This document shows positions 1 through 42,768 of a stretch of 42,768 nt of DNA, one piece after another. Location of the stretch: positions 1 through 42,768 of the forward strand of contig JASHQJ010000030.1 of assembly GCA_030037595.1 (NCBI GenBank), in the 5' to 3' direction. Below the pieces are notes generated by a model. That model ran no database searches and was not told the origin of the DNA. It saw only the letters and a list, made by a program, of their open reading frames with translations. The stretch is from Candidatus Binataceae bacterium (GTDB taxonomy: Bacteria > Desulfobacterota > Binatia > Binatales > Binataceae). Each line of letters begins with the position of its first letter. Within the stretch, counting starts at the first letter, position 1. Position numbers and translations under genes: made by a program.

Positions 1-41
1 TCAGTCATGCTTTCACGGTCGGAATGATCATTCGTGCAACT

Positions 42-1094
42 TCATGGGCGGGCTTCGAGGACCCGATTGAATGGCGTTGAAATCGCAGTTCGCACGCGCG
101 TGAATCCGCCTTTCTTGATCACATCGATCAGGCGCTTCTCGCCGGCCTGGGTGCCGAGCGCGAGTCCGACTTCCTGGCTGAGTGAAGCCGGGACGCAGAT
201 CATTGTCGAGGCGGAATAGAAAACGCGGCCGACAGGGTTCAGATTATCCTCGGTCTTGTCGCCTGCGAACGGTTCGACGACCATCCAGGTGCCATCGGGC
301 CGGAGGCTTTTCAGCACGTGCGCGGCAGCGCCGACCGGATCACCCATGTCATGCAGGCAATCGAAGAACGCGACGAAGTCGTACGCGCCCGGAAAATCCT
401 TCGACATCGAGCGCTCGAACCTGAGATTTTTAAGGCCGGCTTCTTGCGCATGCTGGCGAGCGTGATCGATCGACGGCTGATGGTAGTCGAATCCGACGAA
501 AGTTGATTTGGGATAAGCCTTCGCCATCAGTAGCGTCGAAGCACCGCGGCCGCATCCGACGTCCGCAACCTCAGCGCCGCGCTCGAGTTTCTCGACCACT
601 CCGGGCAGTGCAGGCAGCCACGAGGAAATCAAATTGGCCGCGTAGCCCGGCCGGAAGAATCGCTCGGTGCCGTGGAAGAGACAGGCGTCATGCTCGTGCC
701 ATCCGACCCCTTTTCCGGTTTTGAATGCCTCGCTGACCTTCGGCTCGTCGCGCATCATCGCCGCGGCGATTTCGAACATCCCCGGAAAAAACGTCGGACT
801 GTTCGGGTCGGCGAACAGGGCGGCCTGCTCCGGCGTCATCGAATAACGATCGCTCTTCGCGTCGTATTCGATATAACCTGCCGCAGCCTGCGCCGCGCAC
901 CATTCACGGACGTAACGAGGTGCCGTACGGCTCTTTTTGGCAAGTTCATCCGCCACGAGCGGTCCCGATTCGACCAGCGTCGTGTAGAGATTAAGCTTGT
1001 CGCCGACCAGGACGAGCGCGCCGCTCATCGCGGCGCCCACGTCACCGAGCATCCTGCCGACGAGGGCTTGCATTTTGTTTGCGTCGACGGCCAT
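42..1094 (-). CDS. class I SAM-dependent methyltransferase with N-terminal winged helix
   Basis: The 350-residue protein has a helical N-terminal half (about residues 1-130) resembling the dimerisation/winged-helix region of Rv2258c-like methyltransferases. A Rossmann methyltransferase domain follows, whose SAM motif VADVGCGRGAS is near residue 176. Later motifs include FFDCLHDMGDP and VVEPFAGD, which fit motifs II and III. The ATG start is supported by AGGAGG about 8 bases upstream. It is the last gene of the minus-strand operon starting near 5679, separated from the SDR by about 90 bp. The substrate cannot be read from sequence; small-molecule O- or C-methylation is the family norm. Family is confident, role is not. 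Confidence 0.85.
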   Translation of the reverse strand: MAVDANKMQALVGRMLGDVGAAMSGALVLVGDKLNLYTTLVESGPLVADELAKKSRTAPRYVREWCAAQAAAGYIEYDAKSDRYSMTPEQAALFADPNSPTFFPGMFEIAAAMMRDEPKVSEAFKTGKGVGWHEHDACLFHGTERFFRPGYAANLISSWLPALPGVVEKLERGAEVADVGCGRGASTLLMAKAYPKSTFVGFDYHQPSIDHARQHAQEAGLKNLRFERSMSKDFPGAYDFVAFFDCLHDMGDPVGAAAHVLKSLRPDGTWMVVEPFAGDKTEDNLNPVGRVFYSASTMICVPASLSQEVGLALGTQAGEKRLIDVIKKGGFTRVRTAISTPFNRVLEARP

Positions 1095-1182
1095 GGTGAT
1101 ACCTCCTCATCGCGGCCCCCGTCGCGATACATGCGCCATAGCTATTTGGTCCCCCCCCGAGCGTCAAACAAGCCAATCGATA

Positions 1183-1959
1183 CTAAGCGTTCTTCGGCTG
1201 CGATTGGCCACCGTCGATCGTCAGGACCGCGCCGGTCGTGAAGCTCGCCGCGGGACTCGCAAAGTAAAGCGCTGCACCGACGATTTCATCAGGCTCACCC
1301 GCGCGGCCGAGTGCGTATGATCGCCGCGCGCGATTGGTGAACTCCTCGGTGCGCGACCATCCTTTGCTGATATCGGTGTGGAACGGCCCCGCCATGATGC
1401 AGTTCACGCGCACCTTCGGGCCGAATTCCTGGGCACACGCGACGGTGAGCGCGTTCAGCCCAGCCTTCGCTGCCGAATAGGGAGCGGTCGTATAAGACGG
1501 CCGAATCGACGAGATCGACGACACGTTAATAATCGCGCCGCCGTCCTCCTTCTTCATCCGTTCGCCGAACAGCGCCGACAATCGAAACGGTCCCTTCAGG
1601 TTGACGCCGATCACCTTGTCGAAAAGATCCTCGGTGTGCTCGACCAGCGAAGGATAGAGTGGCGAGAGGCCGGCGTTGTTGATCAGGACGTCGGCGCGAC
1701 CCCACTTGGAGTAAACCTCCTCGTAGAGCCGATCGCAGTCGGCCCACTTGCCGACATGAATCGCATGCGCAGAGCCGTCGCTGCCGAGCGCGCGGATCTC
1801 TTTGACCGCCGCCTCGCACGATTCGATCTTGCGGCTCGCGATCGCGAGCCTGGCGCCATGCGCCGCGAAGCCGAGCGCCATCGCATGCCCAAGTCCACGG
1901 CTGCCGCCGGTGATGACGACGACCTTGCCACTGAAATCGTACTTGACCCCGGGACTCAT
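1183..1959 (-). CDS. SDR family NAD(P)-dependent oxidoreductase
   Basis: This is a classical short-chain dehydrogenase of 258 residues, the usual family length. The cofactor motif TGGSRGLGHA lies at residues 16-25, NNAG follows in the middle, the catalytic Ser is in NVSSISS, and the catalytic Tyr/Lys pair is in PYSAAKAG. The C-terminal LTIDGG motif is present. Its ATG overlaps the TGA of the acyl-CoA dehydrogenase (ATGA at 1956-1959), so the two are translationally coupled. Oxidation of a hydroxyacyl-CoA or another alcohol intermediate is the likely role from context; the substrate is not determinable. Confidence 0.9.
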   Translation of the reverse strand: MSPGVKYDFSGKVVVITGGSRGLGHAMALGFAAHGARLAIASRKIESCEAAVKEIRALGSDGSAHAIHVGKWADCDRLYEEVYSKWGRADVLINNAGLSPLYPSLVEHTEDLFDKVIGVNLKGPFRLSALFGERMKKEDGGAIINVSSISSIRPSYTTAPYSAAKAGLNALTVACAQEFGPKVRVNCIMAGPFHTDISKGWSRTEEFTNRARRSYALGRAGEPDEIVGAALYFASPAASFTTGAVLTIDGGQSQPKNA

Positions 1960-3254
1960 GATTGTGCGTGCACTTCGCGCTCGATCACGTCGGCGTACTT
2001 CTTAAGCGCCGCCTCGCGCAGCTTCGGAATATGTTGCGATGGGAAGAGATCGGTCGTGCCTTTGTATTCGCGCAGGACCTGGCGCGCGAGCGTTACCTTG
2101 TGCACTTCAGTCGGACCATCGGCGAGACCCATGTGGAAGCTCTGGATGACCTGCTCGACAAACGGCATCTCTCCCGTCGCGCCAAGCGAGCCGTGCAGAT
2201 GCAGCGCGCGCGCTGCAACATCGTGGAACACCTTCGGCATCAGCGCTTTCACGGCGGCGATATCCTTGCGGACTTTCAGATAGTCCTTGTAACGATCGAT
2301 CTTCCACGCGGTGCGCAACACGAGCAGGCGGAACTGCTCGATCTCCATCCACGAGTCGGCGATCTTCTCCTGCACCATCTGCTTCTTCGCGAGCAACTCG
2401 CCCTGTGTCGTGCGCGAGAGCACCCGCTCGCACATCATGTCGAACGCGCGCCGCACCTGGCCGATCGTGCGCATCGCGTGATGAATGCGGCCGCCGCCGA
2501 GGCGCGTCTGCGCGACGACAAACGCGCCGCCGCGAGGACCTAACATATGGTCCTTCGGCACCATTGCGTTGTCGTAGTGGATATAGGCGTGGCTGCCTTC
2601 GCGCTCGTGCGTGCCGACTCCGAGGTTGCGCAGGATATTCACGCCAGGGGTCTCGGTCGGCACGATAAACATCGACATCCGCTTGTATGGGTCGGCGTCG
2701 GGATCGGTCACCGCCATCACTATCAAAAATGACGACAGGTGCGCGTTCGAAGAGAACCACTTGTGGCCGTTGATGACCCAGTTGTCGCCTTTGAGCTCCG
2801 CCTTGGTGGTGAAGACCTTGGGATCGGCGCCGCCCTGCGGCTCGGTCATCGAGAATGCGGAGACGATTTCGTTGTCGAGCAGCGGCTGCAGAAATCTCTT
2901 CCTCTGCTCGGGAGTTCCATAGTGAGCGAGGATTTCGGCGTTGCCAGAATCGGGAGCCTGGCAACCGAAAACGATCGGCGCGAAGCGCGAGCCACCGAGA
3001 ATCTCGTTGAGCAACGCGAGCTTAACCTGGCCGTACCCCTGGCCGCCGAGCTCGGGCCCTAGATGACACGCCCAGAGCTTGCGCTTCTTCACCTCAGCCT
3101 GCAGCGGGCGCACGAGCTTGTTGCGCACCGGATCGCGGACGTCATACGGATGTCCCAGCACGTAGTCGAGCGGCTCGACTTCCTCACGCACGAATTTTTC
3201 GGCCCAATCGAGTTCCTTCTGGTACTCGGGATCGGTTTCAAAATCCCAACTCAC
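1956..3254 (-). CDS. acyl-CoA dehydrogenase family protein (ACAD10/11-like)
   Basis: This FAD-dependent acyl-CoA dehydrogenase has 432 residues when started at the GTG at 3254. That start has AAGGAGG about 8 bases upstream and gives the natural N-terminus MSWDFETDPEYQ; the longer open frame has no such support. The flavin-binding motif FSMTEPQGGADP and the downstream FSSNAHLSS segment are clear. Where medium-chain enzymes have the catalytic-Glu motif YEGT, this one has ADGPTEVH. That form recalls the ACAD10/11 branch, where Asp replaces Glu. It likely introduces the alpha,beta double bond in an acyl-CoA. It is coupled to the SDR downstream and preceded by the VOC gene. Confidence 0.9.
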   Translation of the reverse strand: MSWDFETDPEYQKELDWAEKFVREEVEPLDYVLGHPYDVRDPVRNKLVRPLQAEVKKRKLWACHLGPELGGQGYGQVKLALLNEILGGSRFAPIVFGCQAPDSGNAEILAHYGTPEQRKRFLQPLLDNEIVSAFSMTEPQGGADPKVFTTKAELKGDNWVINGHKWFSSNAHLSSFLIVMAVTDPDADPYKRMSMFIVPTETPGVNILRNLGVGTHEREGSHAYIHYDNAMVPKDHMLGPRGGAFVVAQTRLGGGRIHHAMRTIGQVRRAFDMMCERVLSRTTQGELLAKKQMVQEKIADSWMEIEQFRLLVLRTAWKIDRYKDYLKVRKDIAAVKALMPKVFHDVAARALHLHGSLGATGEMPFVEQVIQSFHMGLADGPTEVHKVTLARQVLREYKGTTDLFPSQHIPKLREAALKKYADVIEREVHAQS

Positions 3255-3298
3255 GATTATTTCCTCCTTGAATGCATGATCGCGCGGCGCCAAATCAC

Positions 3299-4069
3299 CT
3301 ACGCGTCAACCAGGTTCAGTCTCATTCCGCAGATGTTGATCGTCCCGTTCGCGCCCAGTTTGCCACGCTTCTCGGCGGCTTTCAGAGCGCGTGAGCGATC
3401 GACAGCGACGAGGTCGAGGCCACCGAGGCCTTCGCCGCGGCCATCGGTATCCCTGACGAATCGGATCGTCGCGTTCTCGAGTTTTATGCTCGGGTTGCCG
3501 CCTTTGTCAGGCTTCGCCGGAATCTGCACGATATTGCCCCAGCGCTCGGCAAGGTCCTTGGGATCGGGCGTCTGGATTTCGGCGGCCGCGATCGCGCGAA
3601 TTACGTTGGTGCGAATCGCCTTGTGAAAATCCTTGCCGGCCGGCTCCCACGGACCGTTTATATCCTCGCCGCCGTACTGGTAATCGATCTCCAGAAAGCT
3701 GCCGCCCGTGTCGCGCGGATGAAGCTGCATGATCTTGTACTCGTGGCCGTCGCTCTCGAGCACCTTGCGGATCTTAAGTTCTTCGACATGCGTCCGGCGC
3801 GCTGCGTGATCATCGCACTGCGTAATCACCATGTAGCCGCCGTCGCCCTTGCGCCGATCGAGATAGCGGCCGCCTGCAGTGTTCTCCTGGATCGGAGAGA
3901 CGACTTCGATGAACTGGTTGCCGACTGGAAACAGCGCGTTTTCGAGGCCGAACGTTTTAACACCTGGGTCGCGATAGCCGATCTCGAGACCGAAAACCTC
4001 ATGCAGGTCGTCGGCGATAGGAGCCAGTTTGTGTGCGACGAGTGCGATTTGTCTAAGGCGTAGCCACAT
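3299..4069 (-). CDS. VOC/glyoxalase-like domain protein
   Basis: The 256-residue protein looks like a glyoxalase-like (vicinal oxygen chelate, PF13468-type) protein. It has an N-terminal motif around LRQIALVAHKLAPIADDL, a GNQFIEVVSP strand and a FLEIDY segment, typical of beta-alpha-beta-beta-beta modules. AGGAGGA precedes the ATG by about 7 bases. It lies between an acyl-CoA dehydrogenase and crotonases in one operon, so it may act on a CoA thioester or on a ring-cleavage intermediate. Metal ligands cannot be assigned with certainty, and no specific enzyme is claimed. Confidence 0.75.
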   Translation of the reverse strand: MWLRLRQIALVAHKLAPIADDLHEVFGLEIGYRDPGVKTFGLENALFPVGNQFIEVVSPIQENTAGGRYLDRRKGDGGYMVITQCDDHAARRTHVEELKIRKVLESDGHEYKIMQLHPRDTGGSFLEIDYQYGGEDINGPWEPAGKDFHKAIRTNVIRAIAAAEIQTPDPKDLAERWGNIVQIPAKPDKGGNPSIKLENATIRFVRDTDGRGEGLGGLDLVAVDRSRALKAAEKRGKLGANGTINICGMRLNLVDA

Positions 4070-4084
4070 GGAATTATCCTCCTG

Positions 4085-4867
4085 TCAGCGATTCTTGAAG
4101 CGCGGCTTGCGTTTCTCCGCCTTGGCGGCGAAAGCCTCGCGCGTGTCCTCAGTCAGAAACATCTGAATATGGCGCTCGCTTTCGAGCGCGACGTAGGCCG
4201 CAAGATCCATCCGCTCGGCATCGACGAAATTCGCCTTCAGCGTGCGGACCGCGATCGGCGCCGACTCGGCGAGTCGCGTGACGATCGCGTCAACCTCCGC
4301 GCGAAATTGATCGTCGGGAAAGACTCGCGTGACGACGCCAATGTCGAGCGCGGTCTTCGCATCGAATTTGTCGGGGAAGAAGTAGAGCTCGCGAGCGCGC
4401 GCCGGACCGACGATCTTCGAGAGCGTCCACGGCCCGCCCATGTCACCTGCGACGCCGACGTCGAGGAACGCAACGTTGAAGCGCGCCGATTCTGCGGCGA
4501 ATCGGAAGTCGCACGCCAGCGCCCATCCGAGGCCCGCGCCCGCGCACGCGCCGTTGACCGCCGCGATCGTGACGGCGGGCATGTTGTGCAGCAGCACCGG
4601 CACGCGGAAATCGGCGGCGGTGAGTGGAGCGTCGGCCTCCGCAGACGCGATCCGATTGATATCGGCACCGGGGCAGAAGCCCTTGCCTGCGCCCGTGAGC
4701 ACCAACACCCGCAGTTCGCGATCCTCTGCGGCGGCGGCAAGCGCCTGCCCCGTCTCGACCAGCATCTGGTTCGTCATGCCGTTCAGGCGCTCGGGCCGAT
4801 TCATCGTTAGCCGCGCGACCGGCCCGGACTTCTCGTAGATGATCGTTTCGTAGCGCGTGCTGCTCAC
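4085..4867 (-). CDS. enoyl-CoA hydratase/isomerase family protein (dienoyl-isomerase-like motif)
   Basis: This crotonase-fold protein has 260 residues from the GTG at 4867, which overlaps the upstream stop (GTGA) and has AAGGAG 8 bases upstream. The much longer open frame extends back over the neighbouring gene and is rejected. The oxyanion-hole segments GKGFCPGADI and NGACAGAGLG are present. Both glutamates of true enoyl-CoA hydratase (rat Glu144/Glu164 positions) are missing, replaced by Gly and Phe. Instead it has LDVGVAGDMGG, resembling the DVGLAADVG segment of dienoyl-CoA isomerase with its catalytic Asp. An isomerase or C-C bond enzyme is therefore more likely than a hydratase. Confidence 0.88.
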   Translation of the reverse strand: MSSTRYETIIYEKSGPVARLTMNRPERLNGMTNQMLVETGQALAAAAEDRELRVLVLTGAGKGFCPGADINRIASAEADAPLTAADFRVPVLLHNMPAVTIAAVNGACAGAGLGWALACDFRFAAESARFNVAFLDVGVAGDMGGPWTLSKIVGPARARELYFFPDKFDAKTALDIGVVTRVFPDDQFRAEVDAIVTRLAESAPIAVRTLKANFVDAERMDLAAYVALESERHIQMFLTEDTREAFAAKAEKRKPRFKNR

Positions 4868-5679
4868 GGTTTTGCTCCTTTGATACGCATGAAGCGCGGC
4901 GGCCGGCGCTCGACGAATGATGCGACGCCCTCTGCGGCATCCGGATGCTTCAGTGCCGTGTTCATCAGACCGTCGGCATCGCGGAATGCAGCGTCCATCG
5001 CAAGCGACCAGTGCCGATAAACTTCGGACTTGATTACTGCGATCGAGTTTGGCGAAACGTTCGCGCCGAGTTCGCGCAGATACGCCTTCGTCTCGTCGAG
5101 GAGCCGCTCGCGCGGCACAATCCGATCGACAAAGCCGATTCGATACGCCTCCGCGGCATCGAAGCGGCGCGAACTCCAGAGAAGATCGAGCGCCCGGCTG
5201 GTTCCGACGATTCGCGGCAGGAGCCACGCCGTGCCGTGCTCTGCTATTAGTCCGCGCTTCGAGAATACCGTTGTGAAACTCGCATCCGGCGAGGCGAAGC
5301 GCAGATCGGACATCATCGCGAGCACGAAGCCTCCACCGGCTGCGACTCCATTCACGGCCGCAACAATCGGCTTCGGCACTCGCAGCAGGTAGCTGAAGAG
5401 CGCTGGCAGTTCGTCGGCATCGACGCGTTCGCTCTTGGGCGCGCCGCTCACCGTCGATTGTGCGAGATCGGCTGCGTCGAGGCCGGCCGAGAATCCGCGC
5501 CCTTCGCCGGTGATGATGATCGAGACGGCCCGCTCGTCGTTAGCAGCGCGCTCGATAGCAGCGCGGATCTCTTCGATCATCGCGAAGGTGAACGCGTTAA
5601 GCTTCTCGGGGCGATTCAGCCGGACGGTCGCAATCGAATCCGCAACCTCGTAGGCAATGTTCGATTTTTCCGAACTCAT
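4864..5679 (-). CDS. enoyl-CoA hydratase/isomerase family protein
   Basis: This 271-residue crotonase has the substrate-binding segments RLNRPEKLNAF, GRGFSAGLD and NGVAAGGGF. At the two usual hydratase glutamates it has Val (GGGFVLAMM) and Lys (VFSKRGL). A Glu instead occurs in the following RGLIAEHGTAW segment, a pattern seen in crotonases that are not simple hydratases. It is the first gene of the minus-strand operon, and its stop overlaps the next crotonase start. The ribosome binding site before the ATG is weak. A 179-bp divergent gap separates it from the plus-strand crotonase at 5859 and must hold the promoters. Confidence 0.88.
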   Translation of the reverse strand: MSSEKSNIAYEVADSIATVRLNRPEKLNAFTFAMIEEIRAAIERAANDERAVSIIITGEGRGFSAGLDAADLAQSTVSGAPKSERVDADELPALFSYLLRVPKPIVAAVNGVAAGGGFVLAMMSDLRFASPDASFTTVFSKRGLIAEHGTAWLLPRIVGTSRALDLLWSSRRFDAAEAYRIGFVDRIVPRERLLDETKAYLRELGANVSPNSIAVIKSEVYRHWSLAMDAAFRDADGLMNTALKHPDAAEGVASFVERRPPRFMRIKGAKP

Positions 5680-5858
5680 GATGACGCCTGCGCGGACCTA
5701 GTGTTCAACTTTGAAGGCATAGCGAGAGTATGTCCTCGAACGCAAACGGTGCGTTGGACCCTCGCGCGGAGCCGGCAGTTGACGCGAATCAGCGCCCTGT
5801 GATTGATCGACCTCATCCAAGCTCTCCGACCGGCAATTCCAATTTGGAGTAATCGATC

Positions 5859-6608
5859 ATGCCCGAACTCGTGCTCCGCGAAGACAACAACGGCCTCGCG
5901 ACGCTCACGCTGAATCGCCCCGACAAGCTGAACGCGCTGAATGTCGAGATGTTCGTCGAGCTGAGAAGCCACGTCGACAAAATCGCGAACGAGATCGATC
6001 GCGTCGGCGCCGTCGTCGTGCGCGGCGCGGGAAAGTGTTTTTCAGCTGGTCACGACCTCAATGACATCGCGGCGGGCGAACGGCCGCCGAAACCCAACTT
6101 CCAGGCGGATACGATCGAAGCGCTCGCGAATCTGCCGCAGCCGGTTATCTCCGCGGTGCATGGCCACTGCTACACGGGGGCGCTCGAGCTCGCGCTGGCC
6201 GGCGATATCATATTCGCGGCGGAGTCGGCGAAGTTCGCGGACACGCACGCGCGGTGGGCGCTCGTGCCGGCGTGGGGGATGAGCCAGCGGCTGCCGCGGC
6301 GCATCGGAACGGTGAAAGCACGCGAGATGATGTTCACTTGCCGCACCTACCCGGGCACCGAGGCGCTCGCGATGGGCCTCGCCAACTACTGCGTGCCCGA
6401 CGGCAGATTCGATGCCGACCTGCGGGAGTTTATCGACACGATCCTCGCGAACTCTTGGCACAGTCATCGCGCGAACAAGCGCTTGCTGATCGAAACCGAT
6501 GCGCTACCGCTCACTGCGGGCCTCGCCCACGAGGTCTATCGCTCGCGCGGCGTCGGCCCCGATATGAAGGAACGCATCGCGCGCTTCACCTCGAAATCGA
6601 GGCGCTGA
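5859..6608 (+). CDS. enoyl-CoA hydratase/isomerase family protein
   Basis: This 249-residue crotonase begins MPELVLREDNNGL and has oxyanion-loop segments GKCFSAGHDL and GHCYTGALELA. The first hydratase glutamate is kept (ALELAL), but the second position reads FADTHARWALVPAWG rather than a PE motif, so chemistry may differ from classical hydration. TTGGAG precedes the ATG by about 7 bases. It is transcribed alone, divergent from the operon to its left and convergent with the NPD gene, whose stop is only 5 bases away. Confidence 0.88.
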   Translation: MPELVLREDNNGLATLTLNRPDKLNALNVEMFVELRSHVDKIANEIDRVGAVVVRGAGKCFSAGHDLNDIAAGERPPKPNFQADTIEALANLPQPVISAVHGHCYTGALELALAGDIIFAAESAKFADTHARWALVPAWGMSQRLPRRIGTVKAREMMFTCRTYPGTEALAMGLANYCVPDGRFDADLREFIDTILANSWHSHRANKRLLIETDALPLTAGLAHEVYRSRGVGPDMKERIARFTSKSRR

Positions 6609-6613
6609 CGCGA

Positions 6614-7603
6614 CTAACCCGAAATCAGGGAACGAGTGCGATCGCGCGCTGCTTCGTACTCGCGCGCTGTCTGTTCGACGAGTTCGGCCGCGCTGAGAAT
6701 CTTCTTCACTCCTGAGACACTGTGGCCTGCGCTCCAGATGTCCTTGTAGCGGCGCGGTCCCGACATTCCACCCTTGCTGCCGAAGTTACGCGCAGCCTCC
6801 TCGACAGAGACGCGCGGCGGCAGCGTGGCCGGATCGAGACCCGCCGCGACCATCGACGGCGTGAGCATGTTCGTATCTAGACCTGTGAATGCCTGCGTCA
6901 GCATCACGTCGTCCATGTTCGACGCAACCAGCATCTCCTTGTATGCGGGCGCCGCAAGACTCTCGTGCGTCGCGATAAACCGCGTGCCCATGTATGCGAG
7001 GTCGCAGCCGACGACCTCTGCCGCCCAAAGCGCCGCGCCGTCAGAGATTCCGCCCGCGAGCACGATCGGCCCCGCGAACATCTCACGCACTGCGCGCACG
7101 AACGCGAGCGGGTTGAGCCATCCGGTCTGGCCGCCAGCACCCGCGGTCAGAAGGATGAGTCCATCGACTCCCGCGGCGATCGCGCGCTCGCTGTGGCGCA
7201 GTGTCGCCACGTCGCAGTACACGAGGCATCCGATGTCGTGCAGCGGTCCGACCACTTCGGCCGGCGACCCGACGCTCGTGATCACCATCTCGACGCGATG
7301 CTTCAGCAATACCGCAAGCTCGGCCCGCATCTCGGCGCGCTTGATTATCAGGTTGGGGCAGAACGGCGCGGGCGCTCGTTCAGGATCCGCATCGGACACG
7401 CGCGACAGCTCAGTTTCAATTTGTGTGAGCCACACCTCGACGCCCTCGGGCGAGCGCGCATTGGCGAGCGGGAACGCGCCGATCACACCCACTTTGCACG
7501 CTGCGATCGCCAGCTCCGGCCCCGAGACCGCAAGCATCGGCGCTGCGATCAGCGGCAGACGCAGGCGACTTGTGATTTTCTCTGGAATCCTGGCCGACTG
7601 CAT
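6614..7603 (-). CDS. nitronate monooxygenase / NPD-family flavoprotein
   Basis: The FMN-dependent TIM-barrel protein of the 2-nitropropane dioxygenase family has 329 residues from the ATG at 7603. That ATG overlaps the thiolase stop (TGATG); longer versions would run back through the thiolase. Diagnostic segments are PLIAAPMLAVSGPEL at the start, LLTAGAGGQTGWLNP, LAGGISDG and GTRFIATHES. In catabolic CoA operons such proteins often act as enoyl-reductase-like or detoxifying oxidases, so the nitronate name is only a family label. It is the last gene of the DUF35-thiolase-NPD operon. Confidence 0.87.
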   Translation of the reverse strand: MQSARIPEKITSRLRLPLIAAPMLAVSGPELAIAACKVGVIGAFPLANARSPEGVEVWLTQIETELSRVSDADPERAPAPFCPNLIIKRAEMRAELAVLLKHRVEMVITSVGSPAEVVGPLHDIGCLVYCDVATLRHSERAIAAGVDGLILLTAGAGGQTGWLNPLAFVRAVREMFAGPIVLAGGISDGAALWAAEVVGCDLAYMGTRFIATHESLAAPAYKEMLVASNMDDVMLTQAFTGLDTNMLTPSMVAAGLDPATLPPRVSVEEAARNFGSKGGMSGPRRYKDIWSAGHSVSGVKKILSAAELVEQTAREYEAARDRTRSLISG

Positions 7604-8754
7604 CACGCGCTCTTCTGCAGGACGTGGACGACGCAGACCGCGCCGACGCCGACCATGTGCGCGAGTCCAATCCGCGCATCCGGCTGCTGGCGAGCGCCCG
7701 CCTCGCAGCGAAGCTGCCGCGTGATTTCCGCGATCTGGCCGACTCCAGTCGGCCCAATCGGATGGCCCATCGCGAGCAGGCCACCGGACGCGCTGATCGC
7801 GCATCGCCCACCGATATCGGTCGCGCCGCTGGCGAGCATCGCGGCGCCTTCACCTTCCCCGCATAGCCCCATCGCCTCGACGTAAAGCAGCTCCTCTATA
7901 GCGAACGCGTCGTGCAGTTCGATAACGTCGAGCGCGCGCGGAGTGATGCCCGCCTCGGCGAGCGCCTGCGCAGTTGTCTCGCGCGTCAGCTCGGCGTCGA
8001 AGTTTTTCATGCCGCGGTAAACGCGCTCGGTCTGCGTCGCCGATGCGAGCACGCGAATCGCACGCGTGCGATCAATTCCGAGTTTCGCGATCGCATCTTC
8101 AGACGAGACGATCGCGGCTGCGGCGCCTTCGCCAACGGGGCAGCACTGGAGCCGCGTGAGCGAGCCCGAGATCATCGGCCCCGCCATCACCTCTTCAAGC
8201 GTCACGGCCTTCTGCCGCTGCGCGTAGGGATTTCGCGAGCCGTTGCGATTGTTCTTCACGGCGACCATCGCGACCTGCTCGGCGCTCACACCGTACCGAT
8301 TCATGTATTCGTTCGTGAGCAGTGCGAAGTGCGTGAATGGGACGGCGCGCGAGCCGACCAGGTCGCGCACGTTCGCCTTGCCCGGCCCCGAGCCCACGAG
8401 CCCCGGCTTGTCAACGCCAACCGCGAGCGACACGTCGGCGAGGCCGCTCGCCACGTCGATGCACGCCTGGCGAAAAGCGGTCGAGCCCGACGCCGACGCG
8501 TTCTCCACCTGCGCCATCGGAATTCCGCTCGCGCCGAGATGCTTGAGCATCGGCCGCGACGCCGCCATCCCAATTAGCGCCGTACCCGTGTACGCCGATT
8601 CGACCTCGCGCCATACGATCCGCGCGTCAGCCAGCGCCTCACGCACTGCAGTCAGGCCGAGCGTCACGTAGGGCGTCTCGCTGAGGTATTGGTAGCGATG
8701 CAGTCCAATTCCGACGACATACACAGGACGCAACTCGCGGAGTGTCTTCTTCAT
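7603..8754 (-). CDS. thiolase-fold lipid-transfer protein lacking the nucleophilic Cys
   Basis: The 383-residue protein belongs to the SCP2/lipid-transfer branch of thiolases. The family motif NACASG reads NASASG here, so residue 87 is Ser (codon TCG) in place of the acyl-accepting Cys. VIELHDAF and the SGGLLAMGHPIGPTG block with its His are kept. Its stop and start overlap the neighbouring NPD and DUF35 genes. Thiolase-fold aldolases of steroid side-chain breakdown (Ltp2 with a DUF35 partner) also work without thiolase chemistry, so retro-aldol cleavage is a reasonable inference. Classical thiolysis is unlikely. Confidence 0.88.
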   Translation of the reverse strand: MKKTLRELRPVYVVGIGLHRYQYLSETPYVTLGLTAVREALADARIVWREVESAYTGTALIGMAASRPMLKHLGASGIPMAQVENASASGSTAFRQACIDVASGLADVSLAVGVDKPGLVGSGPGKANVRDLVGSRAVPFTHFALLTNEYMNRYGVSAEQVAMVAVKNNRNGSRNPYAQRQKAVTLEEVMAGPMISGSLTRLQCCPVGEGAAAAIVSSEDAIAKLGIDRTRAIRVLASATQTERVYRGMKNFDAELTRETTAQALAEAGITPRALDVIELHDAFAIEELLYVEAMGLCGEGEGAAMLASGATDIGGRCAISASGGLLAMGHPIGPTGVGQIAEITRQLRCEAGARQQPDARIGLAHMVGVGAVCVVHVLQKSA

Positions 8755-9170
8755 TTTGCGTTCTCCCGGGTGAAGCGCAGCTCGACGAGGTTGTTGCCCT
8801 TATCGTCGGCACCTGCGGCGACCAGCGCCGAATGCATCCGGTCGCCGATATGCAAGGCTTCATCGGTCCGTTCCGCGAGTACGCTGCGGATGATCGGACC
8901 GTCGTCGAGCGCGATCACGCCGATCGTGAACGGCGCTTCGATTCCTTTGCCGTGATGCATGTGCACGGTCGCGAATGACTGCAACGCACCTCGCCCCTTC
9001 AGATCGAGCAGTTCGAGCTCGGCAGGCAGCGCGCCGCACGATTCACATCCATAAGATTGCGGCGGAAAGAAAACGTAGCCGCACGCGCGGCATTTCGCGC
9101 CCTTGAGGACAGGCTCGGGATTCAGGTCCGCCGCGTAAAGTTCAGGATGCACCGCGATTGTCGCTGCCAT
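8751..9170 (-). CDS. DUF35 OB-fold/zinc-ribbon protein, thiolase partner
   Basis: This 139-residue protein has a rubredoxin-like zinc ribbon with two Cys pairs (CRAC and CESC) near residues 30-50. An OB-fold region follows, with the segments FTIGVIALDDGP and RMHSALVAAG. The ATG at 9170 is chosen because AGAGG lies 5 bases upstream; a GTG two codons earlier would sit on the binding site. DUF35 proteins form complexes with thiolase-like enzymes, and this gene overlaps the thiolase start by ATGA. It is the first gene of its operon and diverges from the TetR gene. Confidence 0.9.
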   Translation of the reverse strand: MAATIAVHPELYAADLNPEPVLKGAKCRACGYVFFPPQSYGCESCGALPAELELLDLKGRGALQSFATVHMHHGKGIEAPFTIGVIALDDGPIIRSVLAERTDEALHIGDRMHSALVAAGADDKGNNLVELRFTRENAK

Positions 9171-9194
9171 AGTCACCTCTCGGTTGCGAGCAAC

Positions 9195-9217
9195 CTACCA
9201 ACTTACTTGCTGGGTAG
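9195..9217. promoter_or_regulatory. candidate TetR operator and divergent promoter region
   Basis: The 81-bp gap between the DUF35 gene and the TetR gene contains the inverted repeat CTACC-N13-GGTAG. On the minus strand a TTGACT hexamer (9216-9221) starts at the edge of this repeat, so a repressor bound here would cover the promoter of the DUF35-thiolase-NPD operon. TetR proteins commonly bind such palindromes next to their own gene. The repeat arms are short, so the call is an inference. Confidence 0.35.
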
Positions 9218-9251
9218 TCAACAAATATGTTAGAGCATCTCGGCAACAACC

Positions 9252-9887
9252 ATGGAGCCCGGCACCGCACCAGGCCGCCGCACCCAGCGCGAGCGCCGCG
9301 AAGAGTCTTACCGCAGGATCATGGACACTGCGATCAAGCTCATCGCACGCAAGGGCTCGAGCCGCACCACGCTCGAGGAAATTGGCGAGCGCTCTGGCTA
9401 CAGCCACGGACTCGTGAGCCATCGCTTCGGCTCCAAGATCGCGCTGGTGCGTGCGCTGACGCGACAAATCCAGGCCGACTTCATCGCGCACTCGCAACAG
9501 GCGCTCGCAGAACACTCCGGCCTCGACGCTGTCGTAGCGATGGCCGACGCCTATCTGCTTGCCGCGACGGCTAACCCGCGCTCCGCGCTCTATGTCCTGA
9601 TCGGCGAAGCGATAGGTCCAGTGCCCGAGATTCGTGGCGAGATCGCAGAGGCTGACCGCAACTTTCGCGGATGGATGCGCACGCATATCAAACGCGGAAT
9701 CGCGGCCGGCGAAATCCGCCGCGATGTCGATGCCGCGGCGGCCGCCGCAGTTATAGTCGGAATACTCCGCGGCCTGATGATACAACACCTGGTTGATCCT
9801 CGCGCGTTCGCTCTGGAAGCCGCCCGCCGTGAACTGAGCGCATCGATCAAATCCCGGCTCCAAACCGCGCAGAGGCGAAAGCGCTAA
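9252..9887 (+). CDS. TetR/AcrR family transcriptional regulator
   Basis: The 211-residue protein has an N-terminal helix-turn-helix at about residues 20-65. The segments are IMDTAIKLIARKG, TLEEIGERSGYSHGLVSHRFGSK and ALVRALT, followed by an all-helical ligand domain. It diverges from the DUF35 operon and lies one base ahead of the first CoA-transferase. It therefore probably controls both the divergent catabolic operons and itself. TetR proteins in such loci usually respond to acyl-CoA intermediates; the ligand here is unknown. Confidence 0.93.
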   Translation: MEPGTAPGRRTQRERREESYRRIMDTAIKLIARKGSSRTTLEEIGERSGYSHGLVSHRFGSKIALVRALTRQIQADFIAHSQQALAEHSGLDAVVAMADAYLLAATANPRSALYVLIGEAIGPVPEIRGEIAEADRNFRGWMRTHIKRGIAAGEIRRDVDAAAAAAVIVGILRGLMIQHLVDPRAFALEAARRELSASIKSRLQTAQRRKR

Positions 9888-9888
9888 C

Positions 9889-11115
9889 ATGCTCGACGAT
9901 ATCCGCGTGCTTGAAATCTCCGCGCCCGAGACCATGATGGCGGGCCGCATCCTTGCCGACCTCGGCGCGGACGTGATTGTCATCGAGCCGCCAGGCGGCG
10001 CTGCGGGCCGCAGGATTGAGCCGTTCATCGACGATTTGCCAGGCCTTGAGCGGAGCCTCTCCTGGCATGCGCTCAATCGCAACAAGCGCGGCATCACGAT
10101 CGATCTCGCCGCGCGCGACGGCCGCGCCCTGCTTCGCGAGCTCGCGCCAAAGTTCGATATCGTCTTCGACGCAGGCAGCGCATACGGAAGCGCGCCGCTC
10201 GATGAGTTCGAGCTTCCGCCCGCGATGATTCGATGCACTCTTTCGGCGTTTCAGCGATCCGGGCCGAAGGGCCATTTCGCTTCATCGGACATCGTCACGA
10301 TGGCGGCGAGCGGTGCACCCGGTATGACTGGAGATCCCGATCGACCGCCGATTTTCTATCCGGTGCAGCAGTCGCTCATGGAAGGCGGCGCGGACGCCGC
10401 AATCGCCGCACTGGCTGCGCTCCGCGCACGCGATCGCGACGGGCTCGGCCAGTCCGCGGAGGTTTCCGTCCGGCTCGCCGCGATGATCGCGGCGTTCAGC
10501 ACCCCGATCGCAATCGGTGCCGGCAACCGCGAGATGCCGCGCGCGAGTGGGCGAATCTCGATCGCAGGCGTTGCGATTCCCAATGTATGGGAATGCGCTG
10601 ACGGTTTCGTGCTGATTTCTATCGCATTCGGACCCGCGTTCGGGCCGATGACGCAGCGGCTGGTGAAGCTGGCGGCAGACGAAGGCCACCTCGATCGCCG
10701 AATCGCCGAACTCAGCTGGCCGGACTTTATCTCCGACCTTCAGAAGAAGGTCGTCACGCCAGCGGATTTGAAGACCGCCGTCGACGGTATCACCGCGCTG
10801 TGCCGCGCGAAGACCAAGGCTGAACTTGGCGCTGCCGCGCGCGAACTCGGATTGCTCGCCGCGCCCGTGCTGGACATGAAAGACATCGCGGAGTCGGAGC
10901 AGTATCGCGCGCGCGGACTTTTCACGCCGGTTTCACTCGGCGATGATGGAAAACAAATCGACGCGCCGGTGCGGTTCGCCCAGTTCTCCAACTATTCAAT
11001 CGAAACTCGGCGTCGCGCTCCATCGCTCTCAGAGCATACGAGCGAGATCCTCACCTCGGAGCTCGGCCTCAGCACGATCGAAATCCAAGCGTTGTTCGTT
11101 CACGGCGTTATCTAG
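9889..11115 (+). CDS. CaiB/BaiF (type III) CoA-transferase, possibly non-catalytic subunit
   Basis: The 408-residue protein has the family N-terminus IRVLEISAPETMMAGRILADLGADVIVIEPPGG and the interlocked-dimer architecture of formyl-CoA-transferase relatives. In the segment after DGLGQSAEVSV, where the family usually has its acyl-accepting Asp or Glu, this protein reads RLAAM with no acidic residue. The second CoA-transferase downstream keeps an acidic residue there. The pair may thus form a heterodimer with one active subunit, as inferred for two-gene systems such as BbsEF. The gene begins one base after the TetR stop. Confidence 0.88.
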   Translation: MLDDIRVLEISAPETMMAGRILADLGADVIVIEPPGGAAGRRIEPFIDDLPGLERSLSWHALNRNKRGITIDLAARDGRALLRELAPKFDIVFDAGSAYGSAPLDEFELPPAMIRCTLSAFQRSGPKGHFASSDIVTMAASGAPGMTGDPDRPPIFYPVQQSLMEGGADAAIAALAALRARDRDGLGQSAEVSVRLAAMIAAFSTPIAIGAGNREMPRASGRISIAGVAIPNVWECADGFVLISIAFGPAFGPMTQRLVKLAADEGHLDRRIAELSWPDFISDLQKKVVTPADLKTAVDGITALCRAKTKAELGAAARELGLLAAPVLDMKDIAESEQYRARGLFTPVSLGDDGKQIDAPVRFAQFSNYSIETRRRAPSLSEHTSEILTSELGLSTIEIQALFVHGVI

Positions 11116-11128
11116 GAGGCTCGCGAAG

Positions 11129-12340
11129 ATGACCGGACCATTGGAGGGCCTCCGCGTGGTCGACATGAGTTGGGTGATGGTTGGTCCCGTGAGCGGACGC
11201 TATCTCGCCGACCTCGGCGCGGACGTGGTGAAAATCGAGAGCGCGAAACGCATCGATCCGCTGCGCACGCTCGGGCCCTTCAAGGACGGCAAGCCCGGCC
11301 CGGAGCGCTCGGCCAGTTATCACAATCTGAATGCCGGCAAGCGGAGCCTCGCGATCGATATTAGCAAGCCCGCCGGCCGCGAAGTGATCCTGCGCCTCGC
11401 CGAGTGGGCCGATGTCGCGCTCGAAAGCTTCACCGCGGGCGTGCTCGACTCGCTGCATCTCGCATATGCCGATCTTCGCGCGCGCAACGATCGAATCATC
11501 ATGGTGTCCACCAGCCTGCTCGGCCAGACCGGACCGCACGCGCGCGGCACCAGCGGCGTGGGCACGATGGGCGCTGCGATGTCGGGCGCGACCTTCGCGC
11601 TCGGATGGCCCGATCGGCCGCCGTCGGGCACGTTCGGCCCGTGGACCGACGCGGTAGCGCCGCGATTCATCGTGGCGAGTATCCTTGCCGCGCTCCATCG
11701 GCGATCACGCACGGGAGAAGGATGCTATATCGACGTTGCGCAGGCCGAGGCCGGTATCCAGTTCATGCTACCGGCATTCTATGAATACGCCGCCAACGGG
11801 ACGATTCCGCGGCGACGCGGCGCGGCAGCATCGCCGCTTCGCGCGCCGCAGGGCGTCTATCGATGCGCGGGAGACGATCGATGGCTGGCGCTCGACGCGG
11901 CTGCGGATCGTCATTGGACGTCGCTCAGGAGGTTGCTCGGCGGAGCGCTCGCCCAATCGAAATTCGACACGCTGCTTGGCCGCCTTCGCAATCGTGACGA
12001 ACTCGATGAAGCGATCACGGCATGGACCACGTCGCGCGACGCGCTTCAGTGCGAGACCGAGCTGCAGGCTGCAGGAGTGCCGGCTCACGTTGTGAGTCGC
12101 GGCAGCGATCTCTTCGCTGATGCGGAGCTCCGCGCGATCGGCTATCTGAAGAAGATCGACGATCCGGTGATGGGCGAGGCGGAGATCGAGGGGCCGCGTT
12201 TCAGTTTAAATCGAACCCCGACCGCCGAGACACGGCGCGGACCGCGAATCGGCGAGCACTCGAAGGAAATCTTGAGGGACATCTGCCGGCTCACCGACGA
12301 CGAAATCGTCGGACTGGAGCGCGACGGCATTCTTGAATGA
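11129..12340 (+). CDS. CaiB/BaiF (type III) CoA-transferase, catalytic-type
   Basis: This 403-residue CoA-transferase starts at the ATG at 11129 (MTGPLEGLRVVDMSWV), preceded by AGGAGG; a longer open frame overlaps the previous gene and is rejected. It has the YLADLGADVVKIE motif and the segment GEGCYIDVAQAEAG, with Glu at the expected catalytic acidic site. The tail RIGEHSKEILRD is typical. It follows the first CoA-transferase by 13 bp. It probably activates a carboxylic acid by CoA transfer, feeding the acyl-CoA dehydrogenase and crotonases nearby. Confidence 0.9.
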   Translation: MTGPLEGLRVVDMSWVMVGPVSGRYLADLGADVVKIESAKRIDPLRTLGPFKDGKPGPERSASYHNLNAGKRSLAIDISKPAGREVILRLAEWADVALESFTAGVLDSLHLAYADLRARNDRIIMVSTSLLGQTGPHARGTSGVGTMGAAMSGATFALGWPDRPPSGTFGPWTDAVAPRFIVASILAALHRRSRTGEGCYIDVAQAEAGIQFMLPAFYEYAANGTIPRRRGAAASPLRAPQGVYRCAGDDRWLALDAAADRHWTSLRRLLGGALAQSKFDTLLGRLRNRDELDEAITAWTTSRDALQCETELQAAGVPAHVVSRGSDLFADAELRAIGYLKKIDDPVMGEAEIEGPRFSLNRTPTAETRRGPRIGEHSKEILRDICRLTDDEIVGLERDGILE

Positions 12341-12389
12341 CAAGACAAATATCGCGCGGCGAGCAGAAGCTCGCGCGCAAGGAGAAAAG

Positions 12390-13181
12390 ATGAGCACCAA
12401 TATCCTCGATCTGAAAGGCCGCGTTGGACTCGTAACCGGCGCAGGACAGGGCGTCGGCCGCGCGGTGGCGCTTCGATTCGCCGAGCACAACGCGGGTGGA
12501 GTCGTGGTCAATGACTTCCGGCTCGAACGGGCCGAGGCGGTCGCAGCCGAGGTTGAAAAGCTGGGCTGCAAGGCGATGGCCGCGCAGTGCGACGTGACCG
12601 ACTACGCGTCAGTCAGCGCGATGTTCGAGAAGGCGCGCGCGAAATTCGGCGCTATCGATCTGCTGGTCAACAACGCAGGCAACGCGGGCGCCGATCCGAC
12701 GGCGGTCTCACGCAAACCGTTCTGGGAGCAAGAGCCCAAAGACTGGCAACCATTTCTCGGAACGAACTTGTTCGGCGTGCTGTATTGCACGCGTGCGGCA
12801 GTGCCGCCGATGATCCAACGCAACTACGGCAAGATCGTCACCGTGATTTCTGACGCGGGCCGCGTCGGCGAGCCGCACCTCGAAATCTATTCCGGGGCGA
12901 AGGCGGGGGCCGCGGGTTTCATGCGCGCAATCGCCAAGGACCTCGGCCGCCAATCGATCACGGCGAACTGTGTTGCGCTCGGCGCCACGATGACGCCGGC
13001 GATCGCCGCGCGGATGGGCGACGCCGAGCTGCGCAAGCGCACGCTCAAGGTCTATCAGGTGAAGCGCCTCGGCGAGCCCGAAGATGCGGCCAACATGATC
13101 CTGTTCCTTAGCTCCGATGCTTCGAGCTGGATCACTGGGCAGACGGTTCCCGTCAACGGCGGCTATTCGTTCGCGATGTAG
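12390..13181 (+). CDS. SDR family oxidoreductase
   Basis: The 263-residue short-chain dehydrogenase starts at the ATG at 12390 with AAGGAG about 6 bases upstream. It shows TGAGQGVGRA for cofactor binding, NNAG in the middle, Ser in TVISDAG, and Tyr/Lys in IYSGAKAG. The C-terminus has the VNGGYSF motif. It lies in the TetR-CoA-transferase operon, 49 bp after the second CoA-transferase and 10 bp before the crotonase. Beta-hydroxyacyl-CoA oxidation is the most likely role from context. Confidence 0.9.
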   Translation: MSTNILDLKGRVGLVTGAGQGVGRAVALRFAEHNAGGVVVNDFRLERAEAVAAEVEKLGCKAMAAQCDVTDYASVSAMFEKARAKFGAIDLLVNNAGNAGADPTAVSRKPFWEQEPKDWQPFLGTNLFGVLYCTRAAVPPMIQRNYGKIVTVISDAGRVGEPHLEIYSGAKAGAAGFMRAIAKDLGRQSITANCVALGATMTPAIAARMGDAELRKRTLKVYQVKRLGEPEDAANMILFLSSDASSWITGQTVPVNGGYSFAM

Positions 13182-13191
13182 GGGAACGCAA

Positions 13192-14025
13192 GTGAAATAC
13201 GAAACTATCATTCTCGAGCGAAAGGACGGCATCGGATATCTCACTCTAAATCGCGCCGAGCGCGCCAATACCATCAGCTTTCAGTTGATGATCGATGTGG
13301 TGAACGCGATGGAGGAGGTCGAGAAGGATGCGGATTATCGCGTCGTAATCGCCACCGGCGCGGGCCCGAAACATTTCTGCGGCGGCGCGGACCTGCGCGA
13401 TTTCGCAGAGCGCGCTCGCGCGCGAGCTGAATCCAATCGAGAGGGCGGCCGCGAACGCGAGGGCGGCGGCGACTTCGTATCGCCGCGCCGCGACCTGTTC
13501 AGCGCACTGGAAGAATCGCGTGTACCGGTCATCGCCGCGATCAACGGAGCCGCGATGGGTGGAGGCTGCGAGATCGCGCTGGCATGCGATATTCGCGTCA
13601 TCGCCGATACCGCCACAGTCGGTCTTCCCGAGATTCGCTTCGGCGCGCTACCCGCGGGCGGCGGAACTCAGCGGTTACCACGGCTGGTGGGCGCGGGAAT
13701 CGCGAAGGAGATGATCTTCAGCGGGCTTCCTTATACTGCCGAAGACGCGCTGCGCATTGGACTCGTCAACAAGGTCGTTCCTGCCATCGATTTGATTCCC
13801 GAGTGCGAGAAGATCGCACATGTATATATCGAGCGCGCGGCCTACGCGCTCAAAACTGCCAAGGCGCTGATCAATCGTGGCGTCGAGCTTCCTTTGAAGG
13901 ATGCGCTCGCCCTGGAGCGCAAGATGATCGCCGAGATGGCGACGCCGGAGGAGCGCAAGGCCGCGCAGGATGCGGCGGCCGCTTCGCAGAAGACCTACGC
14001 AAGAATATTCGGCCAACGAACCTAA
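13192..14025 (+). CDS. enoyl-CoA hydratase
   Basis: This 277-residue crotonase begins at the GTG at 13192, ten bases after the SDR stop (GGGGAACGCAA upstream); longer frames overlap the SDR. It is the only crotonase here with both hydratase glutamates in canonical context: GGGCEIALACD and VGLPEIRFGALPAGGGTQRLP. A charged insertion of about 20 residues (around ARARAESNREGG) follows the oxyanion loop GGADL. True hydration of an enoyl-CoA is therefore likely. Its stop lies at the 3' edge of a decayed intron on the opposite strand. Confidence 0.92.
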   Translation: MKYETIILERKDGIGYLTLNRAERANTISFQLMIDVVNAMEEVEKDADYRVVIATGAGPKHFCGGADLRDFAERARARAESNREGGREREGGGDFVSPRRDLFSALEESRVPVIAAINGAAMGGGCEIALACDIRVIADTATVGLPEIRFGALPAGGGTQRLPRLVGAGIAKEMIFSGLPYTAEDALRIGLVNKVVPAIDLIPECEKIAHVYIERAAYALKTAKALINRGVELPLKDALALERKMIAEMATPEERKAAQDAAAASQKTYARIFGQRT

Positions 14026-14066
14026 TCGGCATAGGGGGTAGCGCCGCGGCGCTACTCCCCTGCCTC

Positions 14067-14098
14067 ACCACCGGACATGCGGGTCCGCATCCGGCGGT
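14067..14098 (-). ncRNA. group II intron domain V
   Basis: On the minus strand an 8-bp stem (ACCGCCGG with CCGGTGGT, one G-T pair) leads through a 2-base GT bulge to a 5-bp stem (ATGCG with CGCAT) closed by a GACC loop. This is the domain V layout of group II introns. The lower stem carries CGC at the catalytic-triad position, as in class C introns. The fold is intact although the protein part is ruined. Confidence 0.75.
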
Positions 14099-14119
14099 TC
14101 GAAAGGTTGAGGTTATCGG

Positions 14120-14480
14120 CGAGTCGAGGAACCCCCCTAAGCGATCGAAGTAGCGGGCAGTTAGTCCGGCGTGCACCGAATTGGCGGCGCGCGCCCACCA
14201 GCGGCGGTTGACCGCCGCGGCGTAAGCTGCGACCCGCTCCGACAAGCCAAGTCTCGGCATTGCCGCGTAGATCTCAGCGCCGTGTTTCCACTGCTTGAGC
14301 TGCAGCGCCCGCAGCCGGTGGCGGCTCCATTTGTCGTATTCGATGAACAGGCAGGTAGGGCGTATCCGCGAGTTGGAAGTATTCCTTCCATCCCGGCAGA
14401 TCTTTCCTCAGTTCCCCGATTACGCTCTCCATGCTCCGTCCGCCGCTGCGTCTGTTCTTTCGCGCACGCGCTGCTTGAGC
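14120..14480 (-). pseudogene. group II intron reverse transcriptase/maturase, C-terminal remnant
   Basis: One frame reads NRRSGGRSMESVI, then GELRKDLPGWKEYFQLADTP, which is the group II maturase (GIIM) domain. A single-base shift then moves the match to SRHRLRALQLKQWKHGAEI and on to MPRLGLSERVAAYAAAVN and YFDRLGG, the usual C-terminal end of these proteins. Upstream of 14480 no reverse transcriptase motifs are recognisable, although fragments of helical, Arg-rich sequence remain. The protein cannot be functional as read. Confidence 0.8.
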
Positions 14481-15086
14481 GGTGCAACGCCTTGGGGGCG
14501 ACCCGGCGCATGACCGCGCCGCCCTTGGCGTACCAGATGCTGTAGCGCAGAAAGGCTGCACCTGTGGTGCGGTCGCGGCGCGCGGGCGAGCCCCAATTGC
14601 GTGGGCTTCTGGCGCCTGGCGTCTATCGGACTCACAGTGGTTCGCTCTCCCCTCCGTTTGGTCCTTCACCAGCGCGGACATCGAAGCATCTGCCGTATCC
14701 CGCGAACTCAAACACCTGCCTCGCCGCGCAGCTCTTCTCGGCTTCGCCCTCCTCGATCCATCCACCGGCGAACTGCTGCTGACGAATCCTGTTTCTTAGG
14801 AGGAGGCCCAGTGCGAGATCTCCCCAGGTAAGACTCCGTGACTTTCACCACACAGCCGCCGAATTTACGCGATGGCCCCTTGCCCGATAGAGCTGCGCGG
14901 TCAACTGCCCGCTCGCCCTGAGCCACCCCGCCTCTTATCCGCTTCCTGTTCGTCGGCTCGCGGCTTTGCTCCACGCTTCCTTAAGACCTCATCTCACGAT
15001 CACGTCCTTGCGCTTCGCTTGTGCTCGACGCGGCCTGCTTGCACAGAGGACTTTCACCTCCTAGTCATGCGCCATGCTGGGCGTAC

Positions 15087-15124
15087 AACCAAAGCGGGGC
15101 ACGCGATTTCTCGCGCGCCCCGCT
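15087..15124 (-). terminator. intrinsic terminator of the OmpA/Pal lipoprotein gene
   Basis: Twenty bases after the lipoprotein stop, the minus strand folds into an 8-bp stem AGCGGGGC/GCCCCGCT. This stacks on CGCGA/TCGCG with a GAAA loop and is followed by TTGGTT. The intron starts on the next base, which has probably replaced part of the U-tract. The arms are perfect, so the hairpin call is strong. Confidence 0.8.
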
Positions 15125-15144
15125 ATTCAATGCGACCGTAAACC

Positions 15145-15846
15145 CTACTCTTCCGGCACCAGTTCGACGCGCCGGTTCTGCGCGCGGCCCTCAGCCGTGT
15201 CGTTGGGCGCGACGAAATCCGTCTTGCCGTATCCATGCGGCACCAGCTGACCCGCCGGAATGCCCTGCTGCACCAGGTAACCGACTACAGAATTAGCACG
15301 CTCGTTGGACAGCTTCAGGTTGTACTCGACGCTGCCTATCGCGTCGCAGTAGCCGTTGACGTCGATCGTGACGTTCGGGTTCGCCCGCAACGTTGTGGCT
15401 GCCTCATCGAGAATCGCCGCATCACCCGGACGGATGTTGTACTTGTTGAAGTCGAAGTGCACACCGCGCAGCACGAGCTTCTGCTTCACCGCGGGCGGAG
15501 GCGGAGGCGGCGGGGGTGGAGGCGGTGGAGGTGGAGGAGGAGTCGGAGGCGGCTGAACGATAGGATCGCAGACGAAGTGTCCGATGACACCGCCGATCAA
15601 CGCGCCTGACGCCGCGCCGACCACGGCACCCGTAGCCTGACGCGACGGACCGTTATGACTGTTCTTGCTGGTGGCATCGCCGACGGCGAAACCGATTCCG
15701 GTGCCGGCGAGCGCGCCGAGGCCGCCGCCGATAACTGTGCACCATCCCACTTTGCGCGGTTGTTCAAGGTAAGAGCAGCCTGACGCCAGGGTCGCCAGAC
15801 CGGCTGCAATCGCTACAAGGATCGAAGACCGCGATCGTATTTTCAT
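15145..15846 (-). CDS. OmpA-family (Pal-like) lipoprotein with glycine zipper and poly-Pro linker
   Basis: From the ATG at 15846 (GGGAGGAAA directly upstream) the product is 233 residues. It has a lipoprotein signal peptide ending LASGC near residue 25, then a glycine-zipper membrane segment (GGGLGALAGTGIGFAVG and GAASGALIGGVIG). A run of about 20 prolines follows, then an OmpA peptidoglycan-binding domain. The domain's motifs are VHFDFNKYNIRPGD, NGYCDAIGS, LSNERANSV and GRAQNRRVEL. It should anchor the outer membrane to peptidoglycan. The longer open frame to 15936 lacks a binding site and would bury the signal peptide. It is monocistronic and ends in its own terminator. Confidence 0.92.
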   Translation of the reverse strand: MKIRSRSSILVAIAAGLATLASGCSYLEQPRKVGWCTVIGGGLGALAGTGIGFAVGDATSKNSHNGPSRQATGAVVGAASGALIGGVIGHFVCDPIVQPPPTPPPPPPPPPPPPPPPPAVKQKLVLRGVHFDFNKYNIRPGDAAILDEAATTLRANPNVTIDVNGYCDAIGSVEYNLKLSNERANSVVGYLVQQGIPAGQLVPHGYGKTDFVAPNDTAEGRAQNRRVELVPEE

Positions 15847-16030
15847 TTTCCTCCCGAACCCTCCCATAGCCATCGAAACGAAAAACTGGCGCACTACGGT
15901 GTAGCGCGCACGATTGCGTCTTAGGAACAGAGTCACCGAAATTTAACCCTGTTGCCGCTTGATGGATCGGAGGTTACGGAAATGTGACGCGGGCACCTGC
16001 TCGTCCCGTGCCGCCCAACGGCGGGGCGCG

Positions 16031-17818
16031 TCAGATGCCGAGCGTCTGCGCTTCCCAGAGCGCTCTGAAGCGGCCATCGCGCCGCACACTGAGTTCTTCC
16101 CACCGACCCGATTCGACGACGCGTCCGTTCTCGAGCACGTAGATGGTGTCGGCCGATCGAATGGTCGAGAGCCGATGCGCGATCATGACCACGGTCACTT
16201 CAGCACCGAGGTCCGCGATTGCGGCCAGGATGCGCACCTCGTTGTCGGAATCTAGACTGTTGGTCGCTTCGTCAAGAACGAGCAGCGCGGGATGGCGCAG
16301 GAAGGCACGTGCGAGCGCGAGACGCTGCCGCTCACCCTGCGAGAGCATCACGCCGCGATCGCCGACGACCGTATCGAGGCCGGCCGGCAGCGCGTTGACG
16401 AAATCAGCTGCGGCGCGCGCGAGTGCAGTGCGCATCTGCTCGTCGGTCGCGCCCGGCCGCGCCCAGAGCAGGTTGGCGCGGATCGTATCGTGGAAGAGAA
16501 AAGTATCCGACGCGACGTAGCCGATATTCTCGCGCCACGACGGTGCCTGCTCGGGCCGCAGCGTCACGCCGTCAACCGATATTCGGCCGGAGTCGGGAAA
16601 GATGAGGCCCATCAACAAGTCAGCCGCCGTGCTTTTGCCCGCGCCCGACGGTCCGACCAGAGCGATCTTGTGACCCGCCTTGATCGCGATATTCAAGTCG
16701 CGCACCGCCGCGCCGCGAGTCGAGTTGTAGCCGAAGGTCGCGTCCTCCAGACGCAACTCGCGTTTGAACTCGGGCGCCGGCACCGAACCCGCGCTCGACT
16801 CGGCCGCCTGCACGCAGCGACCTTCAAGATCGAGCACGCTGACAAATGAAGGCATCGCGTTGATGAATCCGCGATAGTAATGATGGACGGACATGAAACG
16901 CGGCATCACGCGGGCGAAAAGCAAAAGCAAGATAAGGATCGCGGCAGGCGGCACCCCGATCAGCCGAATCGAGGCGTAGAGCACGACCGCCAGGATCACA
17001 ACCGAACCGAGTTGGAACAACAACTCGACGCGCGCCTGCTCGCGGGCGCTCGCAATGTTGGAGTCGGCTACGTCGCGGCTGAGTGCGGAGAAGATCGCGG
17101 CGTTGCGGCGCTCGGCGCCGTAGGCTTTCGCGGTCTTGAGGCTCAGCAAATGATCGTTGATCGCGGCGAATAGCGACTTGGTGGTGCTTGACACCTCCTG
17201 CCCGGTTTCCTGGATTGCCTGCGTCTGGCGGCGAAATGTGAGCGCGAGAACGAGCGCGCATCCGAGCACCAGCATCGTCATGCCCGCCGAGAGCGCGAAT
17301 GCGATTATCACGTAGAGGATGCTGATAACGAGGTCCGAAGCGAGCTGCATCAGCATGAAAGTCCCGGTCGCGACGCGATCGATGTCGGATGTGAGTGCGT
17401 GCGTGAAGTCCGAGGCACGGGTACGCGACACGAAAAGCCAACTCGCGTTGCTGATCGCGTTGTAGAGGCGCCCGCGCATATGATTTTCGAAGTCCTGCTG
17501 CACGCGATACATCGCAACGGTTTGCGACCGGCCAACGAGCGTGCGGAGACCGGCCAGCACGACGAACATCCCGAGCAGCATGAGGAGATCAGGATGCAAT
17601 CCGATCGCCGCAAAGACCTCCGTGACCGCGTGCGCGTAACGTCCAGCTTCGCCCTGCCCGGTCAGGTTCAAGCCCGCCACCTGCAGCGTCGGGAGCAGGA
17701 GCGCGATTCCGACACCTTCTGTGAGCGAGAACCCGGTCATCAACGCGATCGCGCTCACCAGATGCCAGCGCGCGACCGCGATAAGCATCGAGAGATAACG
17801 CCGAAACTCACGCCTCAT
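16031..17818 (-). CDS. ABC transporter, permease-ATPase fusion (lasso peptide exporter)
   Basis: Starting at the ATG at 17818 (ATGA overlap with the nucleotidyltransferase stop), the product is 595 residues. Six membrane helices span residues 1-320 and an ATPase domain follows. Walker A GPSGAGKST is at 389-397, the signature LSQGE at 492-496, Walker B LLVLDE at 512-517, and the H-loop in MIAHRLS. There is no N-terminal C39 peptidase, consistent with export of an already matured product. It is the last gene of the lasso cluster, where a D-type exporter usually gives export and self-immunity. The longer frame to 18046 is a shadow of the preceding gene. Confidence 0.93.
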   Translation of the reverse strand: MRREFRRYLSMLIAVARWHLVSAIALMTGFSLTEGVGIALLLPTLQVAGLNLTGQGEAGRYAHAVTEVFAAIGLHPDLLMLLGMFVVLAGLRTLVGRSQTVAMYRVQQDFENHMRGRLYNAISNASWLFVSRTRASDFTHALTSDIDRVATGTFMLMQLASDLVISILYVIIAFALSAGMTMLVLGCALVLALTFRRQTQAIQETGQEVSSTTKSLFAAINDHLLSLKTAKAYGAERRNAAIFSALSRDVADSNIASAREQARVELLFQLGSVVILAVVLYASIRLIGVPPAAILILLLLFARVMPRFMSVHHYYRGFINAMPSFVSVLDLEGRCVQAAESSAGSVPAPEFKRELRLEDATFGYNSTRGAAVRDLNIAIKAGHKIALVGPSGAGKSTAADLLMGLIFPDSGRISVDGVTLRPEQAPSWRENIGYVASDTFLFHDTIRANLLWARPGATDEQMRTALARAAADFVNALPAGLDTVVGDRGVMLSQGERQRLALARAFLRHPALLVLDEATNSLDSDNEVRILAAIADLGAEVTVVMIAHRLSTIRSADTIYVLENGRVVESGRWEELSVRRDGRFRALWEAQTLGI

Positions 17819-19089
17819 CGCGAATCGACGCCGGCACTCAAGCCGGCACCTCCAAGCGCGCCGCGAATCAGCCGCGGTCCGTATTGCAGCGTCATGCGAA
17901 ACGGGCGCATCAGCCAGTAGACACCGAACATCGCGCGCGGTAGCGGCAGCATCTGGTAGTCGCCCATCGTTGGCGCGAGTAGGCGGCCAACGACGTAGCG
18001 AACGCGCCCGAGAGTGGTTTCGATCGACCGAAATGGAATCGTCCACGGCTCGACTACTGGCTCCTTGTCGGGCGGCCGACGAAAGAGCTCTCTGGCGGCG
18101 AGCGACGAGAGTGCGGTGACATCACGATCCGCGCGGATGAGCGCGTCGATGTCATCTGGCAGCAGAGCATCGGCCAGCGTGCGCGCTAAAAAGAGGCCCG
18201 TCAGCAAAATTCTCCGCCCACCGCATCGCGCCGCGCGATCGAGCGCCTCGTTGAGATCGATTTCGCGCCGCGCCCTCAGCAGCTCGGCGACATCGCAGAC
18301 GTTGCTCAGCGAATGCCATCCGTGCTTGGCCCCGTGCGCGCAGAGGTAGAGTAGATGGTCGATATGGTCGGGAACGCGGATCGCCGCACCCATCAGCTCA
18401 ACCGTGATTGCGCGGCGCCACACCGAATCTTCGTCGGGCGCAAACGGAAACGCGCGCGGCGTCAGTTGCCAATGAACGTCGATCCCGCCGACGCCGCCCG
18501 GACCCGAGAAGAAATCCTCGAACTCCTGGAAGTACGGATCGCCCGCTCGTTCGCGCCGCGTAAGCATCGAAGTGTAATGTTCGGCGCTTAGGACCTCCGC
18601 CGCGCGCGCGAGGTCGCCGCGATGCAACAGCAGATCGAGATCGACGAACTGACGTCGCTCGATCGAGCCGTACGCAATCTCGGCAAGCATCGGTCCCTTC
18701 AGTGAAAGTGTGGCGACACCGGCGTCGGCGAGCAGATGCGTCAGCCGAACGAGTTCACTCGCGAGATGGCGATTGAAGAGAACTATTAAGTGGTAGTTGG
18801 TGCGAAGCGCGGCGAGGCGCGCCTCGGGCACGATATCGGCACAGGTATCCACGAGGAATCGATAAACCAGCGGCGTGACCGCGTGGCGCCGGGCAAGGCG
18901 GCTTAGTAGATCGAAGTCGGCAGAGGCGGCATGCGATCGCGCGATCGCGACGCGCGGCTCGCTGCGAAGAGTGGTCGCGGTAGCGAGCAGCAGGCGCGCC
19001 TCGCCGGGAGCCATGACTGAATTGCTCGAAGACGCCACGTCGAGTTGGAGAATAGCCTTGCCGCCGGATTGGCCCAAGACCGGTCTCAT
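17815..19089 (-). CDS. nucleotidyltransferase family protein (PF14907-like), lasso tailoring
   Basis: This 424-residue protein starts at the ATG at 19089, whose A is shared with the kinase stop (TGATG). It resembles the uncharacterised nucleotidyltransferase family found beside lasso kinases. LKGP lies at 130-133 and the metal-binding DLD motif at 150-152 (QFVDLDLLLH), followed by a GGIDVHWQL segment. Family members occur next to HPr-kinase-like proteins in lasso clusters such as pseudomycoidin, where they modify the phosphorylated peptide further. The donor and product here are unknown. Stop-start overlaps on both sides bind it tightly to the kinase and exporter genes. Confidence 0.82.
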   Translation of the reverse strand: MRPVLGQSGGKAILQLDVASSSNSVMAPGEARLLLATATTLRSEPRVAIARSHAASADFDLLSRLARRHAVTPLVYRFLVDTCADIVPEARLAALRTNYHLIVLFNRHLASELVRLTHLLADAGVATLSLKGPMLAEIAYGSIERRQFVDLDLLLHRGDLARAAEVLSAEHYTSMLTRRERAGDPYFQEFEDFFSGPGGVGGIDVHWQLTPRAFPFAPDEDSVWRRAITVELMGAAIRVPDHIDHLLYLCAHGAKHGWHSLSNVCDVAELLRARREIDLNEALDRAARCGGRRILLTGLFLARTLADALLPDDIDALIRADRDVTALSSLAARELFRRPPDKEPVVEPWTIPFRSIETTLGRVRYVVGRLLAPTMGDYQMLPLPRAMFGVYWLMRPFRMTLQYGPRLIRGALGGAGLSAGVDSR

Positions 19090-20051
19090 CACCCCAAATC
19101 GGCGAGGACAACCTCTCGTGCCCGGTCGAGCAGGTCGAAGCCGCACGGAATCACGAGGCGCTTCATCGGCACCATATCTACCACGCGCTCCATGAATCGA
19201 AAGTGACGCTCCAGGGTTGACCGATCGGTGATGTCGAGCGGAAACGAAGCCTGCACCAGCTCAAGCAACGCGTCGCGCGGCGAGATCGATTCGATTCGCA
19301 CCGAGGCGTCTGATGCGCCATTGTTGGAACGTTCGAGCCGATAAATCCGCGCGAGTGGAATCGGCGCGAGCGGAAAGTCGCGTGGATTCGCGAGCGGGAA
19401 CGCGCGCCGCTTTGGTGTGTAGTGCGCGACAGTTCGACCGCCATCCGCCCCGATTCCGAGCGCCCAAGCAGTATCGTTCCAGAGCCGAAGGCCGGGATAG
19501 GCGGGCACGGCCGCAATCGCGCCCCGATCAACGAGCGACAGGCAATCGTCGGCGAGTGAGACGAATCCCGCGCGGCAAAACGCGCCCGCTATGGTCGATT
19601 TGCCGGTGCCCGCGGGTCCGATAAAGGCACAAACGCCTGCCCGAGTTGCGATTGCGGTTGCGTGCAACGCCTCGCGCCCGCGCACGCTGAGCATCAGCGG
19701 CATGAGCTGGTCGAGCAGCAGATGTCGAATTGTCACGATTGCCACGCCATACGAGCGCCGTGTGCAAACGACACGGTCACCAGCGGCACTCAGGTCGAAG
19801 CGTGCGAGGCCAGGAAAGACGACTGCGAAGCCGTGCTCGGTGCGCCAGATTTTACGCCACAGCTCGCCACCCGGGAGTTGGGTCTCGGCGATAAACTTAG
19901 TCGTTGGCGGTTGCTCGCGATAGCGCCTCGCCAGCCGTACTGCGATGTCCGGGCGCGTGCCGCGATCTGTCTTGAGCGCAGGGACGAGCTCAGGTAGGGG
20001 CACATCGGACCTCAGAATCAAGCCGTGCGCGCGGTAGCGAAACACCCGCAA
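19089..20051 (-). CDS. HPr kinase-like protein (lasso peptide kinase)
   Basis: The 320-residue protein has an HprK-like C-terminal kinase fold. LHATAI has His130, the P-loop GPAGTGKST is at 145-153, and the LADDCLSL acidic segment follows. Its N-terminal part is unlike regulatory HprK, as in lasso kinases of the paeninodin type that phosphorylate the core peptide. The frame can only open at a TTG (20051) or a GTG two codons later, since an in-frame stop lies just upstream; no strong binding site is visible. It follows the precursor gene after an intrinsic terminator. The target residue is unclear because the predicted core has no Ser. Confidence 0.83.
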   Translation of the reverse strand: MRVFRYRAHGLILRSDVPLPELVPALKTDRGTRPDIAVRLARRYREQPPTTKFIAETQLPGGELWRKIWRTEHGFAVVFPGLARFDLSAAGDRVVCTRRSYGVAIVTIRHLLLDQLMPLMLSVRGREALHATAIATRAGVCAFIGPAGTGKSTIAGAFCRAGFVSLADDCLSLVDRGAIAAVPAYPGLRLWNDTAWALGIGADGGRTVAHYTPKRRAFPLANPRDFPLAPIPLARIYRLERSNNGASDASVRIESISPRDALLELVQASFPLDITDRSTLERHFRFMERVVDMVPMKRLVIPCGFDLLDRAREVVLADLG

Positions 20052-20101
20052 ACTTTAGTCTAAGTTGGTCGAAGCGTATGCAATCGCGATTGGAGCTTCG
20101 A

Positions 20102-20139
20102 GAAAAACGACGCGGCGACCGCCATCGGCAGCCGCCGCG
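20102..20139 (-). terminator. intrinsic terminator between lasso precursor and kinase genes
   Basis: On the minus strand CGCGGCG pairs with CGCCGCG. The inner part pairs as CTGCC/GGCGG around a GAT loop, giving a 13-bp stem with G-T pairs, and TCGTTTTT follows directly. It lies 43 bases after the precursor stop and 50 bases before the kinase start. Partial termination here would give more precursor than tailoring-enzyme transcript. Confidence 0.75.
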
Positions 20140-20182
20140 ATTAGGTTCGATCAGTAAAGCAAGAACCGCAAAAACTGTTTAA

Positions 20183-20362
20183 TTACAGGCAGGTTCCCAT
20201 CCTTTTGTTCAATGTACCGGTCCCGCCGTCGGTCGGGGGAGCAGTTCCGTTCGTGGCGGTAAGCTTGGCAACGCTCCCGTACTCAATCAGTCGAGGAGAT
20301 TGATAGGCCCGCCTTGTCTCCGACGATTTGGTACGGCCCTTTTCCTCATGCTGCTTACGCAT
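20183..20362 (-). CDS. lasso peptide precursor (59 aa)
   Basis: The gene encodes 59 residues starting MRKQHEEKGR. It has the RRE-recognition leader pattern Y-x2-P-x-L-x3-G-x4-L-T in YQSPRLIEYGSVAKLT (residues 20-35). Placing the conserved Thr35 at position -2, the leader ends at Ala36 and the core is residues 37-59, beginning TNGTAPPTD and ending GTCL. Asp45 is then core residue 9, the right place for an N-terminus-to-Asp macrolactam. The tail has Lys-Arg at core 17-18 and a single Cys at 22. GGAGGGG sits 4 bases before the ATG. It lies between the methyltransferase and kinase genes of a full lasso operon. The leader call is firm; the exact cleavage site is inferred. Confidence 0.88.
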   Translation of the reverse strand: MRKQHEEKGRTKSSETRRAYQSPRLIEYGSVAKLTATNGTAPPTDGGTGTLNKRMGTCL

Positions 20363-20366
20363 CTAA

Positions 20367-20373
20367 CCCCTCC
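20367..20373 (-). promoter_or_regulatory. ribosome binding site of the lasso precursor
   Basis: On the minus strand GGAGGGG lies 4 bases ahead of the ATG at 20362. It is the strongest Shine-Dalgarno match in the lasso cluster. It fixes the start of a gene otherwise easily overlooked because of its size and fits high expression of the precursor. Confidence 0.8.
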
Positions 20374-20403
20374 AATAGTGCCGGAATTCCAATGGGCAAC
20401 ACG

Positions 20404-20433
20404 CTTGTATCAAAGAATGCAGTGCTTGGTCAA
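20404..20433 (-). promoter_or_regulatory. candidate sigma70-type promoter of the lasso precursor
   Basis: On the minus strand TTGACC (5 of 6 to TTGACA) is followed after 18 bases by TACAAG (4 of 6 to TATAAT). Transcription would begin near 20397, about 35 bases before the precursor ATG. The 166-bp gap after the methyltransferase gene holds no convincing coding region, which leaves room for a private precursor promoter. Confidence 0.4.
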
Positions 20434-20528
20434 AGAGCAAATTCCGTCGAGTGAGCCTCTTAAGACTCATCAGAGCGCGCCGCGGAGACTCCAAAATGTT
20501 GGATAGCCAGACAGTCCCAAAATATCCA

Positions 20529-21716
20529 TCACCAAGCAGTTTGTTGCAACCGCGCGCTTATTTCTCGAACTTCCTCCGGCGCTTCCGCATAAACAGCTGT
20601 CACTTCCGTAACGAATTCAGCTGCCCGATCGAGCGAATCGAATAGATTTCGATGCCGTTCGAAGACGATCTTCTCAATTTCTCCAAGCGATCTCTGTCCA
20701 TCGCACAGATCAACCACGGTCCGTCGAGCTTCGCCCCACGGGGTCAACCTGGGCACGAAGTCCGGCCGTGTTTTGGCGAGGTTTTCGGCAGTCATCAGCA
20801 TCCCACGCATGGTCGAATGAACGAAGCGAGCCTTTTCGTTGCCTGATTTGTCGGCAATCTTGACCTTCCATGTGACCATGATTTGCTCCGGCGTGATGTT
20901 CATGGCGATTGAAACGCGGTCACCCGGAACAACCTGAATCGGGCGCTCGATCGGCAGAAATACCGCGCGACGCGTAATCCGGCGCGCGACCGCTGGGCTG
21001 TTGGTCATCACAACGCCGGGCGCGAGTTCGGATGAAAACCATCCGGCCAGGCCGTGCATCGTCGCCTTGCGGAGGACACGAACTGTTGTCTCAGCGGAAA
21101 AATTCACCGGCGCCGCGGCAGCATCAAGCGTGATCAGTTTGCCGCCGTTCGATATCAGCTTGAGCAGCCGCGCGTCGGTCGGATAGCCGGTGTTGGACGC
21201 GATCTTCTGCGCCGGCGAGAAATCGAACCTCGCGGGCCGCGCGCTCCAGAAAGTTGCGTTGCGATATCCACGCGGATAGGTGACCGCACCCGCATGCAGG
21301 CTTATTCGGTGCGGCACGGTTCGGCCGCCGGGCTTCAAGAATCGCGCTACGGCATCGCGGAAAAACTCGAGCACGCCCGCCTCAAAACCGAAGTGACCGA
21401 TCTGATCGGCTACGATCACATCGACCTTTTCCGGTAACTCAATCCGCGTCGAGAGTCCCTGGATTCCGATCACGCGATCGCCAAATCCGTTGGCACGCGC
21501 CAATTCGCGCGCGACCTGGATCATTCCGCCGGCATCGACGGCATAAACTCGTCGTGCGCCTGCTGCGCACGCAAACAGGCCGAGGATTCCCGTTCCAGCA
21601 CCAAGATCCATCACCACGTCGCCGGGCTTTACAGTTTTCCGGATAGCCTTGCGAAACAGGCCGAGGCGAAGCTTGTCGGAGAGATATTCCCGATGTTCGT
21701 CGAGCACCAGCGACAT
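20529..21716 (-). CDS. PRMT-like SAM methyltransferase with C-terminal PqqD-like domain (lasso tailoring)
   Basis: The 395-residue protein starts at the ATG at 21716, eight bases after the cyclase stop. Residues 1-310 resemble class I protein arginine methyltransferases: DEHREYLSDKLRLGLF, the SAM motif VVMDLGAGTGILGLF, AVDAGGM, and a beta-barrel half. The PRMT double-Glu loop is altered to ADQIGHFGFEAG, so Arg may not be the target. The last 79 residues (from 317) read PRLTPWGEARRTVVDLCDGQ and SLGEIEKIVFERH, then a long helix, which resembles a PqqD/RRE winged helix. Such a domain could hold the precursor leader. Methylation of the core or its C-terminus is an inference from gene position. 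Confidence 0.82.
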   Translation of the reverse strand: MSLVLDEHREYLSDKLRLGLFRKAIRKTVKPGDVVMDLGAGTGILGLFACAAGARRVYAVDAGGMIQVARELARANGFGDRVIGIQGLSTRIELPEKVDVIVADQIGHFGFEAGVLEFFRDAVARFLKPGGRTVPHRISLHAGAVTYPRGYRNATFWSARPARFDFSPAQKIASNTGYPTDARLLKLISNGGKLITLDAAAAPVNFSAETTVRVLRKATMHGLAGWFSSELAPGVVMTNSPAVARRITRRAVFLPIERPIQVVPGDRVSIAMNITPEQIMVTWKVKIADKSGNEKARFVHSTMRGMLMTAENLAKTRPDFVPRLTPWGEARRTVVDLCDGQRSLGEIEKIVFERHRNLFDSLDRAAEFVTEVTAVYAEAPEEVREISARLQQTAW

Positions 21717-21724
21717 CCGAACCT

Positions 21725-23740
21725 CTAGTTTCCTTTGAGAATTGCGGCCCGCATCTCAGCGGGGGCTGCTGCATCATTCAAGCGTTCCTCGGCCGGTCGA
21801 TGATCTCTGATCGGCGGTCCCACACCCGACGCTGCACTCTCGCATCCGAACGTTTCGCTGAACCAAAACTCAACGGCTAAAACCACCCACAGCCTCGAGA
21901 TATAATTTACGTACCCCAGGTCGCCCGACGCATAGAGGGAGTCCATTTTGCGATATGCCTCCCTGACGCGTGCGCCATCGACCCAGCCCGCCTGTTCGAT
22001 TTCGAGTGAATCGAAAATGCGCTCGCCGCCGAACGCGCGCATCGTCTCGGGAAACGTGTATCCGAAAGAACCTTTGTCCAGGCGCGCCAGTATAGAAGGC
22101 GGTACAATTCCGCGCATCGCACGGCGCAGCACGAACTTGGTCTCCAGCTCGCGCAGCCGCTGATTTTCAGGGATGGCGAATGCAAACTCCATCACGCGGC
22201 GATCATAAAACGGATGCCGCATCTCCACGGCGACGGATGCGGCATATCGATCGATCGGTTCAAGAGCCTGCGCCATCCAGCCCGCACTGTAGGTGCGATA
22301 GACGTCCTGTTGTGCAAGATCGCGGCATCGTGGCAGCACCGGCTGCCGCGCCATCCGCTCCGCGTACCTGGCACGGCGGGCAAACTCCGGCGCAATCGAG
22401 AAAGGCAGCTCGTCGCGCACAAAAAAGGGCTTTACCACCCGTTTCAACTGCTTCGGCACGAGCGGCAGAATCCCATTGCGGAAGAATAGCCGGAGCGGAG
22501 GGTAGAACATCGGATCGCTTCGCCGCATCTCACGATCAAAGCGCAAACGCCTGAGCACCGCGCCGAACTCAAGACGCCGAAGCATATCCGCGTAGCCGAA
22601 GCCGCTGCCGCCAAAAAAATCGTCACCGCCCTCACCTGTCAGCGACACTCGCACATCGCCCAGAGTTCGAAAGAATACCGCCAAATCAATCGCCGTGCCG
22701 CTTGGGTTGTAAGTCAGATCGCGATAGTGACGCGCCGTTTCGCGATACCATTTGAGCGGGCGCAACGAGGCCGCAACGTGATGACTTCTGAGATCGAAGG
22801 CGGCTTCGGCCTCGGCGACATAGCGCCGCTCGTCCGCCTCAGGGCGGTCATGATCGACCGACATTGCGTCGAAGGCGGCCACGTTCGCGGCGCCGGTCTT
22901 CATCAGACGCGACGCAATCGCGACGATGGACGACGAATCGATGCCGCCACTCAAGTCCGCAACGACGCGGCCAACACTTCGGAGGCGACATCGCACGGCT
23001 TCAAACAGAATCGCGCGAAAGTGCTCGGCGTAGTCGTCATCGGTTCGATATTCAATCGAGCGCGCCGGATCCAGGTCGTAGTAGCGCCGCCGCGTTAGAC
23101 CCGCCTGCGCAACGAGGAACAGGAATGAAGCCGGCAAGCGATAGATTCCCTGATAGAGTGTCTCCTCGCCTTCATGCGGCGAGGCGCCAAGCGTCTCCGC
23201 GATCATCCCCGCATTCGGCGTCATTGGCACGCGCGGGTCAGCGAACAACTGATGCAGTTCGGAGGCGCACACAAACAAGCCGCCATTGATGAAGTAGTAT
23301 AGTGCGGCAACCCCGAGCGGATCGCGCGCGCAGAGCATGCGGCGGCGCTTTCCGTCCCAAAGCGCGAACGCGAAGTCACCCAGGATCTCGGCCGGAAAAT
23401 CGTCACCCCAGCGCTGGTAGGCGGCTATCACGTAGGCCGCGTCCGAGTCTCCCGACGGAATGATCGCGGCCCGCTCGAACGCGTCCTTCAATTCATCGCG
23501 ATTGTCGATTCTGCCGGTGAAGACCAGCGCCAGATTGCTCCCAACATCGAGCAACGGCTGCGATTCACGCAGCGACTCGGGCGTCGTATGCAGCATCGCA
23601 TGGCCGAGAGCTACCGGACCGTCACACCACGACGACGAGCCGTCGCGCGCACGATAGGGAGCTGCCGCGATCATCCGCTCGACGGCCGCGCGCTCGGCCG
23701 GACTGCCATCGAGATGGAAAACCGCCGCGATCCCGCTCAT
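21725..23740 (-). CDS. asparagine synthase-like lasso macrolactam synthetase (C protein)
   Basis: The 671-residue protein has an N-terminal class II glutamine-amidotransferase-like domain (about 1-215) and a C-terminal synthetase domain. The ATP-pyrophosphatase motif SGGIDSS is at 264-270, with LTGEGGDDFFGG later. The N-terminus is MSGIAAVF, with Ser where glutaminases need Cys2, so no ammonia would be made. This loss is normal for lasso cyclases, which adenylate the Asp/Glu side chain for ring closure. It is slightly longer than many homologues through a C-terminal tail. The gene sits between the second PqqD gene (25-bp gap) and the methyltransferase (8-bp gap). Confidence 0.92.
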   Translation of the reverse strand: MSGIAAVFHLDGSPAERAAVERMIAAAPYRARDGSSSWCDGPVALGHAMLHTTPESLRESQPLLDVGSNLALVFTGRIDNRDELKDAFERAAIIPSGDSDAAYVIAAYQRWGDDFPAEILGDFAFALWDGKRRRMLCARDPLGVAALYYFINGGLFVCASELHQLFADPRVPMTPNAGMIAETLGASPHEGEETLYQGIYRLPASFLFLVAQAGLTRRRYYDLDPARSIEYRTDDDYAEHFRAILFEAVRCRLRSVGRVVADLSGGIDSSSIVAIASRLMKTGAANVAAFDAMSVDHDRPEADERRYVAEAEAAFDLRSHHVAASLRPLKWYRETARHYRDLTYNPSGTAIDLAVFFRTLGDVRVSLTGEGGDDFFGGSGFGYADMLRRLEFGAVLRRLRFDREMRRSDPMFYPPLRLFFRNGILPLVPKQLKRVVKPFFVRDELPFSIAPEFARRARYAERMARQPVLPRCRDLAQQDVYRTYSAGWMAQALEPIDRYAASVAVEMRHPFYDRRVMEFAFAIPENQRLRELETKFVLRRAMRGIVPPSILARLDKGSFGYTFPETMRAFGGERIFDSLEIEQAGWVDGARVREAYRKMDSLYASGDLGYVNYISRLWVVLAVEFWFSETFGCESAASGVGPPIRDHRPAEERLNDAAAPAEMRAAILKGN

Positions 23741-23765
23741 GCCGATTGGCCCGGGAAAGGAATGC

Positions 23766-24068
23766 TCAACGGCGCGCGGCTCGCTTCCTTGGCGCCGCTG
23801 GTGCTTCGGTGGAGATTTTCACAAGGCCCCTGCCCTCGAGGTCCTTGATGAGCGCTTCGAGGTCGTTACGGAGCTGCTCTACGCCGGCATCGAAGTCTTC
23901 CTGAAGACGCGTCACTGTTTCATCGACCGAGCCGTGCTCCGCGAGCAGCCGCCACATCGCGCTGCCCGCGCCGCTCAGCCCAAAATATTGGTTCGATACG
24001 ACGTCGAGAATCACGACCTCGTCGTCGAGCTCGCGCCACACGACGTCCTCAGGAATTTCAACTCTCAT
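23766..24068 (-). CDS. second PqqD/RRE-family protein of the lasso cluster
   Basis: This 100-residue protein is a PqqD-like winged helix. It reads VVILDVVSNQYFGLSGAGSAMWRLLAEHGSVDE and ends with a helical LIKDLEGRGLVKI segment plus a basic tail (PRKRAARR). In the family the three-stranded sheet and third helix bind the leader peptide. It lies between B2 and the cyclase and is not redundant in sequence with the PqqD protein at 24524. Lasso clusters normally need only one such protein, so this copy may serve the cyclase or a tailoring enzyme. PqqD family is confident; partner is unknown. Confidence 0.87.
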   Translation of the reverse strand: MRVEIPEDVVWRELDDEVVILDVVSNQYFGLSGAGSAMWRLLAEHGSVDETVTRLQEDFDAGVEQLRNDLEALIKDLEGRGLVKISTEAPAAPRKRAARR

Positions 24069-24099
24069 CTATCCTCTCGCCGCAGAAACGTCCTTACGT

Positions 24100-24540
24100 T
24101 TACCGCGTACTCGGATCAGTTGGGACAAGCGGCACATAGTTTTCCAGTTCGAAGTCGCCGATGACGACGGCTCCGTCGCTCTCGAGCCAGGCGTGCGCCT
24201 TGAATTCGCCGGCCGCGGGATTGGCGACGCCGAAGCGAAGCTCGGCGGGATAACCATAGCGGTCAAGCATCATTTCCGCCGCGAGTGCACGCACGAGGCA
24301 ATTGGAACCCGCGGGAACAACATTGGCTGCGGCATTTACCGCCCAGGCGATCCGTTCACGCGGCGGTTTGTCGGATCCGGCGTGGACGCCCCGGGAGCGC
24401 ATCCGGTCTGCGAGGGCGCGCACGCGCGCAAACGGCATGGTCCACGTCGCAAGCCGCATCACGACGACCGATGCCAGCGCCTCGAGCACGACGCGGCGCT
24501 CTGATGCGGCGAGCGCGATAAACTTACTGAGACGCGTCAT
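24100..24540 (-). CDS. lasso leader peptidase B2 (transglutaminase-like)
   Basis: With the ATG at 24540 the protein has 146 residues, typical of stand-alone B2 proteases. An N-terminal helical part is followed by the papain/transglutaminase-like core. The catalytic triad candidates are Cys81 in SNCLVRALA, His116 in FKAHAWLE and Asp129 in VIGDFE. It removes the leader from the precursor together with the RRE protein B1. The start overlaps the B1 stop by 17 bases; a TTG two codons earlier is also open but less likely. Confidence 0.93.
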   Translation of the reverse strand: MTRLSKFIALAASERRVVLEALASVVVMRLATWTMPFARVRALADRMRSRGVHAGSDKPPRERIAWAVNAAANVVPAGSNCLVRALAAEMMLDRYGYPAELRFGVANPAAGEFKAHAWLESDGAVVIGDFELENYVPLVPTDPSTR

Positions 24541-24820
24541 CCACAAGTTGTATCAAACCGCGCGCGCTTAGATCGCCAAGCAGCCGAATAAGATCGGAGG
24601 CGCACTGTTCCGGTTCGACATCATAGAGTTCGAGCAGCTCGTCGCGAATTTCGCTGACCCGCCGCGGCTCGGCCAGCATCTGCCACACGGTCGAGCCGAC
24701 CGGGTCGAGGCCGTAGTAGAAGCCCCGCTTGAGGTCGAGGATTGCGGCCTCGCCGGCCAGCTCGCAGGAGACCTGGTTCGTGGCAGCAACTACGATCGAG
24801 TCGGTAGAGATGACCTTCAC
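24524..24820 (-). CDS. PqqD-family RRE protein B1 of the lasso cluster
   Basis: Started at the GTG at 24820, the product is 98 residues beginning MKVISTDSIVVAATNQ. This fits the usual size of lasso B1 proteins; the 25-residue N-terminal extension in the open frame is Arg/Cys-rich and looks non-coding. The PqqD pattern EAAILDLKRGFYYGLDPVG, then VWQMLAE, is clear. B1 binds the Y-x2-P-x-L leader and delivers it to B2, whose gene overlaps this one. It is the first gene of the cluster, 113 bp after the LLM oxidoreductase on the same strand. The Shine-Dalgarno sequence is poor, so the start is moderately sure. Confidence 0.87.
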   Translation of the reverse strand: MKVISTDSIVVAATNQVSCELAGEAAILDLKRGFYYGLDPVGSTVWQMLAEPRRVSEIRDELLELYDVEPEQCASDLIRLLGDLSARGLIQLVDDASQ

Positions 24821-24933
24821 GTGATCAATGCGGCATCGGCAAGGGCGCCGTTCCCGATTTCCTGAATGTGTACCGGGTATCAGCCTGACGAGCAAGCCGG
24901 CCAGCGGGACGTGCGATTCACCCGCGAAACGGC

Positions 24934-25815
24934 CTATTCCAGATGCGGGCGCACCTCGCGGTCGAATCGATCGAGGAAGGCGTCCAGCGAGCGCTCGGAA
25001 CCGAGCGGACTGATGAGCAATTCCTCGATTCCGAGCGGCGCGTAGCGCCTGAGATATTCAGCGAGCTGCGACGGAGGCGCGAGCACGCCTTCGACGTAGC
25101 CGCCCGTGTCGGTCCACTTGTCGGCGAATCCGACGTACACGCGATGACTCAGCGCAAAGCCCTTGAGGTCGCGGCCCTTACGCGCGGCAATCTCGCGGAG
25201 CCACTTGATCCGCTCGGCGACCTGGTCGGGCCTCATCCGCGTGCCATGCCATCCGTCGCCCAGTTCGACCGCGCGGCGCACGGCGCGCTTGCTGATGCCG
25301 CCGATCCAGAGCGGGATATTGCCGGCCTTCGGGCGCGGGCCGAAACGCATCCCGTGAAGTTTGAAAAACTCGCCATCGAAGTCGGGATCCGCGTTCGCCC
25401 ACATCGCGCGCATCAAGCGGATTGCTTCGTCAGTATATTCGCCGCGGCGCTCGTACGGCGCACCGAGCGCGCGGAACTCCGCCTCCAGCCATCCGCTAGC
25501 GACGCCGACCGCGAGCCGTCCGTCCGCGAGGCGATCGAGCGTCGCAAGCTCCTTGGCGAGATGAATCGCGTTGCGGTACGGAAGGACAATCACGCTGCTC
25601 GCGAGCCGAATTCTGCTAGTCACGGCAGCGACGTACGCGAGCGTCGTGATCGGCTCCATGATTTCGACCGGCGGAATCCGCGCGCCCGCCGAGGGCACGA
25701 GCAGGTGATCGCTCACCCAGATCGTTTCATAGCCGGTCGCCTCGGCCCGCTTCGCGATGCGGACCAGATCAGCGGGCGCGCCGCCGAGCTGCGGCAGATG
25801 GAGTCCGAGTTTCAT
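24934..25815 (-). CDS. LLM class (probably F420-dependent) oxidoreductase
   Basis: This 293-residue luciferase-like monooxygenase begins [37 protein letters not shown], the hallmark N-terminus of TIGR03619-type F420-dependent enzymes. Further motifs are [32 protein letters not shown] and PLWIGG. It would transfer hydride to or from F420 on an unknown substrate. It overlaps the end of the NAD synthetase gene by 47 bases and precedes the lasso cluster on the same strand. Co-transcription with either is possible but nothing in the sequence ties it to lasso maturation. Confidence 0.87.
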
Positions 25816-27985
25816 CGCGGGTCACCGATTCGTGTGGAATCTGATTGAGCAGTGTCAGCCACGCCCTCGCCTCGCTGTCGCTCGGGGCGCGCCAATCGCC
25901 GCGCGGCGAGAGCGATCCACCGGAGCCTACCTTGGGGGCATTCGGGACACAGCTTCGTTTGAACTGGCTCAGCCTGAAGAATCGATTCAGGAAAGTTTCG
26001 AGATGCGTCCGGATCTGCGCGATGTCGTACTCGGAGCGATTGGCCTCGGGGATGTTCGGCCATCCGCTACGCTCGCGATCGTGCCACGCAAGCCACGCGA
26101 GGAAGGCAACTTTCGGCGGCGCGTAGCCGAAACGCAGCGTGTAGTAGAGGAAGAAATCGTGCAGCTCGTAGGGACCGATGGCGGCCTCCGTGTCGTGCGC
26201 AGGTGCATTGCCGTCATGTGGCACCAGCTCGGGACTGATCGGCGTTTCGAGGATTTCGAGCAGCACCGCGCTCGCCTCGGCGCCGAGGGCCTCCTTCTCC
26301 GCAACCCAGCGGATCACGTGCTGGATCAGCGTTTTCGGCACGCTCGCGTTGACGCTGTAGTGCGACATGTGATCGCCCACGCCGTATGTGCACCATCCGA
26401 GCGCAAGCTCGCTCAGGTCGCCGGTGCCGACGACAAGACCGCCCTCGAGGTTTGCGATGCGAAAGAGATGGTTGGTCCGCTCGCCCGCCTGGACATTCTC
26501 GAACGCGACGTCATAGACCGGCTTGCCGCCGGCGTAAGGATGGCCGATGTCGCGCAGCATCTGCATGCAGCTCGGCCGGATATCGATCTCGCGTGAGTCG
26601 CATTCGATCGCGCTCATCAAGCGGCGCGCCTGATCGAGCGTGCGTGTGCTGGTTGCGAATCCCGGCATCGTAACGGCGAGCAGGTTCCGGCGCGGCGAGC
26701 CGATTTTGTCGAGCGCCTTTGCGCAGACGAGCAGCGCGTGCGTGGAGTCGATCCCACCCGAGACTCCGATCACGACGCGCTTAATGCCGCTCGCCCTGAG
26801 GCGAGTCGCGAGGCCCTGGACCTGGATATCGAAGACTTCGGCGCATCGCTCGTCGCGCGTCGCGAGATTCGACGGCACGTAGGGAAAGCGCTCGTAGCTT
26901 CGCTCGGGCAGCATTCGCTGCGCGCGTGGCAGATCGATCGAAAATGAAACGCGGCGAAAATTCTTGAGGCTTTCGCGCTCGCGCTCGGCATTCTCGCCGA
27001 ACGTGTTCTGGCGCATGCGCTCCTGCGCGAGCCGCTCGAGATCGATCTCGGCGGTCACGAGCTGCGGCTCATCGCGAAAGCGCTCCGACTCGGCGAGCAT
27101 GTTGCCGTTCTCGCAGATGAGCGCGTGGCCGTCCCATGCCAGATCGGTAGTCGATTCGCCGCTGCCGGCGGCGGAATAAAGGTAGGCAGCGAGACATCGC
27201 GCGGACTGGCTCGTGACAAGAAGCCGGCGATAGTCGGCCTTGCCGATCGTGATATTCGACGCGGAAAGATTCACCAGCACAGTCGCGCCGGCAAGCGCGG
27301 CATACGAGGATGGCGAAATCGGAACCCAGAGGTCCTCGCAGATCTCAGCATGGACCTTCAGCAGCGGCTGCTCGGCGTGCTCGAAGATAAGATTCGATCC
27401 GAACGGTACGCCGCGCTGGCCGAGCAAATCGATTTCGTCGCGCATCGCGGAATCACCGGACGTGAACTGCCGCTGCTCATAGAACTCGCGGTAGTTCGGA
27501 AGGTTCGTCTTCGGTACGACGCCGAGGATTCGCCCGCGATGAATGGCGAGCGCACAGTTATAGAGCAGATTGTCGACAACGAGCGGCGCGCCGACCACGC
27601 TCACGACCGGCAGTGACGCGGTCTCGGCGAGGACGCGTGCAATTGCTGCTTCGCAAGCATCGCGCAGCGCGCGCTGATGAAACAAATCGTCGCAGGAGTA
27701 CGCGCTGAGCCCGAGCTCCGGGAAAAGCACGATCAATGCGTGCTGGCCGGCGGCGCGCCGGATGAGCGCGATGGTCTGCTCCGCGTTGTGCTCGGGATCG
27801 GCGACGACGACGGCAGGAATCCCGACCGCGACGCGGACGAAGTCGTGATCGTAGAGGTTGAAGAAGTTGCGCGCTGCCGTCCCGCGCCAGCGTTCCTTCG
27901 CCGGCTTTCCGCTTGCGACCTCGAGCCTTACCTGCCGTCTCTGCGCCACGATCTCGATTCCTGACTTAGCGTCTCTCTGACGCAT
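25769..27985 (-). CDS. nadE: glutamine-dependent NAD(+) synthetase
   Basis: The 738-residue frame contains an N-terminal nitrilase-type glutaminase domain. Its catalytic triad is Glu in [12 protein letters not shown], Lys in [14 protein letters not shown] and Cys in [11 protein letters not shown]. The C-terminal NAD synthase domain has the PPi-loop [13 protein letters not shown] and the [24 protein letters not shown] block. It amidates nicotinate adenine dinucleotide using glutamine. Homologues are about 680 residues and start near the [14 protein letters not shown] segment. The first 45 residues are thus doubtful, and a GTG about 12 codons in has AGGA upstream. It also overlaps the LLM gene at its 3' end. 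Confidence 0.93.
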
Positions 27986-28103
27986 TCAAACACGAGCCAG
28001 CCCCGAAGTGGAGATGGCCGAGCGGCGCTTTTTTCCGGATACGTTTACAAAGTTAACAGGCGATTCGCTATTTGTTCGTCTCAAACCTCGACTCTCGCCC
28101 AAT

Positions 28104-28130
28104 GTTCATCGCGATTGAACAGCATTGTTC
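28104..28130. promoter_or_regulatory. triple GTTC/GAAC half-sites upstream of a small membrane protein gene
   Basis: The stretch contains GTTC at 28104, GAAC at 28117 and GTTC at 28127, with the decamer TGTTCATCGC present twice. This gives both an inverted and a direct arrangement of the same half-site, 50 bases upstream of the gene at 28181. It resembles a regulator-binding region; the spacings do not match a LexA box exactly. NAD synthetase is divergent, so either gene could be controlled. Confidence 0.35.
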
Positions 28131-28180
28131 ATCGCTTTTTTACGCCTTGGAAGTGAGAACGCTGATCCGATGAGGAGCTG

Positions 28181-28441
28181 ATGATGGACACAATCCTTAA
28201 TTCCGGCAAAGCACGCAACTTTGATTCTAACGCACGGCGGCGGATTTCGTCGGGCGCTTCGAGGATGGCTTCGATGAATACCGAAAACAATCTGACCGCG
28301 GTTCGCGGTTTGGGTGCGATCAAGCACGATAACTACGGGCTGATGATTGCCCGAGGCCGCCTACTCGACGAGCTGCCCGGCCTCGCCTTCGGAATCGTGA
28401 CGCTCGTTTACCTTCTAAGATTCCTCAGCGGGCTCCTCTGA
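28181..28441 (+). CDS. small hypothetical protein with C-terminal membrane segment
   Basis: This 86-residue product begins MMDTILNSGKARNF and has a basic, Ser/Arg-rich first third. Its C-terminus is hydrophobic (LPGLAFGIVTLVYLLRFLSGLL), enough for one membrane helix. GAGGAG lies 5 bases before the first ATG, which supports translation, and a GC-rich hairpin follows the stop. No family is recognised. It could be a small single-pass membrane protein. Confidence 0.5.
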   Translation: MMDTILNSGKARNFDSNARRRISSGASRMASMNTENNLTAVRGLGAIKHDNYGLMIARGRLLDELPGLAFGIVTLVYLLRFLSGLL

Positions 28442-28464
28442 CATGCCCGCACCCCCCAGGCCGG

Positions 28465-28497
28465 CGGGGAGCCCTGTAAGAGCCGCGGGGCTCCCCG
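28465..28497 (+). terminator. GC-rich hairpin after the small membrane protein gene
   Basis: CGGGGAGCCC pairs with GGGCTCCCCG around a 13-base loop, 24 bases after the stop at 28441. No T-run follows (TCAATTAA), so it may be a weak or factor-assisted terminator, or it may simply protect the transcript. Confidence 0.5.
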
Positions 28498-28965
28498 TCA
28501 ATTAACGAGAAACCGAATTATCAGCAACGAACCGAACACGCACTTGAAGATCACGATGAAATCAATGGCGAGCATCTCGCGCGGATGGACCGAAGATAAA
28601 CTTCGGATTGCGCTCGGAATCTCCGCCATCGCAACGACTGCGCTCGCGATCGCGTTCATCTGCGCGGAGCGCTTTCACGCCGATTCCTTCGAGTCGCTAA
28701 GACTCACCGCGGCCTCGATCCACTCCTCGTGGTCGCACATCTGTGCGCCAGCGATGCCGTGTCCGGCGGGCCGCATTACCGCCCATTCGATACGGTTCTG
28801 GATGCGCCACATAACAGATTGTTACTTCCCCGGGATGCGCCAGTGGTCGGTTGGGATCCGCCTGGCGAAGGGGTGCCGCCTCGGCGGGCGTATCACGCTC
28901 GCTTGACGTGCAGCGCCGCGTGTCTTCTAGACACGGCGTACCCCGGGGAACTCCTTTTCCGCGAG
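28498..28965. other. intergenic stretch without a convincing gene
   Basis: A 120-codon plus-strand frame from 28544 begins MKITMKSMASISRGWTEDKL with a hydrophobic segment (ALGISAIATTALAIAFI). It has no clear ribosome binding site, and its second half is Arg/Cys-rich and low in coding character. It may be the remains of a short signal-anchored protein. Nothing else is recognised. Confidence 0.3.
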
Positions 28966-29507
28966 TTATGCACCTTTGCCGGCAAGCCCTACGGCGACAG
29001 GCCCGCCATTGTTGATGATCGAGAGCGAGCCCTCTACTTTACCTTTTGCGGCTGGCGTGAAGTTCGCTGTGATCGTGCAGGGCGCGCGTGTTGGCAAAAC
29101 GCCTTTGCAGTTGTCGTTTTCGCCAAAGACGTCCGGCTTGCTGCTGTCACGCTAATGATTGTTACCGGCCCAAATCCTACATCAGTAACCGTGATGGGCC
29201 GGCGGTGGTCGTCTTGACCTTTTGCGAGCCGAAATCGATCTGATCCGGAGAAGCCTGCAGGTGCCCTATTATCACCGGCACCGTACACGCCACCGACGAG
29301 ACCTGCGGTGAGGTGACGAGAATCGTGTCCTTCGTGGTCGTGAAGTTTACTTCTCCGAGCGCCGCAACTTCGGGGCATCCGAGAAGCGTCGGTCCGCCGA
29401 TAAGTTATTCGCCGTGCATTGGCATGCCTGGCAGCGGATAGATGGCCGTGCCGCTCAAAAGATACGGACACGCAGTCTTCTGCGGACAAGTATCTACCCC
29501 GAGGCCA
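28966..29507 (-). pseudogene. decayed choice-of-anchor D (ASH-like) domain gene, C-terminal part
   Basis: Reading across three frames gives PDQIDFGSQKVKTTTAGP, then ITVTDVGFGPVTIISVTA, then FGENDNCKGVLPTRAPCTIT and SLSIINNGGPVAVGLAGKGA with a TAA at 28966. That order (FGSQ.V, C-G..L....CTI, LAGKG) is the choice-of-anchor D / ASPM-type immunoglobulin-like domain found in secreted proteins. At least two frame changes and an in-frame stop break it. The start cannot be placed; it may once have been joined to the secreted protein upstream. Confidence 0.6.
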
Positions 29508-29508
29508 T

Positions 29509-30101
29509 TTACTTGTCTTGCTCGGACGATGGCTGTTCCAGAGGTGGAACTATCGATACCTCGGTTTCTCCTGAACCCTTTGGATTGTTGATCGGGCAAC
29601 GGCAATAGAATGCGCTCGCGATCGGCGTGCCGGCGGGGCCGCAGGTGCCGCTTCCAACGAACCCGGCCGCGCTCGAATAGGAGAAGTCGATGCCATTATT
29701 CACGGGAGTTAGCGTCAGCGTCGCGTTCCCGAGTGGACATAACGGAGAGGCGGTATTCGAAGGCTCCTAGGTCAGTGTCGCCGAATCGAATCCCGCGGCC
29801 GACGGATCGTTTGGATACTGCCGCTCCCGTTCGTGTATGTGCACGCCGCCGGTCCCGCTCCGCCCTCGCTCACGGACAGCGTCGCTTCGCTCTGCCTGAT
29901 ACTGCTGCCGCTAATCGCAAGCGAGAATACTCCGCTGATATTGACGCTCTTTTGGGTATTTGCGGGCGTGTAAGCGGTGGAATCGAAGCCGCAAGAATAG
30001 TTTCCATTTAGGCCCGAAACGGCTTGCGCCGCAGAGATGCCGCCGCCCGCGAACACTGTGAATCCCACCACAGCCGCTATCAACATGCCCAGACGATTCA
30101 T
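29509..30101 (-). pseudogene. frameshifted secreted protein with signal peptide
   Basis: The ATG at 30101 has GGAGGG about 6 bases upstream and opens MNRLGMLIAAVVGFTVFAGG, a clear Sec signal peptide. A mature part with NGNYSCGFDSTAY and GVFSLAISGSSI follows. After GSGSIQT near 29825 the frame shifts. The continuation (NDPSAAGFDSATLT, a TAG, then NATLTLTPVNNGIDFSYSS and GTCGPAGTPIASAFYC) is in another frame, ending at 29509. One shift and one nonsense codon disable it. The gene was probably a surface or exported beta-rich protein. Confidence 0.6.
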
Positions 30102-30334
30102 CAAGGACCCTCCGACGAGGAACTCATCAGCTCAGCGCGGGTGAATATAGTAGGAGTCCCGATACTAAAAGTGAAGAAAGTTACCAAAAAGAATTTCCTA
30201 GGATGGGCGCGACGATGAACCGCGGTCACCGCCAGCTTCGTGTCACGGCGCGTGCAAGAAAAACTGCACGCGACGCGGCGCATCTCCCGCAACGAAGCGG
30301 GCGAGGTTATTCAAAGGTTCGCAGATTCCAATTC

Positions 30335-31582
30335 TCAGGCGGTAGCGAATCGAAGCGGCCACGTCCTATACGAATCCTCCGGTCCCAACGGCGGCGGCGC
30401 CGACGCGAGCATCGTGCCGACCAGGTCCGCGATCTCGAACACCGCGCGATTCTCTTGCGCCGCGACGCGCTCCTTGAAGTGCTTGAGCCGCCCCGCGTCG
30501 ATCATCGCCGCAACTCCCTCTTCGATTTCGCTGAAGAAGGACTGCAGCACCACGCCCAAGTCGTTGCGCGCGATCCAATCGGTGTTGAACCGCTCCTGGA
30601 TCATCGTCCACGCGTTGCGCTCGACGATTACCGGGAGTCCCATCACCAGCGCCTCGCTGATCGAGCCCGGCCCCGGCTTACCGATAAAGTAATCCGCCGC
30701 CGCCATGAACCCCGCAACGTCGCGAGTGAAGCCCTCGACGCGGCATCGATACGGCAATTTCATCGCGAGCAGCTTCTCGCGCAGTTCCTCGTTGTGTCCG
30801 CACATGAAGATGAGCTGCGTCTTAAGGCCCGCCGCCTTGATCCGCCGCGCGATCGTGAGCATCTGGCGCGAGCCATAGCCGCCGAACATCACGATTCCAG
30901 TCGTGATGTCGGGGTCGAGCCCGAGCCGTCTCCGCTCGCGGCGGCGGTCCGCTCTGCGGCGGTCATAAAATTCCGGCCGCACGATCATTCCCGAGGTACG
31001 AAACACGCGACGCGCCGGATGACCCATCGCGATCGCCTGCTCTGCCGCCGCCGCGGTCCCGCAAATGAGGTACTGCTCCTGCCTCTCGATCCAGAAGTGC
31101 GGCGGATAATCAGCGAGGTCGGTCAGGATCGTCGCCATCGGCGTCGCCGGCCGCGCACTCTCTTCGTCTGCCGCACGCAGCCCTTCGAACAGCGCGCGGT
31201 TGAAGTTCGGAATCATCGAGAGTACGAGATCCGGCGCCTCGTCGCGCCAGTAGCGCGCGAGAGTCTCGACCTGCCCGCGATGCGTGAGCCGAATGAGAGC
31301 CTGCGTCGTCCGGAGCATCGGCAGAGTGCCGACCGTGATTCCGTGACGGAGCAGACCGTTGTAGCAGTTCTCGATCTTGAGCCCGGTGACGCGCTTTATG
31401 TAGTCGATCGGCTCCAGGATGTCGCGCAGATTCACCAGCCTGATTCGCCACGGACGCTCCTGGCGCTGGCTGACGCCTTGCAGAGCCATCGCGGATGCGC
31501 GATGGCCGCCGCCGGCGTCAAAGAAGATCACATCGACGAGCGGTGCGGATGACGATAGTGCAGGATCGATTTCCGGGGTCAT
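30335..31582 (-). CDS. GT28/MurG-like glycosyltransferase (MGDG-synthase type)
   Basis: With the ATG at 31582 (ATGA overlap with the metallophosphoesterase stop) the protein has 415 residues. It opens DVIFFDAGGGHRASAMAL, the diagnostic N-terminus of monogalactosyl-/processive diacylglycerol glycosyltransferases. It has the FGGYGS nucleotide-sugar loop and the C-terminal KPGPGSISEALVMGLPVI acceptor/donor motif. It likely adds a sugar to a membrane lipid at the cytoplasmic face. The coupled phosphoesterase suggests a shared role in envelope or glycolipid synthesis. The longer open frame to 31636 is not supported. Confidence 0.87.
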   Translation of the reverse strand: MTPEIDPALSSSAPLVDVIFFDAGGGHRASAMALQGVSQRQERPWRIRLVNLRDILEPIDYIKRVTGLKIENCYNGLLRHGITVGTLPMLRTTQALIRLTHRGQVETLARYWRDEAPDLVLSMIPNFNRALFEGLRAADEESARPATPMATILTDLADYPPHFWIERQEQYLICGTAAAAEQAIAMGHPARRVFRTSGMIVRPEFYDRRRADRRRERRRLGLDPDITTGIVMFGGYGSRQMLTIARRIKAAGLKTQLIFMCGHNEELREKLLAMKLPYRCRVEGFTRDVAGFMAAADYFIGKPGPGSISEALVMGLPVIVERNAWTMIQERFNTDWIARNDLGVVLQSFFSEIEEGVAAMIDAGRLKHFKERVAAQENRAVFEIADLVGTMLASAPPPLGPEDSYRTWPLRFATA

Positions 31583-32370
31583 AGCGCCGCTCCTGCCGCG
31601 ACGGGCGATGCAATCTGCGCCGCGCCGCGCCGCCATTCGACCAGCCTGAGCGTGCCGTCATTATCCTCGACTAGCGCAGTGCAGCTTCGCACCCAGTCGC
31701 CGTCGTTCACATACATTACCGATCCGATCAAGCGCTGCTCGGCGCGATGGATATGGCCGCAGATCACGCCGTCGGCGCGATACTGTCGCGCGCCCTCGGA
31801 GACGGCGCTCTCGCGGAAGTCGGTCACATACTCGAATGCGCGCCGCACCTGGTCGGTGACAAACGAGATCACCGAGCGGCCGCCCGCCTCGCTCGAAAAT
31901 CGAAGGCGCTGCTCGCTCCAGTGATTTAGCTGCATCGCGCGGCCGTACGCCTTGCTGCCCATCCGCGAGAACCATCGGTTCGGATTCAGCGTGCCGTCGA
32001 ATTGATGCCCATGAATCACGAGCATGCGCCGGCCTTCTGCAGTCTTGTGCAGCAACTGGTAGCGGACGGCGACCGAACCGAAGAGCGTCTCAGCCATGTC
32101 AACATTGGCCTCGTCGTGATTACCGGGCAGAAAAACCACGCGCACGCCACTTCGATGCCATCGCGCGATTTCCTCGACCACCGCGGTCTGCGCGGGAGTC
32201 CAGTGCCAGCCGGGGCCGACGTTCCATCCGTCGACGATATCGCCGACCAGGTAGAGACTCTCGGCTTCGTGACTGATGAGGAAATCGTAAAGCGCCTCGG
32301 CCTTGCACAGCGGCGTGCCGAGGTGGACATCGGAAATCCAGATCGCCCGATAGCAAATCTTGCTAGTCAT
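31579..32370 (-). CDS. metallophosphoesterase, UDP-2,3-diacylglucosamine pyrophosphatase-like
   Basis: Started at the ATG at 32370, the product has 263 residues. The calcineurin-like motif series is complete: ISDVHLG, VGDIVDGW, LPGNHDE, VIHGHQFD and CGHIHRAE. These give the usual two-metal site. Overall it resembles LpxH/LpxI-substitute phosphoesterases and related membrane-lipid hydrolases. It is translationally coupled to the glycosyltransferase, so a lipid-linked substrate is plausible. The exact substrate is not shown by the sequence. Confidence 0.87.
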   Translation of the reverse strand: MTSKICYRAIWISDVHLGTPLCKAEALYDFLISHEAESLYLVGDIVDGWNVGPGWHWTPAQTAVVEEIARWHRSGVRVVFLPGNHDEANVDMAETLFGSVAVRYQLLHKTAEGRRMLVIHGHQFDGTLNPNRWFSRMGSKAYGRAMQLNHWSEQRLRFSSEAGGRSVISFVTDQVRRAFEYVTDFRESAVSEGARQYRADGVICGHIHRAEQRLIGSVMYVNDGDWVRSCTALVEDNDGTLRLVEWRRGAAQIASPVAAGAAL

Positions 32371-32715
32371 AACCCCACCGCCTTTCCTCCACATCCACGT
32401 CATGCCCAACTGCCGGGCTCGGTTTCCCCGCGAACTACCGCCTTCCACGCCGCGTTTTCTGCGCAGCCTGCGGTGAACAAAGCATTCAAATTGAAAGCGG
32501 GTTTGACGGGGCCCTTAAGTTATCAACACGGAATCGCTATGAAACGATTAATAATTCAAGTTAACATCATGATGGCGTCATGGTGCTGAAATGTTACCGA
32601 GGGGTTTCACAAAGCAGGCATGCATTGCACCCGAAGCTCGAAGACTCGATGCCTCATCTCAAGGCGCGCCCGGTGTCATTTAGATGAGGTGCCGTCGTTC
32701 GCCGTTCGGATCCCA

Positions 32716-32741
32716 ATGACGCCATGACACTAACGCGTCAT
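32716..32741. promoter_or_regulatory. inverted repeat upstream of the vapB-like gene, candidate operator
   Basis: ATGACGC at 32716-32722 and GCGTCAT at 32735-32741 form a perfect 7-bp inverted repeat with a 12-base spacer, 45 bases before the antitoxin start. A third copy of GCGTCAT lies at 32575-32581. VapB-type antitoxins normally bind such repeats to repress their own operon. The 32371-32786 interval otherwise shows nothing recognisable. Confidence 0.45.
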
Positions 32742-32786
32742 ACGCCTACAGTCTGGCCTGAATCTCGCGCAACGCGGTAACCGGCG

Positions 32787-33081
32787 ATGGCAAAATCTGT
32801 CACAAAAACGAATCGGCCCCGGCTCACGCTCGATATACCTCCTGCACTACGAGAGGCGCATTAAGGTGGCTGCGGCCGCGCAAGAACTTTCAGTGTCGGC
32901 ATACGTCACTCGCCGTCTCGATCGGGCGGTTCCTGCCGGGCGGGCTCTCAGGCGAGTAGCAGATGGAACCATTACGTCTGACACTGTGCGTCGGTTCGCG
33001 GCACTACGCGAACGGCAATCGGCCCCTTTTCCCGAGAACTCCGCCGGCGAAAGCAGGTTGGAGCGTGAGAATCAACTGTGA
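32787..33081 (+). pseudogene. vapB-like ribbon-helix-helix antitoxin, frameshifted
   Basis: From the ATG at 32787 the frame reads MAKSVTKTNRPRLTLDIPPA and LREAH, then meets TAA at 32862. The natural continuation is one base over: IKVAAAAQELSVSAYVTRRL, followed by a Ser/Arg-rich tail ending at 33081. Together these make the RHH antitoxin pattern (LTLDIPPAL..., then SVSAYV). As read, a one-base shift disables it unless a restart GTG at 32866 yields the C-terminal toxin-binding part. It overlaps the toxin start (GTGA). Confidence 0.7.
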
Positions 33082-33531
33082 GTGCTGACTGGGTCGTGGT
33101 GGATGTGAGCCTTGCGCTTAAATGGGTCGAGCAGGAGCCATACAGCTCCGAAGCGGCCGCTCTTCTTGAGAACTGGCAAAAGCAAAGACCGCGCCTGAAG
33201 GCGCCCGCGCTTTTTGCTTACGAGGCGACCAACGGTCTCGCCAAGCGGGTGAAGGGGGGGGCAGTTATCTCTCGATGTTGCGAAGCAACGCCTCGCTGCA
33301 CTTCTCGAAAATGGACCGGCGCTGGAGCATAACGTTGCACTCAACCTCCGGGCGCTGGCGATCATGCATCGGTTCCCGTTGCCGAGCGTGTACGATGCGC
33401 ACTATCTGGCGCTCGCCGAACTTCGGCAGTGTGAATGCTGGACGGCAGCCCAACGGCTCTGGAACACGGTTAAGAAGAATCTACATTGGGTCCGCTGGGT
33501 TGGCCAGACGGCGCCACTGGCACACCAGTAA
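33078..33531 (+). pseudogene. vapC-like PIN-domain toxin, frameshifted at a G8 tract
   Basis: The GTG at 33078 opens MSADWVVVDVSLALKWVEQE with the first PIN Asp, then AYEATNGLAKRVKGG with the Glu. At a run of eight G (33254-33261) the frame is lost. One G fewer restores QLSLDVAKQRLAALLENGP and the second acidic block SVYDAHYLALAE, ending at 33531. All PIN ribonuclease acidic residues exist but in two frames. It could be a true mutation, phase-variation-like slippage or a sequencing error in the homopolymer. Confidence 0.75.
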
Positions 33532-33902
33532 ATGCTCGCGGAGGCTGGTCGCGACCGCATGAACGCTCGCCACGTAGCCGCGCTCGCTTTCGCCAGCTGG
33601 ATTCTTTGGGCCTCTCTGCCGCAAGAAGCAATAGGTCGAGCCCCGCATCCGTCGCGTGGACCAGTCTTCGCTAAGGCTGACTGCGAGGCGGGTAAATCAG
33701 TGTTCCTGAAGAACTTCGCGCGACGCTCTCCGCATGGCAGCGAAACCTTCTCTTGAATGCGTGGAAGTAAAGCCCAACAAGACGCCCTCAGCTGCAGCAT
33801 CAAATTAGGTCGCCCTGTGCTTCAAAAACCCGCCCCTCAAGCGGAGATCTGAAAGCGCGGCGCGATTGATCGAGATCTGAATCCGACGCATCTCTGGGAG
33901 TC
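33532..33902. other. intergenic stretch without a convincing gene
   Basis: A 74-codon frame starts at an ATG touching the vapC stop and contains a hydrophobic stretch (ALAFASWILWASLPQEAIG). It lacks a ribosome binding site and recognisable similarity. The rest is non-coding and must hold the promoter of the crotonase at 33903. Nothing more is seen. Confidence 0.3.
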
Positions 33903-34649
33903 ATGGGACAGCACGTCAGTCGCAGCAACCGCGATCGGATCGAAACGCTGACGCTTAGGCGGCCGCCTGCCAACGCAATGGATATTGCGCTGCTCGAGGA
34001 ATTGCGCGACGCGTTTATCGCACTCGCGCGCGACGACTCGGTGCGCGCAATCGTGTTGACTGCCGAGGGCACCACCTTCTGCGCCGGTCTCGATATTAAA
34101 GCGCTGCCGGGTTACAGCAGGGCCGAGCAACTCAAGCTGCTGGACGTGCTCAACGAAATGATAGTGGCGGTGTACGGATGCCCCTTGCCTGTCGTGGCTG
34201 CGCTGAATGGGCACGCGATCGCCGGAGGTCTCGTGCTCGCGCTCTGCTGCGATTGGAGAATTGTTGTCGATGCAACGATCCAGGCAGGCCTTGCAGAAGT
34301 GAAGGTTGCAATTCCGTATCCGGTCGCCGCCATCGAAGTGGTGCGCGCGGAGTTATCGCCGCAGGTCGCGCGGAGGCTCGTTCTGTCGGGCGAGAGTGTC
34401 GGCGCGGCGGAAGGAATCGCGGACGGTTTGTTCGACGAGTCCGCACCCCGCGAAAAGCTCATCGAGGCTGTTATCGCCAAGGCTGCCCGCTATGCCGAGT
34501 TGCCGCGTGAGGCTTTTGCCACGATCAAGCGCCAGCTAAAGGGTCCCACGATCGCCGCGATTGAGTCGGCTCTTCGCGAAGGCAGGGAGCCGCTTCGCGA
34601 CCACTGGATTTCGACCGAGACCATCGCAGCGACAGCCCGCCCGCGCTAG
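33903..34649 (+). CDS. enoyl-CoA hydratase/isomerase family protein
   Basis: The 248-residue crotonase begins MGQHVSRSNRDRIETLTLRR and has the oxyanion segments GTTFCAGLDI and NGHAIAGGLV. The first hydratase glutamate is replaced (AGGLVLALCCD), while the second is kept in AGLAEVKVAIPYP. The combination is typical of isomerase-like or uncharacterised crotonases. It stands alone on the plus strand, with a strong inverted repeat 33 bases after its stop. No pathway partner lies next to it. Confidence 0.87.
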   Translation: MGQHVSRSNRDRIETLTLRRPPANAMDIALLEELRDAFIALARDDSVRAIVLTAEGTTFCAGLDIKALPGYSRAEQLKLLDVLNEMIVAVYGCPLPVVAALNGHAIAGGLVLALCCDWRIVVDATIQAGLAEVKVAIPYPVAAIEVVRAELSPQVARRLVLSGESVGAAEGIADGLFDESAPREKLIEAVIAKAARYAELPREAFATIKRQLKGPTIAAIESALREGREPLRDHWISTETIAATARPR

Positions 34650-34682
34650 CTCATCGGCCGACCTCCTGCTCGAGGAAGCCCA

Positions 34683-34711
34683 CGATTCGTCGTCGCAACG
34701 CCGACGAATCG
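34683..34711. repeat. perfect 10-bp inverted repeat (hairpin)
   Basis: CGATTCGTCG and CGACGAATCG are exact inverted copies around a 9-base loop, between the crotonase stop and the radical SAM gene. No T-run follows, so it is either a Rho-assisted terminator or a protein-binding palindrome. Confidence 0.55.
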
Positions 34712-34816
34712 CGGCGCGAAAATGTGAGCATCTTCGCGGGAAACTCGACTATTCCTCGGCTTTTTGGCCAAAGCTCAACTAGGATTGGCGGGCCAATTCA
34801 CGTAAAGTAGGCCGTC

Positions 34817-36628
34817 GTGGCTTTACAAATTATGGAGCGCCCGGCGCGGAAGTTTATGATCGAACTTCTGAAGCCCTCGCACTACGACGATGACGGATAC
34901 GTGGTGCAGTGGTGGCGCGGCTCGATTCCCTCCAACTCGCTCTCCGCCCTCTACGGAATCACCCTCGACGCGCGCGAGCGGCGCGTGCTCGGCGACGACA
35001 TCGATATCGAAATCAACGCCTACGACGAGACCAACCTGACGCTGCCGATCCGGCGCATCATCCGCCGCATCATGCGCAACGACAATTGCGGAATCGTCTT
35101 CATCGTCGGCGTGCAGAGCAACCAGTTCCCGCGCGCGGTACATATCGCGCGGCAGTTCCGCGCCGCCGGCATCAAGGTCGCGCTGGGCGGTTTCCACGTG
35201 AGCGGATGCTTCGCGATGCTGCCGCAGATTCCGCCCGACATCCAGGAGGCGATCGATCTGGGCGTCACGATGTTCGTGGGCGAGGCCGAGGGCCGCATCG
35301 ATGATTTTCTGCGCGCCGCTTACAAGGGCGAGCTGAGGCCGATCTACAATTATCTGGCCGAGCTGCCCGAGATGGACGGCGCGACGCTGCCCTTTCTGAC
35401 CAAGGATCACATCAGGCGCTACCTCGGCAACATCGGGAGCTTCGACGCGGGCCGCGGATGCCCGTTCAGTTGCAGCTTTTGCACGATCATCAACGTGCAG
35501 GGGCGGAAGTCGCGCTACCGCACGGCGGACGACGTCGCGGCGCTGATGCGCCAGCATGCGTCGCAGGGCGTGCGCAGTTTTTTCATCACCGACGACAACT
35601 TCGCGCGCAACAAGAATTGGGAAGCGATCCTCGACCGGCTCATTGTGCTCCGGCGCCAGGAGAAAATCCGCCTCAACATCACGATGCAGGTCGACACGCT
35701 TTGCCACAAGATTCCGAACTTCGTCGAGAAGGCAGCGCGCGCAGGCGTCAAGAAAATCTTCATCGGGCTCGAAAACATCAACCCCGAGAATCTGAAGATT
35801 GCGTCCAAAGGTCAGAATCGTATCACCGAGTACCGCAAGATGCTGCAGGCGTGGCACAAGGTGAAGGTGATGACGTTCGCCGGCTATATCCTGGGATTCC
35901 CCGGCGACACGCCCGAGAGCATCGCCCGCGATATCGAGATCATCAAACGCGAGTTGCCAATCGACATCCTCGAGTTCTTCATCCTGACTCCGCTGCCGGG
36001 CTCTCAGGATCACAAGCAGCTCTATCTGAAGGGTGCGCGGCTCGATCCAGACATGAACAAGTACGACCTCGAGCACGTGACCAGCGACCACGGCAGCATG
36101 ACATCCGAGCAGATGGCAGCGGTTTACGATCGCGCGTGGCACATCTACTACACGCCCGAGCACATCGAGACGCTGATCAAGCGCAACATCGCGGCCGGGA
36201 TGCGCTCGAGCCGGATGGCGGCGATGATTTTCTATTACTACGGCTGCTACATCCACGAGCGCGTGCATCCGCTGCAGGGCGGCGCGTTTCGCCGCAAGGT
36301 CCGCACTCAGCGCCGGCCCGATATGCCGCGCGAGAATCCGTTCATCTTCTATCCGAAACGGCTCGCCGAGATCGCAAGCACTTACGGCAAGGCCGGGATG
36401 TATGCGCTCTGGCTCCAACGCGTTCGGCGCCGCCTCGAAAAGAACCCGGCATCGAGGAACTACATCGACCTCGCGACCACGCCGGTTGTCGATGAAACCG
36501 CGGAGTCGCTCGAGATGTACGAGCTCAACGATGCGACCCGCGCTGCGGTCGAGCAGGCGCGCGCTCGCCAGCGCCGCGCGCAGAAGGCCGCAGCAGCCTC
36601 GACGGCGCAGTCGGCGAACGCTTCCTGA
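34817..36628 (+). CDS. B12-binding-type radical SAM protein
   Basis: The 603-residue protein has an N-terminal Rossmann-like cobalamin-binding-type domain (about 60-200, with GIVFIVGVQSNQFPRAVHIA and VALGGFHVSG). A radical SAM barrel follows with the cluster motif Cys215-x3-Cys219-x2-Cys222 (GRGCPFSCSFCT). GLENINPENLKIASKGQNR and YILGFPGDTPESIA are typical of the HpnJ/HpnR/methylthiotransferase-like superfamily. No DxHxxG cobalamin motif is evident. The C-terminal 170 residues are basic and unassigned. GTG at 34817 is used; ATGs at codons 6 and 14 are possible starts. It converges with the ACP gene 8 bases away. Confidence 0.85.
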   Translation: MALQIMERPARKFMIELLKPSHYDDDGYVVQWWRGSIPSNSLSALYGITLDARERRVLGDDIDIEINAYDETNLTLPIRRIIRRIMRNDNCGIVFIVGVQSNQFPRAVHIARQFRAAGIKVALGGFHVSGCFAMLPQIPPDIQEAIDLGVTMFVGEAEGRIDDFLRAAYKGELRPIYNYLAELPEMDGATLPFLTKDHIRRYLGNIGSFDAGRGCPFSCSFCTIINVQGRKSRYRTADDVAALMRQHASQGVRSFFITDDNFARNKNWEAILDRLIVLRRQEKIRLNITMQVDTLCHKIPNFVEKAARAGVKKIFIGLENINPENLKIASKGQNRITEYRKMLQAWHKVKVMTFAGYILGFPGDTPESIARDIEIIKRELPIDILEFFILTPLPGSQDHKQLYLKGARLDPDMNKYDLEHVTSDHGSMTSEQMAAVYDRAWHIYYTPEHIETLIKRNIAAGMRSSRMAAMIFYYYGCYIHERVHPLQGGAFRRKVRTQRRPDMPRENPFIFYPKRLAEIASTYGKAGMYALWLQRVRRRLEKNPASRNYIDLATTPVVDETAESLEMYELNDATRAAVEQARARQRRAQKAAAASTAQSANAS

Positions 36629-36636
36629 CCTTTCCT

Positions 36637-36900
36637 TTATCTCGCAACACTGCGGAGCCTTTCGATTAGCTCCGCGATCGCGCGCACTGTAACGAAGTTC
36701 TCGGGAATCAGCTCCTCGTCGGGAATCTCGACCTCGAACTGCTCCTCGCAGTAGGCGACCGTCTTCACCACCGCCAGCGAATCAATGACACCAAGCTCGA
36801 AGAGCGGATTATCGGGCTCAAGCGGCCGGGCGAGCTTGTCCGCAAAGACGTCTGAGACGAGGAAATCGCAGAGCCTTGTTTCGATCGCGCTCGAGCTCAC
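36637..36900 (-). CDS. acyl carrier protein
   Basis: The 87-residue acidic helical protein has the phosphopantetheine attachment motif GVIDSLAVVK, with Ser at about 42, and EIPDEELIPENFVTV in the third helix. It is the last gene of a four-gene operon and overlaps the AMP-forming ligase stop (ATGA). The ligase probably loads it or a partner with an acyl or aminoacyl group. Confidence 0.92.
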   Translation of the reverse strand: MSSSAIETRLCDFLVSDVFADKLARPLEPDNPLFELGVIDSLAVVKTVAYCEEQFEVEIPDEELIPENFVTVRAIAELIERLRSVAR

Positions 36901-38498
36901 GGCTTGCGTCTCGCCACCCCTGCGTCCCGCGACGCACCGAGCGCCTGCCGATCCACCTTGCCGTTGCTATTAACCGGAAGCTCGGCTCGAAACTCGAACA
37001 CGTCGGGCACCATGTATCGCGGCAGCGTCACGATACAATGCTCGCGGAGCGTGGGTTCATCGGCGCCGCCATTTTTCTTCGCCACGACGATCGCGCGAAG
37101 GCGTTTCCCGATCTCCTCGTCGGCCTCCGCCAACACGACCGCGCGATCGACGCCCTGATGACGCTGTAGCGCAGCCTCAACCTCGGGGATTTCGACGCGA
37201 AAACCGCGCACCTTGACCTGGCTATCGACGCGTCCGATGAGCTCGAGGCTGCCGTCCGCGTGGCGCCTGACCAGGTCTCCAGTGCGAGCCGCCAGCAACT
37301 TGTCGCCGGGCGCAGGCTCTATCGTACGGATCATCTCGGCCGTCAGCTCCGGCCGCTTCCAGTAGCCCAGGGTCATCCCGGGGCCTGCGATCCATAGCTC
37401 GCCGACCGCTCCAGGAGCCGCCGGCCGCTGATCATCATCGAGCACCATCATCCTGAACCCAGACGCGACTTCACCAATCTGGCGCGTATCCAGCTCGTCG
37501 GGCGGATATCGAACCTCGTGGTAGCTCCGAATCTTGATCTCGGTCCGGCTGTAAACGTGGATAAACTTGCAGCCGGGAAAGATTTCCATCACCTCGCGCA
37601 GCTGCCCGAGCGGCAGGGTCTCGCCGCCGTAGGCAATCAACCGGAGCAGCGACCAGTCGAGCGCGCGGAGATTGCCGCGATTCAACATCATGATGAGCAG
37701 CGTCGTTACGAGATACCACGTGGTCACGCGCTGCTCACTAAAGGTCTTGGTAATCGCCGCGGGGAAGGCCGCGATTCGCGGCGGAATCATGATCGAAGTC
37801 GCGCCCCCGGCCGCCGTCGCGAAAATATCGAAGCTCGCCATGGGGCTGTGCACGGGCATGAATGCCGCCGCGCGGTCGTCCGGACCGAGGCCGTACCGCA
37901 TCGCTGTCCACTCCGCCTGCGCGAACAGCGCGCGATGCGGAATCATCACGCCCTTCGGCGTTCCGGTCGAACCGGAAGTGTACTGGATGCTCGCCAAGTC
38001 CTCCCCATCAATTGAAAGTGCGGGCCGGTCGGAGCGCTCGCGCTCGATCTCGGGCCAGTTCACGACCGGACAATCGCCGATGCGATCGACCGTGGAGTCG
38101 AGCATCCAGATCCCACGTCTCGGCATCGCGTCGGCGAACGCGCGCTCGATCTTCTCAGCCTGAGAGCCGGTCGTCACGATGCCTGCGACACCGCAGTCTT
38201 TGGCGATCGCGGCGACACGAGGTGGCGGCGCGGCAAAATCAACCGGAACGTAAGCAGCGCCAGCTTTGAGGATTCCCCATAGCGCTGCGATCGCTTCAGG
38301 AGAACGGTCCGTCCAGAGTAGAACCCGATCGCCACGAACGATGCCGCCCCGCAGCATCGAATTCGCAAGGCGGTCCGCTGAGTTCGCGAGCGCCGCGTAT
38401 GTGAGCGTACGGTTCTCCATCACGACCGCGGCGTGATCGCCGTACTGTTCCAGCGCACGGTCGAGCAGCACGGTCAAAATCTGCGCCGCTTTGCTCAT
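36897..38498 (-). CDS. AMP-forming acyl/amino-acid ligase (exosortase A-associated type?)
   Basis: The 533-residue adenylate-forming enzyme has the P-loop-like motif IQYTSGSTGTPKGVM, the core motifs YGGETLP and RTGDLVRR, and the C-terminal RVDSQVKVRGFRVEIPEVE hinge. The catalytic Lys lies in LPVNSNGKVDRQAL. It looks like the ligase that accompanies exosortase A (TIGR03098-like), although it could be a stand-alone adenylation domain. Start and stop overlap the hydrolase and ACP genes by ATGA, showing tight coupling. It probably activates an acid for transfer to the ACP. Confidence 0.88.
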   Translation of the reverse strand: MSKAAQILTVLLDRALEQYGDHAAVVMENRTLTYAALANSADRLANSMLRGGIVRGDRVLLWTDRSPEAIAALWGILKAGAAYVPVDFAAPPPRVAAIAKDCGVAGIVTTGSQAEKIERAFADAMPRRGIWMLDSTVDRIGDCPVVNWPEIERERSDRPALSIDGEDLASIQYTSGSTGTPKGVMIPHRALFAQAEWTAMRYGLGPDDRAAAFMPVHSPMASFDIFATAAGGATSIMIPPRIAAFPAAITKTFSEQRVTTWYLVTTLLIMMLNRGNLRALDWSLLRLIAYGGETLPLGQLREVMEIFPGCKFIHVYSRTEIKIRSYHEVRYPPDELDTRQIGEVASGFRMMVLDDDQRPAAPGAVGELWIAGPGMTLGYWKRPELTAEMIRTIEPAPGDKLLAARTGDLVRRHADGSLELIGRVDSQVKVRGFRVEIPEVEAALQRHQGVDRAVVLAEADEEIGKRLRAIVVAKKNGGADEPTLREHCIVTLPRYMVPDVFEFRAELPVNSNGKVDRQALGASRDAGVARRKP

Positions 38499-39394
38499 CG
38501 CGGATCCACCTCAAGGTGCGCATCCGACGCGACTGCGTGACGCTGCCGCACCCATGCAACCGCGCGCGCGAATACCGCTGGCTCGGACTCGATACTGTGA
38601 ACCGGCTCCGGCCAGATCTCCACGACCATACGACGGCGATCATCCTGAGCGAGTTCCGCGATCATTCGCTCTGCGACGCGGAACTCTTCGCGGAGCGGCT
38701 CGTTCTCGCCGTACACGAAGAGCGCGTGCGCGCGCGACGCAATAAGCGCGCGGAACGCGGTTTCGATTTTCGCTTCCATCCGATCGCGCCCAGCCGCTGC
38801 CGAGGCCGGTGTGCGACGGACCAGGTTGGCGGCACGGCCGGCCAACGCTGACGGACTCTTGAGACGCGCCAGCATCTGACGCGGATTCGCGGCCGCGCGC
38901 GCGATCCGGCTAAAGCGCGAATCCTCGATTTTGATTTCCGTGACCGGAGCGGCGGCAAAGAAAAGGCTCTCGATCGCATCGCCCTCGAGCCTGAACGCGT
39001 CGAGCGCACATAATGCATCGAAGCAGTAGCCGATCAGATGAAAGCGCCGGGCCCCGCGCACCTCACGCAAGAACCGGATCGCGGCGGCCACGTCCTCGCC
39101 GTGCAGCTTGTAGCGCGTGTCCGCTTCCGTCCGGCCGTCGCTCTCGCCCGTGCCCTGAAGATCGAAGCGCAACGCGCTGAAGCCGTCGGCCGCGAGCGCG
39201 CGCGCCGCGATTACCGGCATGCGGCTGAACGCGAAGCGCGGCCGCCCCGGGAGAATCACCCATCCTTGATCGCGACGCGCGCAGGAATCCGCGGGAGTCG
39301 CGATTCCGCGGAGCCGGCCCGCCGGGCCTGGAAACTCCACGCACTGCTCGGCGTGAGCGCGCCGGGCCGCTGCCGCGCTCTCACGCAATTCCAT
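38495..39394 (-). CDS. alpha/beta hydrolase with Cys nucleophile (exosortase A hydrolase 1-like)
   Basis: The 299-residue alpha/beta-hydrolase has the strand GWVILPGRPRFAFSRM and FSALRFDLQGTGESDG. The nucleophile elbow is GYCFDA, with Cys124 in place of Ser. A Cys elbow is a trait of hydrolase 1 proteins of exosortase A loci (GLCDGA). EPVHSIES near the C-terminus supplies the His. It likely acts on a thioester, possibly that of the ACP encoded two genes downstream. It overlaps its neighbours at both ends. Confidence 0.83.
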   Translation of the reverse strand: MELRESAAAARRAHAEQCVEFPGPAGRLRGIATPADSCARRDQGWVILPGRPRFAFSRMPVIAARALAADGFSALRFDLQGTGESDGRTEADTRYKLHGEDVAAAIRFLREVRGARRFHLIGYCFDALCALDAFRLEGDAIESLFFAAAPVTEIKIEDSRFSRIARAAANPRQMLARLKSPSALAGRAANLVRRTPASAAAGRDRMEAKIETAFRALIASRAHALFVYGENEPLREEFRVAERMIAELAQDDRRRMVVEIWPEPVHSIESEPAVFARAVAWVRQRHAVASDAHLEVDPR

Positions 39395-40229
39395 CGAGCC
39401 ACTCTCCCATCTGTTGCGACAGTCCCTGGAGCGTCCACGCCGCCTCGAAGCCGTTGTCCCAGTTCGGCTCTTCGTCGATTAGGGTCGCGAGGAGTTCTGC
39501 CCCGCGATTTTCGAGCGCCGCCTTGAGCCTCAGATGCTCGCGCGCGAGTTCCTTGCGCCGCTGAATCTGCGCGATAAGAGTTGGGCCGCGCCACGACTCG
39601 AGGTCCTTCAGCAAATCGACTTCGAACGCGCTCCGATAAAATGCAGGATGAAGATCGAATCCGAGCAGCGCGACGGAGCGGCCCGCGCCGAGCTCAGCGA
39701 CCATCCGCTCCACCGTGAGCGAAGAGCGTCGTCCGCGCGAAAGTTCAAAGAAGAGCATGCGCCGCATCAGCATCCGAAAATAATCCTGCGCGCGGTACGC
39801 CGGCTCCCAGAGCGCGAGCGCGGCCGTGTCGCTCCGGTCGCGCATCGCGGCGGCCGCAACCATCGCGCCGAAGCGGATACTGACCCACGCGACGCGCGAT
39901 GCCCCCGTGCATCGAAGTCCTTCTGCCGCGGCGGCGCGAGCGTCGGCAACGAGGTCAGCGAAAGTCAGCGATCTGAAATCGCCCGACGAATCGCCATGAG
40001 CGCGCGCATGGTAGGAAAAGGTCGGGTAGCCACGCTCGGCGAGAATCCGCGCGCCCAGGACCTCAGCCCGCCAGTTGAACACGTGATCCTGCGCGAAGCC
40101 ATTGCAGAAGAGGACGAGCGGCGCATCCGCACGCGCGCCCAAATGCGCCGAGCCGTATATCGAATGTTCACCGGAGCGGAAGAAATACCGCTCCGCGCCG
40201 GGCAACGTCGATGAAAGAGTCACACTCAC
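39381..40229 (-). CDS. alpha/beta hydrolase lacking a normal nucleophile (exosortase A hydrolase 2-like)
   Basis: The 282-residue protein has LVLFCNGFAQDHVFNW and GYPTFSYHARAHGDSSG of the hydrolase fold. The elbow reads VSIRFGAM: by spacing to Gly121 the nucleophile position is Arg119, so catalysis by the standard triad is unlikely. Exosortase A hydrolase 2 proteins share this type of elbow. The GTG start at 40229 has no strong binding site. It is the first gene of the four-gene operon and may be a non-catalytic partner of the Cys hydrolase. Confidence 0.78.
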   Translation of the reverse strand: MSVTLSSTLPGAERYFFRSGEHSIYGSAHLGARADAPLVLFCNGFAQDHVFNWRAEVLGARILAERGYPTFSYHARAHGDSSGDFRSLTFADLVADARAAAAEGLRCTGASRVAWVSIRFGAMVAAAAMRDRSDTAALALWEPAYRAQDYFRMLMRRMLFFELSRGRRSSLTVERMVAELGAGRSVALLGFDLHPAFYRSAFEVDLLKDLESWRGPTLIAQIQRRKELAREHLRLKAALENRGAELLATLIDEEPNWDNGFEAAWTLQGLSQQMGEWLDGIA

Positions 40230-40348
40230 GACCGGTGCGCGCTGAAACGCGCCGCGAACCTAGCGCAGATGCACGACCAATGACAATCGACCTCGCGACA
40301 TCGACCTCGGGAACTCAGCGATCAGATGCCGCGGTTAATATTCCCGCG

Positions 40349-41272
40349 TCACGAGGGCGCCGCGGGTTGGGCGGCGGGCGTGGAGCCATCCGGCTTCGGT
40401 CCCGTGCCACGCACGTTGAGGAACGTTTGCAGCGCGTCAAACCAGAACGGCGCCCCGAGCGAGACCGCGAGCGCCGTGATCAACCATCCGAGCAGCGCTT
40501 GCTCCGTCTCGCCGTTTTTGGACAGTGACGAGAAATTCGGCCAGCCGAGCGGAATCGGCAGCTGAGCCAATTCTGTTGCTGCCGCCTGGCCCCGGGCAGG
40601 CTGCGTCGGATGCTGGGCACCCCATGCCTGCGCTGCCGCCACGACGGCGGCGCGCGCACCGGGCTCCTGCCAGAGCGCCTGTCCAATCTTGAGCGAATCC
40701 ACGTTGATCCCGATAGCGAGGATCAGGCCGAATGCGATGGTGAAAGCCTGAGTGAAACGCTTGTAGCCGCCGGCGACGCGGTCCATCGCATCGTTGAACC
40801 ATTGTGTAAGTTGCTTTCTGAACTTCTCGATGTCACCGCCGGCAGAGCGCGAAATCGAGTGGAGGCTTTGCTTCGCGAAACCATCGGGAAGTTCGTTTAT
40901 CTTCGCGTTGATTTGATCGAAGAGCGACGCGCTCGAACCGGAGACCCGCAGCGTATCGACTACCGCACGGACGAAATTGTCCGCCGAAACATAGGACGGG
41001 GCATGAAACCATTTCGGTACGAGACGGCCGAAAACGCTGGGCGCCATGCCCCGCATCATCGGATGCGACGCGACGCGCATGAAGAGCGAATTGGCGCCGA
41101 GATCGACCTTGCCGTCACTCGAGAGCATCAGGGCGAGGCCCTTGAACAGATAACGCCCGCGCAGCTTGAGCAAGGTCGCGACAATTTCTTGGAGCGCGGA
41201 GATAACCAGACCCAATAGCAAGTAGGTCAGGATCAGACCAATCGCGACGTCCACTGCAGTAGTCACAAACAT
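40349..41272 (-). CDS. hypothetical integral membrane protein
   Basis: The 307-residue protein starts with a membrane helix (VAIGLILTYLLLGLVISALQEIVATLL). It continues with a soluble central region (about 40-165) and then two or three further hydrophobic segments (TIAFGLILAIGI, LLGWLITALAVSLGAPFWF). It ends in an Ala/Pro-rich tail. No family is recognised and there is no operon partner on either side. Membrane location is clear from sequence; function is unknown. Confidence 0.75.
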   Translation of the reverse strand: MFVTTAVDVAIGLILTYLLLGLVISALQEIVATLLKLRGRYLFKGLALMLSSDGKVDLGANSLFMRVASHPMMRGMAPSVFGRLVPKWFHAPSYVSADNFVRAVVDTLRVSGSSASLFDQINAKINELPDGFAKQSLHSISRSAGGDIEKFRKQLTQWFNDAMDRVAGGYKRFTQAFTIAFGLILAIGINVDSLKIGQALWQEPGARAAVVAAAQAWGAQHPTQPARGQAAATELAQLPIPLGWPNFSSLSKNGETEQALLGWLITALAVSLGAPFWFDALQTFLNVRGTGPKPDGSTPAAQPAAPS

Positions 41273-41368
41273 TCCCTGGCTCCCCCGTTACCGCGGAATT
41301 GACTACGAACTTAAGCTAGCCGGGCAGTAATCAGTCGTATCCTATAAACTATACAGCCAGGCAGTGTC

Positions 41369-41555
41369 TATAATGGTCAAAATAATCTTCTCATTTAACT
41401 TGCAACGAGCGACGCTCAATGCTACTTGCTATCCGGGACCTGGTATCAAACCTCACTCGATTACACTACGTCGCTGGCCGGTCGAGCGGGGGTTTCCGCC
41501 GGTCGCCGCATCCCGACGGGAGTCCGGTGGGGTTGGGCTCCCGGCCTCTTTTTTT
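41369..41555 (+). ncRNA. candidate structured small RNA with promoter and terminator
   Basis: A perfect TATAAT (41369-41374) lies about 100 bases before a compact foldable region without a convincing gene. GGCCGG plus GAGC (41476-41487) pair with GCTC plus CCGGCC (41537-41546) across a 2-base bulge. Inside, CCGCCGG pairs with CCGGTGG and TCCC with GGGA. Seven T follow (41549-41555), so the fold ends as an intrinsic terminator. No good -35 hexamer is present. It could be an sRNA or the terminator of an unseen transcript. Confidence 0.4.
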
Positions 41556-41660
41556 GGAGCTCCGCTCTCTAGCCTTACAGAAGACCAATTCGAAGCGGAC
41601 GTGCACGCTGCTCCAAATCATTCTGAATCCGGGATTTGTCCGAGCGTATAAATGCGCCGA

Positions 41661-42432
41661 TCAGGCCGAATTGCGAAGCAGCTCGCCGATTCGCGCAGCA
41701 ACGTAGTCGGCGAGCGCGCGCTTGGCCGCGCCCCCATCGCCGCGCGGGCGATAGCCGTTGGCCCGGCAGGCGATCGCGCCGACGAGCACGTCGAGCACCT
41801 GGTTGAGAATCGAGCGGCGGACATCGCGATACTCAATTAGACGGATTCGCTCGCGTTGTCGGAAATCTTCCGGTTCAACCTGCGGCAATAGGCTTCGAGC
41901 GAACCATCAACGATCGGCGTTGCGGATAGATATATAGTTTGTGTGTATCATGACGGGCGACCGGGTAGTGAAACAATAGCTTGTGCGCGGCGATGCTATA
42001 GCCAGTCTCAGCATCGCGACGCAAATTTCCAGTTTTCGAGATTACATAGTCAAAACTCAGTTGACCTTTCTCAATGGCATCGAAAGCGGTTGCGATCATT
42101 CCGCGATGAGCCTTTAGCTTGGCCTTGCTCAGACGATTCCATCTTGGCCGCGATTGCGACCCGAGGCTCTTGAGCAGCCGGAGCTTCACGTCTCGAGCGA
42201 GGTTGTCGGCCACCGAGAGACAACCGGCGACGATGTAGCTATTCGAGTCGTTCTCGCTTTCGTCGAGGAAGAGCTTGCGCGCGATCTTGGCTTTCGGGGC
42301 GGCCGCGTTCGCCTGGGCACTTTCGCGCGCCGCCGCGCCGGAAGAGGAGGCAATCTCGCGGCCGAACAACCCGGTCGGCAGTATCGCGACCGAAGCCGCC
42401 AGGCCGAGAAACTTACGCCGCGTGATCTTCAA
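41661..42432 (-). pseudogene. DUF3800-like protein with Tat signal, frameshifted
   Basis: The ATG at 42432 opens MKITRRKFLGLAASVAILPT, a Tat-type signal with RRKFLG. The body reads ARKLFLDESENDSNSYIVAG (the DUF3800 DES motif) and FDYVISKTGNL, then HKLYIYPQRRSLM. Near 41886 the frame ends at TGA. The natural continuation one base over is LPQVEPEDFRQRERIRLIEY and VRRSILNQVLDVLVGAIACR, typical of the DUF3800 C-terminus, ending at 41661. A Tat signal on such a nuclease-like fold is odd. One shift breaks it, which could be real or a sequence error. Confidence 0.65.
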
Positions 42433-42501
42433 TGTTCACCGGCCGTCATCATCTGCTGTGGACCGTCGCTCACTCGTTCGCGCGAGGACTCGCAAGCTCG
42501 A

Positions 42502-42768
42502 CTACTTCCCGATGAGCAACGGCGTCGCTACCAGGAGGCATCTGCCGTCCGCCTCGACGACCTTGTCGGTCTCGATCAGGTCAATCTCGCCGAGACCGTG
42601 GTTCAAACCAGTGAAGGCGAACGTCTCGGTCATCCCGTTGCAGGCCGGATCAAACAACGACAGCGAGATCGGACCAGTTTGTGCCGGCTGGCCTTCCGCT
42701 GGAGATTGAGCGCAAGTCGGCCGACCTCATCGCTATCGACGCTCGCCGTACCACCGGTGATCGTGAAG
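42502..42768 (-). CDS. C-terminal part of an unidentified protein, cut by window edge
   Basis: A minus-strand frame ending at TAG 42502 reads AQTGPISLSLFDPACNGMTE, then FAFTGLNHGLGEIDLIETDK and CLLVATPLLIGK. It has regular protein composition, unlike its shadows. Upstream of about 42700 this frame has a stop, while the other frame (FTITGGTASVDSDEVGRLAL) looks coding, so a frameshift is likely. The gene runs past the window. No family recognised. Confidence 0.4.

Follow-up and report, generated by a model that had tools for sequence, protein, structure and literature searches.

A predicted lasso peptide gene cluster with a PRMT-related methyltransferase in an uncultured bacterium

Introduction

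The bsf lasso peptide cluster of Bradymonas sediminis comprises BsfA, B1, B2, C, D, K and N, and its kinase BsfK acts on the ring residue Ser3 (PMC10368454). The spacing of the leader motif YxxPxL at positions -17 to -12 has been reported for this type of lasso precursor (PMC10368454). A kinase and a nucleotidyltransferase are also found beside the lasso genes of the paeninodin and pseudomycoidin clusters (PadeK, PsmK, PsmN), where kinases of the PadeK/ThcoK/PsmK type need a C-terminal Ser acceptor in the precursor (PMC8498205, PMC9266682). Other lasso clusters encode SAM-dependent methyltransferases, which act on the C-terminal carboxyl group (StspM, LasF) or on the ring Asp (LihM type). A mitomycin O-methyltransferase served as the modelling template for StspM, and LihM is homologous to PIMT; the lasso methyltransferases so far described in the papers surveyed all belong to such families (O-methyltransferases at the C-terminus, PIMT homologues at the ring Asp), other than that of the PRMTs.

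Here we describe a locus within a window of 42,768 nucleotides (the whole stretch of DNA analysed) from an uncultured bacterium. It has discrete B1, B2, cyclase, ABC exporter, HprK-like kinase and nucleotidyltransferase genes in common with bsf, and both precursors carry YxxPxL at -17 to -12, whereas residue -2 is Ile in bsf and Thr in the window. A second B1 protein, a PRMT-like methyltransferase and a Met...Cys-Leu tail further distinguish the window locus from bsf.

Gene content of the cluster

Positions 16031-24820 contain nine collinear genes, all on the minus strand, as a sequence-only reading had proposed and an ORF check confirmed:

24524..24820, minus strand: B1a, discrete PqqD-type RRE overlapping the start of B2 (Pfam PqqD, 64.8 bits, cut-off 23.4)
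24100..24546, minus strand: B2, lasso leader peptidase with Cys82-His118-Asp131 (motifs; NF033537, 102.4 bits, cut-off 33)
23766..24068, minus strand: B1b, second discrete PqqD-type RRE, adjoining the cyclase (Pfam PqqD, 61.2 bits, above the cut-off of 23.4)
21725..23740, minus strand: C, asparagine-synthase-like lasso cyclase without Cys2 (NF033535, 420 bits; asparagine synthase model, 235 bits)
20529..21716, minus strand: M, methyltransferase with a type-I PRMT fold (residues 1-306) and a helical C-terminal domain (307-395) (sequence, AF2, structure comparison)
20183..20362, minus strand: A, 59-aa lasso precursor (NF033521, 23.5 bits, cut-off 19; orthologues in relatives)
19089..20051, minus strand: K, HprK-like kinase with P-loop GPAGTGKS at 145 and an ADD motif (TIGR04352 HprK_rel_A, 18.7 bits, weak)
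17815..19146, minus strand: N, NTP_transf_5 protein (Pfam PF14907, E 4.8e-57)
16031..17815, minus strand: D, ABC exporter (Pfam ABC_membrane and ABC_tran)

The earlier assignment to lasso peptide biosynthesis agrees with these scores: the leader of the 59-aa frame exceeds the curated lasso threshold, and, among the profile models compared, B2 and the cyclase both match lasso families best. The Cys-His-Asp protease of that reading is borne out by the retained C82/H118/D131 residues of B2, and its cyclase lacking Cys2 by the N-terminus MSGIAAVFH, with SGGIDS kept at 264. NF033535 is the best model for the cyclase, yet its score lies below the narrow cut-off of 525 bits. The reading named its genes correctly and recognized the RRE type and the exporter, but it counted one B1 protein where there are two, left M and the NTP_transf_5 gene unnamed, and did not describe the PRMT fold, the Cys-Leu tail or the split relatives discussed below.

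The solved relatives of B1a are the lasso B1 proteins 9x90 and TbiB1 (5v1u); sequence searches for solved relatives of B2 and of the NTP_transf_5 protein found none. We infer that B1a starts at the GTG at 24820, the longest ORF reaching 24895. For the exporter, an alignment of relatives favours the ATG at 17815 as the most likely start codon over the one that opens the 671-aa ORF. Contamination of the draft genome by this contig was ruled out, the flanking genes being 91-94% identical to those of a genome of the same genus. The cluster has been lost in a sister species, in which a scrambled 640-bp remnant remains. Judged by its genes, the locus is a real lasso cluster, the lasso part of which is of a known kind.

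Precursor, core peptide and kinase

The precursor region contains the following elements:

20367..20373, minus strand: precursor ribosome-binding site GGAGGGG (sequence)
20255..20362, minus strand: leader peptide of 36 aa with YQSPRL at -17 to -12 and Thr at -2 (sequence; register according to PMC10368454)
20186..20254, minus strand: core peptide TNGTAPPTDGGTGTLNKRMGTCL with a predicted Thr1-Asp9 ring (every relative has an acidic residue at 8 or 9)
20186..20191, minus strand: C-terminal Cys-Leu codons of the core (recurrent in precursors beside M)

Precursor A is not a chance ORF, since it scores with the leader model, has GGAGGGG a few bases 5' of its ATG and is matched by conserved precursors in related clusters. 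The lasso leader motif and ring Asp previously noted at these positions are upheld, as is the proposed start of the core. A core beginning TNGTAPPTD, with a predicted nine-residue ring, is well supported by the leader motif at -17 to -12 together with the acidic residue that occupies core position 8 or 9 in each of the 21 cores examined. The 23-residue core has a calculated mass of 2244.06 in its dehydrated form. A second precursor was sought in the gap 20363-20528, where the one listed ORF (43 aa) has no leader motif.

Kinase K is conserved in related lasso clusters, although its matches to HprK models are weak. The kinase and nucleotidyltransferase pair resembles that of the paeninodin and pseudomycoidin clusters, but the C-terminal Ser target of those kinases is absent from the window precursor, which ends in Cys-Leu, and those clusters have no M-like methyltransferase. 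The acceptor used by a BsfK-type kinase is available, at least one ring Ser or Thr being present in all 21 cores examined, which fits a predicted BsfK-like phosphorylation of the ring.

A PRMT-related methyltransferase linked to a Cys-Leu tail

By sequence, M is related to PRMT6 and CARM1 (E about 1e-25). Its AF2 model (pLDDT 93.5) matches PRMT1 (1or8) with a Z-score of 33.1 over 298 residues aligned at 2.1 A. M is like the type-I PRMTs (PRMT1, PRMT6, CARM1) in its fold over residues 1-306 and in its SAM-binding motif (DLGAGTG), and differs from them in the loss of the double-E and THW elements, in an extra C-terminal helical domain and in the position of its gene beside a lasso precursor. It shares the predicted SAM dependence of StspM, LasF and the LihM-type enzymes, but belongs to neither the StspM nor the LihM family, being PRMT-related in sequence and predicted fold and carrying the extra domain.

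By eye, this C-terminal domain looked PqqD-like, and we considered an RRE fused to M. The idea was set aside: profile comparison with B1 gave 4.9% and the domain is predicted to be helical only, as opposed to the three strands followed by three helices of an RRE, although PqqD (3g2b) is the best of its solved matches, all of them weak (Z 5.5 over 51 residues).

M marks a lasso-linked clade of 17 entries (support 100/98) spread over several phyla; plasmid records yielded only distant methyltransferases. The Cys-Leu ending recurs only in clusters with M, and the peptides there mostly end in Met...Cys-Leu. Of 16 distinct precursors encoded next to M, 10 have it, as does L058; it occurs in none of the five related clusters without M, a small comparison set whose entries are related to one another. 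A Met occurs in the tail of nearly all precursors beside M (15/16). Six members of the clade have no Cys-Leu tail; selenocysteine in place of Cys was considered for these, and no TGA-Leu context was found in L059-L063 or L085.

M could instead cap or modify the phosphate that the kinase, with the NTP_transf_5 protein, places on the ring Ser or Thr. Both genes accompany nearly every M-bearing cluster, and the same pair occurs in pseudomycoidin and bsf, which have no methyltransferase. This role is nevertheless rather unlikely, as K and N are also present in related clusters without M, and M tracks the tail motif and not a change in the ring.

The fold and sequence of M would also suit a true arginine methyltransferase acting on the single Arg of the window core (tail ...NKRMG...). 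We regard this as unlikely. In M, the two Glu of the double-E loop, which binds the guanidinium group, align to Asp and Ala, and the THW loop is replaced by ITR; almost all lasso-linked relatives likewise carry Asp in place of the first Glu, and THW is kept as T/SHW in L090, L101, L108 and L115. Furthermore, 11 of the 16 cores beside M have no Arg, and five have neither Arg nor Lys. Since the residues that hold arginine in PRMTs are lost and most related cores have no Arg, M probably methylates something other than arginine.

RRE number and split loci

In four relatives (G018, G022, G027, G032), B1a-B2 and the six-gene block lie apart, and B1b is located next to the cyclase. The separation of B1a-B2 from B1b-cyclase in these genomes suggests that each enzyme has its own RRE, B1a serving B2 and B1b the cyclase. 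A second RRE is not universal among related clusters.

The same separation could mean that the two blocks are unrelated chance neighbours and that B1a-B2 matures another precursor. This is quite improbable, as each split genome has a single B2 and a single, closely related full-length cyclase, and inspection next to the distant B1a-B2 genes revealed no further precursor. In addition, the nine genes are contiguous in the window, and the order B1a-B2-B1b-C recurs in G055. A linear, non-lasso product is very improbable: the clusters for linear polyphosphorylated peptides of Bacilli have kinase, NTP_transf_5 and RRE genes in common with lasso clusters (PMC13381572), but contain a signal peptidase and no cyclase, whereas the window has B2 and a lasso cyclase.

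Proposed pathway and significance

The locus is likely a lasso peptide biosynthesis cluster with an additional PRMT-derived tailoring methyltransferase. In the pathway that we infer, B1a, paired with B2, and B1b, paired with the cyclase and possibly also with tailoring enzymes, would bind the YxxPxL leader. Like BsfK in bsf, kinase K would phosphorylate a ring Ser or Thr while the precursor is still linear, and the NTP_transf_5 protein may extend this phosphate. M would use SAM to methylate a position other than arginine, the likeliest candidates being the Met...Cys-Leu tail and the C-terminal carboxylate. B2 would cut after LTA, the cyclase would close the Thr1-Asp9 ring around the tail, and export of the product would fall to the ABC protein.

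A PRMT-related helper enzyme within a lasso cluster is apparently undescribed: literature searches combining lasso peptides with PRMTs, in which subscription papers and preprints were thinly covered, found no such report, the one shared match concerning another natural product. Tentatively, a PRMT-fold enzyme that abandoned arginine may have become a lasso tailoring methyltransferase in several phyla, modifying a site linked to the Met...Cys-Leu tail (sulfur or the C-terminal carboxylate), with separate RREs for protease and cyclase and with two halves of the pathway that can work from distant loci. If this is true, a widely distributed, tail-linked methyltransferase of PRMT origin would add to the tailoring chemistry of lasso peptides, and M together with a precursor ending in Cys-Leu would provide a handle for genome mining. 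The split relatives would offer a natural test of separate RREs for leader cleavage and cyclization.

Gene content and precursor of the lasso cluster

The nine collinear minus-strand genes that the sequence-only reading had placed at 16031-24820 were all found, in the transcription order B1a, B2, B1b, C, M, A, K, N and D, the last of which encodes the ABC exporter. Both PqqD-type RRE proteins (B1a and B1b) are supported by the curated PqqD model, and the leader peptidase B2, proposed to be a Cys-His-Asp protease, scored 102 bits against its curated model (cut-off 33) with C82, H118 and D131 kept. The cyclase C indeed lacks Cys2 (N-terminus MSGIAA), contains SGGIDS, and has the lasso cyclase model as its best match (420 bits versus 235 bits for asparagine synthase). 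N has a curated NTP_transf_5 match (E 5e-57), and the HprK-like kinase K carries the P-loop GPAGTGKS and matches HprK-related models weakly (18.7 bits). The 59-aa frame suggested as the precursor A (MRKQHEEKGRTKSSETRRAYQSPRLIEYGSVAKLTA / TNGTAPPTDGGTGTLNKRMGTCL) also held up, with 23.5 bits against the lasso leader model (cut-off 19). The lasso identification is firm: the window contains a true lasso cluster of the type that carries both a kinase and an NTP_transf_5 gene, and the bsf cluster of Bradymonas sediminis is its closest counterpart.

If A is cut after LTA, Thr is at -2 and YxxPxL occupies -17 to -12, the register reported for lasso precursors of the same type (PMC10368454). The best reading of the predicted core is a nine-residue Thr1-Asp9 ring, because position 8 or 9 following LT-x is acidic in 16 distinct precursors encoded beside M and in five from clusters without M. 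An alternative seven-residue ring from Gly3 is compatible only with the window and locus L075. In an acidobacterial cluster (L096, 7580-7963), a related methyltransferase is accompanied by a tandem pair of precursors whose cores (VDMMGMADGGGGMMNKT, VDMNGMADGGGGGMNKT) are almost identical.

Methyltransferase M and its relatives

20529-21716, minus strand: methyltransferase M, 395 aa, with sequence matches to PRMT6 and CARM1 (E about 1e-25)

The predicted structure of M (pLDDT 93.5) aligns with PRMT1 with a Z of 33.1 over 298 residues. At the double-E loop of PRMTs, M has Asp and Ala in place of the two glutamates, the THW loop is absent, and 11 of the 16 distinct cores in the clade of M contain no Arg (five lack both Arg and Lys). 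The lost double-E and THW residues, together with the mostly Arg-free cores, indicate that M functions like a PRMT-derived SAM methyltransferase but probably not as an arginine methyltransferase; its methylation target is a matter of inference. The literature searched contained no description of a PRMT-derived methyltransferase in a lasso cluster. The first double-E Glu and THW are retained in the outgroup proteins L101, L108 and L115, bacterial PRMT-like proteins with no recognisable lasso genes nearby, which are possible genuine bacterial arginine methyltransferases. Residues 307-395 of M are predicted to form a separate helical domain, whose best solved match is PqqD (Z 5.5 over 51 residues only); comparing its profile with those of the B1 proteins gave no match, which makes it at most a tentative RRE candidate.

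Close relatives of M are present in about a dozen of 148 genomes of the same class, and in most of the neighbourhoods retrieved at least one of lasso cyclase, kinase and precursor is encoded. Across 84,980 species genomes, a scan gave 80 loci from many phyla (phylum names taken from metagenome record titles, which may be wrong), roughly 30 of them, counted by eye, with lasso genes nearby. In a maximum-likelihood tree, M falls inside a 17-row clade (support 100/98), whose members belong to lasso clusters wherever enough contig is available; L081 starts near a contig end, with the kinase alone visible.

Core tails and the kinase

Ten of the 16 distinct cores in the clade of M end in Cys-Leu and 15 have Met in the tail, the remainder of the core being highly variable; one further Cys-Leu ending, without Met, is found in L058 (...ALGCL). 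Neither feature occurs in any of the five cores that come from related clusters lacking M (Fisher p 0.0003 for Met and 0.035 for Cys-Leu, only indicative given the relatedness of the rows and a comparison made with the motif already in view). On the tree, Cys-Leu requires three changes, such as a single gain plus two losses. PadeK/ThcoK-type lasso kinases require a C-terminal Ser (PMC8498205), which is absent here, whereas the bsf kinase BsfK phosphorylates ring Ser3 (PMC10368454). Because every core examined has a ring Ser or Thr, and given the BsfK precedent, K more likely phosphorylates the ring.

Paired RREs and separated loci

In the window, B1a adjoins B2 and B1b adjoins the cyclase. In genomes G018, G027 and G032, the sole B2, with B1a, is on a different contig from B1b-C-M-A-K, and in G018 and G032 it lies far from the ends of long contigs. 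G018, G022 and G023 (one genus) share the locus order NadE, B1a, B2, ABC with the cyclase elsewhere, followed in G018 by OmpA. The window has the same flanks, with LLM between NadE and B1a, and with B1b-C-M-A-K-N between B2 and ABC. The split loci and the window arrangement suggest two modules able to act in trans with one RRE per enzyme, a division of labour that we infer. Single B1 genes in G010 and L077 indicate that the two-RRE arrangement is not universal. In Bacilli, two RRE copies were reported beside lasso genes, the second from a neighbouring pathway (PMC13381572).

Neighbourhood and history of the cluster

15145-15936, minus strand: lipoprotein of the OmpA family with an extended proline run, the conserved gene on the far side of the exporter, present in G018 and G053 as well
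14025-15003, minus strand: probable group II intron, about 1 kb long
L070 (G053:C97) 1290-1929: cluster remnant in G053

For the probable intron, Rfam D1-D4-3 matches 14834-15003 with 113.7 bits, and domain V, at 14025-14099, stays slightly below threshold (38.3 versus 40 bits). No gene for a reverse transcriptase could be recognised in the interval between these two matches.

In G053, which belongs to the same genus as the window, NadE and LLM are in place (92-94% identical), as are the last 45 residues of the exporter and OmpA (91%). The space between these flanks is only some 640 bp and holds pieces of M and of the junction between N and the exporter in inverted orientation, the simplest reading being an ancestral cluster that was lost in G053. 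Since G055, from another genus, keeps LLM beside B1a (73%), the locus must be old in the family.
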